DNA from: Flavobacteriales bacterium
Lineage (GTDB): Bacteria; Bacteroidota; Bacteroidia; Flavobacteriales_D; Sanyastnellaceae
Assembly (NCBI GenBank): GCA_029245065.1
Contig: JAQWQB010000046.1
Coordinates: 1-62,637 of the forward strand
Direction: 5' to 3'
Length of the DNA: 62,637 nt
Notes under the pieces: model-generated
The model's input: only the letters and a program-made list of their open reading frames with translations
Told to the model about the DNA's origin: nothing
Databases searched by the model: none
Shown: positions 1 to 62,637 of the stretch, one piece after another
How positions within the stretch are numbered: the first letter of the stretch is position 1
Layout: each line of letters begins with the position of its first letter
Translations under genes and position numbers: made by a program

Positions 1-108
1 AAAATGGAGTCCTAGATAGGGATCAAGCACATACAACAATAGGAAGGTGACTAAGGGCATCCAAAGCGGATGTAAAACGAAGGAAACGACCTTAGCGAAA
101 GAATTCAT
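1..108 (-). CDS. Membrane protein, N-terminal fragment cut by window edge
   Basis: An open frame starts with ATG at 108 and runs off the left edge, giving 36 residues. It begins MNSFAKVVSFVLHPLWMP and continues into a hydrophobic stretch, the look of a first membrane segment. The start overlaps the rpoN stop as TAATG, so translation is probably coupled to rpoN. Bacteroidota genomes commonly carry a polytopic membrane protein with a similar start (xxHPLxMP) directly after rpoN; that resemblance is from memory. The function is unknown. Confidence 0.6.
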   Translation of the reverse strand, partial: MNSFAKVVSFVLHPLWMPLVTFLLLYVLDPYLGLHF

Positions 109-1550
109 TAGAGTTGTTTTCGCAAACGCGCAACGGGAATATTCAATTGCTCACGGTATTTCGCCACCGTTCTACGTGCGATGTTGTAGCCTTTATCTTT
201 CAGCAATTGCGCTAATTTCTCATCGGTCAGCGGCTTACGCTTTTCCTCAGCATCAATAGCGTCTTGCAAGATTTTCTTCACTTCTCGGGTACTCACTTCC
301 TCTCCAGAATCTTTCGCGATTGACTCGGAGAAAAACGACTTCAATAAGAATGTTCCGTACGGACATTGAACGTACTTGCTGTTGGCAACTCTCGAAATGG
401 TTGAGATATCCATGTTCACCATTTCAGCGATGTCTTTCAAGATCATCGGCTTTAATTTTGTCTCATCTCCTGTGAGGAAATAAGCTTCCTGGAAAGCCAA
501 AATCGCCTGCATGGTCGTGGTCAGTGTTTGCTGTCTTTGACGAATGGCATCAATAAACCACTTGGCCGAGTCTATTTTTTGCTTCACGAACATCACCGCA
601 TCTTTCTGCTGCTTTTCCTTTTTCTTGGAATCGGCATACGTCTGAAGCATTTCTTTGTACTGTCCGCTAACGCGAAGCTCAGGGGCATTCCGTTGATTGA
701 GCTGAAGCTTCAACTCATCTTCTTCAACGGTGACCAGAAAATCTGGTACAATGTGCTGAATGGACTTTGAAGTTTCCTTCAGTGAATTTCCTGGTTTGGG
801 GTTGAGACGAACAATTTCATTGATAGCCTCTTTCAATTCTTCCTCTTCGATGTCCAGCTTGCGTGTAATTTTCGAATAGTGCTTTTTCGAAAACTCATCA
901 AATTGATCTTCCACAATTCGAATCCCTAGGTCTACTGCATCGTTCTTCCCTTTTTTCCTCAAGAGCTGAATCAACAGGCATTCTCGTAGATCTCTAGCGC
1001 CAACGCCTGGCGGGTCGAATTGTTGAATAACGAGCAAAACCTCTTCCAATTCAGCCTCTTCAACCATCACATTTTGAGAAAACGCCATGTCGTTAACAAT
1101 GGCTCTCAAATCTCTTCTCAAGTAACCTGAATCATCTAGGTTTCCAATCAAATTCTCTGCAATTGTTTTCTGCTTATCTGTTAGGATACGCATGTTCAAC
1201 TGTGCCTTCAGGTTGTCTGTAAATGAACGTCCACTGCCAATTGGCACCTGCTTGTCATCATCGTCTCCACCTGAGTTTGAAGACCTTGTCTTGTAATCTG
1301 GAGTATCGTCGTCTAGGTAATCTGAAATGTCGAAATCATCTTGCGAATCTGAAGTGTCATCATCGTAATCATCGCCGTATTCTTCTTCACGCTCATTTTC
1401 ACGGCCTTCCTCAAGCGCAGGGTTTGCCTCGAGTTCTTCCTTGATTCTTTGCTCCAATTCAACAGTAGGCACCTGCAACAACTTCATTAACTGAATTTGT
1501 TGCGGCGATAGTTTCTGGAGCAGTTTCTGCTGGAATGACTGTTTGAGCAT
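108..1550 (-). CDS. rpoN: RNA polymerase sigma-54 factor RpoN
   Basis: Sigma-54 directs RNA polymerase to -24/-12 promoters and needs AAA+ activators to open them. The 480-residue product has the expected layout: a Gln/Leu-rich activator-interaction region at residues 1-50 (QQKLLQKLSPQQIQLMKLLQ), a very acidic linker at about 45-100, the core-binding region, and a C-terminal DNA-binding part with the RpoN box ARRTVAKYRE at about 458-467. It lies 25 nt downstream of asnS on the same strand and its stop overlaps the next gene start, so asnS-rpoN-membrane protein is probably one operon. No sigma-54 activator gene is visible in the window. Start, length and motifs all fit the family. Confidence 0.97.
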   Translation of the reverse strand: MLKQSFQQKLLQKLSPQQIQLMKLLQVPTVELEQRIKEELEANPALEEGRENEREEEYGDDYDDDTSDSQDDFDISDYLDDDTPDYKTRSSNSGGDDDDKQVPIGSGRSFTDNLKAQLNMRILTDKQKTIAENLIGNLDDSGYLRRDLRAIVNDMAFSQNVMVEEAELEEVLLVIQQFDPPGVGARDLRECLLIQLLRKKGKNDAVDLGIRIVEDQFDEFSKKHYSKITRKLDIEEEELKEAINEIVRLNPKPGNSLKETSKSIQHIVPDFLVTVEEDELKLQLNQRNAPELRVSGQYKEMLQTYADSKKKEKQQKDAVMFVKQKIDSAKWFIDAIRQRQQTLTTTMQAILAFQEAYFLTGDETKLKPMILKDIAEMVNMDISTISRVANSKYVQCPYGTFLLKSFFSESIAKDSGEEVSTREVKKILQDAIDAEEKRKPLTDEKLAQLLKDKGYNIARRTVAKYREQLNIPVARLRKQL

Positions 1551-1575
1551 GAATTATAAAATTTCTAAAGGGTAA

Positions 1576-3006
1576 TCAGAATTCGGCGTTCTGTGGTGTT
1601 CTAGGAAACGGAATCACGTCTCGAATGTTACCCATTCCTGTGACAAACATGACAAGCCTTTCAAATCCGAGTCCAAAACCGGCATGTTTAGCTGTTCCAA
1701 ATTTTCTCAAGTCAAGGTACCACCAAATATGTTCTTCTGGAATATTGAATGCTTTGCACTTTTCAACAAGTTCATCAAGGCGCTCTTCACGTTGACTTCC
1801 TCCAATGATCTCTCCAATCCCAGGAACGAGAATATCCATGGCAGCAACGGTCTTTCCATCTTCGTTCGCACGCATGTAGAATGCTTTAATTCCAGCGGGG
1901 TAATCCGTAATAATTACCGGCTTCTTAAAATGCTTCTCTACCAGAAAACGCTCATGTTCTGACTGCAAATCAATGCCCCATTCAATTGGAAATTTGAACT
2001 TCTTCTTTTTGTAGGGCTTTGAGTTGAGCAGGACGCGAATTGCTTCTGTGTAGGTAATTCGTTCGAAATCGTTATCAGCCACAAACTTGAGCTTATCGAG
2101 CAATCCAAGTTCTGGCCTTTCATTTGCCGGCTTCGATTGATTTTCTTTGGCTTCGCGCTCATCAAGGAATGCGAGGTCATCAGCAAAATTGTCCAATGCG
2201 TACTTGACCAGGTAGCGAAGGAAATCTTCTGCTAGATCCATGTTATCTACCAAATCATTGAACGCCACTTCTGGTTCAATCATCCAAAATTCAGCGAGGT
2301 GTCTCGAAGTATTCGAATTCTCAGCTCGGAATGTAGGACCAAAGGTGTACACTTTACCAAGCGCCATCGCTCCTAATTCGGCTTCCAATTGTCCACTCAC
2401 AGTCAGATTGGAGATTTTCCCGAAGAAGTCCTCTTTTTCATCCACTTTACCATCTTCCGTTCGCGGTGGATTGTCTATGTCCAAGGTAGTTACACGGAAC
2501 ATTTCTCCTGCTCCTTCGGCATCAGAGCCTGTAATAATAGGCGTGTGAAGGTTGTAAAAACCATTGTCATTGAAGTACTTATGTATGGCGAAAGTCATTC
2601 CGTGACGAATTCTAAAAACAGCGCTGAATGTGCTTGTTCTGAAACGGAGGTGTGCCTTTTCACGTAAGAAATCAAGCGAATGACGCTTCATCTGAATCGG
2701 GAATTCATCGGGGTTTGCTTCACCTAATAGTTCAAGGGTAGCTACCTTTACCTCCGTTGCCTGACCGCTTCCTTTTGACTCAATGAGTTCACCTGTTGCA
2801 CAAATTGATGCGCCGGTTGTAAGTTTCTTGCGAATTTCTTCGCTTACCTCTTCCCTGTCAATTACCAACTGAATATTCTTGATAGTAGAACCATCATTCA
2901 CCGCCAAAAAGGTGTCATTTCTGAAGGTTCTCACCCAACCACAAATGGTTACGGTGCTTCCGATCTTATCGGTTGATAACAATGATTTGATTGCGTCGTA
3001 CTTCAC
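1576..3006 (-). CDS. asnS: Asparaginyl-tRNA synthetase
   Basis: Charges tRNA-Asn with asparagine in the cytoplasm. The 476-residue protein has an N-terminal OB-fold anticodon-binding domain (about 1-120, starting with the [11 protein letters not shown] stretch) followed by a class II catalytic core. Motif 2 is seen in [19 protein letters not shown] and motif 3 in [10 protein letters not shown] (about 443-452). The [12 protein letters not shown] and GSQREERLD segments are typical of AsnS rather than AspS. It sits upstream of rpoN with a 25-nt gap. A near-match -7 element (CATCTTTG on the minus strand, 3033-3040) precedes the start. Confidence 0.97.
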
Positions 3007-3080
3007 TAGTTCGCAGATTGAAAATTAGGGCACAAAGATGCGATTTTTAGCACTGAGAAACACGCATTTAAAAGTGAATC

Positions 3081-3785
3081 TTATTCGAAGCCTTTGGTAG
3101 GGGTATTCTTTTCATCAGACTCGACCACTCCATCACGCAAACGAACGATGCGGTGAGCATGCGCAGCAATATCCTCTTCGTGCGTCACCAGAATGATGGT
3201 ATTGCCCTGTTCATGGATTTCATGAAACAACCTCATGATCTCATAAGATGTCTTGGTATCCAGGTTCCCTGTTGGCTCATCGGCCAAAATAATAGACGGT
3301 TTGTTTACCAATGCTCGTGCAACTGCCACTCGTTGTCTCTGGCCTCCAGAAAGTTCATTTGGATTGTGATCCATTCGGTCCCCTAACCCTACCTGCTCCA
3401 GCACTTCCTGTCCTCTTGCATCTCTTTCTGATTTTGAAAAGCCACCATAGATCATTGGCAACGCCACATTCTCCAACGATGAATAACGCGGCAATAGATT
3501 AAAGGTTTGGAAGACGAAACCGATTTCCTTGTTTCGAATTCCTGCCAACTCATCGTCTGTCATTTCAGCAACCTCTTTACTGTTGAGAACGTAGCTTCCC
3601 GAAGTGGGGGTATCTAGACAGCCCAACACATTCATTAGGGTTGACTTACCACTCCCTGATGGTCCCATGAGCGCAACAAATTCTCCTTTATCGATCTGCA
3701 ATTCAACACCATTCAGGGCTTTGACTATCTGGTCTCCAACTTCGTAGAACTTGGTCAAACCATTCACATGTATGAGGCTATCCAT
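3081..3785 (-). CDS. ABC transporter ATP-binding protein, MacB/LolD type
   Basis: ATPase subunit of an ABC transporter, 234 residues, one nucleotide-binding domain. Walker [10 protein letters not shown] is at 41-49, signature LSGGQ at about 145-149, Walker B ILADEP at about 166-171, and the H-loop HEE follows near the C-terminus. The [13 protein letters not shown] and NLDTKTS segments resemble the MacB/LolD branch, which works with an FtsX-like permease in lipoprotein or efflux export. No permease is adjacent; the neighbour downstream is asnS, 74 nt away. A complete Bacteroidota promoter lies immediately upstream and would start transcription at about the ATG, so this may be a leaderless mRNA. 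The substrate cannot be told from sequence. Confidence 0.9.
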
Positions 3786-3789
3786 GAAA

Positions 3790-3818
3790 CAAATATACTG
3801 TTACAAAGCCGCTTTCAA
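3790..3818 (-). promoter_or_regulatory. Promoter of the ABC ATPase gene, -33 TTG / -7 TATATTTG
   Basis: On the minus strand TTG (3818-3816) and an exact TAnnTTTG element, TATATTTG (3797-3790), are 21 nt apart start to start. This is the same spacing as at the two tRNA promoters of this window. The G of the -7 element is only 4 nt before the ATG at 3785, so the predicted start of transcription falls at or next to the start codon. Confidence 0.6.
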
Positions 3819-3972
3819 CTTGGAATTTGGCTAACGGTCTTTTTCTCTCGGTCAACGGTCTTTTGGTTACCAACGAAAGCGGTTGAATAAAAATTAAAGT
3901 CAAAAGCAACCGAAAAGCCTTATTTTGCATCTAAGTTTCGGAACCAAGCCAAGTTTGGCAAATAGACAAGCA

Positions 3973-5829
3973 ATGAAAAGGATTACACTTTTAGCCATTA
4001 CAGCTCTTTTAGGAACATTTTCCTATGGGCAAATTCAAGTTGATTACCAGACCGCTGAAGAAGCAGTTTCACAATTACTAGGCCCCGGTGTTAGCGCCAC
4101 CAACATTCAATTCACTGGAGCGGCAGTACAGTTAGGCCTTATGTACGGCGCAGAGGGGTTGGTATTTGAACCAGACTCAGGAGTTGTATTGTCTTGCGCC
4201 GATGTAAACAACATTGTGCTCCCTGGTGGAGCCGAAGATGTACCATTTGGTGAAGGAGTTTCTGGAGACCCTGACTTGTTGGACATTGCGAACTCTGTTC
4301 CGCCACTTATCGGTCAAAACTTTTCTGTTAGTGCAGTAAACGACTTAGCAATTCTCGAGTTTGATTTTGTCCCTAGTGGTGACTCCCTTTCTTTTAACTA
4401 CTCGTTTGGTTCTGATGAGTACTTAACATGGGTGAACTCTTCTTTCAACGATATCTTTGCATTCTTCCTTTCTGGTCCAGGGCTAGTAGGTCCGTATGCT
4501 GCTCCAGCTGAATTTCCTGATGGAGCTGTAAACATTGCAAGTGTTCCTGAGTCTGATCCGCTATTACCTATTACCATTTCATCTGTCAACAATGTATTGA
4601 ACCAAGAGTATTACATCGACAATCCGACGAACCAAGAGATTGCAATAAATGGTTATACGGTTCAATTTACGGCCTCGGCTCAGGTTCAGTGTGGTGAAAC
4701 GTATCACATCAAATTAGCCATTGCAGATGGTTCGGATACAGCATTGGAATCAATTGTTGTTATTGAAGCTGGGTCATTCCAATCTCCTTCAACCATTTCT
4801 GCTAGCGTACCAAACGCTCCACCTACCCTTCCTGAATTGACAATGCTTGAAGGTTGTGTAGACGGTGTTTTTACTGTATTCCGTCCAAACACTGAAGCAG
4901 CAGACACACTTTACTTGGAAATTGGCGGATCAGCTGACGAAATTGATGATTTCTTGGAACTTCCAGACTTCATTGTATTCCCTGACAACGAATTAACTTT
5001 TGAAATTCCTGTTACAACTATTTTTGACGGTGTAGACGAAGGACTTGAAGACATCACACTCACTTATAACTACGTGAATGCTTGTGGGGACCCAGACACT
5101 GTTCTTGCCGTGCTAAACATCTTGAACTACAACGAACCTACGTTGGATTTCCCTGAAGAACTTTTCTTGTGCGATGGCGCTACCCAAAACGTATCAGGCC
5201 TTCCAGAAGGAGGATTTGCACCATTCACCTACAATTGGTCAACCGGTGATTTTGGAAGTAACATTTCCGTCTCTGGAGGTGGTCCAGAAATCATCTCACT
5301 GAGTATTGAAGATTTCTGTGAAAGCATCGTTGAGGATTCGTTCGCTGTTCGTATTCCTGATCCTTTCATTGTGATCCCTGAATTTGAACTATGCTTTGGC
5401 GAAACAACTTCTTCTTCAACAGCTGGAGGAGCAACGCCTTATCAATACTTCTACAACACTGATTCCCTTGAATTGAATGGGAATAATTTCACTCCGTTGT
5501 TCGAAGGTGAATACGAAGTAACGGTGGTGGATGCCTGCGGCGAAACAGGAACCATCTTCATCACTTCTTGGTTCTGCGAAACGACTTTCCCGAATGTATT
5601 CTCTCCAAACCAAGATGGTAAAAACGACCTGTTTATTATTGATGGATTACAAGGGTTCCCTGGAAGTGACTTATTCGTCTACAACAGATGGGGAGGACTT
5701 GTTTACGAAGGGCTGAACTACCAGAACAACTGGGACGGTGGTGAAGTAGCAGACGGAACGTACTACTGGGTACTCAACCGAGCCGATGGTAGAACGTACA
5801 ATGGTGAATGCACCATCCTAAGGAAGTAA
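3973..5829 (+). CDS. T9SS type B sorted surface protein with choice-of-anchor L domain
   Basis: Secreted protein of 618 residues using the ATG at 3973; the frame is open upstream from a TTG at 3925, but the ATG places a signal peptide (MKRITLLAITALLGTFSYGQ) at the N-terminus. Residues about 30-270 resemble the choice-of-anchor L domain (LEFDFVPSGDSLSFNYSFGSDEY). The last 80 or so residues (FPNVFSPNQDGKNDLF ... VYNRWGGLVYE ... NWDGG ... GTYYW) are the gliding-motility-associated C-terminal signal that routes proteins through the type IX secretion system. The middle is beta-rich with acidic patches. It stands alone on the plus strand. A hairpin within the end of the convergent gpmI gene can terminate it. 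The ligand or surface role is unknown. Confidence 0.9.
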   Translation: MKRITLLAITALLGTFSYGQIQVDYQTAEEAVSQLLGPGVSATNIQFTGAAVQLGLMYGAEGLVFEPDSGVVLSCADVNNIVLPGGAEDVPFGEGVSGDPDLLDIANSVPPLIGQNFSVSAVNDLAILEFDFVPSGDSLSFNYSFGSDEYLTWVNSSFNDIFAFFLSGPGLVGPYAAPAEFPDGAVNIASVPESDPLLPITISSVNNVLNQEYYIDNPTNQEIAINGYTVQFTASAQVQCGETYHIKLAIADGSDTALESIVVIEAGSFQSPSTISASVPNAPPTLPELTMLEGCVDGVFTVFRPNTEAADTLYLEIGGSADEIDDFLELPDFIVFPDNELTFEIPVTTIFDGVDEGLEDITLTYNYVNACGDPDTVLAVLNILNYNEPTLDFPEELFLCDGATQNVSGLPEGGFAPFTYNWSTGDFGSNISVSGGGPEIISLSIEDFCESIVEDSFAVRIPDPFIVIPEFELCFGETTSSSTAGGATPYQYFYNTDSLELNGNNFTPLFEGEYEVTVVDACGETGTIFITSWFCETTFPNVFSPNQDGKNDLFIIDGLQGFPGSDLFVYNRWGGLVYEGLNYQNNWDGGEVADGTYYWVLNRADGRTYNGECTILRK

Positions 5830-5837
5830 GTTTCTGC

Positions 5838-7367
5838 TTAAGAAATTAGAGAAGAGCCTGTCATTTCGACGGGCTTTTCTATGCCCATCAATTCCAAAAC
5901 CGTTGGGGCTACATCAGCTAAAATGCCGTTCTTGGTGGCCTTTACTTGCTCAGACAATAAGACAACCGGCACAGGGTTCGTTGTATGAGCCGTATTCGGA
6001 GTTCCGTCTTCGTTTACTGCCATATCAGCATTTCCATGATCAGCAATGACAATAAAAGAATAGTCGTGCTTTACCCCTTCTTGCACAACCTGCTTCAAAC
6101 AACTATCTGTGGCCTCAACCGCTTTTACAATGGCAGGAAAAACACCTGTATGCCCCACCATGTCTGGGTTGGCAAAATTCAAGCAAATAAAATCTGGACG
6201 GTCATCCTGTGCCATGGCGCTGCAAATTTGTTCGGCAATTTCCGGAGCGCTCATTTCAGGCTGGAGGTCGTAGGTAGGCACTTTTGGCGAGTTGACCATA
6301 AGTCTTCGCTCCCCTTCAAAAGGCACTTCTCTTCCTCCTGAGAAAAAGAAAGTAACATGGGGATACTTTTCTGTTTCAGCAATTCGAACCTGGGTTCTTC
6401 CAGCGTTACTTACTGCTTCCCCAAGCGTCTTTTGCAAATCATCCTTCTCATAAACAACCGACACATTCTTAAATGACTCATCATACTTCGTCATGGTGAA
6501 GTAATTCAATGAACGCGGTTCCATGTCAAAGTCAGGGAAAGACTCTTGCGTTAGTACTTGCGTAATTTCACGACAACGATCGGTTCTGAAGTTGAAGCAG
6601 ATTACGACGTCCCCTTCACGTATTTTCCCTATTGGATTTCCGTTGGGATCTGTTGTCACCAATGGTTCAATGAACTCATCTGTCACACCCGCTACGTAGC
6701 TCTTTTCAAGACTAGCTGCATAATTTTCGGTAGGCTCCCCCTTGCCGTCTATCAGAAGGTCGTACGCTTTCTTCACTCGCTCCCAGCGTTTGTCCCTGTC
6801 CATGGCGAAATAACGGCCTATCATGCTCGCCACTTGTACCGGGCCATCTTCGATATGCGCCTGCAATTGCTGGAAATACCCTTTCCCTCCTTTGGGGTCC
6901 GTATCCCTTCCGTCCATAAAGGCATGGATGTAAGCGTTCGAAAGTCCGTAAGACTTAGCCATATCACAAAGGGCATGTAAATGCTCTTGCGATGAATGAA
7001 CCCCCCCATCAGATAGCAACCCCATGAAATGAATGGCTTTCCCATCTGCTGCGAGCTCAAAAGCTTTTGTAAGCACTTCATGCTGCTGAAACGAACCGTC
7101 TTTTACAGCTCGGTTTATTTTCACAAGATCTTGAAAAACGACTCTCCCCGCACCAATGTTCATGTGCCCTACTTCGCTATTGCCCATCTGGCCATCAGGT
7201 AAACCAACATTCTCTCCGTCAGTTCTCAATTCAGCACAAGGATGCTGTTGTTCTAGCCCATCCATAAACGGTGTATTGGCTGAAAATACGGCATCGCTCG
7301 CGTCTTTTGAGCCATGGCCCCACCCGTCAAGGACGATTAGACAAACTTTCTTGTTACTCATGTTCAT
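5838..7367 (-). CDS. gpmI: 2,3-bisphosphoglycerate-independent phosphoglycerate mutase
   Basis: Interconverts 3-phosphoglycerate and 2-phosphoglycerate in glycolysis and gluconeogenesis, using a phosphoserine intermediate and two Mn2+ ions. The 509-residue protein is full length for the family. The metal-binding VLDGWGHG is at about 12-19, and the catalytic serine is S64 in GNSEVGHMNIGAG. HAFMDGRDTDP and ADHGNADMAV are further metal and substrate motifs. The ATG at 7367 overlaps the histidine kinase stop as ATGA, so translation is likely coupled; a second in-frame ATG is two codons later. Its 3' end also encodes the terminator hairpin of the convergent gene. Confidence 0.97.
   Translation of the reverse strand: MNMSNKKVCLIVLDGWGHGSKDASDAVFSANTPFMDGLEQQHPCAELRTDGENVGLPDGQMGNSEVGHMNIGAGRVVFQDLVKINRAVKDGSFQQHEVLTKAFELAADGKAIHFMGLLSDGGVHSSQEHLHALCDMAKSYGLSNAYIHAFMDGRDTDPKGGKGYFQQLQAHIEDGPVQVASMIGRYFAMDRDKRWERVKKAYDLLIDGKGEPTENYAASLEKSYVAGVTDEFIEPLVTTDPNGNPIGKIREGDVVICFNFRTDRCREITQVLTQESFPDFDMEPRSLNYFTMTKYDESFKNVSVVYEKDDLQKTLGEAVSNAGRTQVRIAETEKYPHVTFFFSGGREVPFEGERRLMVNSPKVPTYDLQPEMSAPEIAEQICSAMAQDDRPDFICLNFANPDMVGHTGVFPAIVKAVEATDSCLKQVVQEGVKHDYSFIVIADHGNADMAVNEDGTPNTAHTTNPVPVVLLSEQVKATKNGILADVAPTVLELMGIEKPVEMTGSSLIS
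5852..5878 (+). terminator. Terminator of the T9SS type B gene, inside the gpmI 3' end
   Basis: Arms at 5852-5862 and 5868-5878 form an 11-bp stem with two G-U pairs around a 5-nt loop (ATTTC); the right arm ends in a T-rich run. It lies 23 nt after the plus-strand stop and wholly within the last codons of the convergent gpmI coding sequence, so the same bases serve as protein code and terminator. Confidence 0.6.
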
Positions 7368-8320
7368 TTTGCATTTTTAGGGAAGGCAACTTCGAAAATG
7401 GCTCCTCCTCCTGGTCGTTCAAGTATTCCAACTGTTCCGTTGTGCTGATGTGCTATTCGGCTTACAATATACAGTCCTAGCCCGGTTCCTTTAGAGTTTC
7501 GTGTATCTTCATTTCCCACCCGATAGAACTTCTTGAAAACATTCATTCGTTCTTCTTTCGGGATTCCTGGCCCCCTGTCTCCAACTGCCAAAATAATTTC
7601 GTTGTTACGTGGAAAGACATTCACCTCAATTTCACTTCCTGAAGGGGTGTATTTACGGGCGTTGTCAATGAGGTTTGTCAGCAAAGATTCAAGCTCAAGT
7701 TGATCTCCGTTCACTACACAATCACCCACCACTTTCAGTGAGAACAAGTGATCAGCACACAACACGTGCTTCAACTTCATGGCACGTTCTTCAACAACTC
7801 TACTCAAATTAACAACACCTTTTTGAGCGTCTGCTTTTTGCTCCAACCTTTTCGAAAGCAATATGTTTTCTACCAAATGATCAAGTCGATGGGTTTCATT
7901 CACGGCATCGGAAAGTATTTTCTCCTGCTGATCTTTTGTCAACTCCCTAGACTGCATCGTTTCGAGGAACAAACGAAGAGTAGCAACAGGAGTCTTTAGC
8001 TCATGGGTAATGGCGAGGGTAAAATTTCGTTCTTGCTTGGTCAAAGCAGCTTCCTTCTTCATGGTGGCTGCAATTCGCCACATCCCAACAATCAAAAGCA
8101 GCATGAAAACAGCTCCTTCTCCGGCAACCATCCACACCTTTTTTTGATAGAGTTCATAGGCTGCCATGTAGGCTGGATCATCTACATTCAACTGATGCTG
8201 CAATGCGAAGATTTCACCGTGAAGTTGTATGATGTGGAACGCCCACCAGAAAAATTGAAATAGAACGTAGAACCCCAATAACTGAAATATGATTCGGGTA
8301 CGTCTTTGCTTTTGCTCCAT
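7364..8320 (-). CDS. Sensor histidine kinase (orphan), coupled to gpmI
   Basis: A 318-residue membrane kinase. Membrane segments lie at about 11-31 and 65-85, flanking a short periplasmic part of about 35 residues. The HisKA domain carries the phospho-accepting H106 in THELKTP. The ATPase domain shows LTNLIDNARKY (N box), GDRGPGIP (G1) and GTGLGLYIV (G2). No response regulator is adjacent, so the partner is elsewhere. The stop overlaps the gpmI start by 4 nt. The periplasmic part is too short for a recognised ligand-binding domain, so the signal is unknown. A one-mismatch -7 element (TACCTTCG, 8339-8346) precedes it. Confidence 0.93.
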   Translation of the reverse strand: MEQKQRRTRIIFQLLGFYVLFQFFWWAFHIIQLHGEIFALQHQLNVDDPAYMAAYELYQKKVWMVAGEGAVFMLLLIVGMWRIAATMKKEAALTKQERNFTLAITHELKTPVATLRLFLETMQSRELTKDQQEKILSDAVNETHRLDHLVENILLSKRLEQKADAQKGVVNLSRVVEERAMKLKHVLCADHLFSLKVVGDCVVNGDQLELESLLTNLIDNARKYTPSGSEIEVNVFPRNNEIILAVGDRGPGIPKEERMNVFKKFYRVGNEDTRNSKGTGLGLYIVSRIAHQHNGTVGILERPGGGAIFEVAFPKNAK

Positions 8321-8423
8321 CGGATTTCTCTAGAGATACGAAGGTACGAACTAATCCATTCTTAGCATGAATGGCCTTCAATTGGGCGAGTAACTCAGGC
8401 ACCTTAAATTACTAGTTATACCG

Positions 8424-8477
8424 CATAAAAAAAGCCTCCAAAAAGGAAGCTTTTAATGATATCAGGCTCGAAGCCTG
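8424..8477 (-). terminator. Terminator after the 151-residue secreted protein gene
   Basis: On the minus strand a 10-bp stem (arms 8454-8445 and 8439-8430, one G-U pair, 5-nt loop) runs into a T tract. A second small hairpin, CAGGC-TTCGA-GCCTG (about 8463-8477), lies between it and the stop codon at 8490. Together they look like a strong 3' end for the gene at 8490-8945. Confidence 0.65.
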
Positions 8478-8489
8478 GAAGTAGTTCTT

Positions 8490-8945
8490 TTATTTTCTTC
8501 CGCCTTTAGCATCGCCTTTTCCTGCGTCCTTTCCAGCGTCTTTCTTCGTCAAATCTGGCGTCATCATCTTTGGTGAAGGCTTTGAAAATGCAATGTGCAG
8601 TTCATTTCCTGTTCTGGTTTCCCAAACATAGCTCTCTCCAATAGTCCAACCCATTGCACTCAAGGTGTTCACGGCCTCCAATACAGACCCAAAACGATAC
8701 GACTTCAATGCTTCCATATCAATTCGCATTTGCTTGTCTTGAATCAATTTACCTGAAGCAGAATCAAAAATGATTCGAACTACAGGGCGTCCCTGTTGTT
8801 CTGACATCATGATTTCTCCGTATAGTTTCGGAATTGAAGTTGTAGAAACCTCCTGGCTATTAAGTGATCTCGTAGATTTAGTAGGCTTTTGCGCCATCGC
8901 CATCACTGGCAAAGCTAGAAGGACTAGCATCAATACTCTTTTCAT
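8490..8945 (-). CDS. Secreted hypothetical protein, Lys/Gly-rich tail
   Basis: I do not recognise this 151-residue protein. It starts with a clear signal peptide (MKRVLMLVLLALPVMAMAQ), so it is exported. The middle (about 40-125) is a compact mixed region with VRIIFDSASGKLIQDKQM and ALKSYRFGSVLEAVNTLSAMGW. The end is low-complexity and basic (KKDAGKDAGKGDAKGGRK). The gene stands alone with its own terminator. Upstream are a one-mismatch -7 element (TACCTTTA, 8965-8972) and, 21 nt further, TTAACT-N5-TTAAAT, a weak relative of the 11-nt-period repeats described elsewhere in this window. Confidence 0.7.
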   Translation of the reverse strand: MKRVLMLVLLALPVMAMAQKPTKSTRSLNSQEVSTTSIPKLYGEIMMSEQQGRPVVRIIFDSASGKLIQDKQMRIDMEALKSYRFGSVLEAVNTLSAMGWTIGESYVWETRTGNELHIAFSKPSPKMMTPDLTKKDAGKDAGKGDAKGGRK

Positions 8946-9053
8946 AGTTAATTTTTAAGCTGTCTAAAGGTACTGAAATACTTCCGACTTCGATTTAACG
9001 AAAAGTTAAAATACCCGATGCGTGTAGGAATCCGCTGGCATGAAAAGCAATGA

Positions 9054-9467
9054 ATGTCTCACAAACTTCATGATTCTTACAGCATAAACTTAGGCTCAAA
9101 TTCTAAACTAATGAGTGTAATCTGTATCATCACCGAGAACAATTTGTCTCCTTCTTTTTGGAGCGATCATTTCAAGAAAGCGAAAATCGTACGTATAAGT
9201 TTCAAAGACATAGCTCAAAACGGTGCTGTCATCCCAAGTGGTGCTTCAGTGATTTTTGATGACTACTTTGGAAATACCCCGACGCCGTTATTGGCCTTGG
9301 AACAGTTTATTGAAATTCACGGAGATGAGACGAAAATATTCCATCTTTCGCCAGAGAATGCTTTATCAAACAACAACAAGGAAGGGGTGAAATCCCGTGT
9401 TTTTTCGCCAAAATTCATCAAAGAAGTGCAGTCAACGATGAACGACAGACTTACAAATAGGGCGTAG
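9054..9467 (+). CDS. Small cytoplasmic hypothetical protein
   Basis: Unrecognised. Translation may begin at ATG 9054 (137 residues) or ATG 9111 (118 residues, MSVICIITENN). The second gives a fold-like beginning: a hydrophobic strand, a helix, then a second strand ending in acidic residues (ASVIFDDYFGN). That pattern faintly recalls a degenerate receiver-like alpha/beta domain, but no family can be assigned. There is no signal peptide. It ends 2 nt before the convergent methyltransferase stop. The frame is intact and codon use looks like that of the neighbours. Confidence 0.55.
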   Translation: MSHKLHDSYSINLGSNSKLMSVICIITENNLSPSFWSDHFKKAKIVRISFKDIAQNGAVIPSGASVIFDDYFGNTPTPLLALEQFIEIHGDETKIFHLSPENALSNNNKEGVKSRVFSPKFIKEVQSTMNDRLTNRA

Positions 9468-9469
9468 AT

Positions 9470-10264
9470 TTAGTACTTAATGACGTGATGCTGTTTGACC
9501 ATCCCTTCTTTCTTGAACAGCAACCCCATTTCAAAGAAATCCAGTGATAGGCTGAAGGTCGGTGATTGCACCAACTTTTGCCATGCCTCTTGCATATCTG
9601 GCGACCAATTGATGTCATCAACCACAAGGCACCCGTCTGGGTTTAAGTCGTCTTGAACCATTTCGACGTACTCAATTAATGCATCTCCTTGATGATGACC
9701 ATCTATGAAAATGAGGTCAAATGTCTTCTTTTCCAATATAGAAGGAACCACCTCTGAAAAAGCGCCATTCAGGTAATGCACATTTCGAAGGTTTAAGTTA
9801 TTCCCGACTTCAACGGCCTTTTCCCAGATCGATTTAGACCCTTCTATGCTATACACGCTCCCTGATGAAACAGCATGCGAAAGGTAGGCTGTGGTTACCC
9901 CCAATGACGTGCCCAATTCCAATACATTATGATAATTCAAATGATTGCAAAGACGGAACAACAGCCTTGCATATTTGGGTCGTTTCAAAGCTGTTCGTGC
10001 AATCTGGCTAATCTTGCGCTGCGATGAACTCTGAAATTTTGAACCCGCACCCAAATCCAGAACATCAATGACCTCATTTGATCCCTTCAGCCTTGCTCGT
10101 TCATTCTCAATGGCTTCGAAGGAGTAGAAGACAATTCCCTCATCAAAGACATGTTCAAACAAGTCGAATATAAACGCTGAATGAGCGCCATGAATGCCTC
10201 GTGAATGCAGTATGTATTTGCCGTATTGGATTGCTCTGAACACGACGCAAAGAACGACATTCAT
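9470..10264 (-). CDS. Class I SAM-dependent methyltransferase
   Basis: Predicted O-methyltransferase-like enzyme, 264 residues, cytoplasmic. The SAM-binding motif I is VLELGTSLGVTTAYL at about 114-128; an acidic residue follows strand 2 (VYSIEGS), and DLIFIDGHHQ is the motif seen in catechol/caffeoyl-CoA-type and TylF-like methyltransferases. The N-terminal 100 residues (KYILHSRGIHGAHSAFIFDL) form an extra helical region often seen in Bacteroidota members. It is divergent from tRNA-Val and convergent with the small hypothetical. The substrate is unknown. Confidence 0.85.
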   Translation of the reverse strand: MNVVLCVVFRAIQYGKYILHSRGIHGAHSAFIFDLFEHVFDEGIVFYSFEAIENERARLKGSNEVIDVLDLGAGSKFQSSSQRKISQIARTALKRPKYARLLFRLCNHLNYHNVLELGTSLGVTTAYLSHAVSSGSVYSIEGSKSIWEKAVEVGNNLNLRNVHYLNGAFSEVVPSILEKKTFDLIFIDGHHQGDALIEYVEMVQDDLNPDGCLVVDDINWSPDMQEAWQKLVQSPTFSLSLDFFEMGLLFKKEGMVKQHHVIKY

Positions 10265-10293
10265 TGAAACTATTGAAAAAAAACTCCAAGTTG

Positions 10294-10323
10294 TTGTGTC
10301 GATTAAAAATTCATCTATATTTG
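10294..10323 (+). promoter_or_regulatory. Promoter of tRNA-Val, -33 TTGTG / -7 TATATTTG
   Basis: TTGTG at 10294-10298 and an exact TAnnTTTG element at 10316-10323 are 22 nt apart start to start, and the tRNA begins 50 nt after the -7 element. The tRNA-Leu gene at the right edge has the same arrangement, which supports both. Confidence 0.75.
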
Positions 10324-10372
10324 CATTCCCGTTAGCGAACGGATCGAAGTTTTCTTCGAAAAAACATTTCTC

Positions 10373-10447
10373 GGGCGATTAGCTCAGTTGGTTCAGAGCA
10401 CCTGGTTTACACCCAGGGGGTCGGGAGTTCGAGTCTCTCATCGCCCA
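10373..10447 (+). tRNA. tRNA-Val (anticodon UAC)
   Basis: A complete cloverleaf can be drawn: acceptor stem GGGCGAT/ATCGCCC, D stem GCTC/GAGC, anticodon stem CCTGG/CCAGG with loop TTTACAC (anticodon TAC), and T arm GGGAG-TTCGAGT-CTCTC with one G-U pair. The discriminator base is A and CCA is not encoded. It has its own promoter and a terminator directly downstream. Confidence 0.97.
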
Positions 10448-10451
10448 CTAC

Positions 10452-10480
10452 AAAACACTGCAATAGCGGTGTTTTTTTTT
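10452..10480 (+). terminator. Terminator of tRNA-Val
   Basis: A 10-bp stem (arms 10452-10461 and 10466-10475, one G-U pair) with an AATA loop is followed by an unbroken run of T. It starts 5 nt after the tRNA. Confidence 0.85.
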
Positions 10481-10498
10481 GCCTAATTTCCTGGGCTT

Positions 10499-11725
10499 TC
10501 AGACTACTTCGGCCACCACAAAAACACTTCCTCCAATGTAGATCAAGTCTTTTTTGGTAGCATACAATCTAGCAGCCTCATACGCTTTTCGTACGGATGG
10601 GAAATATTCTCCTTTTAAGTCATATTCTAATGCCGCTAACTTGAGACTTTCAGCGGTCATTGCCCTCGGGATATTGGCTTGACAGAAATAGTACATCGCT
10701 TCCTTTGGGAACAATGGCAGAATACCCTCTAACGCCTTGTCATTTGAGACCCCGAGTACAATATGAAGGTTATGAAACTCTTGTTTGGCAATTTCATCAA
10801 TGACTACTTGCAAACCTTCAGCATTGTGAGCGCAATCTGTGATGGTCAAGGGTGCGGCAGACAATTGTTGCCACCTACCCATTAAGCCCGTTGATTCAGC
10901 CACTTGGGAAAAACCTTCAATCACATGCTCTAAACTAAGACTGTATCCGCGTTTACGCAGCTCCTTTAGTGCGGTAAAAGCCGTTTTCGAATTCGCCAAT
11001 TGGAAAGGTCCTTTCAGGTCCGTAGGAGGTACTTCTACCTCTATGGCGGTGCTTTCAATAAGTGGTGCTTTCTTAGCAGAGGCCGTGGCTCTGATAACCT
11101 CCATTGCTTCGGGCACTACATCTCCTGTGACAACCGGTATTCCGGTTTTAATGATTCCAGCTTTTTCAGCAGCTATGGAGGGAATATCGGTTCCTAAGAA
11201 CTGTGTATGGTCAAGACCTATGCTCGTGATAGCCGTTACTTCTGGCCGAACAATATTGGTTGAATCCAGTCGGCCACCCATACCTGTTTCAAGGACTACT
11301 ACATCAGTATCTTCTTCTAGAAAATACCAAAAAGCCATGGCCACAGTAATTTCAAAAAACGAAGGAGAAATCTCACTCCATTTGTTCTTGTACTCATGTA
11401 CAAACTTCACAACGGCTTCTTGGGGAATCACCTGTCCGTTAATACGAATACGCTCACGGAAGTCTTTCAAATGAGGCGAAGTGTATAAGCCAGTCTTGTA
11501 TCCGGCCGCTTGAAGAACAGCTGCAATCATGTGTGATGTGGAACCCTTGCCGTTCGTTCCTGCAATGTGAACGAATTTGAGCTTTTCTTGGGGGTTGCCA
11601 ATCATGTTGCAAAGAGCAACTGTATTGCTAAGATCTACTTTGTAAGCTGCTCCTCCCACACGTTGAAACATGGGGAGTTGGGAAAAAAGAAAATCAAGGG
11701 TTTCGGTATAATTCATCTCGTCCAC
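10499..11725 (-). CDS. folC: Folylpolyglutamate synthase / dihydrofolate synthase
   Basis: Adds glutamate to dihydropteroate and folates in the cytoplasm. The 408-residue protein belongs to the Mur ligase superfamily: ATP-binding loop HIAGTNGKGSTSH at about 53-65, LYTSPHLKDFRERI (folate-binding loop), VLETGMGGRLDSTN, SIGLDHTQFLG and TDCAHNAEG are all FolC signatures. It is the last gene of a minus-strand run after the TonB-like gene, with an 11-nt gap, so it may be cotranscribed with exbB-exbD. An alternative ATG lies three codons downstream (11716). Confidence 0.95.
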   Translation of the reverse strand: MDEMNYTETLDFLFSQLPMFQRVGGAAYKVDLSNTVALCNMIGNPQEKLKFVHIAGTNGKGSTSHMIAAVLQAAGYKTGLYTSPHLKDFRERIRINGQVIPQEAVVKFVHEYKNKWSEISPSFFEITVAMAFWYFLEEDTDVVVLETGMGGRLDSTNIVRPEVTAITSIGLDHTQFLGTDIPSIAAEKAGIIKTGIPVVTGDVVPEAMEVIRATASAKKAPLIESTAIEVEVPPTDLKGPFQLANSKTAFTALKELRKRGYSLSLEHVIEGFSQVAESTGLMGRWQQLSAAPLTITDCAHNAEGLQVVIDEIAKQEFHNLHIVLGVSNDKALEGILPLFPKEAMYYFCQANIPRAMTAESLKLAALEYDLKGEYFPSVRKAYEAARLYATKKDLIYIGGSVFVVAEVV

Positions 11726-11736
11726 CCTGTTTTCTA

Positions 11737-12540
11737 TTATTTCAATTTATACCTGAAGGTCATTTGCCCCTTTTGCTCTGCTGGAGCATCGGGTTTAACG
11801 GAAAAAGAAGCTTTTTTTGCCGCCTTTTCTGAAATCTCAAAGAGGTAACTATTCGAGGTTGTACTCTGCGTGTAGTTCCTTTTTGTTCGGGTCACTTTAC
11901 CATCTCTATCTACATAGATATCGAGGACTACTACCCCGTCATCTGTGACGTTGTCTGTGACCGTAGGCTTACCAATTATTCCTCTTCCGCTTAAGGCCCA
12001 ACCGATGTCTCCACCGGCAATTACACCTTTCCCATCAATTTCTCCGTCATTCACTCCTTCGTTACCCGTTCCTTCACCATCGCCGTCAGAAGGGCCGCCT
12101 CCACTTTGTCCCAAAGAACCCAAAGCACCTGACAACTCATCAGACGGTTTTGGATCGGGTTTAGGGTCGGGTGTAGGAGTTGGATTTGGAATTGTGGTAG
12201 TCGTAGTTGAAGAACCTGATTCCACTACCGCTTCCGATGTTTCTTGCGTATCAATTTCTTGCGTATCAGCAGCATCAGCGGCTTGACTTTCAGACGTTTC
12301 TTCTTGCACTTCCTCCGTTGGTGATTCGGAAGGTGTTTCACTTTCGGTATCACCCGATGCACTGAGGTCTTGCCCAAAATCAGCCATACCTACTTCAACA
12401 AACGTATCTCCAGGAGGAGGGTTTGGAATAGAGTAAGCCGTGAGAATAAAAGTAGCTACCACCAACAATAGAAAAATGATGAGGGCAGCAATAGCCGACT
12501 TTCGACGGTCTTTTTTCAAAACTTCAGTACGCGCTTCCAT
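11737..12540 (-). CDS. TonB-like energy transducer
   Basis: Predicted link between an ExbB-ExbD motor and outer-membrane receptors. The 267-residue protein has one membrane segment at about 16-36 (AALIIFLLLVVATFILT), then a long Glu/Ser/Thr-rich and Pro-rich periplasmic stretch with a (TP)(DPKP) tract and Gly-rich spacers. The last 80 or so residues (VVLDIYVDRDGKVTRTKRN ... AEQKGQMTFRYKLK) resemble a TonB C-terminal domain. Its ATG shares a base with the exbD stop (TAATG), indicating coupled translation. The canonical TonB YP motif is not obvious, so the assignment rests on layout and neighbours. Confidence 0.85.
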   Translation of the reverse strand: MEARTEVLKKDRRKSAIAALIIFLLLVVATFILTAYSIPNPPPGDTFVEVGMADFGQDLSASGDTESETPSESPTEEVQEETSESQAADAADTQEIDTQETSEAVVESGSSTTTTTIPNPTPTPDPKPDPKPSDELSGALGSLGQSGGGPSDGDGEGTGNEGVNDGEIDGKGVIAGGDIGWALSGRGIIGKPTVTDNVTDDGVVVLDIYVDRDGKVTRTKRNYTQSTTSNSYLFEISEKAAKKASFSVKPDAPAEQKGQMTFRYKLK

Positions 12541-12938
12541 TACTCGTCTCTTTTAGGGTTTGAACCAAGCATCACTTTCCACTCGTTTGCTTTGGCCATA
12601 CCAATGATCTCTACCGTAGCACCGGTTGGCACCTCCTTATCAACTTGGAGGTACATAATCTTATCGGATACGTTTTCAAGTTTGATATTGATCAAGCTCT
12701 CTAAGTTTTCTTTAGCTACCTCACCGCCGTTCACGTAGTACGTCAAATCAGGCTTGATTGAAACAGTCAATTTTGAACTCACAGCCACTGTCCCCTTACT
12801 CTGTGGTAAATCTACATTCACACCACTACTGGCGAGTGTAGACAGAATAATGAAAAAGATGAGCAGCAGAAATACAAGGTCCGTCATGGACGACATGTTC
12901 CCTGTTACACTCACTTTATTTCTTTGTCCGAGATCCAT
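12540..12938 (-). CDS. exbD: Biopolymer transport protein ExbD
   Basis: Inner-membrane component of a proton- or sodium-driven motor, 132 residues. A single membrane segment at about 17-40 follows a polar N-terminus; the conserved aspartate is present just before it (MTDLVFLLLIFFIIL). A periplasmic domain follows, with the typical VDLPQS segment after the membrane helix. It is located 4 nt downstream of exbB and overlaps the TonB-like gene. Only one exbD is present, whereas many Bacteroidota carry two in tandem. Confidence 0.93.
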   Translation of the reverse strand: MDLGQRNKVSVTGNMSSMTDLVFLLLIFFIILSTLASSGVNVDLPQSKGTVAVSSKLTVSIKPDLTYYVNGGEVAKENLESLINIKLENVSDKIMYLQVDKEVPTGATVEIIGMAKANEWKVMLGSNPKRDE

Positions 12939-12942
12939 AAGT

Positions 12943-13653
12943 TTATTTTCCTGGTTCTTCTAGAATATCTACGAATTCAATGCTTGATGCTTCCATCTTG
13001 TGAATCACCTTTGACACTTTGCTTACTAGGTAGTTGTAGGCCATGTATGCAATAATCCCAACAATCAATCCAACGATGGTTGTAACCATGGCTTGCTTCG
13101 TCCCTGAAGAGATATCATCTACCTGCACAGATCCCGCGACTTCCATGTTTACGAATACTTGTACCATCCCAATAACTGTACCAAGAAAACCAATCATTGG
13201 TGCAGCTCCTGCAATGGATGCTAGGGTGCTCAAGTTCTTTTCAAGGAGGTAAATTTCAAGCTTACCAACGTTCTCAATAGCTACGCGAATGTCTTGCAAT
13301 GGCTTTCCGATGCGACTGATTCCTTTTTCAAGCATACGTGCCATTGGCGTATTGCTTGTTGCGCACAAGTTCTTCGCGCTATCAATTTTTCCATCGTTGA
13401 TATAGTCCTTGATCTTCGCCATGAAGTTTTTCTCTTCTTTCAGGGCTTTGTTGACCGCTAACGTTCGTTCAATGAAAATGTAAATGGCAGCAATCGACAA
13501 AAGTGCCAATGGTATCATAATGTACCATCCACCTTCCATAAGGAGGTCGAAGATGGAAATATCGGTAGAGGTACCTCCACCAGTTGCTAGACTATCGGCA
13601 GCGGTACCGCCCATGTTAACACCTTGTTGTTGTAAGATCAAAAGCAGGTTCAT
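12943..13653 (-). CDS. exbB: MotA/TolQ/ExbB proton channel family protein
   Basis: Stator-like channel subunit that works with ExbD. I place the start at ATG 13653 (236 residues); the open frame reaches 13731, but that extension (ILRGGGINNSIISSFIFKETN) has no sign of coding value. Membrane segments lie at about 45-68 (WYIMIPLALLSIAAIYIFIE), 140-165 (IAGAAPMIGFLGTVIGMVQVF) and 182-205 (AMVTTIVGLIVGIIAYMAYNY), the three-helix ExbB layout. GFLGTVxGM is the family hallmark. It heads the exbB-exbD-tonB-folC run. Confidence 0.93.
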   Translation of the reverse strand: MNLLLILQQQGVNMGGTAADSLATGGGTSTDISIFDLLMEGGWYIMIPLALLSIAAIYIFIERTLAVNKALKEEKNFMAKIKDYINDGKIDSAKNLCATSNTPMARMLEKGISRIGKPLQDIRVAIENVGKLEIYLLEKNLSTLASIAGAAPMIGFLGTVIGMVQVFVNMEVAGSVQVDDISSGTKQAMVTTIVGLIVGIIAYMAYNYLVSKVSKVIHKMEASSIEFVDILEEPGK

Positions 13654-13756
13654 GTTGGTTTCTTTGAATATAAACGATGAAATTATCGAATTATTGATGC
13701 CCCCACCCCGAAGTATGGAGTAGGTTATCAATAATCAAGTATTAAGAACGATTGGT

Positions 13757-15244
13757 TTAGAGCATGAACATGAGGTAGTAAACCCCTGCTCCTGCTAGGT
13801 ACCCGATGATTGCAAGCAAACTGATTTTCTTCAAATACCAGATGAAATCAATTTTCTCTAATCCCATAACGGCTACTCCTGCAGCAGACCCAATGATGAG
13901 TGCACTACCACCTGTACCGGCACAGTAAGCTAAGAATTGCCAGAATGTTCCGTCTTGGACGAAGTTGCCTGACCACGCATCGGTGGCAGCCGGAACAACA
14001 TCATACATTCCCATAGAAGCGGCTACAAGTGGCACGTTATCTACAATTGCAGATAGCAAACCAATGGCCAAATCAATGGCAAAGACGTTCTCCAGTGAGG
14101 TTCGAAGCCAATCTGCCATCACGAGCAGGTGCCCTACTTCCTGCAACGCAGCAACGGCAAGAAGAATTCCTAAGAAGAACAAGACCGAAGAGGTATCAAT
14201 CTTTTGAAGTACGGAGATCACCGATAAATGGTGCTTCTCTTCAACGTTCTTGTTTCTGTGCAGCACTTCGGTCAACAACCAAATAGCCCCAAGTGACAAC
14301 ATCATCCCCATGAAAGGAGGTAAATGCGTTACCGTCTTGAAAACAGGCACAAAAAGCAATCCTAACACCCCAACGATGAAGACCATGTTTCGTTCTCCAG
14401 CAGTTGTTGGGTTAATGTAATGCTCGGCTCCTTCAGCTTTCACTGGTCGGGCTACGTTTCCTTTCAAACGGAAGCTCAAAATAGCGAGTGGCACTAATAG
14501 GCAAACCAAACTTGGGATAATCAAGTGAGAAATGATAATTCCGGTTGTCAATTGTCCGCCAATCCAAAGCATGGTTGTCGTCACATCTCCAATTGGAGAC
14601 CAGGCTCCACCAGCGTTGGCGGCAACAATCACCATACCTGCAAAGAGCCACCTCGTTTGCTTGTCGGCAATGAGCTTCCTGAGCAGCGATATCATCACAA
14701 TACTTGTTGTCAGGTTGTCCAATGCAGCCGAGAAGAAGAAGGTTAGAATGGTAATGATCCACATCAGTTTCACCTGATTTGTGGTTTTTATTCGGTCTGT
14801 AATGACGGAGAATCCTTCATGGGCATCTACCAATTCAACTATGGTCATGGCCCCAAGTAAGAAGAACAAAATACTTGCAATCTCTTGCAAGTGATGGAGC
14901 AATCTAAACTCAAAGAATTTGTGCTCTTTGTACTCTACTCCCTTTCTCCAACCCGATGGTTCTTTCAAGGCATCTACTAATTCTTCTTTGGCAATACTTT
15001 CAGTTCCTTCGGCCCCTTCAATTACCACAGCACCCTCTTGTGCAATTTCCTCTGAAGGCGTTGTTATAGCCGTATATTCATGTTGCGAATGGTGCGGGAT
15101 ATGTCCGTGCCCGCCCAGCACAAAAATAGCCCAGCAAATGGTTCCAGTAAGTAGGGCGAAAGCAGATTTATCGACTTTCAATGGGTGTTCAAGCGCGATA
15201 CCTATGTACCCAAGGACAAATACAACGAGAATAAGAATTTCCAT
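13757..15244 (-). CDS. nhaD: Sodium:proton antiporter NhaD
   Basis: Predicted Na+/H+ antiporter of the inner membrane, common in marine Bacteroidota. It has 495 residues and about 11-13 hydrophobic helices. Family-typical segments are ALDNLTTSIVMISLLRKL, VAANAGGAWSPIGDVTTTMLW and SAIVDNVPLVAASMGMY, with membrane-embedded Asp residues. Between the second and third helices is a hydrophilic, Glu-rich loop (about 55-100) that is long for the family. It follows the dehydrogenase gene after 19 nt and precedes exbB, so sodium extrusion and the Exb motor lie in the same strand run. Confidence 0.93.
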   Translation of the reverse strand: MEILILVVFVLGYIGIALEHPLKVDKSAFALLTGTICWAIFVLGGHGHIPHHSQHEYTAITTPSEEIAQEGAVVIEGAEGTESIAKEELVDALKEPSGWRKGVEYKEHKFFEFRLLHHLQEIASILFFLLGAMTIVELVDAHEGFSVITDRIKTTNQVKLMWIITILTFFFSAALDNLTTSIVMISLLRKLIADKQTRWLFAGMVIVAANAGGAWSPIGDVTTTMLWIGGQLTTGIIISHLIIPSLVCLLVPLAILSFRLKGNVARPVKAEGAEHYINPTTAGERNMVFIVGVLGLLFVPVFKTVTHLPPFMGMMLSLGAIWLLTEVLHRNKNVEEKHHLSVISVLQKIDTSSVLFFLGILLAVAALQEVGHLLVMADWLRTSLENVFAIDLAIGLLSAIVDNVPLVAASMGMYDVVPAATDAWSGNFVQDGTFWQFLAYCAGTGGSALIIGSAAGVAVMGLEKIDFIWYLKKISLLAIIGYLAGAGVYYLMFML

Positions 15245-15263
15245 AATGGTATAATGCTAAGTC

Positions 15264-16493
15264 TTAAAGTAATTTTTCCAAAGCAATGGCGAAGGCCGTT
15301 GCTGTAATTTCTGTTTTGGCAGCGCTTTTTTGATGTGCTGCTTCAATGGCAACGCGAATTGTTTTCGATGTGTCTGCGAAAATGGCTTCATCTGCCATGT
15401 CTACATCTCCACTGGACATTAGGTAAGCAAATACACGGGCCATTCCACAGTTGGCAATAAAATCTGGAATCACAGAAATGCTCTTATCTGCTAATTCGGC
15501 AATTGGACCATAAAAAATGGCTTCGTCCGCAAACGGTACATTCGCCCCGCTTGAAACAACTTCCAATCCGCTAGCTATCATTCGTTCAATCTGGTCTTTG
15601 CTCACCAATCTTGATGCGGCACATGGCAAGAACACCTCAGCTTGTAAATCCCAAACCTGGCTATTCACTTCTTCAAATGAAAGCATGTCGTCTGCCTTCA
15701 ATGCATTGCCATCTTTGTCTAAAAAGAGCTGCTTGATTCGTTCGAATGAAATTCCATCTTGATCAATCAGGCCTCCCACACGGTCAATGATTCCGACGAT
15801 TTTCGCCCCTGACTGGGCCAAGTAGTAGGCTGCTGCGGAACCAACGTTCCCCCAACCTTGCACCACAACTCTTTTGCCTTTTAAGCTTCCACCGTAAACG
15901 TCGTAGAAATGACCAACACTTTCAGCCACTCCGTAGCCTGTAATCATATCTGCCACGCAGTATTTACGGTCTACAGAAGGTGAAAAACGCTCATCTTCTA
16001 ACACTTTTATAACCCCTTGACGAAGGTTTCCAATTCGCTTTACCTTTTGTGCTTCTGTTGGTTGAAAATGGCCATTGAAAACGCCTTCCTGAGGGTGCCA
16101 AACGCCACATTCTTCTGTAATTGGAATTACTTCGTGAATTTCATCAACATTCAAATCACCACCTGTTCCGTAATAATTCTTCAGCAAAGGAGCTACCGCC
16201 GCATACCAGCGTTCAAGAACTCCTCTTTTCTTAGGGTCTCGTGGGTCGAAATTGATTCCAGACTTCGCACCTCCAATCTGAGGGCCGGAAACCGTGAATT
16301 TAATTTCCATGGTTTTCGCCAAAGACTCTACTTCTCTTTTATCCAATCCAACACGCATTCGCGTACCGCCACCGGCAGCTCCTCCACGCAATGAATTGAT
16401 CACTACCCATCCTTCAGCATCTGAATAAGGGTCTTTCCATTCGAAAACAACTTCTGGTTTTTTGTTTTCGTACGCACTAAGCAGGTCTTTCAT
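15264..16493 (-). CDS. Glu/Leu/Phe/Val dehydrogenase family protein
   Basis: NAD(P)-dependent oxidative deamination of an amino acid, most likely glutamate or a branched-chain amino acid. Starting at ATG 16493 gives 409 residues; the open frame extends to 16556, but the residues after 16493 (MKDLLSAYENKKPEVVFEW) begin the recognised domain. Substrate-binding and catalytic segments are GGGTRMR, GPQIGGAKSGINFDP and GTGGDLNVDEI. The dinucleotide fold is VVVQGWGNVGSAAAYYLA. ACAASRLVSKDQ and GANVPF are typical of the C-terminal half. It sits between anmK and nhaD. Confidence 0.92.
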   Translation of the reverse strand: MKDLLSAYENKKPEVVFEWKDPYSDAEGWVVINSLRGGAAGGGTRMRVGLDKREVESLAKTMEIKFTVSGPQIGGAKSGINFDPRDPKKRGVLERWYAAVAPLLKNYYGTGGDLNVDEIHEVIPITEECGVWHPQEGVFNGHFQPTEAQKVKRIGNLRQGVIKVLEDERFSPSVDRKYCVADMITGYGVAESVGHFYDVYGGSLKGKRVVVQGWGNVGSAAAYYLAQSGAKIVGIIDRVGGLIDQDGISFERIKQLFLDKDGNALKADDMLSFEEVNSQVWDLQAEVFLPCAASRLVSKDQIERMIASGLEVVSSGANVPFADEAIFYGPIAELADKSISVIPDFIANCGMARVFAYLMSSGDVDMADEAIFADTSKTIRVAIEAAHQKSAAKTEITATAFAIALEKLL

Positions 16494-16586
16494 AACTAGG
16501 TCTAAAATCGGGTCAAAAATAGGAAATGTATGCTGTCTAGTGCCACTGTAATTCAAAAAGTCACAATCCCTTATTGTTGAAAACCT

Positions 16587-17672
16587 CTAATCAGTCTTTT
16601 TTGACGGAATCCCTTTGGCAAAAACACCGGAAATATGGTCTTCTTTCGCCCCTGTAACTTGGGATAAGCAATTTGGTGCGTTCACTTTCCAAAGCACTCC
16701 CAGAAAAGCGAAGACTAGCGCTTCTTTGAATTCGATTAACTGATTTTCTGGGCGTTCAACAGTAAATGTCGCCAACTCACTGATTCGTTTCATTAGGTAA
16801 TCGTTGTGCACACCACCGCCAGTGAACAATACTTGGCCTTTTACTTCACTCAGATCGCTCGCAACTCTTCGCGCTACGTGTTCTACGAACGTTGCCAGCA
16901 CATCTTTCAAATCTCCGCGGATTTCCAAGATTGGTGTGATGTGCTCTTCAACCCACTCTCTTCCCAAACTCTTAGGTGCTGGCTGTTCATAGAAGGGCAA
17001 CCGTTCTAATTCCTCTAGCAACGTGGGCAGCACTTCCCCGCTAGCAGCAAGCTTCCCTTGATCATCATATAACTCTCCAATTTCTGCGATGCACGCATTC
17101 AAAACAATGTTGGCTGGACAAACATCCCAAGCGACTCGTACGCCTTGTTTTTGAAGAGATACATTTGCGAAACCACCTAGGTTGACACACGCATCGTACT
17201 GATGAAAAAGCAGTTCATCCCCTACCGGAACCAATGGCGCTCCTTGGCCACCAAGTGCCACATCTTTTGAACGAAAATCTGCTAATACATCGACACCTGT
17301 TATAGCAGCAATGGTGCTCACATCTCCAATTTGATGGGTAAGCATATTGTGTGGCTCGTGAAATACTGTATGTCCGTGTGAAGCGATAAAATCAACCTCA
17401 TCTCCTTGAAGAAAACCCTTCATTTCCGTTGCGCAGAATTGAGCAAAATCCAGGTCTAACCTCTTTAATTCAAGTCCCGAAAGGTGAGGTGCGTTGCTTA
17501 ATCGGGATTTCCAATCAGGCGTATATGGTATCGTTGTTCCCTTTTCAATCTTAAAACTCCAACTTTCATTTTGTTCAAAATGCACTAAAACGAGGTCCAG
17601 TCCGTCCAACGACGTACCTGACATGGCACCTAATACTCTGAAGTTGCTTCTTGGATTCATTGGAATTGGCAT
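16587..17672 (-). CDS. anmK: Anhydro-N-acetylmuramic acid kinase
   Basis: Phosphorylates and opens 1,6-anhydro-MurNAc, feeding cell-wall fragments back into metabolism. 361 residues, the usual family length. The phosphate-binding AMSGTSLDGLDLVLV is at about 16-30; ASHGHTVFHEPH, ADFRSKDVALGGQGAPLVP and VNLGGFANVS are strong AnmK signatures; FTGGGVHNDYLMKRI is the C-terminal actin-like nucleotide motif. It heads the minus-strand run and is divergent from the acyl-CoA dehydrogenase gene, 68 nt away. A start four codons downstream (MNPRSN) is also possible. Confidence 0.95.
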   Translation of the reverse strand: MPIPMNPRSNFRVLGAMSGTSLDGLDLVLVHFEQNESWSFKIEKGTTIPYTPDWKSRLSNAPHLSGLELKRLDLDFAQFCATEMKGFLQGDEVDFIASHGHTVFHEPHNMLTHQIGDVSTIAAITGVDVLADFRSKDVALGGQGAPLVPVGDELLFHQYDACVNLGGFANVSLQKQGVRVAWDVCPANIVLNACIAEIGELYDDQGKLAASGEVLPTLLEELERLPFYEQPAPKSLGREWVEEHITPILEIRGDLKDVLATFVEHVARRVASDLSEVKGQVLFTGGGVHNDYLMKRISELATFTVERPENQLIEFKEALVFAFLGVLWKVNAPNCLSQVTGAKEDHISGVFAKGIPSKKTD

Positions 17673-17688
17673 TTGACTACGAATGGAC

Positions 17689-17696
17689 TAAATTTG
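17689..17696 (+). promoter_or_regulatory. Candidate -7 element of the acyl-CoA dehydrogenase gene
   Basis: TAAATTTG matches TAnnTTTG exactly and lies 44 nt before the ATG at 17741. A TTGG 23 nt upstream could be the -33 element, slightly far. Confidence 0.4.
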
Positions 17697-17740
17697 CGCG
17701 ACCTGTGCAAGTGCACACACGAACCATATAATATTTTCAC

Positions 17741-18883
17741 ATGTATTTTGATTTAACCGAAGAGCAGATTGCCGTGCGAGATGCCGCAAGAGATTTTGCT
17801 CAAAATGTTTTGAAGCCTGGTGTTATCGAGCGCGATGAAGAGCAAAGATTCCCAGCAGATGAAATCCGTCAGCTTGGCGAATTAGGTTTCATGGGTATGA
17901 TGGTTGATCCAAAATACGGAGGTTCAGGCATGGACACTGTTTCTTACGTTCTAGCAATGGAAGAAATTTCCAAGGTAGATGCTTCAGCATCCGTTTGTAT
18001 GTCTGTAAACAATTCATTGGTTTGCTGGGGGCTTGAGACCTTTGGTTCAGAAGAACAAAAGCAAAAATTCCTTACTCCTCTTGCGAAAGGAGAGAAGATT
18101 GGGGCTTTTTGTTTAAGTGAGCCAGAAGCAGGGTCTGACGCTACAAGTCAGCGTACGACAGCCATTGACATGGGAGATCATTACCTATTGAACGGGACGA
18201 AAAACTGGATTACCAACGGATCAACAGCCTCAACTTACATCGTAATTGCTCAAACAGATGTAGACAAAGGACACCGCGGAATCAATGCATTGATTATTGA
18301 GCGTGGAATGGAAGGATTTATCGTTGGGGCGAAAGAGAACAAATTGGGAATTCGTGGAAGTGATACGCATACATTGATGTTCCAAGATGTAAAAGTTCCC
18401 AAAGCGAATAGAATCGGAGAAGATGGTTTTGGATTCAAGTTCGCCATGAAAACACTTTCTGGAGGAAGAATTGGAATTGCCTCTCAAGCGTTGGGCATTG
18501 CTTCAGGAGCTTACGAGTTGGCACTAGCTTACTCTCAGGAAAGAAAAGCTTTTGGAAAAGAAATTTCGAAGCACCAAGCCATTTCATTCAAGTTAGCCGA
18601 TATGGCAACAGACATCGAGGCCTCTCGCCTTCTTTGCTTGAAAGCAGCTTGGTTGAAAGACGAACACAAAGATTACGACCGCGCTAGTTCAATGGCTAAG
18701 CTTTATGCTTCAACTGCTGCTATGAAGCACACCGTAGAGGCTGTTCAGATTCATGGTGGTTACGGTTTTGTAAAAGAATACCACGTTGAGCGCCTCATGC
18801 GTGATGCGAAAATCACTCAGATCTATGAAGGGACGAGTGAAGTGCAGAAAATCGTTATCTCTCGATCTGTTCTAAGCGAATAA
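17741..18883 (+). CDS. Acyl-CoA dehydrogenase
   Basis: FAD enzyme that forms the 2,3-double bond of acyl-CoA in beta-oxidation. 380 residues, full length, with no extra domain. The FAD-binding loop is AFCLSEPEAGSDATS and the substrate/FAD segment is WITNGSTASTYIVIAQTD. The catalytic base is probably E363 in QIYEGTSEVQK near the C-terminus, the position used by short- and medium-chain types. HGGYGFVKEYHVERLMRDAKI is typical of the last helices. It is a single gene on the plus strand ending in a small hairpin; chain length cannot be read from sequence. Confidence 0.95.
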   Translation: MYFDLTEEQIAVRDAARDFAQNVLKPGVIERDEEQRFPADEIRQLGELGFMGMMVDPKYGGSGMDTVSYVLAMEEISKVDASASVCMSVNNSLVCWGLETFGSEEQKQKFLTPLAKGEKIGAFCLSEPEAGSDATSQRTTAIDMGDHYLLNGTKNWITNGSTASTYIVIAQTDVDKGHRGINALIIERGMEGFIVGAKENKLGIRGSDTHTLMFQDVKVPKANRIGEDGFGFKFAMKTLSGGRIGIASQALGIASGAYELALAYSQERKAFGKEISKHQAISFKLADMATDIEASRLLCLKAAWLKDEHKDYDRASSMAKLYASTAAMKHTVEAVQIHGGYGFVKEYHVERLMRDAKITQIYEGTSEVQKIVISRSVLSE

Positions 18884-18893
18884 TCATTCACAC

Positions 18894-18913
18894 GGAAGTG
18901 TTTACTTCCTTTT
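18894..18913 (+). terminator. Weak terminator after the acyl-CoA dehydrogenase gene
   Basis: A 6-bp stem GGAAGT/ACTTCC with loop GTTT is followed by TTTT, 10 nt after the stop. It is short, so read-through into the next plus-strand gene is plausible. Confidence 0.45.
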
Positions 18914-18958
18914 GAACTCACCATACTTTGCTCCGAATCGTAGATGTAATTTGCATCG

Positions 18959-21451
18959 ATGATTCGGAGCTTATTTTTTCTTGTCTTTTCCCTCGTTCTT
19001 GCTGGAGGAAGTTTCTACCTCTACTTGCTGTCAGGTCCCGAAGTTCAGGGATTGGGGAATCCTGTGGAAGGAATTCCCACTAGCTATGACGAATTAGTCG
19101 TGATTGACTACCCCACGGCGCTTCATACTAAAATTGAAAACCAACAAGCTTACGCTGAGTTTCATCCTTCTATCCCTCTTGTTTCTAGCTTACTCGAGAA
19201 GTACACCGCTCAAGTAACTTGGTTCGAAGAAAAGCCCTTTTACTTCGTTCAGTCTGCTGACACCCTTTTCGGTATTTTTTCACTACCTCAAAACTGGCGG
19301 CAACAAGAACAAGAGTCTTGGCTCGTCAAAACGCTTGGTGCCACCCCTATTTCCAGCGGAAATTTGCTGATCGAAAACAAGCAGCAACTCTCACTAAGAG
19401 TAACAAACGACTTGTGCTTTTTTGGAGAGGTGCTCCCAAAAAAAATACCGCTTCGCGATGGCGAATCATTGGATGAACGAACGGTAAGCACCCTTCGACA
19501 ATTCGGGAAGGCCGACCTGAATCAGTTCATTCCTAACCACCGAATAGACCTCCCCATCGTTGGCGCCCTTTCGAATCAAGTAATCCGCGACGTTCAACTC
19601 GGAAATCAACAGTTGAGCATAGAGGCCATCATCACCCTAGACGATTCAAAACTTCAGCTTAACGCGTTACCTGAAAACTGGTCAGCTTACCTACCGGGAG
19701 ACCTTATTCAACTTCACGGTATTGGTACCAAAAGCGGGTACGAACTCTTGGGCATTCAAATGAAACGAATGGACCAATCAGCGCTGGCAACCTTTAACGG
19801 GGAACTCGCACAATACGAAAGCAATGCTGGTTTAAGCATGCAAGACCTCTTGGAACCTTGGTGGAACGGAGGGACATTGGCATTCGATGAACAGAACGGG
19901 GGCAATTACATGCTTTTTGGTTCTGTTGACCAAACTGTGGCGCTTAGTTCACTCAATCAAATCCATCAATCAGAAGAAGAACCACTTTTGGAGGGAAGAC
20001 TAGTCACATGGTCATCAACAGACACCTTGATCAACCATATCTTCTCCCTTCTAGGGAATCGTTCTTTTTCAAGTGCGTGGGTGTTGGAAGATGCTGTGGT
20101 ATTTGGCGAAGCACGCGAAAACCTGGTCCACCTGGCATCAACTTTAGCCATCGGACAAGGACTTGAGACGGACCACCCTGTTGTGCGAGCATTGAAACGA
20201 GGAGAACACTTTATTCAATACGGAGTAGCCAATAAAAGCGCTGCCAGAGGCTTGAATCTTCCAGCTTTTGAGACCATCGACGCAACGCCCATTCACTCTG
20301 TCTATGGAGGGACGAGCATGAAGGACGGAAGGTTTGTTACCCGTTATGATTTGGGAACAGATGAACGTACTGCCGCGGTCATATTCATGGAATGGGAATC
20401 AACGCTTCCTACGCTTCGCACCGAAACAATTCAATCCATTAAGAACCACAACAACGGCGAGTATTACGTTGTAATTCAAGACCTCGAAAACGCCTTACAT
20501 GCCGTAGATGCGCGGGGCCGGAAAATGTGGAGTTACTCTTTGAACGCGCCCATCAACAGTACTATTGAGGCCATTGATCTTTATAAAAACGGGAAGTACC
20601 AATTGGCATTCACCACCACCGAAGGGCTGTATTGCTTGGATTTGAGAGGGAAAAATGTTTCGGGATTCCCCGTAACTTCAAGCTCCACAATAACCTGTCC
20701 GTTGTACATTGCAGACTACGACGACAACAAGAACTACCGCTTCCTATTTGGGACGGCTGACGGAAAACTACACAATTACCACGACGAAGGTGAAAAGACT
20801 TCAGGGTGGAAATACAACGGCGAAGGCAACGTCACTTCACATTGCGAACACATCAAAGCTGGGAACAAAGACTACTTGTTCGTAGCCTATCAAAACGGAG
20901 ATGTTCGCTTACTCAAGCGAAATGGAAAAGACAGGTACACCACGCGATTGACCCTTCCGAAAGAAGCCAAGGACTTTGCTTTCCAAATGACCGGCGACAT
21001 TTCAACCAGTTCGATTACCATGATTGACAGCATGAACGTGGTGTTAGAAGCGCGTTTTGGAAACGGTGTAAACCCAGAAACAACTGAATTAGCAGAAGCA
21101 TTTGGTATTCTCTTGAGCGATCTAGACCGTGACCGCCTCAATGACTTGGTGCTGTCCAAAAAAGATGGAATCGCTGCGTATAGGTCAGATCATTCATTGC
21201 TTTTTGAACGGTCGTTTGAAACGTCCCCTTTGCCAGAACTTCGCGCTTATAGCTTTGCTACAGGCTTGAAGGTTGGGGTTGTGCTCCCTGAAACCACTCA
21301 GCTCTTCCTAATTGGCATTGATGGCTCCACTGAAGATGGTTTCCCACTCTATGGCGCCAGTCCTTTCGTGATTCGTGACTTGGATCAAGATGGCAATATG
21401 GAACTCATCACCACCGATGGCAAGAACTTGGTGCTCTGTTACCAGCTCTAG
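18959..21451 (+). CDS. Large exported or membrane-anchored hypothetical protein
   Basis: I do not recognise a named family for this 830-residue protein. Residues 1-22 are a signal peptide or membrane anchor (LFFLVFSLVLAGGSFYLYLL). The first half (about 30-480) has no obvious repeats. From about 500 on, strands recur that resemble beta-propeller or FG-GAP blades: YVVIQDLENALHAVDARGR, YQLAFTTTEGLYCLDLRGK, FLFGTADGKLHNY, LFVAYQNGDVRLLKRNGK, DLDQDGNMELITTDGK. The motif hydrophobic-DxDxDGxxELI suggests calcium-binding blades. It has no T9SS signal. Its stop codon overlaps the convergent recG stop by 4 nt (CTAG). Confidence 0.75.
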   Translation: MIRSLFFLVFSLVLAGGSFYLYLLSGPEVQGLGNPVEGIPTSYDELVVIDYPTALHTKIENQQAYAEFHPSIPLVSSLLEKYTAQVTWFEEKPFYFVQSADTLFGIFSLPQNWRQQEQESWLVKTLGATPISSGNLLIENKQQLSLRVTNDLCFFGEVLPKKIPLRDGESLDERTVSTLRQFGKADLNQFIPNHRIDLPIVGALSNQVIRDVQLGNQQLSIEAIITLDDSKLQLNALPENWSAYLPGDLIQLHGIGTKSGYELLGIQMKRMDQSALATFNGELAQYESNAGLSMQDLLEPWWNGGTLAFDEQNGGNYMLFGSVDQTVALSSLNQIHQSEEEPLLEGRLVTWSSTDTLINHIFSLLGNRSFSSAWVLEDAVVFGEARENLVHLASTLAIGQGLETDHPVVRALKRGEHFIQYGVANKSAARGLNLPAFETIDATPIHSVYGGTSMKDGRFVTRYDLGTDERTAAVIFMEWESTLPTLRTETIQSIKNHNNGEYYVVIQDLENALHAVDARGRKMWSYSLNAPINSTIEAIDLYKNGKYQLAFTTTEGLYCLDLRGKNVSGFPVTSSSTITCPLYIADYDDNKNYRFLFGTADGKLHNYHDEGEKTSGWKYNGEGNVTSHCEHIKAGNKDYLFVAYQNGDVRLLKRNGKDRYTTRLTLPKEAKDFAFQMTGDISTSSITMIDSMNVVLEARFGNGVNPETTELAEAFGILLSDLDRDRLNDLVLSKKDGIAAYRSDHSLLFERSFETSPLPELRAYSFATGLKVGVVLPETTQLFLIGIDGSTEDGFPLYGASPFVIRDLDQDGNMELITTDGKNLVLCYQL

Positions 21452-23544
21452 CTAATCCGGCTCCAATCTGGTCTTTTCCTCTTCAGCTCATTCAACCCGA
21501 ATAGTAATTGCTTGTTTTTGGGAAGTTCTAATTCTGGGTCTTCGTCTATAATTTCGGTAGCAATATGACGCGCCGTAATTAACAACTCACGGTCCTTTGA
21601 CAAATCAGCAAAGTCTAAATTCATCTCGCCACTTTGTTGCGTCCCCATCACATCCCCTGCACCTCTGAGCTCCAGGTCTACCTCAGCAATCTCGAAGCCA
21701 TCGTTGGTTCTGCACATCGTTTGAATCCGGGTCTTGGCGTGTTTACTGAGCTTCTGTCCGCTCATGAGAATGCAATAACTCTGTTCAGCACCTCTTCCCA
21801 CTCGTCCGCGTAACTGATGCAACTGAGACAAACCAAAACGCTCTGTGCTTTCAATGACCATAACAGAGGCATTCGGCACATTCACTCCCACTTCAATAAC
21901 AGTGGTTGCTACTAAAATTTGGGTAGCACCTTGAGCGAACATTTTCATTTCATACTCCTTGTCTTCTGGGCGCATTCGACCGTGTACGATGCTTAGCTTG
22001 TACTCAGGCGGGGGGAACCTTCTTGAAATACTTTCATACCCATCCATGAGGTCCTTGTAGTCCATTGCTTTGGACTCTTCAATCAGCGGGTACACGATGT
22101 ATACTTGCCTTCCTTTTTCAATTTCTTGCTGCAAAAAATGGTTCACTTGAACTCTTCCAGCATCGGTTTTGTGGGTCGTTTGAATTTCTTTTCGCCCTGG
22201 AGGAAGTTCGTCGATTACCGAAATATCTAGGTCCCCATAAACGGTCATGGAAAGCGTTCGCGGAATTGGAGTTGCCGTCATCACTAACACATGAGGAGGA
22301 ATGGATGCCTTCGCCCATAATTTTGAACGTTGAGCTACTCCGAAACGATGTTGCTCATCAATGATGGCCATTCCAAGGCTCTTGAACTTTACCTTGGGTT
22401 CAATCAGTGCGTGCGTTCCAATGAGAATATCTACATCACCGTTCTCTAACCCTTCGTGAATGACTCTTCGTTTTGCCGTTTTTACGCTTCCAGTGAGCAG
22501 TTCCACTCGCAAATTCATGGCTCCAAGCTGTTTACTAAATGACTCGAAGTGTTGGGTAGCCAAAATTTCAGTGGGCGCCATCAAGGCAACTTGAAAGCCG
22601 TTATCTATTGCTAACAACGCGGCCAATAACGAAACGATTGTTTTACCAGAACCAACATCTCCTTGCAACAGACGATTCATGTGTCGACCGGTATTCGTGT
22701 CCGATCGAATTTCTTTAATCACACGTTTCTGCGCCCCTGTTAGTTCGAATGGCAAGTGTTCTTCATAGAATTTCATGAAGTGATTCCCTACGGCTTCAAA
22801 TCGAACTCCTCTTAATGCGTAGGTATTTACACGTTTCTTAGCCAATAGAAGGAGCTGCAGAAATAGCAACTCTTCAAATTTCAGTCGTTTTCTAGCGAGT
22901 TCCATCTGTTCCAAATTACGGGGTTGATGGAGGGTTTTTATGGCCTCTTCTTTGGAAGGGAACCCGAGTTTTGAACGCAACTCATGCGGAAGGGTTTCGG
23001 GGAACTCATTGTTTAACTGAGGAAGGATGCTTCCTATTAGTCGGAAGAATCCATTGCTATTAAACCCTTTGGCACTTAGTTTTTCGCTTGAATGATATAC
23101 GGGTCGAAATGGGTGGCGTCTATCAACTTTGCCTTCAACATGCTCTTCCAATTCGGGATGAACTATGTTCCACTTCCCCTTAAACTGACTGGGTTTACCG
23201 TACACCACGTACGTTTTATTGTAGTGCAGTTGGTTTTTGATCCACTTCACTCCTTTGAACCAAACGAGCTCTATACTCCCTGTTTCATCTTGGAAGGTAG
23301 CCGACATTCTTCCTGCTTTCCCCGGAACTTCGGTAATTCTCGTCAACTCGCCTTTGAGTTGAACATGTACGGCATCCGAGACCACATCTCGTGTTTTGTA
23401 GAACTTCGAACGGTCTACATACCGATACGGCAGGTGCAGAAGAAGGTCATTCACCGTTCGAATACCTAATTCACTTCTAAGTGTATTGGCACGAACAGGA
23501 CCTACTCCTTTTACGTATTCGATTTCTGCATTTAGAATTGCCAT
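21448..23544 (-). CDS. recG: ATP-dependent DNA helicase RecG
   Basis: Reverses stalled forks and branch-migrates Holliday junctions. 698 residues. The N-terminal wedge/OB-fold part (about 1-170) is followed by helicase motifs: Walker A GDVGSGKT at 295-302, LMAPTEILATQH, DEQHRFG (motif II), MTATPIPRTL (motif III) and TTVIEVGVNVPNASVMVIE through RFGLSQLHQLRGRVGRG. All core motifs are intact. The minus-strand sequence TATTTTTG (23557-23550) just before the ATG matches a -7 element but is also the T tract of the upstream terminator, so it is ambiguous. Confidence 0.97.
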   Translation of the reverse strand: MAILNAEIEYVKGVGPVRANTLRSELGIRTVNDLLLHLPYRYVDRSKFYKTRDVVSDAVHVQLKGELTRITEVPGKAGRMSATFQDETGSIELVWFKGVKWIKNQLHYNKTYVVYGKPSQFKGKWNIVHPELEEHVEGKVDRRHPFRPVYHSSEKLSAKGFNSNGFFRLIGSILPQLNNEFPETLPHELRSKLGFPSKEEAIKTLHQPRNLEQMELARKRLKFEELLFLQLLLLAKKRVNTYALRGVRFEAVGNHFMKFYEEHLPFELTGAQKRVIKEIRSDTNTGRHMNRLLQGDVGSGKTIVSLLAALLAIDNGFQVALMAPTEILATQHFESFSKQLGAMNLRVELLTGSVKTAKRRVIHEGLENGDVDILIGTHALIEPKVKFKSLGMAIIDEQHRFGVAQRSKLWAKASIPPHVLVMTATPIPRTLSMTVYGDLDISVIDELPPGRKEIQTTHKTDAGRVQVNHFLQQEIEKGRQVYIVYPLIEESKAMDYKDLMDGYESISRRFPPPEYKLSIVHGRMRPEDKEYEMKMFAQGATQILVATTVIEVGVNVPNASVMVIESTERFGLSQLHQLRGRVGRGAEQSYCILMSGQKLSKHAKTRIQTMCRTNDGFEIAEVDLELRGAGDVMGTQQSGEMNLDFADLSKDRELLITARHIATEIIDEDPELELPKNKQLLFGLNELKRKRPDWSRIS

Positions 23545-23551
23545 TGGGACA

Positions 23552-23584
23552 AAAATAAAGCGGAGAAATAGAATTCCTCCGCTT
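23552..23584 (-). terminator. Terminator of the pdhA-pdhC operon
   Basis: On the minus strand an 8-bp stem (AAGCGGAG at 23584-23577 with CTCCGCTT at 23565-23558) is followed by TATTTTT. It lies 27 nt after the pdhC stop and ends only a few bases before the recG start. Confidence 0.75.
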
Positions 23585-23610
23585 CAAGCTTTCTAGTTAT
23601 TCAAAACCTT

Positions 23611-24849
23611 TTAAGCAATCATCATCACTGGGTTTTCCAACAATTGTTTGAACGTCTGAAGGAAAGCTGCTCCGAGCGCCCCATCCACTGTTCTATGATC
23701 ACAACTCAAGGTTACTTTCATTACGTTACCTGGTACAATCTCTCCGTTTTTAACGACAGGAACTTGTGAAATTCCACCAACGGCCATAATACAGCTGTCT
23801 GGTGTATTAATGATGGCAGTGAATTCTTCAATACCGAACATTCCAAGGTTCGAAATGGTGAAGGTATTCCCTTCCCAATCTGATGGTTGAAGTTTTTTCG
23901 TTCTTGCTTTTTCAGCGTAGTCTTTCACTTCTGCGTTGATTACAGTCAACGGCTTGCTGTCTGCGAAACGTACGACTGGAACAAGCAATCCATCTTCAAC
24001 AGCAACAGCCACACCGATGTGTACATGTTCGTTTACACGAATAACATCATCCATCCATGCAGAGTTCACTTCTGGGTGCTTTTTGAGGGCAACAGCCGCC
24101 GCTTTGATGACTAAGTCATTGAAAGACACTTTCACTCCATCTTGTGCATTGATTGCCTTTCTAGCGGCAATTGCATTGTCCATATCAATAGATACAGTCA
24201 AGTAGAAATGAGGAGCCGTAAATTTACTATCTGAAAGTCTACGAGCGATTGTTTTGCGCATTTGAGACACCGGTACTTCATGGAATTTTTCAGTCCCTGG
24301 AGCAACAGTTGAGTGCATCATAGCCGCTGGCGAATAGTTTTCGATATCTCGCTTTACTATTCTTCCGCCTTCTCCTGAACCTGGAACAGCTGCAATATCA
24401 ACACCCTTGTCTTCCGCCAATTTCTTTGCCAATGGCGAAGCTTTCACTCGGCCATTCGATGAAGGCGCCGCTACTGGTGCTGCCGCAGCCACTGGAGCTG
24501 GAGTCGGAGCAGGCGCTGGAGCCGCTGCAGGTGTAGGAACTGGAGCCGCTTTTGGCTCTTCCTTTGGTGCAGGTGCAGCATCTTCTTTGAGTAGTGCGGT
24601 GATATCTTCACCTTTTACTCCAAGAACTGCTAAGATGGAGTCAACTGGAGCCGTTTGTCCTTTCTCAACACCAATGTGCAAAAGCACGCCGTCTTGAAAA
24701 GACTCAAATTCCATGGTCGCTTTGTCTGTTTCAATCTCCGCTAAGAGTTCACCAGATTCTACTTCATCACCAACTTTTTTATGCCATTCAGCTACCACCC
24801 CTTCGGTCATGGTATCACTCAATTTCGGCATCCTAACGATTTCAGCCAT
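23611..24849 (-). CDS. pdhC: Pyruvate dehydrogenase E2, dihydrolipoamide acetyltransferase
   Basis: Transfers the acetyl group to CoA in the pyruvate dehydrogenase complex. 412 residues. A single lipoyl domain occupies about 1-77 with the lipoylated K43 in EIETDKATMEFES. A Pro/Ala-rich flexible linker (about 90-135) follows, then the E1/E3-binding domain (KASPLAKKLAEDKGVDI ... GGRIVKRDIE). The acetyltransferase core ends with the active-site DHRTVDG at about 384-390. It is 21 nt downstream of pdhA in the same operon. The single lipoyl domain is the short form; many homologues have two. Confidence 0.95.
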   Translation of the reverse strand: MAEIVRMPKLSDTMTEGVVAEWHKKVGDEVESGELLAEIETDKATMEFESFQDGVLLHIGVEKGQTAPVDSILAVLGVKGEDITALLKEDAAPAPKEEPKAAPVPTPAAAPAPAPTPAPVAAAAPVAAPSSNGRVKASPLAKKLAEDKGVDIAAVPGSGEGGRIVKRDIENYSPAAMMHSTVAPGTEKFHEVPVSQMRKTIARRLSDSKFTAPHFYLTVSIDMDNAIAARKAINAQDGVKVSFNDLVIKAAAVALKKHPEVNSAWMDDVIRVNEHVHIGVAVAVEDGLLVPVVRFADSKPLTVINAEVKDYAEKARTKKLQPSDWEGNTFTISNLGMFGIEEFTAIINTPDSCIMAVGGISQVPVVKNGEIVPGNVMKVTLSCDHRTVDGALGAAFLQTFKQLLENPVMMIA

Positions 24850-24870
24850 AATCTTATTTCTTGTAATCTA

Positions 24871-25926
24871 TTAGTCTCTTACGAATGGGTAATCTTCTTG
24901 TGTGTACACATCTTTGTACAACTCTTCTGCTGGCGGGTAATCTGACTCCTCAGCAAACTGAACGCTTTCAGCTACAAGATCCTTGATTTCTTGTTGAACC
25001 TCTTTGATCTTAGCCTCTGACATCCACTTCTTTTCTTTGATCACATTCAAGACATGGTTAATAGGATCTTGGTCTTTAAATTCCTCTACCTCGTCTTTCG
25101 AGCGGTATTTCTGAGGGTCAGACATGGAGTGTCCTTTGTATCTGTATGTTTCAATGTTCAAGAGTGTTGGTCCTTCTCCTTTTCGTCCTCTTTCAGCCGC
25201 ACTTGCGATGGCATCAGCTACTTTTTCTGGACTCATTCCGTCTACGGTGAATGAAGGCATCTCATAACTTGCTCCCAACTTTGAAAGGTCTGTTACGTTC
25301 GACGTTCGCTCAACTGATGTTCCCATAGCGTATTGGTTGTTCTCTACGATGAAAATCACCGGCAACTTCCAAGTCATAGCCATGTTGAATGTTTCGTGAA
25401 GCGACCCTTGACGAGAAGCGCCATCTCCGAAGAAGCAAACGGTTACGTGATCTTCCTTTCTGTACTTGTCTGCGAAAGCAATACCAGCCCCAAGAGGAAT
25501 CTGACCACCAACAATTCCGTGTCCACCGAATAAGTTACGCTCTTTGTCAAACATGTGCATTGAGCCACCTTTTCCTTTGGAGCATCCTGTTACTTTTCCG
25601 TAAAGCTCAGCCATAACATACTTTGGGTGCATTCCCAAAGCAATTGGATGGGCGTGATCACGGTAAGCTGTAATCACTCTATCGGTAGGACGAATTGCTT
25701 CTACCATTCCGGCAAGTACTGCTTCTTGTCCAATGTACAAGTGGCAAAACCCACCAAACTTCTGTTGGATATAAAGCTGACCGCATTTTTCCTCGAACTT
25801 TCTCATCAAAAGCATGTCCCTATACCATTTCAAGTAGGTTGCTTTTGAATATCCCTTCGTCTTCTTAGAAGCCTCGCTAGCTTTGCCTTTCGGACCTCTT
25901 TTCGTATTTGCAGTTGAAGTTGCCAT
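24871..25926 (-). CDS. pdhA: Pyruvate dehydrogenase E1 alpha subunit
   Basis: Thiamine-diphosphate-dependent decarboxylation of pyruvate, alpha subunit. ATG 25926 gives 351 residues; the open frame continues to a TTG at 25953 that I do not favour, because a -7 element lies exactly there. The thiamine-binding motif starts at GDGASRQGSLHETFNMA and ends at VENNQYAMGT. YRYKGHSMSDPQKYR carries the regulatory-loop serine region. The N-terminus has a basic Lys/Gly/Ser tail (about 1-30) before the domain starts at YLKWYRDMLLMRKFEEK. E1 beta is not encoded nearby and must be elsewhere in the genome. Confidence 0.96.
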   Translation of the reverse strand: MATSTANTKRGPKGKASEASKKTKGYSKATYLKWYRDMLLMRKFEEKCGQLYIQQKFGGFCHLYIGQEAVLAGMVEAIRPTDRVITAYRDHAHPIALGMHPKYVMAELYGKVTGCSKGKGGSMHMFDKERNLFGGHGIVGGQIPLGAGIAFADKYRKEDHVTVCFFGDGASRQGSLHETFNMAMTWKLPVIFIVENNQYAMGTSVERTSNVTDLSKLGASYEMPSFTVDGMSPEKVADAIASAAERGRKGEGPTLLNIETYRYKGHSMSDPQKYRSKDEVEEFKDQDPINHVLNVIKEKKWMSEAKIKEVQQEIKDLVAESVQFAEESDYPPAEELYKDVYTQEDYPFVRD

Positions 25927-25950
25927 AGTCTCGGTAACAATTTGAATCGA

Positions 25951-25958
25951 CAAATATA
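25951..25958 (-). promoter_or_regulatory. -7 element of the pdhA-pdhC operon
   Basis: TATATTTG on the minus strand matches TAnnTTTG exactly, 24 nt before the ATG at 25926. The -33 region, 21 nt upstream, reads TTA instead of TTG. Confidence 0.5.
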
Positions 25959-25987
25959 ACTACAGAAGTTTTAACCTAAGGTTCAAA

Positions 25988-26485
25988 TCACGCTTTTTTC
26001 AACTCCTCCGGCGTAAACGCAAATGGCAATAGCTCTTTCGCACGTGGAAACACGATGAGCGTATCCTGACTTCCAGCCATCAGAACACGGTACGAATCAG
26101 GCTGCATAAACTCATATTCCAGCATTACTTGTCGGCAACTACCGCAAGGAGACGGCACTTCTCCCGTTGTTTCTCCGGTATTCGTATAAACAGCAAGCGC
26201 CACTATTGTTGCGTTCGGAAACGCCGACTTTGCAGCGAATAGGGCAACTCGTTCTGCACACAAACCGGAGGGATAAGCTGCATTCTCTTGGTTATTCCCC
26301 GAGATTATTTCACCATTATTTAACAATACAGCCGCTCCGACTTTGAACTCGCTGTATGGAGCATAGGCTCGTTCTCGTGCAGACTTTGCTGCATCCAATA
26401 AGGTGCGTAATTCAGCATCTAGGTTTTCCTCACCCGCGATTCGGTCAAACTCTATGCTTACTATGTTACTTCTATGTGAGGCCAT
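25988..26485 (-). CDS. cdd: Cytidine deaminase
   Basis: Converts cytidine and deoxycytidine to uridines in pyrimidine salvage. From ATG 26485 the protein has 165 residues. The zinc site is complete: CAE in GLCAERVALFAAK and PCGSC with RQVMLEY. SEFKVGAAVLLNNGEIISGNNQENAAYPSG is the substrate-binding part. The open frame continues upstream to 26599 without a stop, but that extension would overlap the divergent VTC gene and lacks family similarity. The C-terminal LLPFAFTPEEL is typical. Confidence 0.95.
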   Translation of the reverse strand: MASHRSNIVSIEFDRIAGEENLDAELRTLLDAAKSARERAYAPYSEFKVGAAVLLNNGEIISGNNQENAAYPSGLCAERVALFAAKSAFPNATIVALAVYTNTGETTGEVPSPCGSCRQVMLEYEFMQPDSYRVLMAGSQDTLIVFPRAKELLPFAFTPEELKKA

Positions 26486-26559
26486 ATTTAGGGAATGATT
26501 AAACTTCTTTGTATCAATCGTGTCATAAAAACAGGTAAAAACCTTATTTTCGGAAATAT

Positions 26560-27321
26560 TTGGAAAGAGAGCTGAATATACTGCAAGGATTTGAATCAAT
26601 CACTCTCGGAGAAATGGATGACGTGGCATTACTGGACCGCCACGACACTAAATACATTTTTAACCGCGAAGAATTGATAGCAATGCTCCCTCAACTTCAA
26701 GAACACTATCGTGTACTAGAAGTCAACGGGAACAGAGCTTCGCTGTACCATAGTTTGTACTTCGATTCTGAAAATCTTGACTTTTATTCACTTCACCAAC
26801 GCGGAAAGAAAAACAGGTTGAAGATACGCATGCGAAAGTACGTAGACTCCAGCTTGACATTTCTTGAAGTAAAATTGAAGAATAACAAAGGGCGAACAGT
26901 AAAATCTCGTGTAGAAATAGACGACATCGAGGAAACACTTTCTCCTGCGAATTTAAAATTCATTGAAGAAGCAGCGGGTAAACAAGACCAACTTGGTGCT
27001 CAGATTTTCAATGAATTTCACCGAATCACATTGGTTCACAAGGTTGAAAAGGAGCGTCTCACTCTTGACATCCAATTGACTTTTAAAGACACCAATGGAG
27101 AAAAGAGTCACATGAACCAGTTGGTTGTTGCGGAACTAAAACAGGATTCGGTTAATCGTTATTCTCCTTTTGCCAAATTGACCAAAGAAATGCTCATTCG
27201 CCCAGAACGATTGAGCAAGTATTGCCTCGGGATTGCGTTGTTAGTTGATGACGTGAAGAAGAACAGAATTAAACAAAAACTCCTGAGAATAACCAAAATT
27301 AGCGGCGACCAAGCTGCTTAG
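26560..27321 (+). CDS. VTC-domain protein (polyphosphate polymerase-like)
   Basis: Polyphosphate polymerase VTC domain, a tunnel-shaped fold that in yeast Vtc4 makes polyphosphate from ATP. 253 residues with the basic tunnel residues visible: LDRHDTKYIF, RLKIRMRKYVD, TFLEVKLKNNKGRTVKSR, VVAELKQDS and RPERLSKYCLG. Translation starts at TTG 26560; an ATG at 26614 would cut into the domain (FESITLGEMDDVALL precedes the first motif), so the TTG, or another non-ATG codon, is likelier. The downstream membrane protein begins 9 nt after the stop, so they are one operon. Activity is inferred from the family only. Confidence 0.85.
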   Translation: MERELNILQGFESITLGEMDDVALLDRHDTKYIFNREELIAMLPQLQEHYRVLEVNGNRASLYHSLYFDSENLDFYSLHQRGKKNRLKIRMRKYVDSSLTFLEVKLKNNKGRTVKSRVEIDDIEETLSPANLKFIEEAAGKQDQLGAQIFNEFHRITLVHKVEKERLTLDIQLTFKDTNGEKSHMNQLVVAELKQDSVNRYSPFAKLTKEMLIRPERLSKYCLGIALLVDDVKKNRIKQKLLRITKISGDQAA

Positions 27322-27330
27322 AATGTTGAC

Positions 27331-28131
27331 ATGAATAAAACCTACCAGACCAAAATCACCTTTATGCCTCGCGTGCTTCTCTTTCTCCTTCTATGCCTTG
27401 GCTTAACAAGTGCTGTTGTAGCGCAAGATGTAGTTCTACTTGACATACAAGGGGCAATAGGACAAGCTACTGATGAAGTGGGAAAAATGAACGCAGGCTC
27501 CGAACTCACCTTGTTCGATCCTACTACGTTCATGAACTTGATCATTCGATTCGGAATTAACTTATTGGTCACCACCATTTTGATTCGCTTTATCTACTAT
27601 CCAGTGGCGAAACGAAAAGACTTTCTCTTCACATACATGCTGATTTCGACAGCGATATTCTTACTGTGTTATCTTCTGGCCAACGTTCACCTCGATTTGG
27701 CTTTTGCACTAGGACTGTTCGCCATCTTCGGAATCATCAGGTACCGTACAGATGCGATCCCAATTAAAGAGATGACCTATTTGTTTGTCATCATTGGGTT
27801 AGCCGTAATGAATGCATTGGTAGCAGGGATTTCTATTGCTGAAATCGCACTCGCGAACGTGGTGTTAATCGGACTTGCTTACGGTCTTGAAAAGGTCTGG
27901 CTACTTCGACATGAGTCGCGTAAAATCATTCTGTATGAGCGAATTGACCTCGTAAAGGCTGGCAACAGAGTGGCACTGAAAAAAGACTTAGAAGAACGAA
28001 CTGGCATCAAAATTAACCGTGTGGAAGTAGGACGAATTGATTTCCTTCGAGATACGGCATTGATCAAAATCTTTTTCTTTGAGGATCTTCAAGAAGGACA
28101 CTACGAAGAGTCCTTTGACAAAGAGAATTAA
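27331..28131 (+). CDS. DUF4956 membrane protein, partner of the VTC protein
   Basis: 266 residues with a hydrophobic N-terminus (signal or first helix at about 12-30), further membrane helices at about 70-90, 100-120, 125-140 and 155-185, and a cytoplasmic C-terminal domain of about 75 residues (IILYERIDLVKAGNRVALKKDLEERTG). The FALGLFAIFGIIRYRTDAIPIKEMTYLFVII stretch spans the conserved region of DUF4956. The family is often found beside VTC-domain genes, as here. A role as membrane channel or anchor for the polymer is an inference. Its stop overlaps the convergent ispF stop by 4 nt (TTAA). Confidence 0.8.
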   Translation: MNKTYQTKITFMPRVLLFLLLCLGLTSAVVAQDVVLLDIQGAIGQATDEVGKMNAGSELTLFDPTTFMNLIIRFGINLLVTTILIRFIYYPVAKRKDFLFTYMLISTAIFLLCYLLANVHLDLAFALGLFAIFGIIRYRTDAIPIKEMTYLFVIIGLAVMNALVAGISIAEIALANVVLIGLAYGLEKVWLLRHESRKIILYERIDLVKAGNRVALKKDLEERTGIKINRVEVGRIDFLRDTALIKIFFFEDLQEGHYEESFDKEN

Positions 28132-28604
28132 GCTTCTAGTAAAACTACTGCGTAAGCGCTCACTCCTTCTTCTCTTCCAACGAAGCCCAACTTCTCAGTG
28201 GTCGTTGCTTTCACTGAAATTTGTCCAATTTGGATACCCGCTACTTCAGCAATGGTTTTTTGCATTTGAGGTATCATGTCCTTGATCTTTGGACGTTGAA
28301 GGCAAATGGTACAGTCAATATTCCCAATCTCAAACCCTTCCTTTCGAACAATTTTCATTGTATCGGCCAGCAAGATTTTGGAATCTATTCCTTTGAATGA
28401 ATCATCTGTATCCGGAAAATGAAAGCCAATGTCTCTCATATTTGCGGCCCCTAGAACGGCGTCACAAATGACATGCAAGAGTACATCTGCGTCGGAATGA
28501 CCTACAGCACCTTTGGAATGGGGCACTAATATACCTCCGAGCCAAAACTCTTCACCCTCGGCTAACTGGTGAACATCATAGCCGAAACCTATTCTAAATG
28601 CCAT
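28128..28604 (-). CDS. ispF: 2-C-methyl-D-erythritol 2,4-cyclodiphosphate synthase
   Basis: MEP-pathway enzyme of isoprenoid synthesis; forms the cyclic diphosphate with release of CMP. 158 residues, full length. Zinc ligands are in GYDVHQL (Asp, His) and the later conserved His in HVICDAVLGAANMRDIGFHFPDTD. GAVGHSDADVLLH and the C-terminal VKATTTEKLGFVGREEGVSAYAV are diagnostic. It is the third gene of the porU-porV-ispF run, 7 nt after the porV stop. Confidence 0.97.
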   Translation of the reverse strand: MAFRIGFGYDVHQLAEGEEFWLGGILVPHSKGAVGHSDADVLLHVICDAVLGAANMRDIGFHFPDTDDSFKGIDSKILLADTMKIVRKEGFEIGNIDCTICLQRPKIKDMIPQMQKTIAEVAGIQIGQISVKATTTEKLGFVGREEGVSAYAVVLLEA

Positions 28605-28611
28605 GTGGTGA

Positions 28612-29856
28612 TTATCCTTCGCTACGACCTGTGTTCTTTAAGTTCTCAAATTCAAGACGCAACGAGAAACGAAGTGTATTCGCTAGTGGGTTTTGTTGCG
28701 TAGTTGAAATCAAGTAAGAAAGATCGATTGCAAACGTGGTGTACTTCAATCCAGCACCCAGAGTCATGAACTGACGATTTCCTTTCGTGTAATGCTCATA
28801 GAAGTAACCTGTACGGAATGCGAATTGGTTGTCGTAAACATACTCCATTCCACCTCCGAGGTTAATTTCTCGCAGTTCTTCGCGTAGTACACTTCCTGCC
28901 TCAACACTCGGATTGTTATTCTCATCGAAGGTTACAATACCAGGAGCGTCGTAAAACGATTGTACTATGGCAGTAGCCACACCAACATTCGGATCGTACC
29001 CTGAAACAATTTCAGAACCATCTTCTTGGCTATACACTGGCGGAGTAGGAACCAACAACTTGTTCGCATCAAGTGTGAACGTCAATTGGTTGTACTCATC
29101 CAAAATCAATGTTAACGCTGTCCCCAAACGGAGGTTAGCAGGAATAAAATCTCTTTCTGCCGTTTCAGTATAGCTCATCTTCGCACCGATGTTTGAGATG
29201 TTCAAACCGAAATTCAAGATTCCGTCTTTCGACCCTAACTCAATATCATCATTGGTATAGAAAGCTGACACATCAACTGCTACTGAACGCCCTGGCTTCG
29301 TATCTGCACCAAGGGCTGGTGTTCCACCAGTAAGGTTAGAATTCACAAATCGAGCAGCAATACCACCCGAGAAACGCTCAGACAAACGCTGCGAGAAGGC
29401 AACATCTAAACTAAATTCAGCAGGCTTGAAATTTCGTACCGCTGTACCGCTTTCATCTGTAAACGTAATTTCACCCAAAGAGAAGAAACGCAACGCACCT
29501 CCAATCGCTTGGTTTTTGTTGAGCTTCTTATAACCGCTGAGGTAAGCCAAGTTCATGTCGTTCACTAGTTTTCTCAACCAAGGAGAATACGACATGCTCA
29601 TTTCAAATTCATTTTTTGCGAAGGCCATTTTCGCCGGATTCCAGTGAATACTACTGGCATCAGCTGAAAGCGCTACACCTGCATCACCTATCCCTCCTGA
29701 TCTAGAATCAGGGGCAATCATCAAAAATGGAACGGCTGTGGTGAGCGTATTCAATTGAACTTGCTGCGCTCGTGTATTCTGATTATTCAGCTGCGCGTCA
29801 ACGTTTAGACATGCAAACAAGGCAAGCGCACTAGCTATCAATACTTTTCCGGTCAT
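28612..29856 (-). CDS. porV: Type IX secretion outer-membrane protein PorV
   Basis: PorV (LptO) is an outer-membrane beta-barrel that shuttles T9SS cargo and works with the sortase PorU. From ATG 29856 it has 414 residues; the frame is open to 29892, but only the ATG at 29856 gives a clean signal peptide (MTGKVLIASALALFACLNVDAQ). The start of the barrel, AVPFLMIAPDSRSGGIGDAGVALSAD, and SIHWNPAKMAF are family hallmarks. The C-terminus ends in a strand with aromatic residues (TLRFSLRLEFE). A -7 element at 29880-29887 lies between porU and porV, so porV may have its own promoter. Confidence 0.93.
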   Translation of the reverse strand: MTGKVLIASALALFACLNVDAQLNNQNTRAQQVQLNTLTTAVPFLMIAPDSRSGGIGDAGVALSADASSIHWNPAKMAFAKNEFEMSMSYSPWLRKLVNDMNLAYLSGYKKLNKNQAIGGALRFFSLGEITFTDESGTAVRNFKPAEFSLDVAFSQRLSERFSGGIAARFVNSNLTGGTPALGADTKPGRSVAVDVSAFYTNDDIELGSKDGILNFGLNISNIGAKMSYTETAERDFIPANLRLGTALTLILDEYNQLTFTLDANKLLVPTPPVYSQEDGSEIVSGYDPNVGVATAIVQSFYDAPGIVTFDENNNPSVEAGSVLREELREINLGGGMEYVYDNQFAFRTGYFYEHYTKGNRQFMTLGAGLKYTTFAIDLSYLISTTQQNPLANTLRFSLRLEFENLKNTGRSEG

Positions 29857-29879
29857 AGTACCTTTTTTTCGGTAGTCTG

Positions 29880-29887
29880 CAAATATA
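29880..29887 (-). promoter_or_regulatory. Candidate -7 element of porV
   Basis: TATATTTG on the minus strand, exact match, 23 nt before the porV ATG. No -33 TTG is seen at the expected distance. Confidence 0.4.
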
Positions 29888-29910
29888 CGCATAATGTAAG
29901 ATATGGTTCG

Positions 29911-32900
29911 TTATTTCAGTATCACAAGCTTTTCAAACTTCTCAGCCGTTTGACCTTCAGGAGTTGAAACCTTAACACGGTACACATATACTCCTTTGCC
30001 AATTTGATCACCGAAGTCATCAAGGCCATCCCATTCAATCGGCTCCCCTCGGAACCCTTCTGAGCGAACGATACGATTCATACTCTTTACTATTTTACCC
30101 GAAACCGTAAATACCTGGACTTGTACATCCAGAAAATCACACGCTTGGTTGTGTTCAAACATGAACTGAGTCCGTGTTGTGAACGGGTTCGGATAATTCA
30201 ATACGTGCTCAAGTGCCAATTCACTCGAGTTAGACACGACAAATTCTGTGTAGGATTCGGATGAATTGTTGTGTACATCCCAAACTTTCAAGCTCAAATT
30301 GTGTGTTCCCTCACCTAAATCGTTCAACTGGTAGCGTATGCTCCCGCTTTGATACGTATCTAAGTCAGCCTCGTAGAAATCATTTAATACAATTGGGTCA
30401 TTGGATTCCCCATCGAGTATGGCTTTTAAATCATGCCCGATACCACTTCCAACCGTATTAATGCCATTGTCATCGAATACACGCGCAAATAGAATTGGGC
30501 TTTCATCTGTGATTCCACCAAATACAAACGTACTGTCATTCATGAACAGATTGACTTCAGGCCCAACCGTGTTAAGCTCTGCGCCATCCAAGGCTCCACC
30601 AATGATAAACTCCTCAGAGTGACCATGTCCATCTTCATTTCCAGCCACGGCGTAATAACTTACCCGTCCGGTGCCGAAGTTGTAGGCAATGTCTCTTGGT
30701 ATAATGAAGGTAAATTCGAAGTCGCCATTTACAACACTCGCCTTCCCTTTGTATATGATGTTCTTGAAAAGTTCAAATTCATAAGCCGCTGCTCCCCCAT
30801 CATTATTGAGCGCCGTTACTTCAGAAATTTTATCGTAGACCGTCGGATAAACAAAACCATTGAAATCTGACAGTTTTTCTCCGGCGGCATCGCCAACAAA
30901 TCCTTTGAAGGTTACTTGTTGAAGTGACCTTACGGTATCTGGTTCCGCTTCGTTCATTTCAATCCCGTTCATTTCGGTGGTGTATACCTCATATTTTGGG
31001 TAAGACATTCGCAACGCCACGTCGCCAAGCAATGAGAAGTTTCGTTTGTTACTTGAATCACTTACCCCCGGATCATTCTTGGTTATTTTGCAGATGTCAC
31101 CCAATCGCAGGCCCTCGAAGTTTGCATCTTCAAGGGCAATTTCAAAAAAGGCTTCGTTCAACTGTTGATTGCCTCCACTGAAAACAATCCGAGTTGTTGT
31201 TAGCATGGCAATGGCACCACCATTCGGATTCATAATGAGCAATTCCCCAGCACTTTTGAATTCAGGATCATCGTAACGTGCTAATTCACATGTTGCCGTC
31301 ATGAATACGGGCAATCTATTGAAGTTCGTCCATTCTTGAATCGTAGTGGTATTGAGCACGCGTTCATGTGCAAACCCTCTTTCGCCCCCGTGACCGATGT
31401 AATTGACGATCAACGCACCGTTTTCAACCCGTCGTCGTATAGCATCTTCGGCAGCAGGATATCTTTCTCCACCGGGAGTAGTCTCTTGCTGATAGGCATC
31501 CATGTAAATCTTTTCGACGTTGTAGTCATTGTAATTTTCACGAATCGTATCGAAGTGTTCTTCCGAGTTAAGCATGTGACTCAACTCATTCGGCACACCA
31601 TTCCCATCTAAGTCATCGGATATGAAACACATGACATTCCTCCATGATCCATATGGTGATAATGCCGCATCACCAACGCAATAGGCATCACCAGAAGCAT
31701 TTGTGTTTTCCGATAAATAGTTCTGAAGTTTATTTAAGTAGTCTTGTCCTTCAGCAATGTCCTCACAAGGAATTCGCCCGACACCAATACTCATCTGATC
31801 ACCTAATCCTTCTCCGTATTGGTCTTCGAGAAAACCGAAGTAATCATCACTGATATACGAATTGGTAGGAGAAAGCGCATTCAAGCTTTGGTATGTCATG
31901 ATGTTCGAAGAGTTCCTAGTGAGGTTCCTGTTCCGGAAACTTCCATCTCCAATGATTTGTAAGAATCGGGGTTCTAAATTTGGATCTCCTGCTGCTCTAT
32001 CGTAGAGCATCTTCATCAACATCTTAATTGCCGTCGGGTCTGGATTTCCTGAAGAGAACTCGTTGTACACGTCATGTACATTCACAACCACCATGTCCAG
32101 TCCGTCATTCTCGTGGATGGCCACGTAAGACTCTGCGACAGGCAGCAACAAATCATTGGTGAGCACAACCATATCTACATTGCCAATGCCGTGAAGATTT
32201 TGATTTTCAACTCTTCCAAGTGGATTTGGCTCTAAGTAGTTGAAGTTTGTGAAAGCCATGAACTCTTTCAAATTCTCTGTAGATGAGGAGAATTGCACCG
32301 AATTCGGTTCTTCACCAGCCTCAAAAGAAACCTGAATAGGTTGCGTGTGGTCTGTAATATCCCACAACTGAAATAGCGTGTTTCCGTTGGCGATGGTGAA
32401 CTCAGTCACATTACCTGCCCCAACTGTTTGTGGGTCCCTGAACTGCAATTGTCCGCCGTTCATGCCCAATGTTCTTCTGACATTCAGACGTAAGAAATCT
32501 AACCAACCTTCGGCGTCAGGTACTCCTTGGTTGAATGTTAAATTCACATTTAATGCTGACCCTCCAGATGGAATGAAATCAATTGTTGTTTCTGCCTCCC
32601 GACCAACTGACGAAGTAACTTGCGATCCTGTTTCTTGTGGGGTCAACACTGCTGATTGTCCATCTACAGTTAGATCAAATGAACTTTCGGCTCCAATTGA
32701 ACGCGCCATCACTCGGCAATCCAAACTAGCAGACTCTTGCAACAACCCTGGCGTGGTAAACACGTAAGGAATTGACAAGGTCAGATCAAATCTATCTCCA
32801 TAGAATTCTCTTCCAGATTTGTTGATGTTTACAGCTTCTGTTTCAATGAACTGTCTGTCAGTAAAAGCGGTTGAAGTGGTGTTTGGGACCAGTGATTCAT

Positions 32901-33771
32901 CTGCCAATTGAATTCTGGACGGCGCTAAATCGTCTACTCGCAAAAAGTAAAATGCACTGTCGGAATAAAAATGCTTGTCGTGAACGAATTGATTTTCATC
33001 TTCAACATATCCCCATGAATCGGGTCCTTTTCCGTAAAAGAGAATAAAATCTTCGTTATCAAATGAACCGTCGCCTTCACCACTTACGAAAATGGCATTC
33101 TTAACAGGGTCATCTGCTCGTTCAACATCGTTGTCAAAGGGAAGCAATTCTCCTCCATTCCCGTAAATATTGAGTTGATTGGGATTTAGACTGGCTACGT
33201 CGACACCTAAGTTCTCAAGAAAAGTTTTATCAATACGATAAACACCATCATTGGTAATTGAAATCTTGTACCACTCTCCTTCTGCTAAAACTGAATTCTC
33301 CTGCCATGTGAGTGCTCTACTTGCGTTTACTCTTCCTGGCGTTAGCACTACCTCTCCTTGAAAATCGAGTAGGCGATAAATCTGACCGGTTTCCGGATCT
33401 TTCCAAATTGGATTGACAATTACCTTCAAAAAAGTCTTTCTCTGGTGTAAAAAAACAGTCGGCTCGATGACCATTTGAGTAGGTAAAAGAGCAATTTGAC
33501 GTCTTGTAAGAATGTTTTCTGAAATAATTTCGGTCGAAAAATCACTCAAAATCACCTCGGCTCGTGATGCACTCGTTGTTAATTCCTGAGTTATTTGAGC
33601 GGTGGGTAATTCAGAATTCCAAATGGCATCATTGAATCCCACACGCCCATGAGGCACCTGTGTTTTATCCTGATTATCAAGCCATTCGAATTGATATGAC
33701 ACTTCTACACCTCGTTGAGAGAATGCTGAAATAGCCGAAAATAATAGTCCAATTAGGAGCAGATTACGCAT
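29911..33771 (-). CDS. porU: Type IX secretion sortase PorU
   Basis: Cell-surface cysteine protease of the gingipain (C25) family that removes T9SS signals and attaches cargo to the surface. 1286 residues with a signal peptide (MRNLLLIGLLFSAISAFS). The catalytic dyad is seen as H794 in YIGHGGERG and C828 in MTATCELA; the 34-residue spacing is like that of gingipains. Before it is a long beta-rich N-terminal part, after it an Ig-like region, and the end (YPNPFTTRTQF ... GVYVYRVKV) is itself a T9SS type A signal, as in known PorU. The minus-strand -7 element TACCTTTG precedes the start. Confidence 0.95.
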   Translation of the reverse strand: MRNLLLIGLLFSAISAFSQRGVEVSYQFEWLDNQDKTQVPHGRVGFNDAIWNSELPTAQITQELTTSASRAEVILSDFSTEIISENILTRRQIALLPTQMVIEPTVFLHQRKTFLKVIVNPIWKDPETGQIYRLLDFQGEVVLTPGRVNASRALTWQENSVLAEGEWYKISITNDGVYRIDKTFLENLGVDVASLNPNQLNIYGNGGELLPFDNDVERADDPVKNAIFVSGEGDGSFDNEDFILFYGKGPDSWGYVEDENQFVHDKHFYSDSAFYFLRVDDLAPSRIQLADESLVPNTTSTAFTDRQFIETEAVNINKSGREFYGDRFDLTLSIPYVFTTPGLLQESASLDCRVMARSIGAESSFDLTVDGQSAVLTPQETGSQVTSSVGREAETTIDFIPSGGSALNVNLTFNQGVPDAEGWLDFLRLNVRRTLGMNGGQLQFRDPQTVGAGNVTEFTIANGNTLFQLWDITDHTQPIQVSFEAGEEPNSVQFSSSTENLKEFMAFTNFNYLEPNPLGRVENQNLHGIGNVDMVVLTNDLLLPVAESYVAIHENDGLDMVVVNVHDVYNEFSSGNPDPTAIKMLMKMLYDRAAGDPNLEPRFLQIIGDGSFRNRNLTRNSSNIMTYQSLNALSPTNSYISDDYFGFLEDQYGEGLGDQMSIGVGRIPCEDIAEGQDYLNKLQNYLSENTNASGDAYCVGDAALSPYGSWRNVMCFISDDLDGNGVPNELSHMLNSEEHFDTIRENYNDYNVEKIYMDAYQQETTPGGERYPAAEDAIRRRVENGALIVNYIGHGGERGFAHERVLNTTTIQEWTNFNRLPVFMTATCELARYDDPEFKSAGELLIMNPNGGAIAMLTTTRIVFSGGNQQLNEAFFEIALEDANFEGLRLGDICKITKNDPGVSDSSNKRNFSLLGDVALRMSYPKYEVYTTEMNGIEMNEAEPDTVRSLQQVTFKGFVGDAAGEKLSDFNGFVYPTVYDKISEVTALNNDGGAAAYEFELFKNIIYKGKASVVNGDFEFTFIIPRDIAYNFGTGRVSYYAVAGNEDGHGHSEEFIIGGALDGAELNTVGPEVNLFMNDSTFVFGGITDESPILFARVFDDNGINTVGSGIGHDLKAILDGESNDPIVLNDFYEADLDTYQSGSIRYQLNDLGEGTHNLSLKVWDVHNNSSESYTEFVVSNSSELALEHVLNYPNPFTTRTQFMFEHNQACDFLDVQVQVFTVSGKIVKSMNRIVRSEGFRGEPIEWDGLDDFGDQIGKGVYVYRVKVSTPEGQTAEKFEKLVILK

Positions 33772-33788
33772 GATTCTAAAATTGATTG

Positions 33789-33796
33789 CAAAGGTA
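33789..33796 (-). promoter_or_regulatory. -7 element of porU
   Basis: TACCTTTG on the minus strand matches TAnnTTTG exactly, 17 nt before the ATG. TTCG, one mismatch from the -33 TTTG, lies 20 nt upstream (33816-33813). Confidence 0.5.
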
Positions 33797-33911
33797 CAAG
33801 CAACAAAATAAACGAACCGTTAGTTCTCTTATTGCAGGAAGTTGTAAAAAGTCCTCGTAAATTTTTTCGTAATATTGCTCGTTTAGGAGTGATGTAGACA
33901 AATAGATAGTG

Positions 33912-34895
33912 ATGAAGCAAAAGTTACTGTACATAGGAGTGTTTCTAGGGATGTTGATCACCTTAATGCCGGAGGCAAAGGCTCAAGACCCAGAGTTCAC
34001 TCAGTTTTACGCAAATCCATTGTACCTGAATCCAGCGTTTGCTGGTACAGCTCGTTGCCCACGTTTGGTGATGAACTACAGAAACCAATGGCCTGCGTTA
34101 TCAGGAACCTACGTTACCACAAGTGCTAGTTACGACCAGCATGTGGAAACTATTCAAGGTGGATTAGGACTGCTTGTTACAAATGACAGAGCAGGAAGAA
34201 CGTTGAACACGACTACGGTGAGTGGTATTTATTCATACCAGCAGCCTATCAGTCGAACGTTCTCAATCAAAGCTGGCCTTCAGGCTACTTACTTCCAGAA
34301 GTCGGTAGATTGGAGTCAACTTTCCTTTGGTGATCAGATTGACCCACGTAAAGGGTTTATCTATGAAACCCAAGATGTTCCTCGTGGAGGAAGTGTGAAC
34401 AATGTGGATTTTTCTGCAGGTCTTTTGGGCTTCAGTGAAAAATTCTATGCCGGTGTAGCAGTTCACCATTTGAACGAACCTAACGAATCACTAGTTGTTG
34501 GAACTAGCCGTTTACCAATGAAATGGACAGGCCATGCAGGTGCTGTTATTCCTATTGATAGACGCAGTCGCTACAGTGAATCAAACATCTCTCCGAACAT
34601 TCTTTACAGAAAACAAGGAGAATTTCAGCAACTTAATCTCGGTCTTTACGTAAATAAAGGACCAGTAGTAGCAGGAGTATGGTACCGAGGTATCTTACTT
34701 AGCGACTACCGCGACGCATTCATCGTTGTTGTTGGTATACAAACCGATGTGATTCGATTTGGTTATAGTTACGACGTAACTGTCTCTGAATTAACCCCTG
34801 CTACAGGCGGATCTCATGAGGTTAGTATGACAATTCAATTTGACTGCCGACCAAAGAGAAGGAAGTTTAGGACAATATCCTGCCCTTCTTTCTAG
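33912..34895 (+). CDS. PorP/SprF family type IX secretion membrane protein
   Basis: PorP/SprF proteins are outer-membrane barrels needed for T9SS function or for export of particular adhesins. I use ATG 33912 (327 residues), one codon after an in-frame GTG. The signal peptide is MKQKLLYIGVFLGMLITLMPEAKAQ, then DPEFTQFYANPLYLNPAFAGTARCPRLVMNYRNQWPA spans the hallmark start of the family. The rest is alternating beta strands. It is divergent from porU and 48 nt upstream of gldJ, probably cotranscribed with it. A one-mismatch -7 element TAATATTG is at 33870-33877. Which family member it is cannot be decided here. Confidence 0.9.
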   Translation: MKQKLLYIGVFLGMLITLMPEAKAQDPEFTQFYANPLYLNPAFAGTARCPRLVMNYRNQWPALSGTYVTTSASYDQHVETIQGGLGLLVTNDRAGRTLNTTTVSGIYSYQQPISRTFSIKAGLQATYFQKSVDWSQLSFGDQIDPRKGFIYETQDVPRGGSVNNVDFSAGLLGFSEKFYAGVAVHHLNEPNESLVVGTSRLPMKWTGHAGAVIPIDRRSRYSESNISPNILYRKQGEFQQLNLGLYVNKGPVVAGVWYRGILLSDYRDAFIVVVGIQTDVIRFGYSYDVTVSELTPATGGSHEVSMTIQFDCRPKRRKFRTISCPSF

Positions 34896-34943
34896 TTTAG
34901 TTAAGGATAACAGAATCGCAAGGATTTTTTGAACCTGGAAACC

Positions 34944-36704
34944 ATGAGAAATTTAGGCTATTCATTGCCCGTATTAACCGTACTATTCGCCATGATCGCT
35001 TTGACATCTTGTCAAAAAGAACGTTCTGGCGCAACGGGTTGGGCATACAATGACACTTCTAACGGAGGTTTTGAACGACCACCATTTGTTGAACAAGAAA
35101 CAGGACCTGGTCTCGTACTCGTTGAGGGTGGAACATTTACAATGGGTCGTGTTGAGGACGACGTAAACTACAGTTGGGATAATATTCCACGAAGAGTAAC
35201 CGTATCATCTTTTTACTTAGATGAAACTGAGGTTACCAACTTCTATTGGCTGGAATACCTCGCATGGCTGGAACGTGTATACGGAGACAGCTATCCAGAA
35301 ATTGTGAGCAAGGCATTGCCTGACACACTGGTGTGGAGAGAAAAACTTGAGTACAACGAACCATTCGTAGAGTACTACCTACGTCACCCAGCCTACAGAG
35401 ATTACCCTGTAGTAGGTGTGAACTGGTTGCAAGCAAACGACTTCTGCGCTTGGAGAACAGACCGTGTAAACGAAATCATCTTGATTCGTGAAGGACTACT
35501 TGTTCATAGCCCAGAAAGCCAGCTTGACGAAGATCACTTCACAACAGATGCTTACTACGCTGGACAATATGAAGGAGAGAAGGCCGCTGAAGGTGTTCAA
35601 GATCTTCGTCCAAACATGGAATTCCGTAACGTGAAGATGGAAGATGGTATTCTTCTGCCGCGTTACAGACTCCCAACGGAAGCTGAGTGGGAATACGCTG
35701 CTCTTGGTCTGATTGGAAACTCATACAGAGAATTAATCACAGATCGGAAAACTTACCCATGGAACGGACACTACGTTCGTAACGATGACAATGGTGGTAA
35801 ATTCTACGGACAAATCAACGCTAACTTCGTTAGAGGTCGTGGAGATTACGCTGGTGTAGCCGGCGCACTTAACGACAACGCGATGATTACAGCTCCTGTT
35901 TACCAGTATGCGCCAAACGATTATGGTTTGTACAACATGGCAGGAAACGTATCTGAGTGGGTAATGGATGTTTACCGTCCCCTTTCAGCGCAAGACAAGA
36001 GTGAATTCCGCCCTTTCCGTGGAAACGTATACAAGACGAAAGTGTTGAACTCTGAGGCTGATATTGAAGACAAGTATGACTATACGGTTTACGATATCGA
36101 AGGAGTTAAGTATTTCTTAACTGCTTACCAGAAAAAATCAGCAGGTAAATTGACAGATACTGATCAAAACCTACTTGACAACCTTTTCACGTACATCGAA
36201 CAAGCTGAACAAGATTTGAAAGCTCGTCAGGAAGATGACGCTCAACAGCGTATTCAAGACGGAATGGATTTGATTGTTTCAAGCGATTCTAAAATTGCTC
36301 CAGACTTGCGTCAAGGAATCTCTAAGTACATCGAACATACGCCGGGAGATTTGAGAGAACGTGAGGTTACCGTTGCAGAGAACATTGACAGAAGAAACTA
36401 CCGTACAGCTGACAACATCGATTACACCGATGGTGATTACGAGAGTTCGATCTACTTCAGAAATGAAGATTTCCAGAAGAACGACAATCGTATGTACGAT
36501 TCACAGGCTGACACTCCTTGGGGGCCGTCTACACTTGTATCTAACAGAACACGTGTTTACAAAGGTGGTTCATGGAGAGACCGTGCTTACTGGGTGATTC
36601 CAGGAACACGTCGCTTCCTAGATGAGCGTCAAGCTAAATCAACTCTTGGGTTCCGTTGCGCTATGACGCGTGTTGGTTCGCCAGTAGGATTCTCTCAAGA
36701 GTAA
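34944..36704 (+). CDS. gldJ: Gliding motility lipoprotein GldJ
   Basis: GldJ stabilises the gliding and T9SS machinery. ATG 34944 gives 586 residues; the frame also has a TTG at 34929. The lipobox is LTSC with lipidated C23. The body is a formylglycine-generating-enzyme-like (SUMF1) fold: LVEGGTFTMGR, DETEVTNFYWLEYL, RYRLPTEAEWEYAALG, GNVSEWVMDVYRP, and at the end VYKGGSWRDRAYW with RRFLDERQAKSTLGFRCAM. A charged insertion of about 110 residues (about 355-465) separates two parts of the fold. It follows the PorP/SprF gene and ends in a strong terminator. Confidence 0.93.
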   Translation: MRNLGYSLPVLTVLFAMIALTSCQKERSGATGWAYNDTSNGGFERPPFVEQETGPGLVLVEGGTFTMGRVEDDVNYSWDNIPRRVTVSSFYLDETEVTNFYWLEYLAWLERVYGDSYPEIVSKALPDTLVWREKLEYNEPFVEYYLRHPAYRDYPVVGVNWLQANDFCAWRTDRVNEIILIREGLLVHSPESQLDEDHFTTDAYYAGQYEGEKAAEGVQDLRPNMEFRNVKMEDGILLPRYRLPTEAEWEYAALGLIGNSYRELITDRKTYPWNGHYVRNDDNGGKFYGQINANFVRGRGDYAGVAGALNDNAMITAPVYQYAPNDYGLYNMAGNVSEWVMDVYRPLSAQDKSEFRPFRGNVYKTKVLNSEADIEDKYDYTVYDIEGVKYFLTAYQKKSAGKLTDTDQNLLDNLFTYIEQAEQDLKARQEDDAQQRIQDGMDLIVSSDSKIAPDLRQGISKYIEHTPGDLREREVTVAENIDRRNYRTADNIDYTDGDYESSIYFRNEDFQKNDNRMYDSQADTPWGPSTLVSNRTRVYKGGSWRDRAYWVIPGTRRFLDERQAKSTLGFRCAMTRVGSPVGFSQE

Positions 36705-36723
36705 TTTGATAAAGACTTTTTTG

Positions 36724-36757
36724 AACCCCAGTGATTTGTTTCACTGGGGTTTTTTAT
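36724..36757 (+). terminator. Terminator of the porP/SprF-gldJ transcript
   Basis: Perfect 11-bp stem (AACCCCAGTGA at 36724-36734, complement at 36741-36751) with a 6-nt loop and a T-rich tail. It separates gldJ from murF. Confidence 0.9.
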
Positions 36758-36766
36758 TTTTCGGAC

Positions 36767-38053
36767 ATGGAACTTAAAACGCTACATGAGCTTTTTCTGA
36801 AGTCTGCAGGAGTCACTACAGACACACGAAGCATTCAACAAGGCCAACTCTTTTTCGCCCTGAAAGGTGAGCGCTTCAATGGCAACACCTACGCAAGCCA
36901 AGCGGTAGAACAAGGAGCTATAGCCGCAATTGTTGATGAAGCGGAGTTCCATTCGAATGACGGCACAACGGTATTGGTGGAAGATGTACTTTCAACGCTA
37001 CAGGCGTTAGCTACATTCCACAGAAAAACGCTCAACTTAACCGTGATTGGGCTTACAGGAAGCAATGGCAAAACCACGTCAAAGGAACTCATCCGAGATG
37101 TCTTGAGTCAGAAATACGCCACCTTGGCCACGATTGGAAATCTGAACAATCACATTGGAGTGCCACTCACGCTACTAAGGTTAACAAAAGAACACGAGTA
37201 CGCGGTTATTGAAATGGGAGCAAATGCCCAACGAGAAATTGCTTTTCTTGCTAACATTGCTCAACCTGATTATGGCTTCATCACCAACATAGGCAAAGCC
37301 CACTTGGAAGGATTTGGAGGCGAAGCCGGCGTGAAAAAAGGCAAAAAAGAACTGTTCGATTACATCGAAACATCGAACGGCAAGGTGTTCGCGAATGCAT
37401 CAGACCCTGTTATGCTGGAGATTTCAGAAGGAATGAATCGAATTCTTTTCGGAACTGAAGTAAACTCCCCTGATGTCTATCTTTTGAAGAAGGAGCCAAC
37501 CATTCACTTTGGCTGGTCGCATCATAGTTACTTCTCAGGAGAGCAAACTACTCAGCTAACAGGAGCCTATAATATTAACAACATCGCAGCAGCAATAGCC
37601 ATAGGGCGCTACTTCGAAGTGGAGGCCGAATTGATTAACGAGGCCCTGACTTCTTACAAACCCGAAAACAACCGCTCGGAAACAAGGCATACGGCAAACA
37701 ATGCATTGATACTTGATGCGTACAACGCCAATCCTTCTTCTGTTCAGCACGCACTTGAATCCTTTGCAAATTACGAAGCACCTGAGAAGTTGTGCATTTT
37801 GGGCGATATGTACGAATTAGGAGATGCATCAGCTGTTGAACATACCTCCGTTGTTGATCTTCTGAAGCGCTTAAAACTTGAAGCGGTGCTCGTGGGGGAA
37901 CATTTCGAGGGAGTAGATCAAGACACCTTCAAAACATTTACTACCACGGAAGAAGCCCTGACTTGGTTACAAGGGACTCAATTAAAGCAGAAAACCATAT
38001 TACTCAAAGGTTCACGAGGAATGGCACTTGAACGACTAGTTCCTGCGCTATAA
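36767..38053 (+). CDS. murF: UDP-MurNAc-tripeptide D-alanyl-D-alanine ligase
   Basis: Adds D-Ala-D-Ala to UDP-MurNAc-tripeptide in cytoplasmic peptidoglycan synthesis. ATG 36767 gives 428 residues; the open frame upstream (to 36731) runs through the terminator and is not coding. ATP-binding TGSNGKTTSKEL is at about 97-108, preceded by the N-terminal substrate domain (TDTRSIQQGQLFFALKGERF). Carbamylated-lysine and Mg regions follow (VIEMGAN, ITNIGKAHLEGFGG), and DAYNANPSS with LGDMYELG in the C-terminal domain are MurF-specific. Confidence 0.96.
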   Translation: MELKTLHELFLKSAGVTTDTRSIQQGQLFFALKGERFNGNTYASQAVEQGAIAAIVDEAEFHSNDGTTVLVEDVLSTLQALATFHRKTLNLTVIGLTGSNGKTTSKELIRDVLSQKYATLATIGNLNNHIGVPLTLLRLTKEHEYAVIEMGANAQREIAFLANIAQPDYGFITNIGKAHLEGFGGEAGVKKGKKELFDYIETSNGKVFANASDPVMLEISEGMNRILFGTEVNSPDVYLLKKEPTIHFGWSHHSYFSGEQTTQLTGAYNINNIAAAIAIGRYFEVEAELINEALTSYKPENNRSETRHTANNALILDAYNANPSSVQHALESFANYEAPEKLCILGDMYELGDASAVEHTSVVDLLKRLKLEAVLVGEHFEGVDQDTFKTFTTTEEALTWLQGTQLKQKTILLKGSRGMALERLVPAL

Positions 38054-38067
38054 GCCTCTCAAATCAT

Positions 38068-38075
38068 TACCTTTG
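38068..38075 (+). promoter_or_regulatory. -7 element of tyrS
   Basis: TACCTTTG, exact match to TAnnTTTG, 19 nt before the tyrS ATG and 14 nt after the murF stop. The -33 position lacks TTG. Confidence 0.45.
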
Positions 38076-38094
38076 CACCCGAAATAACAGTAGC

Positions 38095-39369
38095 ATGAAT
38101 CTCATAGAAGAACTAAAATGGCGCGGACTATTACATGATGTAATGCCCGGAACCGAAGAGCAACTTTCTAAGGAAATGACCAAAGGCTATGTTGGCTTTG
38201 ACCCAACTGCTGATTCTTTGCACATCGGGAATTTTGTGCCCATCATGCTACTTGTCCACTTACAACGCGCCGGTCACCAACCGATTGCACTAGTTGGAGG
38301 TGCCACCGGAATGGTAGGTGACCCGAGTGGAAAAACACAGGAACGTCAGTTTCTCAACCCAGACACCATCCAACATAACCTCTCTTGCCAAAAGGCACAG
38401 TTGGAGAAGTTCTTGGACTTTGATTGTGGCGCAAACTCAGCAATGGTTGTAAACAACTACGACTGGTTCAAAGAGTTCTCATTCTTAGATTTCATACGCG
38501 ATGTGGGTAAACACATCACCATCAGCTACATGATGTCTAAGGATTCTGTGAAAAACAGAATGGAGACAGGAATGAGCTTCACAGAATTCAGCTACCAACT
38601 TGTTCAAGGATATGACTTCTACCATTTGTGGAAAGAAATGGACTGCAAGATTCAAATGGGAGGTTCAGACCAATGGGGCAATATTGTAACCGGAACTGAA
38701 CTGATCAGACGTAAAGGAAGCGGCGAAGCTTTCGCTATTACAGCGCCGTTGATTACTAAGGCCGATGGCAGTAAGTTTGGGAAATCTGAAGGTGGCAATG
38801 TTTGGCTCGACAAGGCGAAGACATCACCATACAAATTCTACCAGTACTGGATTAGCTCTTCAGACGAAGATGCCGCCAAGTACATTCGAATTTTCACCTT
38901 GTTCGACCAAGAAAGAATTGAGCAAATTGAAGCGAAGCACGCTGAGAACCCAGGTGCCCGTCACTTGCAGAAAGAGTTGGCAGCCGAGGTAACACGCGTT
39001 GTGCATAGCGAAAAAGACCTAGAAACCGCATTGGCTGCATCCAGCCTTCTATTCGGTAAAAGTTCCAAAGAAGACCTCTTAAAAGTCTCTATTGAGGATT
39101 TATTGGCTGTTTTTGAGGGAGTACCTCAAGCTACCGTTTCAAAAGCGGACTTAGCAGAAGGAATTGATGTGATTGAGGCGCTTGGCTCGAAGACGAATTT
39201 CTTGAGCTCCAATGGCGAAGCGAGAAGAGCCTTGAAGGAAAATGCCGTTCAAGTGAACAAAGAGAAAGTAGGCATGGACGCTCGACTAACAGCAAGCGAC
39301 CTCTTACTTGACAGAGTGATTTTACTTCAAAAAGGAAAGAAGAACTTCTACTTGCTTATCGTCGAATAA
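38095..39369 (+). CDS. tyrS: Tyrosyl-tRNA synthetase
   Basis: Charges tRNA-Tyr. 424 residues, bacterial TyrRS type. Class I signature HIGN at 43-46 (SLHIGNFVPI) and KFGKS in place of KMSKS (DGSKFGKSEGGNVWLD), the usual form for TyrRS. GGSDQWGNIVTG and YQLVQGYDFYHL are the tyrosine-binding region. The C-terminal S4-like RNA-binding domain (about 355-424) is present. It ends 5 nt before the convergent membrane-protein stop, without a clear terminator. Confidence 0.97.
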   Translation: MNLIEELKWRGLLHDVMPGTEEQLSKEMTKGYVGFDPTADSLHIGNFVPIMLLVHLQRAGHQPIALVGGATGMVGDPSGKTQERQFLNPDTIQHNLSCQKAQLEKFLDFDCGANSAMVVNNYDWFKEFSFLDFIRDVGKHITISYMMSKDSVKNRMETGMSFTEFSYQLVQGYDFYHLWKEMDCKIQMGGSDQWGNIVTGTELIRRKGSGEAFAITAPLITKADGSKFGKSEGGNVWLDKAKTSPYKFYQYWISSSDEDAAKYIRIFTLFDQERIEQIEAKHAENPGARHLQKELAAEVTRVVHSEKDLETALAASSLLFGKSSKEDLLKVSIEDLLAVFEGVPQATVSKADLAEGIDVIEALGSKTNFLSSNGEARRALKENAVQVNKEKVGMDARLTASDLLLDRVILLQKGKKNFYLLIVE

Positions 39370-39374
39370 GCACC

Positions 39375-40400
39375 TTAAAACAACCCGGTAACATCTTCTC
39401 CTTCCACTACTTTAAGAAGGATTACTAGTGAGATAGAAACCACCAATCCGATAGCGGCTTTACCGATGTCTGAGAAAATCATGTTTCTCAATTTACCGTT
39501 TGGTTTCGGACCAATTTTAATTCTGATGGCGAGTTCTCTACCAGCCAGCAACCCGAGAAACACCCACGTGGTGCTCATGGGTAATTTCGCTTCCCATAAC
39601 CCCAGAATGTTCTGTTTGAAAATCAGGAGAACCACTCCATAAATAAGGTCTATGAAGGTGGCACTTCGGATATCTGCTGTATTGGTTTTTGACGATACAA
39701 TTCCTTGAATAGCTCCCCCTCTGACGTAGAATATGTAAGCGAGTAAGCCAAGAATGATTACCATTGCCAAGCCGAACATTCCTGCAGAAAGCTCTTCCGG
39801 TCTACCGAGGTAGATGAAGATATTGGCAAGATCTTGGGAAAGCCATTGTGTCCAAAGAAAACCAGTTGAAAGCCATTGCGCGCCTGTCCAAAAGCGTCTG
39901 GATTGCCAAAAGGGGGCGGCACCAGACAACAAGGGTTTCTCCTGAAATTTCTTCTCCAGCGCCTTTGAAATCAACAGGTAGATCACGATCGCAAAAGCGA
40001 AAGCTAACGCATAACCGAGTAGCGACTTGAATAGCATTCCTGGGAGGCTTTTCGTTGAGAAAAACGAAAGAATGAGAAATGTTGTTGAGACCGGTATTCC
40101 CCACCTGGTGATGAAAAGAAGAATCAGGGGCGGAAGAATGTACCACCAACTCAATGTATCAGGAATATTGATTTTGTCTAGTCGGTCGAAGCAAACATCG
40201 TCTCCTCCAAGGAAACCACCGTAACCTGTGAAACCCAAAACAAGCACCACAGAAAGGATCCCTCCTGCGTAGAGCCACAACACCCACCAAGGACGTCGTT
40301 CGTTGGAAGTCAGGAAGGTACCGAGTGTTTGAATCACATCGTTCCCGACAACAGAGTAGGCTGCCAAAGCAAACCCAAGAATCATGATTAACATTTCCAT
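39375..40400 (-). CDS. Polytopic membrane protein related to PiT phosphate permeases
   Basis: 341 residues with about 8 hydrophobic helices. Near the N-terminus SVVGNDVIQTLGTFLTS resembles the GxNDxxxxxG signature of the PiT inorganic phosphate permease family, and near the C-terminus LWEAKLPMSTTWVFLGLLAGRELAI resembles the second repeat, although the second signature is degenerate. RWGIPVSTTFLILSFFSTKSLP also fits this fold (PVSTT). True transport activity is uncertain. It is convergent with tyrS, and the gene upstream on this strand is a lipoprotein 152 nt away. Confidence 0.65.
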   Translation of the reverse strand: MEMLIMILGFALAAYSVVGNDVIQTLGTFLTSNERRPWWVLWLYAGGILSVVLVLGFTGYGGFLGGDDVCFDRLDKINIPDTLSWWYILPPLILLFITRWGIPVSTTFLILSFFSTKSLPGMLFKSLLGYALAFAFAIVIYLLISKALEKKFQEKPLLSGAAPFWQSRRFWTGAQWLSTGFLWTQWLSQDLANIFIYLGRPEELSAGMFGLAMVIILGLLAYIFYVRGGAIQGIVSSKTNTADIRSATFIDLIYGVVLLIFKQNILGLWEAKLPMSTTWVFLGLLAGRELAIRIKIGPKPNGKLRNMIFSDIGKAAIGLVVSISLVILLKVVEGEDVTGLF

Positions 40401-40552
40401 CTACGGAGGCTCTATTCGCGGTGCAAACTAGCGATGAAGAAGCACAGTTGCAAAAATTTCGTGTTACTAATACCAGAAATTTATCGCCATCTCATAAATG
40501 TGAACGCTTTGAGCAGTTACTCAGCGAAACATCCTTTGTGAAAGAGACGAGT

Positions 40553-41077
40553 TTACTCTACTCCTGACACTGTTCTCTGTTGCGAACGGCTCTTGTTTTC
40601 GTACACGGAAAGCGCAATGGCTGCCTTCCCGCTTCTGGGTGAAGCAAAATAGGTTTTGTTGTTATAGGTCACCTTTCCATGTCCGTTTTCCCATTCTTCT
40701 GCGAGCAACTCATAGGCTCCTTGTGCATTTCTGCTTCCGAAGAACAGAAAGCAATCGCATGTATCATCGAATTGAACGCCAATTTTATCTACCCCTACAA
40801 AAACAGCCTTTCCTTTTGAACCTTCTGGAATGCGAATCACCTCTTGGTTTTTACTGACCACGAGTACGCCATCTTTACTGACTTTGGCGTCGGGATCATT
40901 TGCTCGGTATAGCACAATGGAGTTGGTGAGCGTGTATTCCACATTTTCGAGTGTGGACTTGGTCAATTTATACTCTTGGCGAAATGAATTGGTAAGAACT
41001 GTTTGTCGAACGCATCCTGTTAGAACAAGGACACTCAGCACTGAAAAAAGAAGACGTGAAACCATGCTTCTAATCAC
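40553..41077 (-). CDS. Lipoprotein of unknown function
   Basis: 174 residues with a lipobox LTGC (lipidated C22) after a short hydrophobic signal. The mature part has a Thr/Leu-rich segment, then beta-like strands (VLVVSKNQEVIRIPEGSKGKAVFVG) and FDDTCDCFLFFGS, with two close cysteines that could pair or bind metal. VTYNNKTYFASPRSGKAAIALSVYE ends the folded part. Probably anchored to a membrane facing the periplasm. It lies 15 nt after the LuxE-like gene and may be cotranscribed with it. I recognise no family. Confidence 0.65.
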   Translation of the reverse strand: MIRSMVSRLLFSVLSVLVLTGCVRQTVLTNSFRQEYKLTKSTLENVEYTLTNSIVLYRANDPDAKVSKDGVLVVSKNQEVIRIPEGSKGKAVFVGVDKIGVQFDDTCDCFLFFGSRNAQGAYELLAEEWENGHGKVTYNNKTYFASPRSGKAAIALSVYENKSRSQQRTVSGVE

Positions 41078-41092
41078 TCAAAAACCATACCA

Positions 41093-42076
41093 CTATAGCA
41101 CCATTAGGTTGCACCCTCTTACATCAGAATGGTCGAACCTCCCGACGATTTCGAATGCACCATCTTGAGCGCATCTTCCCAAGTCCGAAGTAGCTATAAA
41201 TGCACAGCTACTGGTATTCGCCAAGTCAATGATATTCACCCCACCAGTCTTTCCTGGTTTGGCGTACGAAAACGGATCATCCACTTCTCGAATAAGTACT
41301 TTCATCCATGAGGGAGTTTCGAATAGACCTGCTCCCTTGCTGTACGCTTGTGACATCAACTCTGTCATTCCATACTCACTATGGATTGACTCCACTCCGA
41401 AGGCTTTTCTTAATTCTCGATGAACTTCGGAACGAACCATTTCCTTTCTTCGCCCCTTCATCCCTCCCGTTTCCATCACCACTACGTCGGGAAACTGCTT
41501 CGAACTAAACGCCGCAAAATCCAACAAGCCGAAGGTCACACCGAGGAGCAGTACTTTCTTACCGGAACGCATGGCTTTTTCCAACGTTTCCTCCAATTTT
41601 TGAAAGTCCGACAGGTAAAACCCAGACAGGTCGTTATTCGACGCCTCAATCAATTCTTTCGCCATATATACCAGTGAGGATCCTTCTCGCTCCAGATAAG
41701 CGGGTAAAAGTGCCAATATCACCCAGTCTTCAGGCGAGCCGTAAAAAGCTTCAAAACCAGTCATAAAAGCCCGCTCATACCACTTCACATCTTTCACATA
41801 GTGCTTGGAAGTTGTATCCCCAGAAGTGCCGCTACTCGTAAAAACCACATCGGGAGAAAACACCCCCGTTTTCACCTCATGTTCTTTGAATACCTCAATA
41901 GGAAGGCAGGGTATTTGCTGAACGGATTGTATTATGGATGGATCGCAGTTCAACAGTTTGAGGTACTTTGCGTACACATCGCAATGAACTGATTGATGAC
42001 GAAATAATTCCAAAGCCAGTTCGTTGAACTCTTGTTCGGATGTCAGTTGAAATGGATTAAATTTGGAATGCGCCAT
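41093..42076 (-). CDS. LuxE-like acyl-protein synthetase / acyltransferase
   Basis: Adenylate-forming-like enzyme of the LuxE/PaaK type. ATG 42076 gives 327 residues; the frame is open to 42106. TSSGTSGDTTSKHYV is the phosphate-binding loop, FLPAYLEREGSSLVYMA-like and METGGMKGRRKEMVRSEVHREL follow, and SEYGMTELMSQAYS is the next adenylating-family motif. In bioluminescent bacteria LuxE activates fatty acids for LuxC; there is no luxC, luxD or luxAB here, so the substrate must differ, for example an acid used in envelope chemistry. It is divergent from a lipoprotein gene, with 37 nt between their starts. Confidence 0.8.
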   Translation of the reverse strand: MAHSKFNPFQLTSEQEFNELALELFRHQSVHCDVYAKYLKLLNCDPSIIQSVQQIPCLPIEVFKEHEVKTGVFSPDVVFTSSGTSGDTTSKHYVKDVKWYERAFMTGFEAFYGSPEDWVILALLPAYLEREGSSLVYMAKELIEASNNDLSGFYLSDFQKLEETLEKAMRSGKKVLLLGVTFGLLDFAAFSSKQFPDVVVMETGGMKGRRKEMVRSEVHRELRKAFGVESIHSEYGMTELMSQAYSKGAGLFETPSWMKVLIREVDDPFSYAKPGKTGGVNIIDLANTSSCAFIATSDLGRCAQDGAFEIVGRFDHSDVRGCNLMVL

Positions 42077-42113
42077 GGTCGAAGACTGGGTGCAAAGAAA
42101 AGACACTCAAGGC

Positions 42114-42614
42114 ATGAAGCAAAGTAGGAACGTATTTATGACCGTAATTTTGGCATCTCTTGCATTGGCAGGTTGCCTTGATCCTATCCAGTATCCTGAT
42201 GAACCTGTTATTTCCTTCATCAGTTTGGAAACCGGTCAAACTGGGACATTGACCATTGGCTTTACAGATGGGGACGGAAATATTGGCTTGGCCCAAGGAG
42301 ACACGCTCGCACCCTTCTGTCCTGATACGTGCGAATTTTACTACAACCTCTTTCTCGAATACTACGAACTTCAAAATGGAGAGTGGACTCACATACCACT
42401 AGATCCAGAGTTGGGACAAGTTCCTTTTTATTACCGCGTTCCGGAAGTGACGCCTACAGGACAGAACCAATCGTTGAATGGGGAAATTGAAATTGACATG
42501 CCGGCATACTTCCTAATTACGGATTTCGACACCTGCCGATTTGAGATTAAACTGGTTGATAGAAGCTTTAACGAATCGAACATCGAGTTGACAAACTCTT
42601 TCGTCAAGCCTTAA
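42114..42614 (+). CDS. Lipoprotein with acidic beta-rich domain
   Basis: 166 residues from ATG 42114; the frame opens earlier at TTG 42063, but the ATG places a lipoprotein signal with LAGC. The mature part starts LDPIQYPDEPVISFISLETGQTGTLTIGFTDGDGNIG, a beta-rich stretch reminiscent of Ig-like or cadherin-type domains with a DGDGNIG calcium-like loop. Two Cys pairs (FCPDTCEF) are present. Convergent with the Na/Pi transporter, sharing TTAA at the stops. Function unknown. Confidence 0.7.
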   Translation: MKQSRNVFMTVILASLALAGCLDPIQYPDEPVISFISLETGQTGTLTIGFTDGDGNIGLAQGDTLAPFCPDTCEFYYNLFLEYYELQNGEWTHIPLDPELGQVPFYYRVPEVTPTGQNQSLNGEIEIDMPAYFLITDFDTCRFEIKLVDRSFNESNIELTNSFVKP

Positions 42615-44293
42615 AAATCTCCGGAGAATCCTTCCGAGATGGAGACTACGTGATCGGCGATTTCCTCCATTGCAGTGAACGTATCACTGTAGAAAATCCC
42701 ACTTTCGAGAGAGTACCTGCCTTTTGCAACGTCCTTTAAGTGCTTTCGCTTAAGGTCGTTTCTAAGCTCATTGATTTCCTTCTCTTTTTCTTGCGCAATT
42801 TGAACATCTAGACCGTCGCCATCGTCGCCCAAGTTCGCATACATGATGTCGAACGCTTCCTTGAGCAGTTCCAACATGTCTTTCAAATTCTGGCGTTGTT
42901 TCGGTACGAAGTAAACTTTCTTCAGATTCTTACTTTCCAGGTTCATGGCTATTTGCAGGTACAAATCCCCAATACGCTCTAAATCGTTCGTAGCGCCCAT
43001 GAGTCCTCTTACACGAACCGAAGTGCTTGGAGACATCTCTTCCTTTGAAAGATCTGTCAAGTAATTCGCCACTTCCATTTCGTACTTATCTGTTATCTCC
43101 TCAGCCTCTTTGATCTCATCCAAGAGCACTTTCTTCTCAACCGGGTCAGACACGTCCAAGAGCCTTGAAATCATCTGATTCATAGACGATGTAATACGTG
43201 CGTACCTTCGCATTTCTTTGTGTGCCTCCAACAAAGCTAACTCTGGCGTACCTACTACCCCAGCACCAATGTATTCTAGTTTAAAGGCATCCCCACCTAC
43301 TTTTTGCCTCACTAATCTTCCCGCCATTTTAATAATGAAATCGGTAAAACCAATGAGTAAGACCATGTTCAAGACATTGAAGGTGGTGTGAAACAAAGCC
43401 ACAACAACTGGTCCTGACGAGGCTCCAAGTACCGTTTGATCGCCTACAGTATTGGCGTAAATTGAAGAGAGTCCCTGCAAGAAATAAGGAAGTACTGGTA
43501 ACATCCACAGCACCCCTACGATGTTAAAAATCAAGTGAGCTCTGGCCGCCTTCTTCGCATGGCTGTTCGCCACTACTGCGGCAAAATTGGCGGTCACTGT
43601 AGTCCCTATGTTCTCGCCAAGCACCATGGCCGCAGCCAACTCAAGTGTAATTATGTTACTAGAGAGTAGTGCTAGTGTGAGCGCAATAGCGGCTGAACTA
43701 GACTGAATTACAATGGTGACAAGACTACCTAAAATGACGAATAGAAAGATAGACAGGTAACCCAGTTCAGAGAAATTGCCGATAAACTCTTCAAATGCCG
43801 GATTCTCTTTGAGGGTTGGAACAACATTCTGAAGCAGTGATAATCCAATGAACAAAATGGCGAACCCGATAAAGACCTCTCCTGTATTTCTGAGTTTTTC
43901 GTTCTTAAGAAACAGGAATGGCAACGTTAGCGCAATCAAAGGCAGCGCTACTTCTGTTACACTAAACTTCCCAAGTGCCAGTGCAATGAGCCAAGCGGTC
44001 ACTGTCGTACCGATGTTCGCACCCATTATGACGCCAAATGCTTCGCGTAACTGCAGGAGGCCCGCGTTTACAAAACTCACCACCATCACCGTAGTTGCCG
44101 AAGAAGACTGCAGCACAGAGGTTGTTGCAAGTCCGGTAAAGATTGCTCTTCCCTGACTACGGGTCATGGCGTTCAAAATCTTCCTCATGGATGCACCTCC
44201 TGCACGTTGAACACCTTCGCTCATGACCTTCATCCCGTACAGGAAAAGTCCTAATGCGCCGATAACGCTCAATATGTTATATAAAATGTCCAT
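42611..44293 (-). CDS. Na/Pi cotransporter family protein
   Basis: Sodium-coupled phosphate transporter of the NptA/PNaS type. ATG 44293 gives 560 residues. Two inverted repeats carry the QSSSA motifs (VLQSSSATTVMVVSF and VIQSSSAAIALTLAL), the Na/Pi core. The C-terminal 200 residues form a PhoU-like helical domain (GLMGATNDLERIGDLYLQIA), typical of the bacterial branch. Upstream, a TTAACA-N5-TTAATA pair sits 25 nt beyond a possible -7 element (TAGTTTG, 44324-44318), the place for an OmpR-type activator. Phosphate regulation is inferred. Confidence 0.93.
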   Translation of the reverse strand: MDILYNILSVIGALGLFLYGMKVMSEGVQRAGGASMRKILNAMTRSQGRAIFTGLATTSVLQSSSATTVMVVSFVNAGLLQLREAFGVIMGANIGTTVTAWLIALALGKFSVTEVALPLIALTLPFLFLKNEKLRNTGEVFIGFAILFIGLSLLQNVVPTLKENPAFEEFIGNFSELGYLSIFLFVILGSLVTIVIQSSSAAIALTLALLSSNIITLELAAAMVLGENIGTTVTANFAAVVANSHAKKAARAHLIFNIVGVLWMLPVLPYFLQGLSSIYANTVGDQTVLGASSGPVVVALFHTTFNVLNMVLLIGFTDFIIKMAGRLVRQKVGGDAFKLEYIGAGVVGTPELALLEAHKEMRRYARITSSMNQMISRLLDVSDPVEKKVLLDEIKEAEEITDKYEMEVANYLTDLSKEEMSPSTSVRVRGLMGATNDLERIGDLYLQIAMNLESKNLKKVYFVPKQRQNLKDMLELLKEAFDIMYANLGDDGDGLDVQIAQEKEKEINELRNDLKRKHLKDVAKGRYSLESGIFYSDTFTAMEEIADHVVSISEGFSGDF

Positions 44294-44348
44294 AAAAATT
44301 TGGAGTAGGCAAATTGACAAACTACATGTGAAAGAAAATCACCCTATA

Positions 44349-44367
44349 TATTAACCTAATGTTAAGC
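44349..44367 (-). promoter_or_regulatory. 11-nt-period repeat upstream of the Na/Pi cotransporter
   Basis: On the minus strand TTAACA (44365-44360) and TTAATA (44354-44349) are exactly 11 nt apart, separated by TTAGG. The GCTTAACATT-R-GGTTAA core also occurs at 49369-49384 upstream of the 1403-residue secreted protein. Tandem repeats with an 11-nt period are the form of Pho boxes in Proteobacteria and Firmicutes. Confidence 0.4.
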
Positions 44368-44500
44368 ATTTCCAATAACATAGCACGTAACTTTCTAAGT
44401 GAATTTACCGTAAACCATTCATTACAAGACACTAAGACCACTCGTATGTTACGTAAGTGTTAATTTTTTATTACCTTAGCATTACTGAAGAACGAAAATT

Positions 44501-44917
44501 ATGAGGGCAGCGATTACATTATTATTCCTTTTTGGCATCTATTCAGCTGATTGTCAGGAATTCATCAAGATCAACGATCAGATTTGCACCACCGACAGTG
44601 TTGCATATACTGGATACTATAGAACATATCATTCTAACGGACAGTCCAAGGCACTTTATCATTTCAACGAAGGAAGACTTGACCAAGGCGTATTCTTTTA
44701 CAATGAAGACGGCTCATTGGCTATTACGGGCTTCTATAAAGGAAACAAACCAGATGGTTTATGGCAGAGTTGGGACAGCAAAGGAAATGTAGTTTCTAGC
44801 GCTCGCTATGACCGCGGTAAAAAGACTGGTGAATGGTTCATTAGAATGGAACACGACACACCGGGCTATTCTTTAAGCTATGTAGACAACAAGCTTACTG
44901 AGGCAAAAAAAGAATAA
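44501..44917 (+). CDS. Secreted MORN/YwqK-like repeat protein
   Basis: 138 residues with a signal peptide (MRAAITLLFLFGIYSADC). The mature part consists of short beta-hairpin repeats with the pattern YxxGxxxGxWxxWDxxGxV: GYYRTYHSNGQSKALYHF, GVFFYNEDGSLAITGFYK, GLWQSWDSKGNVVSSARYD, GEWFIRMEHDT. These are MORN-like or YwqK-antitoxin-like repeats, common in Bacteroidota. No toxin gene is adjacent, so a toxin-antitoxin role is not supported. It ends in a strong terminator shared with the convergent large gene. Confidence 0.8.
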   Translation: MRAAITLLFLFGIYSADCQEFIKINDQICTTDSVAYTGYYRTYHSNGQSKALYHFNEGRLDQGVFFYNEDGSLAITGFYKGNKPDGLWQSWDSKGNVVSSARYDRGKKTGEWFIRMEHDTPGYSLSYVDNKLTEAKKE

Positions 44918-44940
44918 GTCCACTGTTTAGAGGACAAAAG

Positions 44941-44974
44941 AAAAGGGGCTCGACATTGCTGTCGAGCCCCTTTT
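44941..44974. terminator. Bidirectional terminator with 15-bp perfect stem
   Basis: AAAAGGGGCTCGACA (44941-44955) pairs perfectly with 44960-44974 around loop TTGC; A-runs on the left and T-runs on the right make it work in both directions. It lies between two convergent genes. Confidence 0.93.
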
Positions 44975-44994
44975 TAATTCTATTTCGAATTGGC

Positions 44995-47900
44995 TTATTC
45001 GCAAGCGCTACCAAAAGCTCCAAGGAACTGAAGTAAATCTGTTGCGTTAATCAATCCGTCTCCGTTCAAGTCTTCTGGACAAGATGAAGTGAAGATACAA
45101 CTACCATCATCAACTGTTGCAGTTGCGCTGTAGTTGTCTGCAGATACATATGTACATCCTTGGCAAGAAGTAGACTCGCAGCTTCCGTCATCAGAAGTTG
45201 CAAGATCATTGTAGTTACAAGCCGTTGGATCTGTACAACCAGCAATTAGCTGAGAGTTCATTGCTCCAGGCGTTCCGAAAAGAACGAATGAGCTTTGCCA
45301 GTTTGCAGGATCTGTGTTATCCAATGCTGGGTCAATCAATTCAAGTGACGTACAAGATCCGTCTGGTTCGAAAGGCCAAGGAGTAGAATCTGAGTAAGTC
45401 ACTGTATCAATCACGTTACCGAATCCGTCTTCAAGCGCTACAGTTGCTCCTGTATTGCTCAAGTTTCCGAATTCCATTTCGAATACCTGGTATCCGTTTC
45501 CAGCATACGTTGCAGCATTTGTTGCTACAATGATGTACTCTCCAGCAGCCATTGACGCCCCGTCAGGGAATGTGAATGTGAAACCAGCGTTGAACGTGAA
45601 TCCTGAAAGATCAACAATTGTTGCTTCAGCATTGTAAATCTCTACGTACTCGTAGTCAAGATCATCACCTTGAACAACGCAAGGGTTGTAGTGAAGTTCG
45701 TTGATCACCAAGTTTGGAAGTGTGAAGTAACATGAACCATCGTCTAGTGTAGCAAGCGCATTGTAGTTCAATGCTGCTACATCTGTACATCCACTGATTA
45801 CACATGAACCATCGTCTTGCGTTGCCGCAGGGTCATAGTTGTCAGCAGCAGGATCAGTACATCCAAGGATGTTTGCACAAGAACCATCATCCACAACCGC
45901 TAGAGGATCGTAGTTAGGGAATGCATTGTCTGTACAACCATAACGCTTCGCGTCGTTCAAATCACGTGGCTCCAATTTCCAGTTACCAAATGAGTAGTAG
46001 TTAGGACCAGTTACTTCGTAAGTGATACCAAGATCTACTGGAGTCAATGCGATACCTAGGTCATCTACGTATGCAGGACCAGAACCATCGTCAAGTACCC
46101 ATTCTCCAAATCCAAGATCACTGTTTGACACCTGACCGAATACAAGAAGAAGAACTCCTTCCCATTGCTCCTGGTTGATGTCGTTTGTAGGAAGTGCTTC
46201 AGCAGCTGGAAGTGGGTTACCACTTGTAAGTACTGCCGCAGAAGAAGAAGTGATGATTGTCAATCCGAATGATTCAGTCACAATTCCTGTCACGTCTACT
46301 TCGTCTCCAAGCACAACACCAGCTCCTTCAACCCATATTCCAGAGAAACCACCTGTTCCGTCCTGGATAGTGTAGAGGTTAGAAGGTGTGTAAACCGCAG
46401 TTACGATTCCGTTGGTTGTTACCAATTCACCTGCTTTGTTTGAATCACCATCAACATCTACATCAGACTGAATCTCAGAGATTGTGTAGCTAGTTGAAGG
46501 TGGTGCTTCAGAATTCATTGCTCCAGGAGTTCCGTTTGGAACGTAAGATGCTTGCCAGTTCGCTGGGTCAGCGTTGTCTAAAGCTGGATCAATCAATTCA
46601 AGTGAAGGACAAGTTCCATTTGCAGCTGAAGGCCAAGCTCCACCTGTACCATAAGTTACTTCGTCAATCACGTTTGCGAAACTGTCAGAAAGCTGAACTA
46701 GCTCTCCACTGTTGTTCACGCCTCCAGAAGTCATTTCGAACACTTGGTATCCGTTTCCTGTGTAAGAAGCAGCATTTACGGCAATGATGATGTATTCACC
46801 AGCAGCCATTGAAGCTCCCATTGGGAATGCAAATTCAAAACCTGCAGAGAAAAGCAAGCCTTCTAAGTTCACAACACCTGCATCAGCATTGTAGATCTCA
46901 ACGAATTCGAAATCAGTATCAACTCCTTGATCTGCACATGGGTTGTAGTGAATCTCATTGATCACTAGGTTAGGCAATGTGAAGTAACAAGAACCATCGT
47001 CAACGTTTGCCATTGCATCAAAGTTCAATGCACCGGCGTCAGTACAACCTAAGTATTGACAAGAACCATCATCAACAGTAGCTGCTGGATCAAAGTTATC
47101 AGCGTCAAAGTCTGTACATCCAGGAACGTTTCCACAAGAACCGTCATCAATTACAGCGTCTGCATCATAGTTAGGGAAAGCAATATCTGTACATCCCCAT
47201 TTCTGAGCATCTGCAGCATCTCTTGGCTCTAATTTGAATGCACCGAAAGAGTAGTACAAAGGACCAGTCAACGTGTAAGTATCAGGAACAGTCAAAGGAG
47301 CAAGAAGTAAACCGAGGTCATCTACGTTCAATTCACCTGTACCGTCATTTACTCCGAACTCACCGTTTCCTAAATCTGCAGTAGAAACATCTCCAGTTAC
47401 TTCAAGAAGAACTCCTTCCCATTGCTCCTGAGCTGCGTCAAGTGTTGAAACCACTTCAACTGCAGGCAATGCATTTGCAGAAGAGTTGATTACAGCAGAA
47501 GCTCCAGAAACAAGCGTTAAGTCAAAGCTTTCAATGATCAATCCAGTTACGGTCACATCGTCTCCAATTGCTACACCTGCACCTTCGGCCCAGATTCCTG
47601 AAAAAGCACCCGTACCATCTTGAACAGTGTAAAGGTTACTTGCTGCGTAAACGGCTGTAACAATTCCACTCAATTCTACTACGGTTCCTTCACTTTGAGA
47701 ATTCCCATCAACATCGATGTTTGATTGCACAGCGAAAATAGTTGAAGGAGTTCCTACACATGGAATAGTTGTGTTAACAGCTCCAGGTGTACCAGCGTAA
47801 CCACATGATGCGTGCCAGTTAGCACCGTCATTGTTATCTAGAGAAGGGTCATTTAATTCAAGTGTTGGACCTTGACCATCAGGACTCACAGCCCAAGGAG

Positions 47901-49206
47901 CTGCATCGTCATAAGCAACCTCATCAACAACGTTTGCAGCAGCATCAAAAAGTGATACCGTTTCACCGCCGTTTCCTAGTCCGCCAGAAGTCATTTCAAA
48001 TACTTGGTATCCGTTTCCAGTGTAGAAAGGTGCGTTAATAGCAACTACAATGTACTCTCCGGGAGCAATAGAAGCTCCAACAGGGAAAGTGAATACAACA
48101 CCACCCATTGTGTAACCTTCAAGGTCTACTGCAACGATGTCATTGTTATAAATCTCAATGAATTCATAATCTAGGTCGTCAAACAATGGAAAAGGACCTG
48201 GATTGTAGTGAATTTCGTTAATCACAAGATCAAAAGTAGGTGCTAACATCCCTGCACAGTTGCACATTGCATCTACCATATCCTCTGTTGTAGCAGGATC
48301 AAGGTCATCACAAGGAGCACCAATGATTAGACAACTTCCGTCATCAATCGTTGCAGTTAAGTCAAAGTTACAAGCAGCACCGTCAGTGCAACCTAGGCAA
48401 GTGAAATCACAAGAACCATCATCAATTGTTGCAGTCATATCGTAGTTACAAGCTCCGGCGTCTGTACAACCTAGGCAAGTAAAATCACAAGAACCGTCGT
48501 CTGTGGTAGCAGCTGCGTTGTAGTTACACGCGCCAGCGTCTGTACATCCAGGGATAGCTACAGAAGCATCGTATACACCGATGAAATCAAATGCGAATTC
48601 CTCACTTGCAGAGTTTGCTTGTGCAACAATTCTAATTTCCAATGACGCTCCAGTTGGGATAGAAGCAGAGAACTGCGCAAAGGCAGTTGTCAATGCGATA
48701 TCGCCAAGTCCAGAGTTGTCAGAATCAAATCCAAGTCCTGTATTTGAACCAGCAGCCATTCCTGTGAATGTCATAGCGGTTACCCATCCAGCTGCGTCTA
48801 GATTGTATTCAACACGTACAAAATCTGAATCGTCCCATCCGTCTCCAGGGTTACCTGTTGCGAAAAGACCACGAACTTCAAGAGCAGCAACTCCTGTTAC
48901 ATCAATTGCTGGAGTGAATGTAAGTGTCTTAGATGTTAAAAGGTCACCTCCGTTATCATCCAAGTCTTCTCCTGCCCAGAAAAACCCACCGTCTGCACCA
49001 GAATAAGCTGCTGCAACGTTACCGATGTTTGAACCATCTGTTCTAGCGAAGTGATCGCTAAATCCGTCATTAAAGGTGTTAGAAGAAGTGTAGCTTACGC
49101 CTTCACCGTCCGTTTCGAAGCTCTCAGACCAAATTTGAGCCTGGGCAGTAGATACCGCAAGCACCATTAGGATTAATCCGAAAGCACTCAAGATTTGTTG
49201 TCTCAT
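44995..49206 (-). CDS. Giant secreted protein: lamin-tail domains, GCTD repeats, EF-hand end
   Basis: 1403 residues. Signal peptide at 1-23, then a lectin-like N-terminal part (25-215). There are three lamin-tail-type domains (about 325-480, 745-897, 1164-1318), each starting LVINExHYNP. Two beta-rich OB-like regions (about 500-665, 910-1080; GIVTAVY, NLYTxQDGTGxFSGIW) follow the first and second. Eleven copies of a two-cysteine repeat GCTD...NY...DDGSC are grouped 3, 3, 3, 2 between them. The end has one perfect EF-hand/dockerin loop (DLNGDGLINATD, 1379-1390) framed by Cys1376 and Cys1402, and no T9SS A or B signal. No nuclease or other catalytic domain is visible. Confidence 0.9.
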   Translation of the reverse strand: MRQQILSAFGLILMVLAVSTAQAQIWSESFETDGEGVSYTSSNTFNDGFSDHFARTDGSNIGNVAAAYSGADGGFFWAGEDLDDNGGDLLTSKTLTFTPAIDVTGVAALEVRGLFATGNPGDGWDDSDFVRVEYNLDAAGWVTAMTFTGMAAGSNTGLGFDSDNSGLGDIALTTAFAQFSASIPTGASLEIRIVAQANSASEEFAFDFIGVYDASVAIPGCTDAGACNYNAAATTDDGSCDFTCLGCTDAGACNYDMTATIDDGSCDFTCLGCTDGAACNFDLTATIDDGSCLIIGAPCDDLDPATTEDMVDAMCNCAGMLAPTFDLVINEIHYNPGPFPLFDDLDYEFIEIYNNDIVAVDLEGYTMGGVVFTFPVGASIAPGEYIVVAINAPFYTGNGYQVFEMTSGGLGNGGETVSLFDAAANVVDEVAYDDAAPWAVSPDGQGPTLELNDPSLDNNDGANWHASCGYAGTPGAVNTTIPCVGTPSTIFAVQSNIDVDGNSQSEGTVVELSGIVTAVYAASNLYTVQDGTGAFSGIWAEGAGVAIGDDVTVTGLIIESFDLTLVSGASAVINSSANALPAVEVVSTLDAAQEQWEGVLLEVTGDVSTADLGNGEFGVNDGTGELNVDDLGLLLAPLTVPDTYTLTGPLYYSFGAFKLEPRDAADAQKWGCTDIAFPNYDADAVIDDGSCGNVPGCTDFDADNFDPAATVDDGSCQYLGCTDAGALNFDAMANVDDGSCYFTLPNLVINEIHYNPCADQGVDTDFEFVEIYNADAGVVNLEGLLFSAGFEFAFPMGASMAAGEYIIIAVNAASYTGNGYQVFEMTSGGVNNSGELVQLSDSFANVIDEVTYGTGGAWPSAANGTCPSLELIDPALDNADPANWQASYVPNGTPGAMNSEAPPSTSYTISEIQSDVDVDGDSNKAGELVTTNGIVTAVYTPSNLYTIQDGTGGFSGIWVEGAGVVLGDEVDVTGIVTESFGLTIITSSSAAVLTSGNPLPAAEALPTNDINQEQWEGVLLLVFGQVSNSDLGFGEWVLDDGSGPAYVDDLGIALTPVDLGITYEVTGPNYYSFGNWKLEPRDLNDAKRYGCTDNAFPNYDPLAVVDDGSCANILGCTDPAADNYDPAATQDDGSCVISGCTDVAALNYNALATLDDGSCYFTLPNLVINELHYNPCVVQGDDLDYEYVEIYNAEATIVDLSGFTFNAGFTFTFPDGASMAAGEYIIVATNAATYAGNGYQVFEMEFGNLSNTGATVALEDGFGNVIDTVTYSDSTPWPFEPDGSCTSLELIDPALDNTDPANWQSSFVLFGTPGAMNSQLIAGCTDPTACNYNDLATSDDGSCESTSCQGCTYVSADNYSATATVDDGSCIFTSSCPEDLNGDGLINATDLLQFLGAFGSACE

Positions 49207-49260
49207 AGTACTATGATTTTGGTTTAGATAAAAGTCAAATTATATACCCGGTTGGGAATA

Positions 49261-49268
49261 CAAATTTA
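49261..49268 (-). promoter_or_regulatory. Candidate -7 element of the giant secreted protein gene
   Basis: TAAATTTG on the minus strand is an exact match, 55 nt before the ATG. The -33 position is not conserved. Confidence 0.4.
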
Positions 49269-49358
49269 TAAAGACGAATCGTGTTATTCGTGCCGACGAG
49301 CATCCTTAATAATTCGATAAACGAAACGAAGGAAGATTAACCTTCACAGGGCATCTGC

Positions 49359-49386
49359 TTAACAATGGCTTAACATTGGGTTAACA
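49359..49386. promoter_or_regulatory. Three TTAACA direct repeats with 11-nt period
   Basis: TTAACA occurs at 49359-49364, 49370-49375 and 49381-49386, each separated by exactly 5 nt. The site is in the 200-nt non-coding stretch between rnhB (ends 49407) and the giant secreted protein gene (starts 49206); apart from the -7 candidate I see nothing else there. A related pair precedes the Na/Pi cotransporter. It is upstream of the giant gene but about 90 nt beyond its best -7 candidate. Confidence 0.45.
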
Positions 49387-49406
49387 TTATTCAGTGTCTG
49401 AAACGA

Positions 49407-50006
49407 CTAGAATAGAGTTGTTTGAGTAGAAAGAAGACGGAAAGTCATTCGATGATACGAAGAAGCACCATGTGTCTGTATGGCACTTCGGTGCGCAACC
49501 GTAGGATACCCTTTATTTTTATCCCAGGCATACGCTGGAAATTCAAGATGGAGGTTCTCCATAATTTCATCCCTTACTGTTTTGGCCAGAATACTGGCTG
49601 CAGCAATGCTTTGAAATTTAGAATCTCCTTTGACTACACATGTTTCTGCTATGTTAGGATAGGGGCGAAACCGGTTTCCATCGATAAGCAAATGATCGGG
49701 TACAACTTGCAACTGATCCACAGCTCGGTGCATTGCCAAAAAGGACGCTTGGAGAATATTGATGTCATCAATCTCCGTGTGAGATACAACCCCAACTCCC
49801 CATGCGAGCGCTTTTTCTTCTATGATGGGTCTTAGAACTTGACGTCGTGCTTCTGTCAACTTTTTGGAATCATCCAAGCCGGGTATGCGCACTTTTGGGT
49901 TTAAGATCACTGCAGCCGCCACTACTGGACCAGCAAGGCATCCTCTTCCCGCTTCATCACATCCTGCTTCCAAGATCCCTTTGTTTAAAAATCGCTTGAG
50001 TCCCAT
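49407..50006 (-). CDS. rnhB: Ribonuclease HII
   Basis: Removes ribonucleotides and RNA primers from DNA. 199 residues. The active-site DEAG motif is GCDEAGRGCLAGPVVAAAVIL (D17, E18), with further acidic residues in DHLLIDGNRF and conserved IAAASILAKTVRD. GYPTVAHRSAIQTHGASSYHR is the substrate-binding end. The ATG directly follows the glycosyltransferase stop (TAA then ATG), so the two are cotranscribed. Confidence 0.96.
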   Translation of the reverse strand: MGLKRFLNKGILEAGCDEAGRGCLAGPVVAAAVILNPKVRIPGLDDSKKLTEARRQVLRPIIEEKALAWGVGVVSHTEIDDINILQASFLAMHRAVDQLQVVPDHLLIDGNRFRPYPNIAETCVVKGDSKFQSIAAASILAKTVRDEIMENLHLEFPAYAWDKNKGYPTVAHRSAIQTHGASSYHRMTFRLLSTQTTLF

Positions 50007-51143
50007 TTAAGTCGATTTGGAAATGGTACGCTGCATTGACTTCCAAAGCTTTTGACTGGTTCTATCCCACGAATACAATTTCGCTCTTTCAAACCCTTTT
50101 TGGACCAAGTGTGTTCTCAACTCTTCGTCCTGAACAACCTTCAGCATTGCTTCTGAAATGGCATCGATGTCTTCAGGGTGAACTTGAATTGCTGCATCGC
50201 CTACTATCTCGGGCAAGGAAGTGGTGTTAGATGCAATTAGAGGAACGCCGCTAGCCATGGCTTCCAAAGCAGGAATACCGAAGCCTTCGAACAGCGGTAC
50301 AAACACCATTGCTTCTGCGCCGGCTACTATTGCTTGCAATTCAAGAAGCTCCTTTCGCCCTACGAATAGAATGTCTTTTTTGTGTTCCAACTGTTCTACG
50401 GTCTGGGCAATTGAGGACCCTGACCACATTGGCGCCCCTACCAATACCATTTTCACTTCAGAATTGCTTTTCGATTTCATCTGATTGAAAGCCAACAGCA
50501 TTCGCTCTACATTCTTCCTTGCATGCATTGAGCCTACAAAAACGAAGTATTCAATTCCATCGGTATAACGTTTTTGGATGCCTTTCTTTTCATCTGCAGA
50601 CACCGGCGCATACCCTTCATTCACCCCGTTGTAAACAACATCTACTTCTTCGGGAGTTACCTTGAAAGATTTGCAAATATCTTGAGCACTGTACTCACTT
50701 ACGGTGGCAATTCTAGTGGCTTTTTGGGCGAATTGAGGAAACATTTTATTCAACCATTTCGCAACATTTTTAGGAAGCCACTCTGGGTGATGAATGAAAT
50801 TAAGGTCGTGCATTACTAACAGCTGAGGCACGTCTGTAGTCAACGAAGCATATCCATCAGGGCTTACGAATAGATCAGGCTTGATTTGTTTTAGTTTCCT
50901 TGTCACTGCGAAATCAAACCACAGTTGAAATAGCCATACTCTTCTGGCGGGGGGCCATAAAACGTGGGCTTTGACGTTGGAAGAAGGTATGAACTCAGGA
51001 TCGGGCTTTGCATCAAAGAAGAAATGAAACTCTACTTCAGGATGATCAGCAGTGATTCTTTTGAATGATTCCCATGTGAACCAGCCAATTCCTTCCAACC
51101 TTCCTTTTCGTAAGAGGCGTGTATTTACTGCAATCTTCGTCAT
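50007..51143 (-). CDS. Glycosyltransferase family 4 protein
   Basis: GT-B retaining glycosyltransferase. ATG 51143 gives 378 residues; the open frame extends to 51203 but the extra 20 residues are polar and unsupported. The N-terminal acceptor domain starts TKIAVNTRLL; the donor domain shows FVGSMHARKNVERMLLAF and the EX7E-like segment LFEGFGIPALEAMASGVPLIASNTTSLPEI. Its place beside flippase, chain-length and polymerase genes suggests extracellular polysaccharide or LPS glycan synthesis. The sugar specificity is unknown. Confidence 0.93.
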   Translation of the reverse strand: MTKIAVNTRLLRKGRLEGIGWFTWESFKRITADHPEVEFHFFFDAKPDPEFIPSSNVKAHVLWPPARRVWLFQLWFDFAVTRKLKQIKPDLFVSPDGYASLTTDVPQLLVMHDLNFIHHPEWLPKNVAKWLNKMFPQFAQKATRIATVSEYSAQDICKSFKVTPEEVDVVYNGVNEGYAPVSADEKKGIQKRYTDGIEYFVFVGSMHARKNVERMLLAFNQMKSKSNSEVKMVLVGAPMWSGSSIAQTVEQLEHKKDILFVGRKELLELQAIVAGAEAMVFVPLFEGFGIPALEAMASGVPLIASNTTSLPEIVGDAAIQVHPEDIDAISEAMLKVVQDEELRTHLVQKGFERAKLYSWDRTSQKLWKSMQRTISKST

Positions 51144-51217
51144 TTCTGAGTCCGAAGATACATGATTTGATGTGTCATCTCTTTCGGAATAACTAACTTT
51201 CACCCGACTTAGAAGTC

Positions 51218-52669
51218 ATGCAGAAAACCTTCCTCTCTAATTTGACCTTGCTCTTGGCGCTTAATTTATTGATTAAGCCTAGCTATTTGCTATTTGTGGA
51301 AGCGGAAGTACAAAACCGCGTTGGAGCAGAGGTTTTCGGAAACTACACCGCACTCTTAAGCCTATCCTTTCTCCTAAACATATTCCTTGATTTAGGGATC
51401 AATACTTACACTTCTAGAACTGTAGCTCAGAATCAGAGCATTGTAGCCAAGCACCTTGAAAATGTTCTTGGATTGAGGCTGTTGCTTTTTGGAGGGTATA
51501 TGATTTTACTCATCGCCTCAGCTCTGGTATTGAGTTATAGGGGCGAAGACATTCAGATGATCTATTGGTTAGGCTTCAACCAACTTCTCGCTGGAAGTTT
51601 GATTTTCGTCCGATCAAATTTAAGCGGAATGATGCTCTTTAAGAAAGATGCCATCATATCGGTATTGGACAGAGGACTGCTTTTAATTGGACTTGGCGCC
51701 TTATTACTAGCGCATAACAAAGGAGACTTCTTCGACATTTACTGGCTCATTTACGGACAAACCTTCGCCTATCTAGGAGCACTTTTATTGAGCCTTTTCT
51801 TCCTTTTCAGAAACACAGGGAAACTAAAAATCAAATGGCAACCCCTGACGCAACGAGCGATACTAAAACGCAGTCTTCCCTACGCACTGCTGGTTCTATT
51901 AATGATGATCTATTATAAGACAGACACCATCATGTTGGAGCGAATGTTGGATAATGGAGACTTTCATGCCGGTATTTATGCCAAAGCCTATCGCCTTTTT
52001 GAGGCTTCAAATATGTTGGGATACTTGTTTGCTACCCTGCTACTCCCTTTGTTTTCTGTTGCTCTCAAAAAAAGGGAAGATGTTTCGCCCTTGGTGGGAA
52101 ATGCATTTAAAATAATGATTGTTGGTGGTGCTGTGCTCGCCGGAACCTCCATCATTTGGCCTGAATTCATCTTAGGCTTGCTCTACGATATTGAAATTAC
52201 GGAGACCGCACCGGTATTTACTACACTGATGATTTCTTTCGTTTTTATGCTACTGACTTATCTCTGGGGGACATTGTTGACAGCAAACGGCGACATGCGT
52301 ACCATGAACATCATTGCTGTATTTGCCGTCGTTCTCAATATTGTTCTGAACGTCATTCTCATCCCTACTTATCAAGCATGGGGTTCTGCAGTAGCAAGCT
52401 TAAGCACACAAATCCTTGTAACGGTTTGCCAAGTAATCATGTGTTACCGACTCATAAAACTCAAACTCGGCGCTTCTCTTATCACAAGAGTAATTGTATT
52501 CCTTGCACTGTTAGCAACTCTTTCCTACCTCATCACAATAATTCCAATAGGGCTAGAGTTTAAAGTATTGACTTATCCGGTAGTGGGTGTTTTACTGGCC
52601 TTTGCAGTTGGCTTGTTGCGCCTCGTTGACATCCGATCGATTATTCAGTCGAGATCGAAAACTAGGTAA
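51218..52669 (+). CDS. Polysaccharide flippase (Wzx/MATE-like)
   Basis: 483 residues with about 12-14 hydrophobic helices, the layout of lipid-linked oligosaccharide flippases (LSLSFLLNIFLDLGINTYTSRTVAQ, RSLPYALLVLLMMIYYKTDTIMLERML). The early DLGINTYTSR and the central KTDTIML segments resemble the RfbX/Wzx family. It begins 75 nt from the divergent glycosyltransferase start and is followed by a chain-length regulator and a polymerase, a Wzx/Wzy-type set. Substrate unknown. Confidence 0.9.
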   Translation: MQKTFLSNLTLLLALNLLIKPSYLLFVEAEVQNRVGAEVFGNYTALLSLSFLLNIFLDLGINTYTSRTVAQNQSIVAKHLENVLGLRLLLFGGYMILLIASALVLSYRGEDIQMIYWLGFNQLLAGSLIFVRSNLSGMMLFKKDAIISVLDRGLLLIGLGALLLAHNKGDFFDIYWLIYGQTFAYLGALLLSLFFLFRNTGKLKIKWQPLTQRAILKRSLPYALLVLLMMIYYKTDTIMLERMLDNGDFHAGIYAKAYRLFEASNMLGYLFATLLLPLFSVALKKREDVSPLVGNAFKIMIVGGAVLAGTSIIWPEFILGLLYDIEITETAPVFTTLMISFVFMLLTYLWGTLLTANGDMRTMNIIAVFAVVLNIVLNVILIPTYQAWGSAVASLSTQILVTVCQVIMCYRLIKLKLGASLITRVIVFLALLATLSYLITIIPIGLEFKVLTYPVVGVLLAFAVGLLRLVDIRSIIQSRSKTR

Positions 52670-52680
52670 TTCCATTATTG

Positions 52681-52688
52681 TACTTTTG
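52681..52688 (+). promoter_or_regulatory. -7 element before the chain-length regulator gene
   Basis: TACTTTTG matches TAnnTTTG exactly, 19 nt before the ATG at 52708 and 12 nt after the flippase stop. No -33 TTG is apparent. Confidence 0.4.
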
Positions 52689-52707
52689 CCAAAATTTTTT
52701 CTCGGAC

Positions 52708-53733
52708 ATGACCAATCAAACAAAGGAGTCTTCTACTACTTCTCTCGATTCAACCAACCTACTGGTTTTCCTCTTTAAATGGCGAATTCATATCATCGTT
52801 CTATGCGGTGTAGCAGCAATAGCATCAGCCATTGCTTCAGGTCTTATTGAAGAAAAATTCAGATCTGCAGTAACCATGTTTGCTGTTCCTCAGAACTCCA
52901 TTGGAGAGCAATTTTATGAAGAACAGAAGAAAAATGACTTGCTTGAATTTGGTGAAAAAGAAGATGCTGAACGTATGCTTCAAATTCTGAATTCAGACCG
53001 TGTAAGAGCTCGAGTTATTCAAAAGTATGATCTCTGGGAACACTACGAAATCACACGTGATGAAGCAGGTGCGAACACCAAGATGCAGAAGGAATACGAC
53101 AGTAACGTTGGAACGCGACTAACAAAATTTGGCTCGATTGAGATCGAAGTGATGGACAAAACGAACACCGTTGCACGTGACATTGCCAATGACATTGCTC
53201 ATTTTGCCGATTCTGTTGCCAACAAGTTGAGAAATGATCGTGCCATGGATGCCTTTCAGTACGCCGAAAGCTCTTTGCTTCAAGTGCAAGATGAAATTCG
53301 GGTGATGGAAGATAGCATGTCTACCCTTTACAACATTGGTGTATATGATTACATCACACAAATTGAAGGTTTGAATGACCAGTATGCCACAGCGATTATT
53401 GAGGGTCAGCCTGGACGAGCAGAGACCATTCGTTTGCAAATGGCAGAAATATCTAAGTACGCTAACACCTTCAACAAGCTAACAACCCTTCTTGAGGCAG
53501 CCTATGACAGAGAGGCGATTCTCAAAAAGCGTTTCGATCTGATGAAGATTGATGCCACATCAAAAATCCCTTCTACCTTCATTGTGGATACCGCAACAGC
53601 TTCAGATAAGAAGGCGTATCCCGTACGATGGCTGATTGTTGTCATGAGTGTTGCTTCTGTTTTCGTCTTTAGTGTGATCGCTATTCTCACGCTTGAGAAT
53701 TATCGCAAATTAAAGCGTGAAGGGAAAATTTAA
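52708..53733 (+). CDS. Wzz-type polysaccharide chain-length determinant protein
   Basis: From ATG 52708, 341 residues. Membrane segments at about 29-50 (HIIVLCGVAAIASAIASG) and 305-328 (RWLIVVMSVASVFVFSVIAIL) enclose a periplasmic coiled region (EYAESSLLQVQDEIRVMEDSMSTL), the Wzz topology. Pro is present near the second helix (KKAYPVRW), as in the family. No tyrosine-kinase domain is fused. Its stop overlaps the next gene start (TAATG), so translation is coupled to the polymerase-like protein. Confidence 0.85.
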   Translation: MTNQTKESSTTSLDSTNLLVFLFKWRIHIIVLCGVAAIASAIASGLIEEKFRSAVTMFAVPQNSIGEQFYEEQKKNDLLEFGEKEDAERMLQILNSDRVRARVIQKYDLWEHYEITRDEAGANTKMQKEYDSNVGTRLTKFGSIEIEVMDKTNTVARDIANDIAHFADSVANKLRNDRAMDAFQYAESSLLQVQDEIRVMEDSMSTLYNIGVYDYITQIEGLNDQYATAIIEGQPGRAETIRLQMAEISKYANTFNKLTTLLEAAYDREAILKKRFDLMKIDATSKIPSTFIVDTATASDKKAYPVRWLIVVMSVASVFVFSVIAILTLENYRKLKREGKI

Positions 53734-55178
53734 TGCCTTCAAAACAACATAGCCTATGGGTCTGGCTTACTGCCGGACTTTTCCTCGTACTCAACACGGT
53801 GCTGATCGCTTTGGAATTCTATTTCATAGCGCTGCTACCCCTTGTTTTGTTGGTGATTTGGGCTGCTTTCATGCGGCTTGATTGGCTCATGTTATTCATT
53901 ATCGCTTGCGTCCCACTTAGCATCAATCTTGAACAGATGGATCTGGGAGGAATCGGGTTTTACCTTCCCACGGAACCTCTGTTATTTGGCGTGTTGGTCA
54001 TGTTTATCTTCAAACTCCTCAGCGGAAAAAGCATCGACAAGCGCATTCTCACACACCCCGTCAGTTATGTGCTCTATTTCTATTTGGGATGGATGACCTT
54101 GACGACCATTACCAGTGAGTATCCCCTGGTTTCACTAAAATACTTGTTTACGCGAATGTGGTTCATAGCTGGATTCTATTTCATTTTGGCTCACATTTTT
54201 CAGGACAAAAAGAATATTCAGAAGTATTTTCTCTTCTACCTTTTCCCTCTTTTTATTGTCATTATTTACACAGTCGTAAGGCATGCTGGATATGGGTTTG
54301 ACAAGGAAGCAGGACACTGGGTTATGGAACCTTTCTACAAAGACCACACATCGTATGGAGCTGTCTTAGCTATGTATTTCCCAGTTGCTGTAGGATTGCT
54401 CATTTCGCGAAAAATGAATCCATTGCTTCGTGCATTTTTGATGATTGGCTTTGTTATCCTATGCGTTGGGGTTGTGCTCTCTTATACACGAGCAGCATGG
54501 GTTTCTATTGCTGCGGTAACGGGCTTGTTGGGCCTCATGCTTCTTCGGATTAAGCTGCGAACACTGTTACTGGTCCTAGTAGGGCTCGTTTCATTCGTTT
54601 GGGTAGCGCAAGATCAGTTGTTGATTTCGCTTGAACGAAATGATCAAGATTCTTCTGATGATCTAGCTGAACACGTAGAATCTATTTCGAACGTGAGTAG
54701 TGACGCCTCCAACCTAGAACGACTCAACCGTTGGAACAGTGCGTTGGCCATGTTCGAGGAACGTCCTGTTTTTGGATGGGGACCTGGAACTTACCAGTTC
54801 GTTTATGCGCCATTCCAACGAAGTCAAGATTTAACCATCATCTCTACCAACAATGCCGACGGCGGAAATGCGCACAGCGAATACCTAGGCCCTTTGAGTG
54901 AGCAAGGCGTACTGGGAAGTTTGGCGGTTATACTATTGGTATTGGTAGTGAGCGGACTTGCTTTCAGACTAACATACAGCCTTGAATCCTACGAATTGAA
55001 GGTAATTGTCCTTTCTGTTTACTTGGGTTTGATGACTTACTTCGTCCACGGAGTCCTAAACAATTACTTGGATACGGACAAGGCCAGTGCTCCTTTTTGG
55101 GGCTTCATAGCTGTACTTGTTGCCATTGACGTTTTCCATTCGAAGAAAACACCGGAACTGGAAAAAGAAGTTGATTAG
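53733..55178 (+). CDS. O-antigen ligase / Wzy-type polymerase family protein
   Basis: 481 residues, about 10-12 membrane helices, cytoplasmic membrane. The large extracytoplasmic loop contains FEERPVFGWGPGTYQF and NAHSEYLGPLSEQG, the Wzy_C/WaaL hallmark with a conserved His. The Ser/Asp-rich stretch just before (NDQDSSDDLAEHVES) is loop-like. Between ligase and polymerase the sequence does not decide; adjacency to wzx and wzz favours a polymerase. Its stop overlaps the SpoIIE-type gene stop by 4 nt. Confidence 0.88.
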   Translation: MPSKQHSLWVWLTAGLFLVLNTVLIALEFYFIALLPLVLLVIWAAFMRLDWLMLFIIACVPLSINLEQMDLGGIGFYLPTEPLLFGVLVMFIFKLLSGKSIDKRILTHPVSYVLYFYLGWMTLTTITSEYPLVSLKYLFTRMWFIAGFYFILAHIFQDKKNIQKYFLFYLFPLFIVIIYTVVRHAGYGFDKEAGHWVMEPFYKDHTSYGAVLAMYFPVAVGLLISRKMNPLLRAFLMIGFVILCVGVVLSYTRAAWVSIAAVTGLLGLMLLRIKLRTLLLVLVGLVSFVWVAQDQLLISLERNDQDSSDDLAEHVESISNVSSDASNLERLNRWNSALAMFEERPVFGWGPGTYQFVYAPFQRSQDLTIISTNNADGGNAHSEYLGPLSEQGVLGSLAVILLVLVVSGLAFRLTYSLESYELKVIVLSVYLGLMTYFVHGVLNNYLDTDKASAPFWGFIAVLVAIDVFHSKKTPELEKEVD

Positions 55179-56404
55179 TGAAATTTACAAGTGAGCAACG
55201 CAGTGTCATCTATGAACGGCGTATCTCCTCTAAATTCATTGAAGGCAGTCAGTATTTTTGCATTCAATTCTTCTGAGTTATCCGTCACATTCTCGCCTCC
55301 TATTGAAGCCAACTTATCTACCCCAAATTCTTCATTGGATGCGTTCTCCTGTTCAACCAACCCATCAGTATAACAAATCACAACGCTGTTCTTATCGAGG
55401 GTAAGCACCCCTTCTTTGATGGTAGGAATTTCGTCGAACATCCCTAACCCTATCGAACCAAGTGATAGCAACTCATTGGAGCCATCTGGATGAATGAGAA
55501 TTGGCGGATTGTGTCCGCAATTGATGTACCTGAGCTCCCTGGTTTTCGGGTCGAATGTGGCAATGAAGAGCGTGATGTATTTCTCACCCATTGCACTAAC
55601 CATAACCCGTTCATTCAAATTACTGACAACATCCGGAAGTTGAAGATCGAGGTACTTGAAAATCCCCATCAAATAGGCTTGAAAGTTCGCCATCAAAAAT
55701 GCTGCTGACACCCCCTTTCCAGAAACATCGGCCATGCAACACATAACTCTTCCATCTTCGAGTTCGATGAAATCGTAGTAGTCTCCTCCCACTTGTAGGT
55801 GTGGCTTATAAATGGCAGAAACATCGTAATTCTCGTCTTGCGGTAGTCCTGCAGGAACAAGCATGCTCTGCATTTCTGCCGCTATCTCAAGCTCCTTACT
55901 AATTCGAACCTGCCTTAGATTCTCCTCTGCCAGACGTTTGTTCTGAATGGCTACTAGGATAATATTGGTAATAGTTTGAATGTAGCGCATGTGCTTGATC
56001 ACAGGACTCGTTCCGCGCTTGTCTTCTTCAACATCTCCCACCAAAATAAAGGCAATGGGCACCTCTTCATTCAACACCGGAATCACGATGTCAAAAGCTT
56101 CTTGTCTTCCACTTGCAGACAAACTAAATGTACCCGTATTCTTTATGTCGAAAATACTTGAATCCTCAATATCTTCTGGCTGCCCCTCTATGCCGAAAAA
56201 GTGCATTGCGTGCCAATTTGAGTTGTATCCGTAGAGCACTAGTTTTTCAATGCCGAGATGGGTTTCTAGGATATCTTGGTAGAGGTCGAAAAGGGCCGCC
56301 ACTTCAAAATTTGAATTGATGGCATGGGTAATTTCAAGAAGCTTTTCTAGCTTGAAATTCGACAATCTATGTCGCTTCTTATTTATGTTCTTTTCGATCC
56401 CCAT
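55175..56404 (-). CDS. SpoIIE-type (RsbU-like) serine phosphatase with GAF-like domain
   Basis: PP2C-family phosphatase of the partner-switching type. 409 residues: a GAF-like sensory region at about 20-160 (KLEKLLEITHAINSNFEVAAL), a linker helix (KELEIAAEMQSMLVP), and the SpoIIE domain with metal-binding Asp residues in VGGDYYDF, CCMADVSGKGVSAAF and CYTDGL. Normally it dephosphorylates an anti-sigma-factor antagonist; no STAS or kinase gene is adjacent. It follows lpxD by 7 nt, so it is cotranscribed with efp-lpxD, an unusual pairing. No membrane segment is visible. Confidence 0.88.
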   Translation of the reverse strand: MGIEKNINKKRHRLSNFKLEKLLEITHAINSNFEVAALFDLYQDILETHLGIEKLVLYGYNSNWHAMHFFGIEGQPEDIEDSSIFDIKNTGTFSLSASGRQEAFDIVIPVLNEEVPIAFILVGDVEEDKRGTSPVIKHMRYIQTITNIILVAIQNKRLAEENLRQVRISKELEIAAEMQSMLVPAGLPQDENYDVSAIYKPHLQVGGDYYDFIELEDGRVMCCMADVSGKGVSAAFLMANFQAYLMGIFKYLDLQLPDVVSNLNERVMVSAMGEKYITLFIATFDPKTRELRYINCGHNPPILIHPDGSNELLSLGSIGLGMFDEIPTIKEGVLTLDKNSVVICYTDGLVEQENASNEEFGVDKLASIGGENVTDNSEELNAKILTAFNEFRGDTPFIDDTALLTCKFH

Positions 56405-56411
56405 GAGTTGG

Positions 56412-57341
56412 TCAACCTAACTTTTCAATGATTTGTGGAATTTTTCGAATTAAGGCCAATTCCTTGAATTTTTCTCTGGCTTCTGACGCTGGGCTTCCAA
56501 AGTACGTTTTCCCTCCTTCAATATCCTTCGAAACGCCACTTTGTCCTAGAACTACTGCTCCATCTCCGATAGTAATATCACTTGGAACACCCACCTGCCC
56601 CCAAAGAATGACATGGTTTCCAATTTGAACACAGCCAGCTATTCCCACCTGAGCGGCAAACAAACAATGCTCTCCAACAAGTGTATCATGCCCAATATGA
56701 ACCAGGTTATCTAACTTGGACCCTGCCCCTATTCGGGTAGTAGCTGACACGCCTCTGTCAACGGAACTAAGCGCACCAATTTCAACGTCATCTCCTATTT
56801 CAACACCTCCACAGGTATACATTTTATCGTAACCAGTAGGTCTTTTCTTGTAGTAGAATGCATCTCCGCCGATAACGGCATTGGGGTGTATGGTGCAACC
56901 TTCACCGATGACCACATCATCTCCAATGACCACACCTGCTTTGATTACACTGCCCGCACCGATTCGTGATCGCGCACCGATGACTGCTGTTGAATGAACT
57001 TGAGCTTCTGGACTTACCCAAGCGTTTTCTCCACGCTTCGACCCCTCAAATACTGGAGGCAAAAACATTCTAGCTATTGCATTGTAGTCTGCAAAAGGGT
57101 CTTCCGAAATCAAAAGACCTTTGCCTTCCGGGCACTCAACATCCTTGTTAATGAGAATGGTCGTAGCTGCAGAGGAAAGGGCTTTCTCGTAGTATTTCGG
57201 GTGATCGACAAAAACGAGATCACCTTCTTCAACGCGGTGAATTTCATTCAACCCAGAAACAACATGCTCACTTGCTCCAACATAGGAAAGCCCTAATTTC
57301 TTCGCAAGTTCACCTAACGTTATTGGGGAATTGAAACGCAT
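56412..57341 (-). CDS. lpxD: UDP-3-O-acylglucosamine N-acyltransferase (LpxD)
   Basis: Adds a hydroxy fatty acid to the lipid A precursor. 309 residues: an N-terminal uridine-binding domain (about 1-105), then a left-handed beta-helix of hexapeptide repeats (for example IGARSRIGAGSVIKAGVVIG). The probable catalytic His is H218 in NLVHIGHDTLVG. Compared with LpxD of about 340 residues the C-terminal helical part is short. Bacteroidota often carry a second LpxD-like gene next to efp, and this looks like that paralogue, so its substrate may differ from the main LpxD. Confidence 0.9.
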   Translation of the reverse strand: MRFNSPITLGELAKKLGLSYVGASEHVVSGLNEIHRVEEGDLVFVDHPKYYEKALSSAATTILINKDVECPEGKGLLISEDPFADYNAIARMFLPPVFEGSKRGENAWVSPEAQVHSTAVIGARSRIGAGSVIKAGVVIGDDVVIGEGCTIHPNAVIGGDAFYYKKRPTGYDKMYTCGGVEIGDDVEIGALSSVDRGVSATTRIGAGSKLDNLVHIGHDTLVGEHCLFAAQVGIAGCVQIGNHVILWGQVGVPSDITIGDGAVVLGQSGVSKDIEGGKTYFGSPASEAREKFKELALIRKIPQIIEKLG

Positions 57342-57346
57342 TGACG

Positions 57347-57913
57347 TTACTTCTTAATTCGTTCTGAATACTCTTTGGTACGGGTATCTACCTTAATCCA
57401 ATCACCTGTGTTGATGAAAAGAGGCACACGCACTTCAACACCAGTGTCAGTAGTTGCTGGCTTCATGGTGTTCGTTGCTGTATCTCCTTTGATTCCTGGT
57501 TCCGTGTAGGTAATCTCTGCTTCTACGTGGTTTGGTAGATCAACTGACAATACCTCTTCTTCCTCAGCGTGGAACATGATTTGACAATTCAGCCCATCTT
57601 TCAAAAAGTCAGGAGCATTGATCATGTGCTTGGCAATTGGAATTTGCTCATACGTAGACGCATTCATGAAGTGGTATCCTTCATCATCGTTGTATAGGTA
57701 GGTATAGTTTCTTGTTTCAATACGCACTGGCTCAATCTTAGCACTTGCATTGAAGGTATGGTCAACCACTTTTCCAGTATTGATACTCTTCAACTTCGTT
57801 CTTACGAAAGCAGGCCCTTTCCCGGGCTTTACGTGCAAGAATTCTATTACTTGCCAAAGATCATTGTTGTGCTTAATGCACAAACCATTGCGGATTTCTG
57901 ATGTATTCGCCAT
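57347..57913 (-). CDS. efp: Elongation factor P
   Basis: Relieves ribosome stalling at polyproline. 188 residues, three-domain barrel protein. The modified-lysine loop is KPGKGPAF with K32 at the tip. The middle OB-like domain shows FMNASTYEQIP and the C-terminal PFINTGDWIKVDTRTKEYSER is the EF-P signature region (INTGDxIKVDTR). It is first in an efp-lpxD-phosphatase run with 5- and 7-nt gaps. An exact -7 element lies 22 nt before the ATG. No epmA- or epmB-like gene is visible here. Confidence 0.97.
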   Translation of the reverse strand: MANTSEIRNGLCIKHNNDLWQVIEFLHVKPGKGPAFVRTKLKSINTGKVVDHTFNASAKIEPVRIETRNYTYLYNDDEGYHFMNASTYEQIPIAKHMINAPDFLKDGLNCQIMFHAEEEEVLSVDLPNHVEAEITYTEPGIKGDTATNTMKPATTDTGVEVRVPLFINTGDWIKVDTRTKEYSERIKK

Positions 57914-57935
57914 TCTAAAGTTTGTTCTATTCAGA

Positions 57936-57943
57936 CAAAAATA
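57936..57943 (-). promoter_or_regulatory. -7 element of the efp operon
   Basis: TATTTTTG on the minus strand, exact match to TAnnTTTG, 22 nt before the efp start. A -33 TTG is not seen at the usual distance. Confidence 0.4.
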
Positions 57944-57988
57944 ACGAATAGCCTATGAAATACCGATGATTCGAGAAGGATAATAATG

Positions 57989-60085
57989 TTAGAACCTCAA
58001 CCGAAGCTGAACTCTGACTTCACTTTTGGTATTTCCTTGGATCTCATTTAGACCTGAATTGATCTGAGTTGTGTCCAGATACATCCAACGGGCATACCTC
58101 AGCCAAAGATCAACTCCCTTCGCCAAATGGATTTTACTGACCACGAAAAAGCGGGATCCAGAATTGTTGTAAGCCGGAATACTGAAGAAGTACAGCACGT
58201 CATTTTCGTAAGCGTAGATTCTACTGTTGTAGCTATCTGTATCGAAGAGGGCGTAGCGCAAGGTGAAATTGATCGGTGTTCCTATCTTCTTAAAAACCAG
58301 GTCTTGGTACAAGAGGAACCCGTTTTCCCTTTCACCTCCATCGAGTTGATACCTGGTCCATTCAACACGTGTCTTAAACGTTAAGTTCGGGTGTACTTTG
58401 TAAGCAGCGTGCGCTCTAAAATTTTCTTGACTCCACTGAACCGGGAAGTCAATTGGTGCTTCCACCACTGTGGTATTTCTATTTTTTTGTCGCTTTCTCC
58501 ACCGGATGTAAAACTCGCTTCCTCTGCTTGGCTTATGTGTTAGCTGCATCAAGTATTCATGACCTGTAGTTGGCGCATCTGCTAAAAAGGAGAGCCACGG
58601 AAACTTAAATTGATCAACATAGCCCGTGAACTGCCATTTTCTGACTGGGGAAAACTCGATTCCTACATACACTCCTGATTCATTATTTGGGCGGGAGCGT
58701 TCCGCGAAAGCGCTGGCATAGGTGTTCTGAAAATCGCGGTCGAATTTTCGTTGAACAATTGCCATAGAGAGACGCTTGTCTAGCGCCATCAACAACCCAT
58801 TCACCGTTGCCATTCCGCCATTTTGACTGACAGATGTCTCGCCAAAAAAGTTCATGTTTCTGAGAATGAAGTTGTAGTCTACCCCTCCCACAAAATTCTG
58901 ACTTTGGTTGAATTCGAATTGGTTGTACAATTGCAGGTTTCGCTCTACATCAGCATCCCACTCCGAAGCAACTGCTGTGGCCCCAATGGAGAAACGGCGC
59001 GATTTGTAAGCTAAGTTTCCACCAATATGCTTTTCACCAATGGCGTCTCTGTCAAATAGTTCGTTTTCGGTTCGGTGGAAACCGCTCAATTGAAATGAAC
59101 TTACTGTCAATAACACTTCCGAATCTGTGGTGTCGTTTGCAATGATATTCGCATCGATGTCTTTTTGCGAATAAAGCAAGGTAAGCTCTGTCTTCCCTTT
59201 CCCGAGCGTAACGGCTCCTCCACGGAAGAAAAGGTTTTCATCTACTGCAGTGTATGGGCGTATTCCTATTGCATTTCGCTTTGCTGTGGTTAAAAACGGA
59301 GACTTCCCGAAGGCGAGGCCAGACCACAACGTCAGTCCCTGTCCGAACTGCGCTTGATAATCGCCCAGGGCCACTTTTCGAAGCCACCCATTATCTTCGT
59401 AGTAAACGTGCGCTGAATAAAAATCAAATCCTTGTTTTTGCGTCCCGGCAAAGAACTCTTCACCTGCATCTTTTTCCGCAGTCAGCCCAATGCTCAAGTT
59501 GTTTCGATACCTAAAACGATACCGAGTGTAAAGTTTATCAGGAGACCCTAAATAGCGTTGATTGGGGTTTTCGGCAAGCTCTTCGGGAGAGATAGCACTG
59601 AAACCTCTTTGTTCTTCGAGTACTCTTGTGTAGCGAATAAACAAGTCATGCGTTCCTTCTTCTGTTAGTCCTTTGAGCGTCCATTTTTCCGCTTCCAAAC
59701 CAGTACCAACCCTTACAAACGGCAACACAAAATAGATGGTCACCATGTCCCAACCTTTAATCGCCTGTAATTCATGAATATCCTCTAAGTCTCCAAATTC
59801 TTTCAAGTGATTGAAGAGACCTAAAATTTGAAGATCACTCAGCATGTAAAGCTGACGTAATTCTTGTTCATTGGCTTTGTTCAGGTCCAGGGGGTTATCC
59901 AATCTGAAGCTCAATTCATCAAACAGCGTTGTGTAATCCAACTCTACCCCTTCATCGAGGTTTTCGACAATGGCTTCAATGCGCTGTTCAATCATTTGCT
60001 GTTGCTGAACAGAATTGTCGTTCTGTCCGACTGAAACAATGGACCAGAGCAGGCATAAAAGAAGTACGAGACCTTTATTTACCAT
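57989..60085 (-). CDS. Helix-hairpin-helix domain outer-membrane-like protein
   Basis: 698 residues with a signal peptide (MVNKGLVLLLCLLWSIVSVG). Residues about 45-125 are helical with two HhH-like motifs (NKANEQELRQLYMLS, HLKEFGDLEDIHELQAIKGW). The remaining 570 residues are alternating amphipathic strands with aromatic ends (for example RYRFRYRNNLSIGLTAEKD), the look of an outer-membrane barrel, and the protein ends in VRVQLRLRF. Proteins with an exported HhH plus barrel are known only as uncharacterised in Bacteroidota. Its start overlaps the preceding barrel gene by 11 nt. Confidence 0.8.
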   Translation of the reverse strand: MVNKGLVLLLCLLWSIVSVGQNDNSVQQQQMIEQRIEAIVENLDEGVELDYTTLFDELSFRLDNPLDLNKANEQELRQLYMLSDLQILGLFNHLKEFGDLEDIHELQAIKGWDMVTIYFVLPFVRVGTGLEAEKWTLKGLTEEGTHDLFIRYTRVLEEQRGFSAISPEELAENPNQRYLGSPDKLYTRYRFRYRNNLSIGLTAEKDAGEEFFAGTQKQGFDFYSAHVYYEDNGWLRKVALGDYQAQFGQGLTLWSGLAFGKSPFLTTAKRNAIGIRPYTAVDENLFFRGGAVTLGKGKTELTLLYSQKDIDANIIANDTTDSEVLLTVSSFQLSGFHRTENELFDRDAIGEKHIGGNLAYKSRRFSIGATAVASEWDADVERNLQLYNQFEFNQSQNFVGGVDYNFILRNMNFFGETSVSQNGGMATVNGLLMALDKRLSMAIVQRKFDRDFQNTYASAFAERSRPNNESGVYVGIEFSPVRKWQFTGYVDQFKFPWLSFLADAPTTGHEYLMQLTHKPSRGSEFYIRWRKRQKNRNTTVVEAPIDFPVQWSQENFRAHAAYKVHPNLTFKTRVEWTRYQLDGGERENGFLLYQDLVFKKIGTPINFTLRYALFDTDSYNSRIYAYENDVLYFFSIPAYNNSGSRFFVVSKIHLAKGVDLWLRYARWMYLDTTQINSGLNEIQGNTKSEVRVQLRLRF

Positions 60086-60884
60086 GGTACGTCAGGGAAA
60101 CTTGAGGACCATAGCCCAACGTTTGTGTGCTAATTGCGGCAACATCTATTTGAAACTGGGACCATTTGTACCCCAAGCCAAATGCCAACCGAGAAGGGTT
60201 TCCAGAAGCTCCGGCACGCAGGTAAAGATTATCTACCGCCATGTACTCAACTCCTACTGCCAAGGCAAAATCTTGATCAATCCGCTTTCGAACTTCAGTT
60301 GTCAACTGCAACTTATCAGACAGCTTGTATTGCAGGCCGGCACGTAAGAATGAAGGTAAATCTTCGTCATTGAAATCAGAGAGATTGACATTGATTGGGT
60401 TGAAGACATGCACTGCCAGCATGATTTCATCATTCAATTGGTATTGCGCTCCTCCTTCGAAGGTAAAAAGAGCTGTATTTCCATACGAACCACCGAGCCA
60501 AACTCCGATGTAGTCCAATTGAACCCCCACGTCTAGCTTCTCCCCTAGTTTTCGGGCATACGCCAAACCAATTTTTTGTTTTCGGTAAGCTGTTTGGCCA
60601 TACCGAGAATAAGAAAGACCAACGACACCATCACCCAATGGGCTTGCAACGCCAAGACCTACCGTGCTCAATTCAGGCAACCCGAACCTCGACTGATAAA
60701 ACACTCCAGCGCTCAATGACTCCAAATTGGACAGGCCTGCCTGGTTCTGAAAAATAGACCACGGCCCTTGGAGTGTAGAGGAAGCGTTCGCCATTCCGGC
60801 AGATTGAGCTCCACCTTCAAATAGCTCCTGACCAATAAAGGTCACAGGCAAAAAGAGTGTAATTAGTATAATCAGGCGTTTCAT
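60075..60884 (-). CDS. PorV/FadL-like beta-barrel protein, unnamed
   Basis: 269 residues with signal peptide MKRLIILITLFLPVTFIG. The mature start GGAQSAGMANASSTLQGPWSIFQNQAGLSNLE resembles the beginning of PorV-type and UPF0164 barrels (GG...GMAxASxxL...WxxxxNPAG). About 12 strands follow (GLSYSRYGQTAYRKQKIGLAYAR, GVQLDYIGVWLG), ending in a strand with YKW and VSLTYHGK. It is coupled to the HhH barrel protein by an 11-nt overlap and probably functions with it. No partner T9SS gene is adjacent. Confidence 0.75.
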   Translation of the reverse strand: MKRLIILITLFLPVTFIGQELFEGGAQSAGMANASSTLQGPWSIFQNQAGLSNLESLSAGVFYQSRFGLPELSTVGLGVASPLGDGVVGLSYSRYGQTAYRKQKIGLAYARKLGEKLDVGVQLDYIGVWLGGSYGNTALFTFEGGAQYQLNDEIMLAVHVFNPINVNLSDFNDEDLPSFLRAGLQYKLSDKLQLTTEVRKRIDQDFALAVGVEYMAVDNLYLRAGASGNPSRLAFGLGYKWSQFQIDVAAISTQTLGYGPQVSLTYHGK

Positions 60885-61100
60885 GAAGGCGAAAATTACT
60901 CAATATCTTGAGGTAATGAAAAAGAACTCGTGCGTAAAAGAAGATTTAATACGAACTTAGTGTAAATGCACGTTTCATTTTCGATGTAACTCAATTCGTA
61001 CTTGTGCAACTTACCTTTTGATGAACAACTCTAAACAGTCTAAACAAAACGAATTCATGAAGGGTTCACACGGTTCTGCAGTTCGCGGTGCTATGGAGTC

Positions 61101-61547
61101 ATGGATACGGATGACTTGGTTCAAGAGGCCATTATGGTTGCTTTCGAGAACTTCGACTCCATTCGAGAGAAAAAAGCACTTCTGGCGTACCTGATGCGAA
61201 CAGCCATGAATGTCGTCAACACCAAATTGAGACGAAAAAAGTTTCATGGTTTTGCAGACGAAGCCGCTTTCCAGCAACTATTAAGTTTAGCGCAGGACCC
61301 TGATGTAGCGGCAGACGTAGACCTCCTTTACAAGGGACTCCGTAAGCTACCCCCTGAAATGCGTGAGTGCTTGGAGCTGTTCGAAATCGCTGGATTCAGC
61401 ATCAAAGAAATCGCTGAGATGAAAGGAGCAACTGAAAGCGCCGTTAAAGTACTGTTGCATAGAGGACGAAAGAGATTAAAGGAGGAACTCACTCCGCATC
61501 ATGCAGAGTACACGAAGCTTTTGGCCTCGTTCACCCTGTTATTTTAA
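61101..61547 (+). CDS. ECF-type RNA polymerase sigma factor, start uncertain
   Basis: 148 residues from ATG 61101. Region 2 is DTDDLVQEAIMVAFENFDSI with RRKKFHGF; region 4 is LPPEMRECLELFEIAGFSIKEIAEMKGATESAVKVLLHRGRKRLKEEL with a clear helix-turn-helix. Sigma region 2 normally begins before DDLVQEA, and the frame stays open upstream to the TAA at 61041, encoding GFTRFCSSRCYGVMD, which fits homologous N-termini. There is no ATG, GTG or TTG in that extension; ATT at 61053 is a possible start. A near-match -7 sequence TACCTTTTG (61012-61020) places transcription start near 61024. A downstream membrane gene follows 9 nt after the stop. Confidence 0.8.
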   Translation: MDTDDLVQEAIMVAFENFDSIREKKALLAYLMRTAMNVVNTKLRRKKFHGFADEAAFQQLLSLAQDPDVAADVDLLYKGLRKLPPEMRECLELFEIAGFSIKEIAEMKGATESAVKVLLHRGRKRLKEELTPHHAEYTKLLASFTLLF

Positions 61548-61556
61548 ACAACGGAT

Positions 61557-62486
61557 ATGAAGCGCTATCACAATATCGACCCTTTGTTCAATCAAGCCCG
61601 ACGGCTTCCTGTGGAAGTTAACATTGAGCAAGTACAAGGGTTTTTGGCCACGTCGGCACTACCTGCAGGTGCAAGTAAATCTTGGTTTAACTCATTTAAT
61701 TTTTATCCAATGACTGGATTAATAACTGGGAGCATTGCACTTTACATCGCCTTTTCTAGCGGAATTAACACAACTGCTGAAATTGCCGAAACCAACGCAA
61801 TCCCTCCTTCAAATGAACAAACCGTTTTCGCCGGAATAATGGCGGAAGCGGAAAATTCGTCCACGGAAATGAACGAAATTGAAATGAAAGAAGACGGTGA
61901 AATCTACCAACAATATTCTTCCGAGATGGAGGATGAGATTCAATCTGACATTCAGACTCAAGAAGAACCTGATTTATCAGCCGAAACACCAACTCCTCAG
62001 CGGCATGAAGAAACGCCAGCAGAAGGCGAACCACTTTTGGCTTTTGCCGACCCTGAATGGGAAGACTACTATTATTTGTCGCCACATGACATGGTCGGAG
62101 TGGCTCCTGATGAAGTAAATACCTCCCGGAAAATTCGGTTTCTAATTGCCGCAGATGACCTTACAGGTCAAGTGCGTGGCACCTTAGGCAAAGCAAGAGA
62201 ATACAACGTGCGCGTTTCTGAAATCAAACAAAAGCGCAAACGAAATGGCAATTTGAAACACCTTAAGGTTGCTTTTGCGGTGCCACATGAAAAACCAAAT
62301 TGCGGTTGGAAGAGTTTCCGTACGGTAGACTTAAAAGGATTCAAGACCTATGAATACGGATGGACAATTGACGCAGATGGCAACATCACAGACTTTTGGG
62401 ATAAACTCAACAACAAGGAACCCAGCGAAGTAGCCGCACCTTCTAAGTCTTGTGGACAGGTGAAATACTTCTGTAAATCAAGCTAA
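61557..62486 (+). CDS. Membrane protein cotranscribed with the ECF sigma gene (possible anti-sigma)
   Basis: 309 residues. A short cytoplasmic N-terminal part (about 1-50) precedes one membrane segment at about 51-68 (MTGLITGSIALYIAFSSG). The following stretch (about 75-170) is strongly acidic and low complexity. A basic C-terminal domain of about 120 residues ends in CGWKSFRT and SCGQVKYFCKSS. I recognise no domain. The topology and the position 9 nt after an ECF sigma factor are as expected for an anti-sigma factor, but no anti-sigma motif is visible, so this is inference. Confidence 0.65.
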   Translation: MKRYHNIDPLFNQARRLPVEVNIEQVQGFLATSALPAGASKSWFNSFNFYPMTGLITGSIALYIAFSSGINTTAEIAETNAIPPSNEQTVFAGIMAEAENSSTEMNEIEMKEDGEIYQQYSSEMEDEIQSDIQTQEEPDLSAETPTPQRHEETPAEGEPLLAFADPEWEDYYYLSPHDMVGVAPDEVNTSRKIRFLIAADDLTGQVRGTLGKAREYNVRVSEIKQKRKRNGNLKHLKVAFAVPHEKPNCGWKSFRTVDLKGFKTYEYGWTIDADGNITDFWDKLNNKEPSEVAAPSKSCGQVKYFCKSS

Positions 62487-62541
62487 TAGAATCGAAAGCC
62501 GTTTTTTTTCGTCGTCCATGATTAAAAACAATGAAAGTTTG

Positions 62542-62570
62542 TTGTGCATATCCAAAAATCCCTATCTTTG
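62542..62570 (+). promoter_or_regulatory. Promoter of tRNA-Leu, -33 TTGTG / -7 TATCTTTG
   Basis: TTGTG at 62542-62546 and TATCTTTG (exact TAnnTTTG) at 62563-62570, 21 nt apart start to start. The tRNA begins 22 nt after the -7 element. Confidence 0.75.
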
Positions 62571-62591
62571 CACCCCAAAATTCTGGGAACT

Positions 62592-62637
62592 GCGGGTGTG
62601 GTGAAATTGGTAGACACGCTAGACTTAGGATCTAGTG
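62592..62637 (+). tRNA. tRNA-Leu (anticodon UAG), truncated by window end
   Basis: The 5' 46 nt of a leucine tRNA: acceptor strand GCGGGTG, D arm with GGTAGACACGC, and anticodon stem CTAGA/TCTAG around loop CTTAGGA (anticodon TAG). The variable arm, T arm and 3' end lie beyond the window. Confidence 0.9.

Follow-up and report, generated by a model that had tools for sequence, protein, structure and literature searches.

The TTAACA repeats that recur every 11 nt in the 62,637 nt stretch of DNA analysed here (the window; contig JAQWQB010000046.1 of the Flavobacteriales assembly GCA_029245065.1, genome G000 in the following) are very likely Pho-type operators, with a regulator, an action on the promoter and a link to a giant secreted protein as proposed below. 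Comparative evidence supports this reading of the sequences well, and regulation of this kind is established. A sequence-only reading of the window had suggested a Pho-type operator with a period of 11 nt, and the suggestion is supported by the location of the repeats at phosphate genes and by their conservation.

The triple TTAACA-N5-TTAACA-N5-TTAACA (49359..49386, plus strand) is positioned between the RNase HII gene (49407..50006, minus strand; Pfam: PF01351) and the gene of the giant secreted protein (44995..49206, minus strand), and is about 20 nt beyond the RNase HII stop. Its copies at 49359-49364, 49370-49375 and 49381-49386 have a period of exactly 11 nt. Seen from the giant gene, which is encoded on the minus strand, the repeats read TGTTAA, an orientation that the sequence-only reading had left unmentioned. 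The core GCTTAACATTRGGTTAA is found exactly twice in the window, at 44351-44367 on the minus strand, upstream of the Na/Pi cotransporter gene, and at 49368-49384 on the plus strand. Both the exact period and the shared core had been noticed in the sequence-only reading and were confirmed. With up to three mismatches, GCTTAACATTRGGTTAA has three matches in the window against 0.37 expected, which none of 100 shuffles reached. TTAACA itself is rarer in the window than expected (30 vs 47), and a first-order model predicts 6.5e-6 period-11 TTAACA triples per window and 3.3e-4 per genome. One other evenly spaced hexamer triple was found in the window when periods of 7-25 were scanned, with a period of 24. 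In the whole genome, TTAACA-N5-TTAACA has five matches (two of them from the triple) against 0.89 expected, and the reversed pattern, used as a control, has none; outside the window, this genome was read in the stretches surrounding the matches. Exact 18-nt matches in G004, at the end of an amidase-like gene, and in G019 are without phosphate context and probably due to chance. In addition, TTAACATT-N3-CAGTGTCT at 49381-49399 in the giant-gene interval recurs with identical spacing upstream of the Na/Pi gene in G004 (L007).

The Na/Pi cotransporter with PhoU domains (42611..44293, minus strand) matches PF02690 (6.9e-58) and PF01895 (2e-13), and is above the cut-off for NF037997 and TIGR00704. 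Its promoter carries the two-copy box TTAACATTAGGTTAATA (44349..44365, minus strand), whose 11-nt phasing is kept in relatives and which reads TTAACA towards its gene, opposite to the triple with respect to the giant gene. The likely -7 element TCAATTTG (44310..44317, minus strand) follows the last TTAA of the array at 37 nt, i.e. 15 + 22, which corrects the possible -7 element of the sequence-only reading. In register between them, 15 nt before the -7 element, there is a degenerate half-site TTCACA (44327..44332, minus strand), and G011 has TTAACA at the same place. The distance from the last array TTAA (or ATAA) to the -7 element is 37 nt in G000, G011, G058, G033 and G034, and 36 nt in G035. 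A second 11-nt box, TTAACACTTACGTAACA (44447..44463, minus strand), is located in the same interval, which separates the Na/Pi gene from a divergent gene for a MORN-repeat-like secreted protein (44501..44917, plus strand; PF07661 just below cut-off), and has a counterpart in G004, G011, G058, G057 and G035. The window also encodes a PiT-like membrane protein without Pfam match (39375-40400, minus strand). No clear box was found upstream of its gene; look-alikes in G067 and G079 have an 11-nt box directly upstream.

Eight genomes of the family (G000, G004, G011, G057, G058, G033, G034 and G035) share the block of RNase HII, giant, MORN-like and Na/Pi genes in synteny. They represent five genera, and their Na/Pi proteins are about 55-66% identical to that of the window. 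A glycosyltransferase gene is also among the neighbouring genes in the window. We counted half-site pairs (at least 5 of 6 matches per half-site) in the two syntenic intergenic intervals of six representative genomes, and compared them with dinucleotide shuffles. At a spacing of 11 there are 6 and 13 pairs, compared to 0.17 and 0.45 after shuffling, and 0 of 500 shuffles reach the observed counts; the other spacings from 6 to 33 give at most 3 and 5 pairs. Clear boxes are present in the giant-gene interval of G000, G011, G058, G057 and G035, degenerate ones in G033 and G034, and in G004 the box is absent from this interval. The earlier proposal to look for the motif in relatives is thereby answered by phased repeats conserved in the syntenic intervals.

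Furthermore, we searched 114 genomes of the family for three TTAAC copies spaced by 11 nt, allowing one mismatch at most, and 53 places were listed. Among the 30 annotated places, 10 are directly before genes of PhoB-like response regulators. Eight more are at three Na/Pi genes, one of them sharing its place with a phosphate-selective porin (Pfam: PF07396), at two PiT-like transporter genes, and at one gene each for a further porin O/P, a PhoU_div protein and a metallophosphoesterase. The giant-gene interval also has such a place in G000, G011 and G058. Within 250 bp before the phoB-like gene, TTAA-TTAA pairs in 26 family genomes occur 26 times at spacing 11, 7 times at spacing 22 and 0-3 times at other spacings. 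The phoB-like promoters of 35 genomes from other families of the order give 20 pairs at spacing 11, and no other spacing exceeds 9. The phoB-like promoter of the window's own genome is CTTAACTTTCACTTAACCTCACGAGAATAGCTTTG. In G014 the phoB-like and Na/Pi genes are arranged divergently, and the interval separating them contains phased TTAA repeats. In many family genomes (L191-L200) the phoB-like gene has a short-chain dehydrogenase gene as its divergent neighbour, with a common box interval.

For the Pst transporter, the class was searched for pstC in place of PF12849 (PstS-family) genes; five clear PF12849 matches in relatives have no box, and each closely follows another short gene. Boxes such as TTAACATTAAGTTAACATAACCTTAACATT are present at some of the pst operons of the class, and in one case the sequence is TTAACATTGGGTTAA, as in the window. 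No clear box was found in many of the pst promoters examined across the class; 80 loci, mostly from distant Bacteroidales, were left out of the box analysis. The sequence-only reading had pointed to phosphate genes as the place to look, and phoB-like, Na/Pi, some pst, phosphate porin and PiT-like genes matched. The motif totals are not clearly above their reversed controls (12 vs 22 for TTAAC-N6-TTAAC, 16 vs 13 for the operator-plus-promoter pattern described below), so the evidence consists of the locations and not of the counts. A conserved triple without obvious phosphate link, TTAACGTTCTCTTAATATAGGCTTAAC, is found in one genus (L210-L213: G092, G097, G099, G100) about 300 nt before an alpha-amylase/cyclomaltodextrinase gene.

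The array also has a fixed position relative to the promoter. In 13 of 19 phoB-like promoters of the family, the last array TTAA is exactly 15 nt upstream of an element like TAnnTTTG, the known flavobacterial sigma-A -7 box (PMC9723704). The distance is 16 nt in one of the 19, and 37-38 nt, which is 15 plus about two periods, in four. The combined pattern TTAA-N7-TTAA-N11-TAnnTTTG occurs at 16 places in the 114 genomes, 12 of them before phoB-like genes and one before a gene whose product resembles PstS by eye (G114). In the window's own genome, the single match of operator plus promoter is that of the PhoB-like gene. The fixed distance is found at phoB-like and Na/Pi promoters and not at the box 49359-49386 of the giant gene.

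The candidate regulator is a PhoB-like response regulator of the OmpR family (G000:C67:8748-9404) with PF00072 and PF00486 domains, encoded next to a HisKA/HATPase kinase. Its two best families are TIGR02154 (PhoB) and NF053854 (Bacteroidota PhoB). It scores 218 bits against a cut-off of 296 and 211 bits against a cut-off of 270, respectively, and because it is below these curated cut-offs, we call it PhoB-like. Within the order, the cut-off of NF053854 is reached in just 3 of 177 genomes. The best matches of the kinase are PnpS and PhoR, and here too the scores stay below cut-off. The closest PDB structures to the DNA-binding domain of the regulator are those of E. coli PhoB. Neither PstS nor PstC was found in the window's own genome, an absence that is only probably real, as the genome is about 98% complete.

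We propose that the tandem half-sites TTAAC(A/T/C) would be bound head to tail, every 11 nt, by the C67 regulator, which would act when the PhoR-like kinase signals phosphate starvation. By analogy with E. coli PhoB, an array ending 15 nt (or 15 + 22) upstream of a TAnnTTTG-type -7 element would replace the -33 element and present the regulator to RNA polymerase, bringing the two into contact. In the window, such a box would turn on expression of the Na/Pi cotransporter, which is probably important in a genome where neither PstS nor PstC was found. The triple 49359-49386 would probably bring the giant protein into the same response, from an upstream, reversed and out-of-register position.

The giant protein has 1403 amino acids, three lamin-tail domains (LTD; Pfam: PF00932), Cys-rich DDGSC repeats and syntenic orthologues. 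No nuclease domain was detected by Pfam in the giant protein or in four orthologues. The comparison with the ExeM/NucH extracellular nuclease covers only profile positions 2-107 of 546 and gives 33.9 vs 300 bits, and Pfam finds LTD only. Three lamin-tail domains are also present in a second secreted protein of this genome, L258 (G000:C74:8025-8040), which has the 11-nt box TTAACATTAACTTAAC upstream, not in the 15-nt register. In G057, a perfect match of box plus promoter (L329, G057:C2:799044-799077) precedes the gene of a secreted protein with the Cys-rich repeats of the giant protein.

A chance repeat in AT-rich intergenic sequence would fit the genome-wide numbers of TTAAC-N6-TTAAC, which is not more common than its reversed control. 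It is nevertheless highly improbable, with only 3e-4 triples expected per genome and with phased repeats kept at phoB-like promoters and in syntenic intervals that otherwise diverge, and it was rejected by the tests of conservation and location. The repeats could also be real operators of an OmpR-family regulator, but of one other than the phosphate regulator or with a signal other than phosphate, the phosphate transporter being only one target. Candidates are an RprY-like system and, at G000:C133, the second WalR/PhoB-like system. The genome encodes six Trans_reg_C proteins, two of them RprY-like, and an exact TTAACA pair precedes an RprX/RprY-like operon at C104. Yet the C104 pair abuts the start of an oppositely directed gene, most other box places are at phosphate uptake genes, and the array-plus-promoter pattern precedes the PhoB-like gene in 12 genomes and none of the other regulator genes. 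We consider this alternative unlikely.

The control of the giant gene is a separate matter within the Pho-type reading. The sequence-only reading had a giant surface protein controlled together with the transporter. In favour of this, boxes recur in the interval in several genera; against it, the box in the window is out of register and points away from the giant gene. For this gene the best -7 element is TAAATTTG (49261..49268, minus strand), 94-116 nt after the reversed triple. The triple might instead be a Pho-type box with another function, such as driving a transcript antisense to RNase HII or blocking read-through from RNase HII, a serious possibility that we rate somewhat below even. 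The canonical direction pointing away from the giant gene, the long distance and a register between box and giant-gene -7 element that differs between genomes all agree with it. On the other side, no good -7 element was found in the antisense direction at the triple in any genome examined, for which reason an antisense promoter was rejected. Moreover, the box orientation varies at the Na/Pi gene too (G033/G034 vs G000), and the second lamin-tail gene of the genome has an upstream box. Control of the giant gene by the triple is plausible because of the conserved synteny and the recurrent boxes, and only plausible because of the orientation, distance and register of the box. It is favoured by the second lamin-tail gene with a box and by the F. 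johnsoniae proteins EndA1 and EndA2, secreted lamin-tail (PF00932) nucleases that are induced by phosphate depletion (PMC8115612). EndA1 and EndA2 carry PF04231 endonuclease domains, unlike the giant protein, in which Pfam detects no nuclease domain. A more far-reaching idea, which we put forward as tentative, is that one phosphate-starvation regulator, acting through the TTAAC 11-nt box 15 nt before TAnnTTTG, controls the whole island. In that case the giant lamin-tail protein, without nuclease domain, might be a partner of the Na/Pi transporter and, for instance, retain extracellular DNA or other phosphate-bearing polymers at the cell surface.

The E. coli PHO box (core CTGTCAT, two repeats) and the box described here are both 11-nt direct repeats, in E. 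coli with about seven conserved and four less conserved bases (PMC4415409). As in the E. coli PhoB system, the array is at a fixed distance from a promoter element, and the DNA-binding domain of the C67 regulator is closest to that of E. coli PhoB. In contrast to E. coli, the half-site is TTAAC and not TGTCA, arrays of three are common, and it is the TAnnTTTG element of Bacteroidota to which the spacing is adjusted. The B. subtilis PhoP half-site is TT(A/C/T)ACA. PhoP boxes and the cyanobacterial SphR boxes share the 11-nt tandem period and TTAACA-like half-sites with the repeats in the window, and differ in phylum, promoter type and gene set. In the SphR boxes, repeats of 8 bp are joined by a linker of 3 bp (PMC1906773). 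For B. fragilis, the part of the source considered here describes a phosphate-responsive PhoB from Bacteroidota with binding to the pstC promoter, and states no box sequence (PMC3547664); unlike B. fragilis, the window's genome has no Pst transporter that we could find. In the open-licence literature searched, we found no stated Pho-box sequence for Bacteroidota, though the phosphate response has been studied there, nor did we find a statement of the rule of sequence and spacing that holds in this group.

If the giant gene is controlled by the triple, the reversed box would mean that the regulator is also able to work at a distance. A concrete consensus in which the promoter spacing is fixed, and which can be applied to other genomes of the order, would make phosphate regulons predictable in abundant aquatic and gut bacteria, and lamin-tail surface proteins would gain a testable role in phosphorus acquisition.
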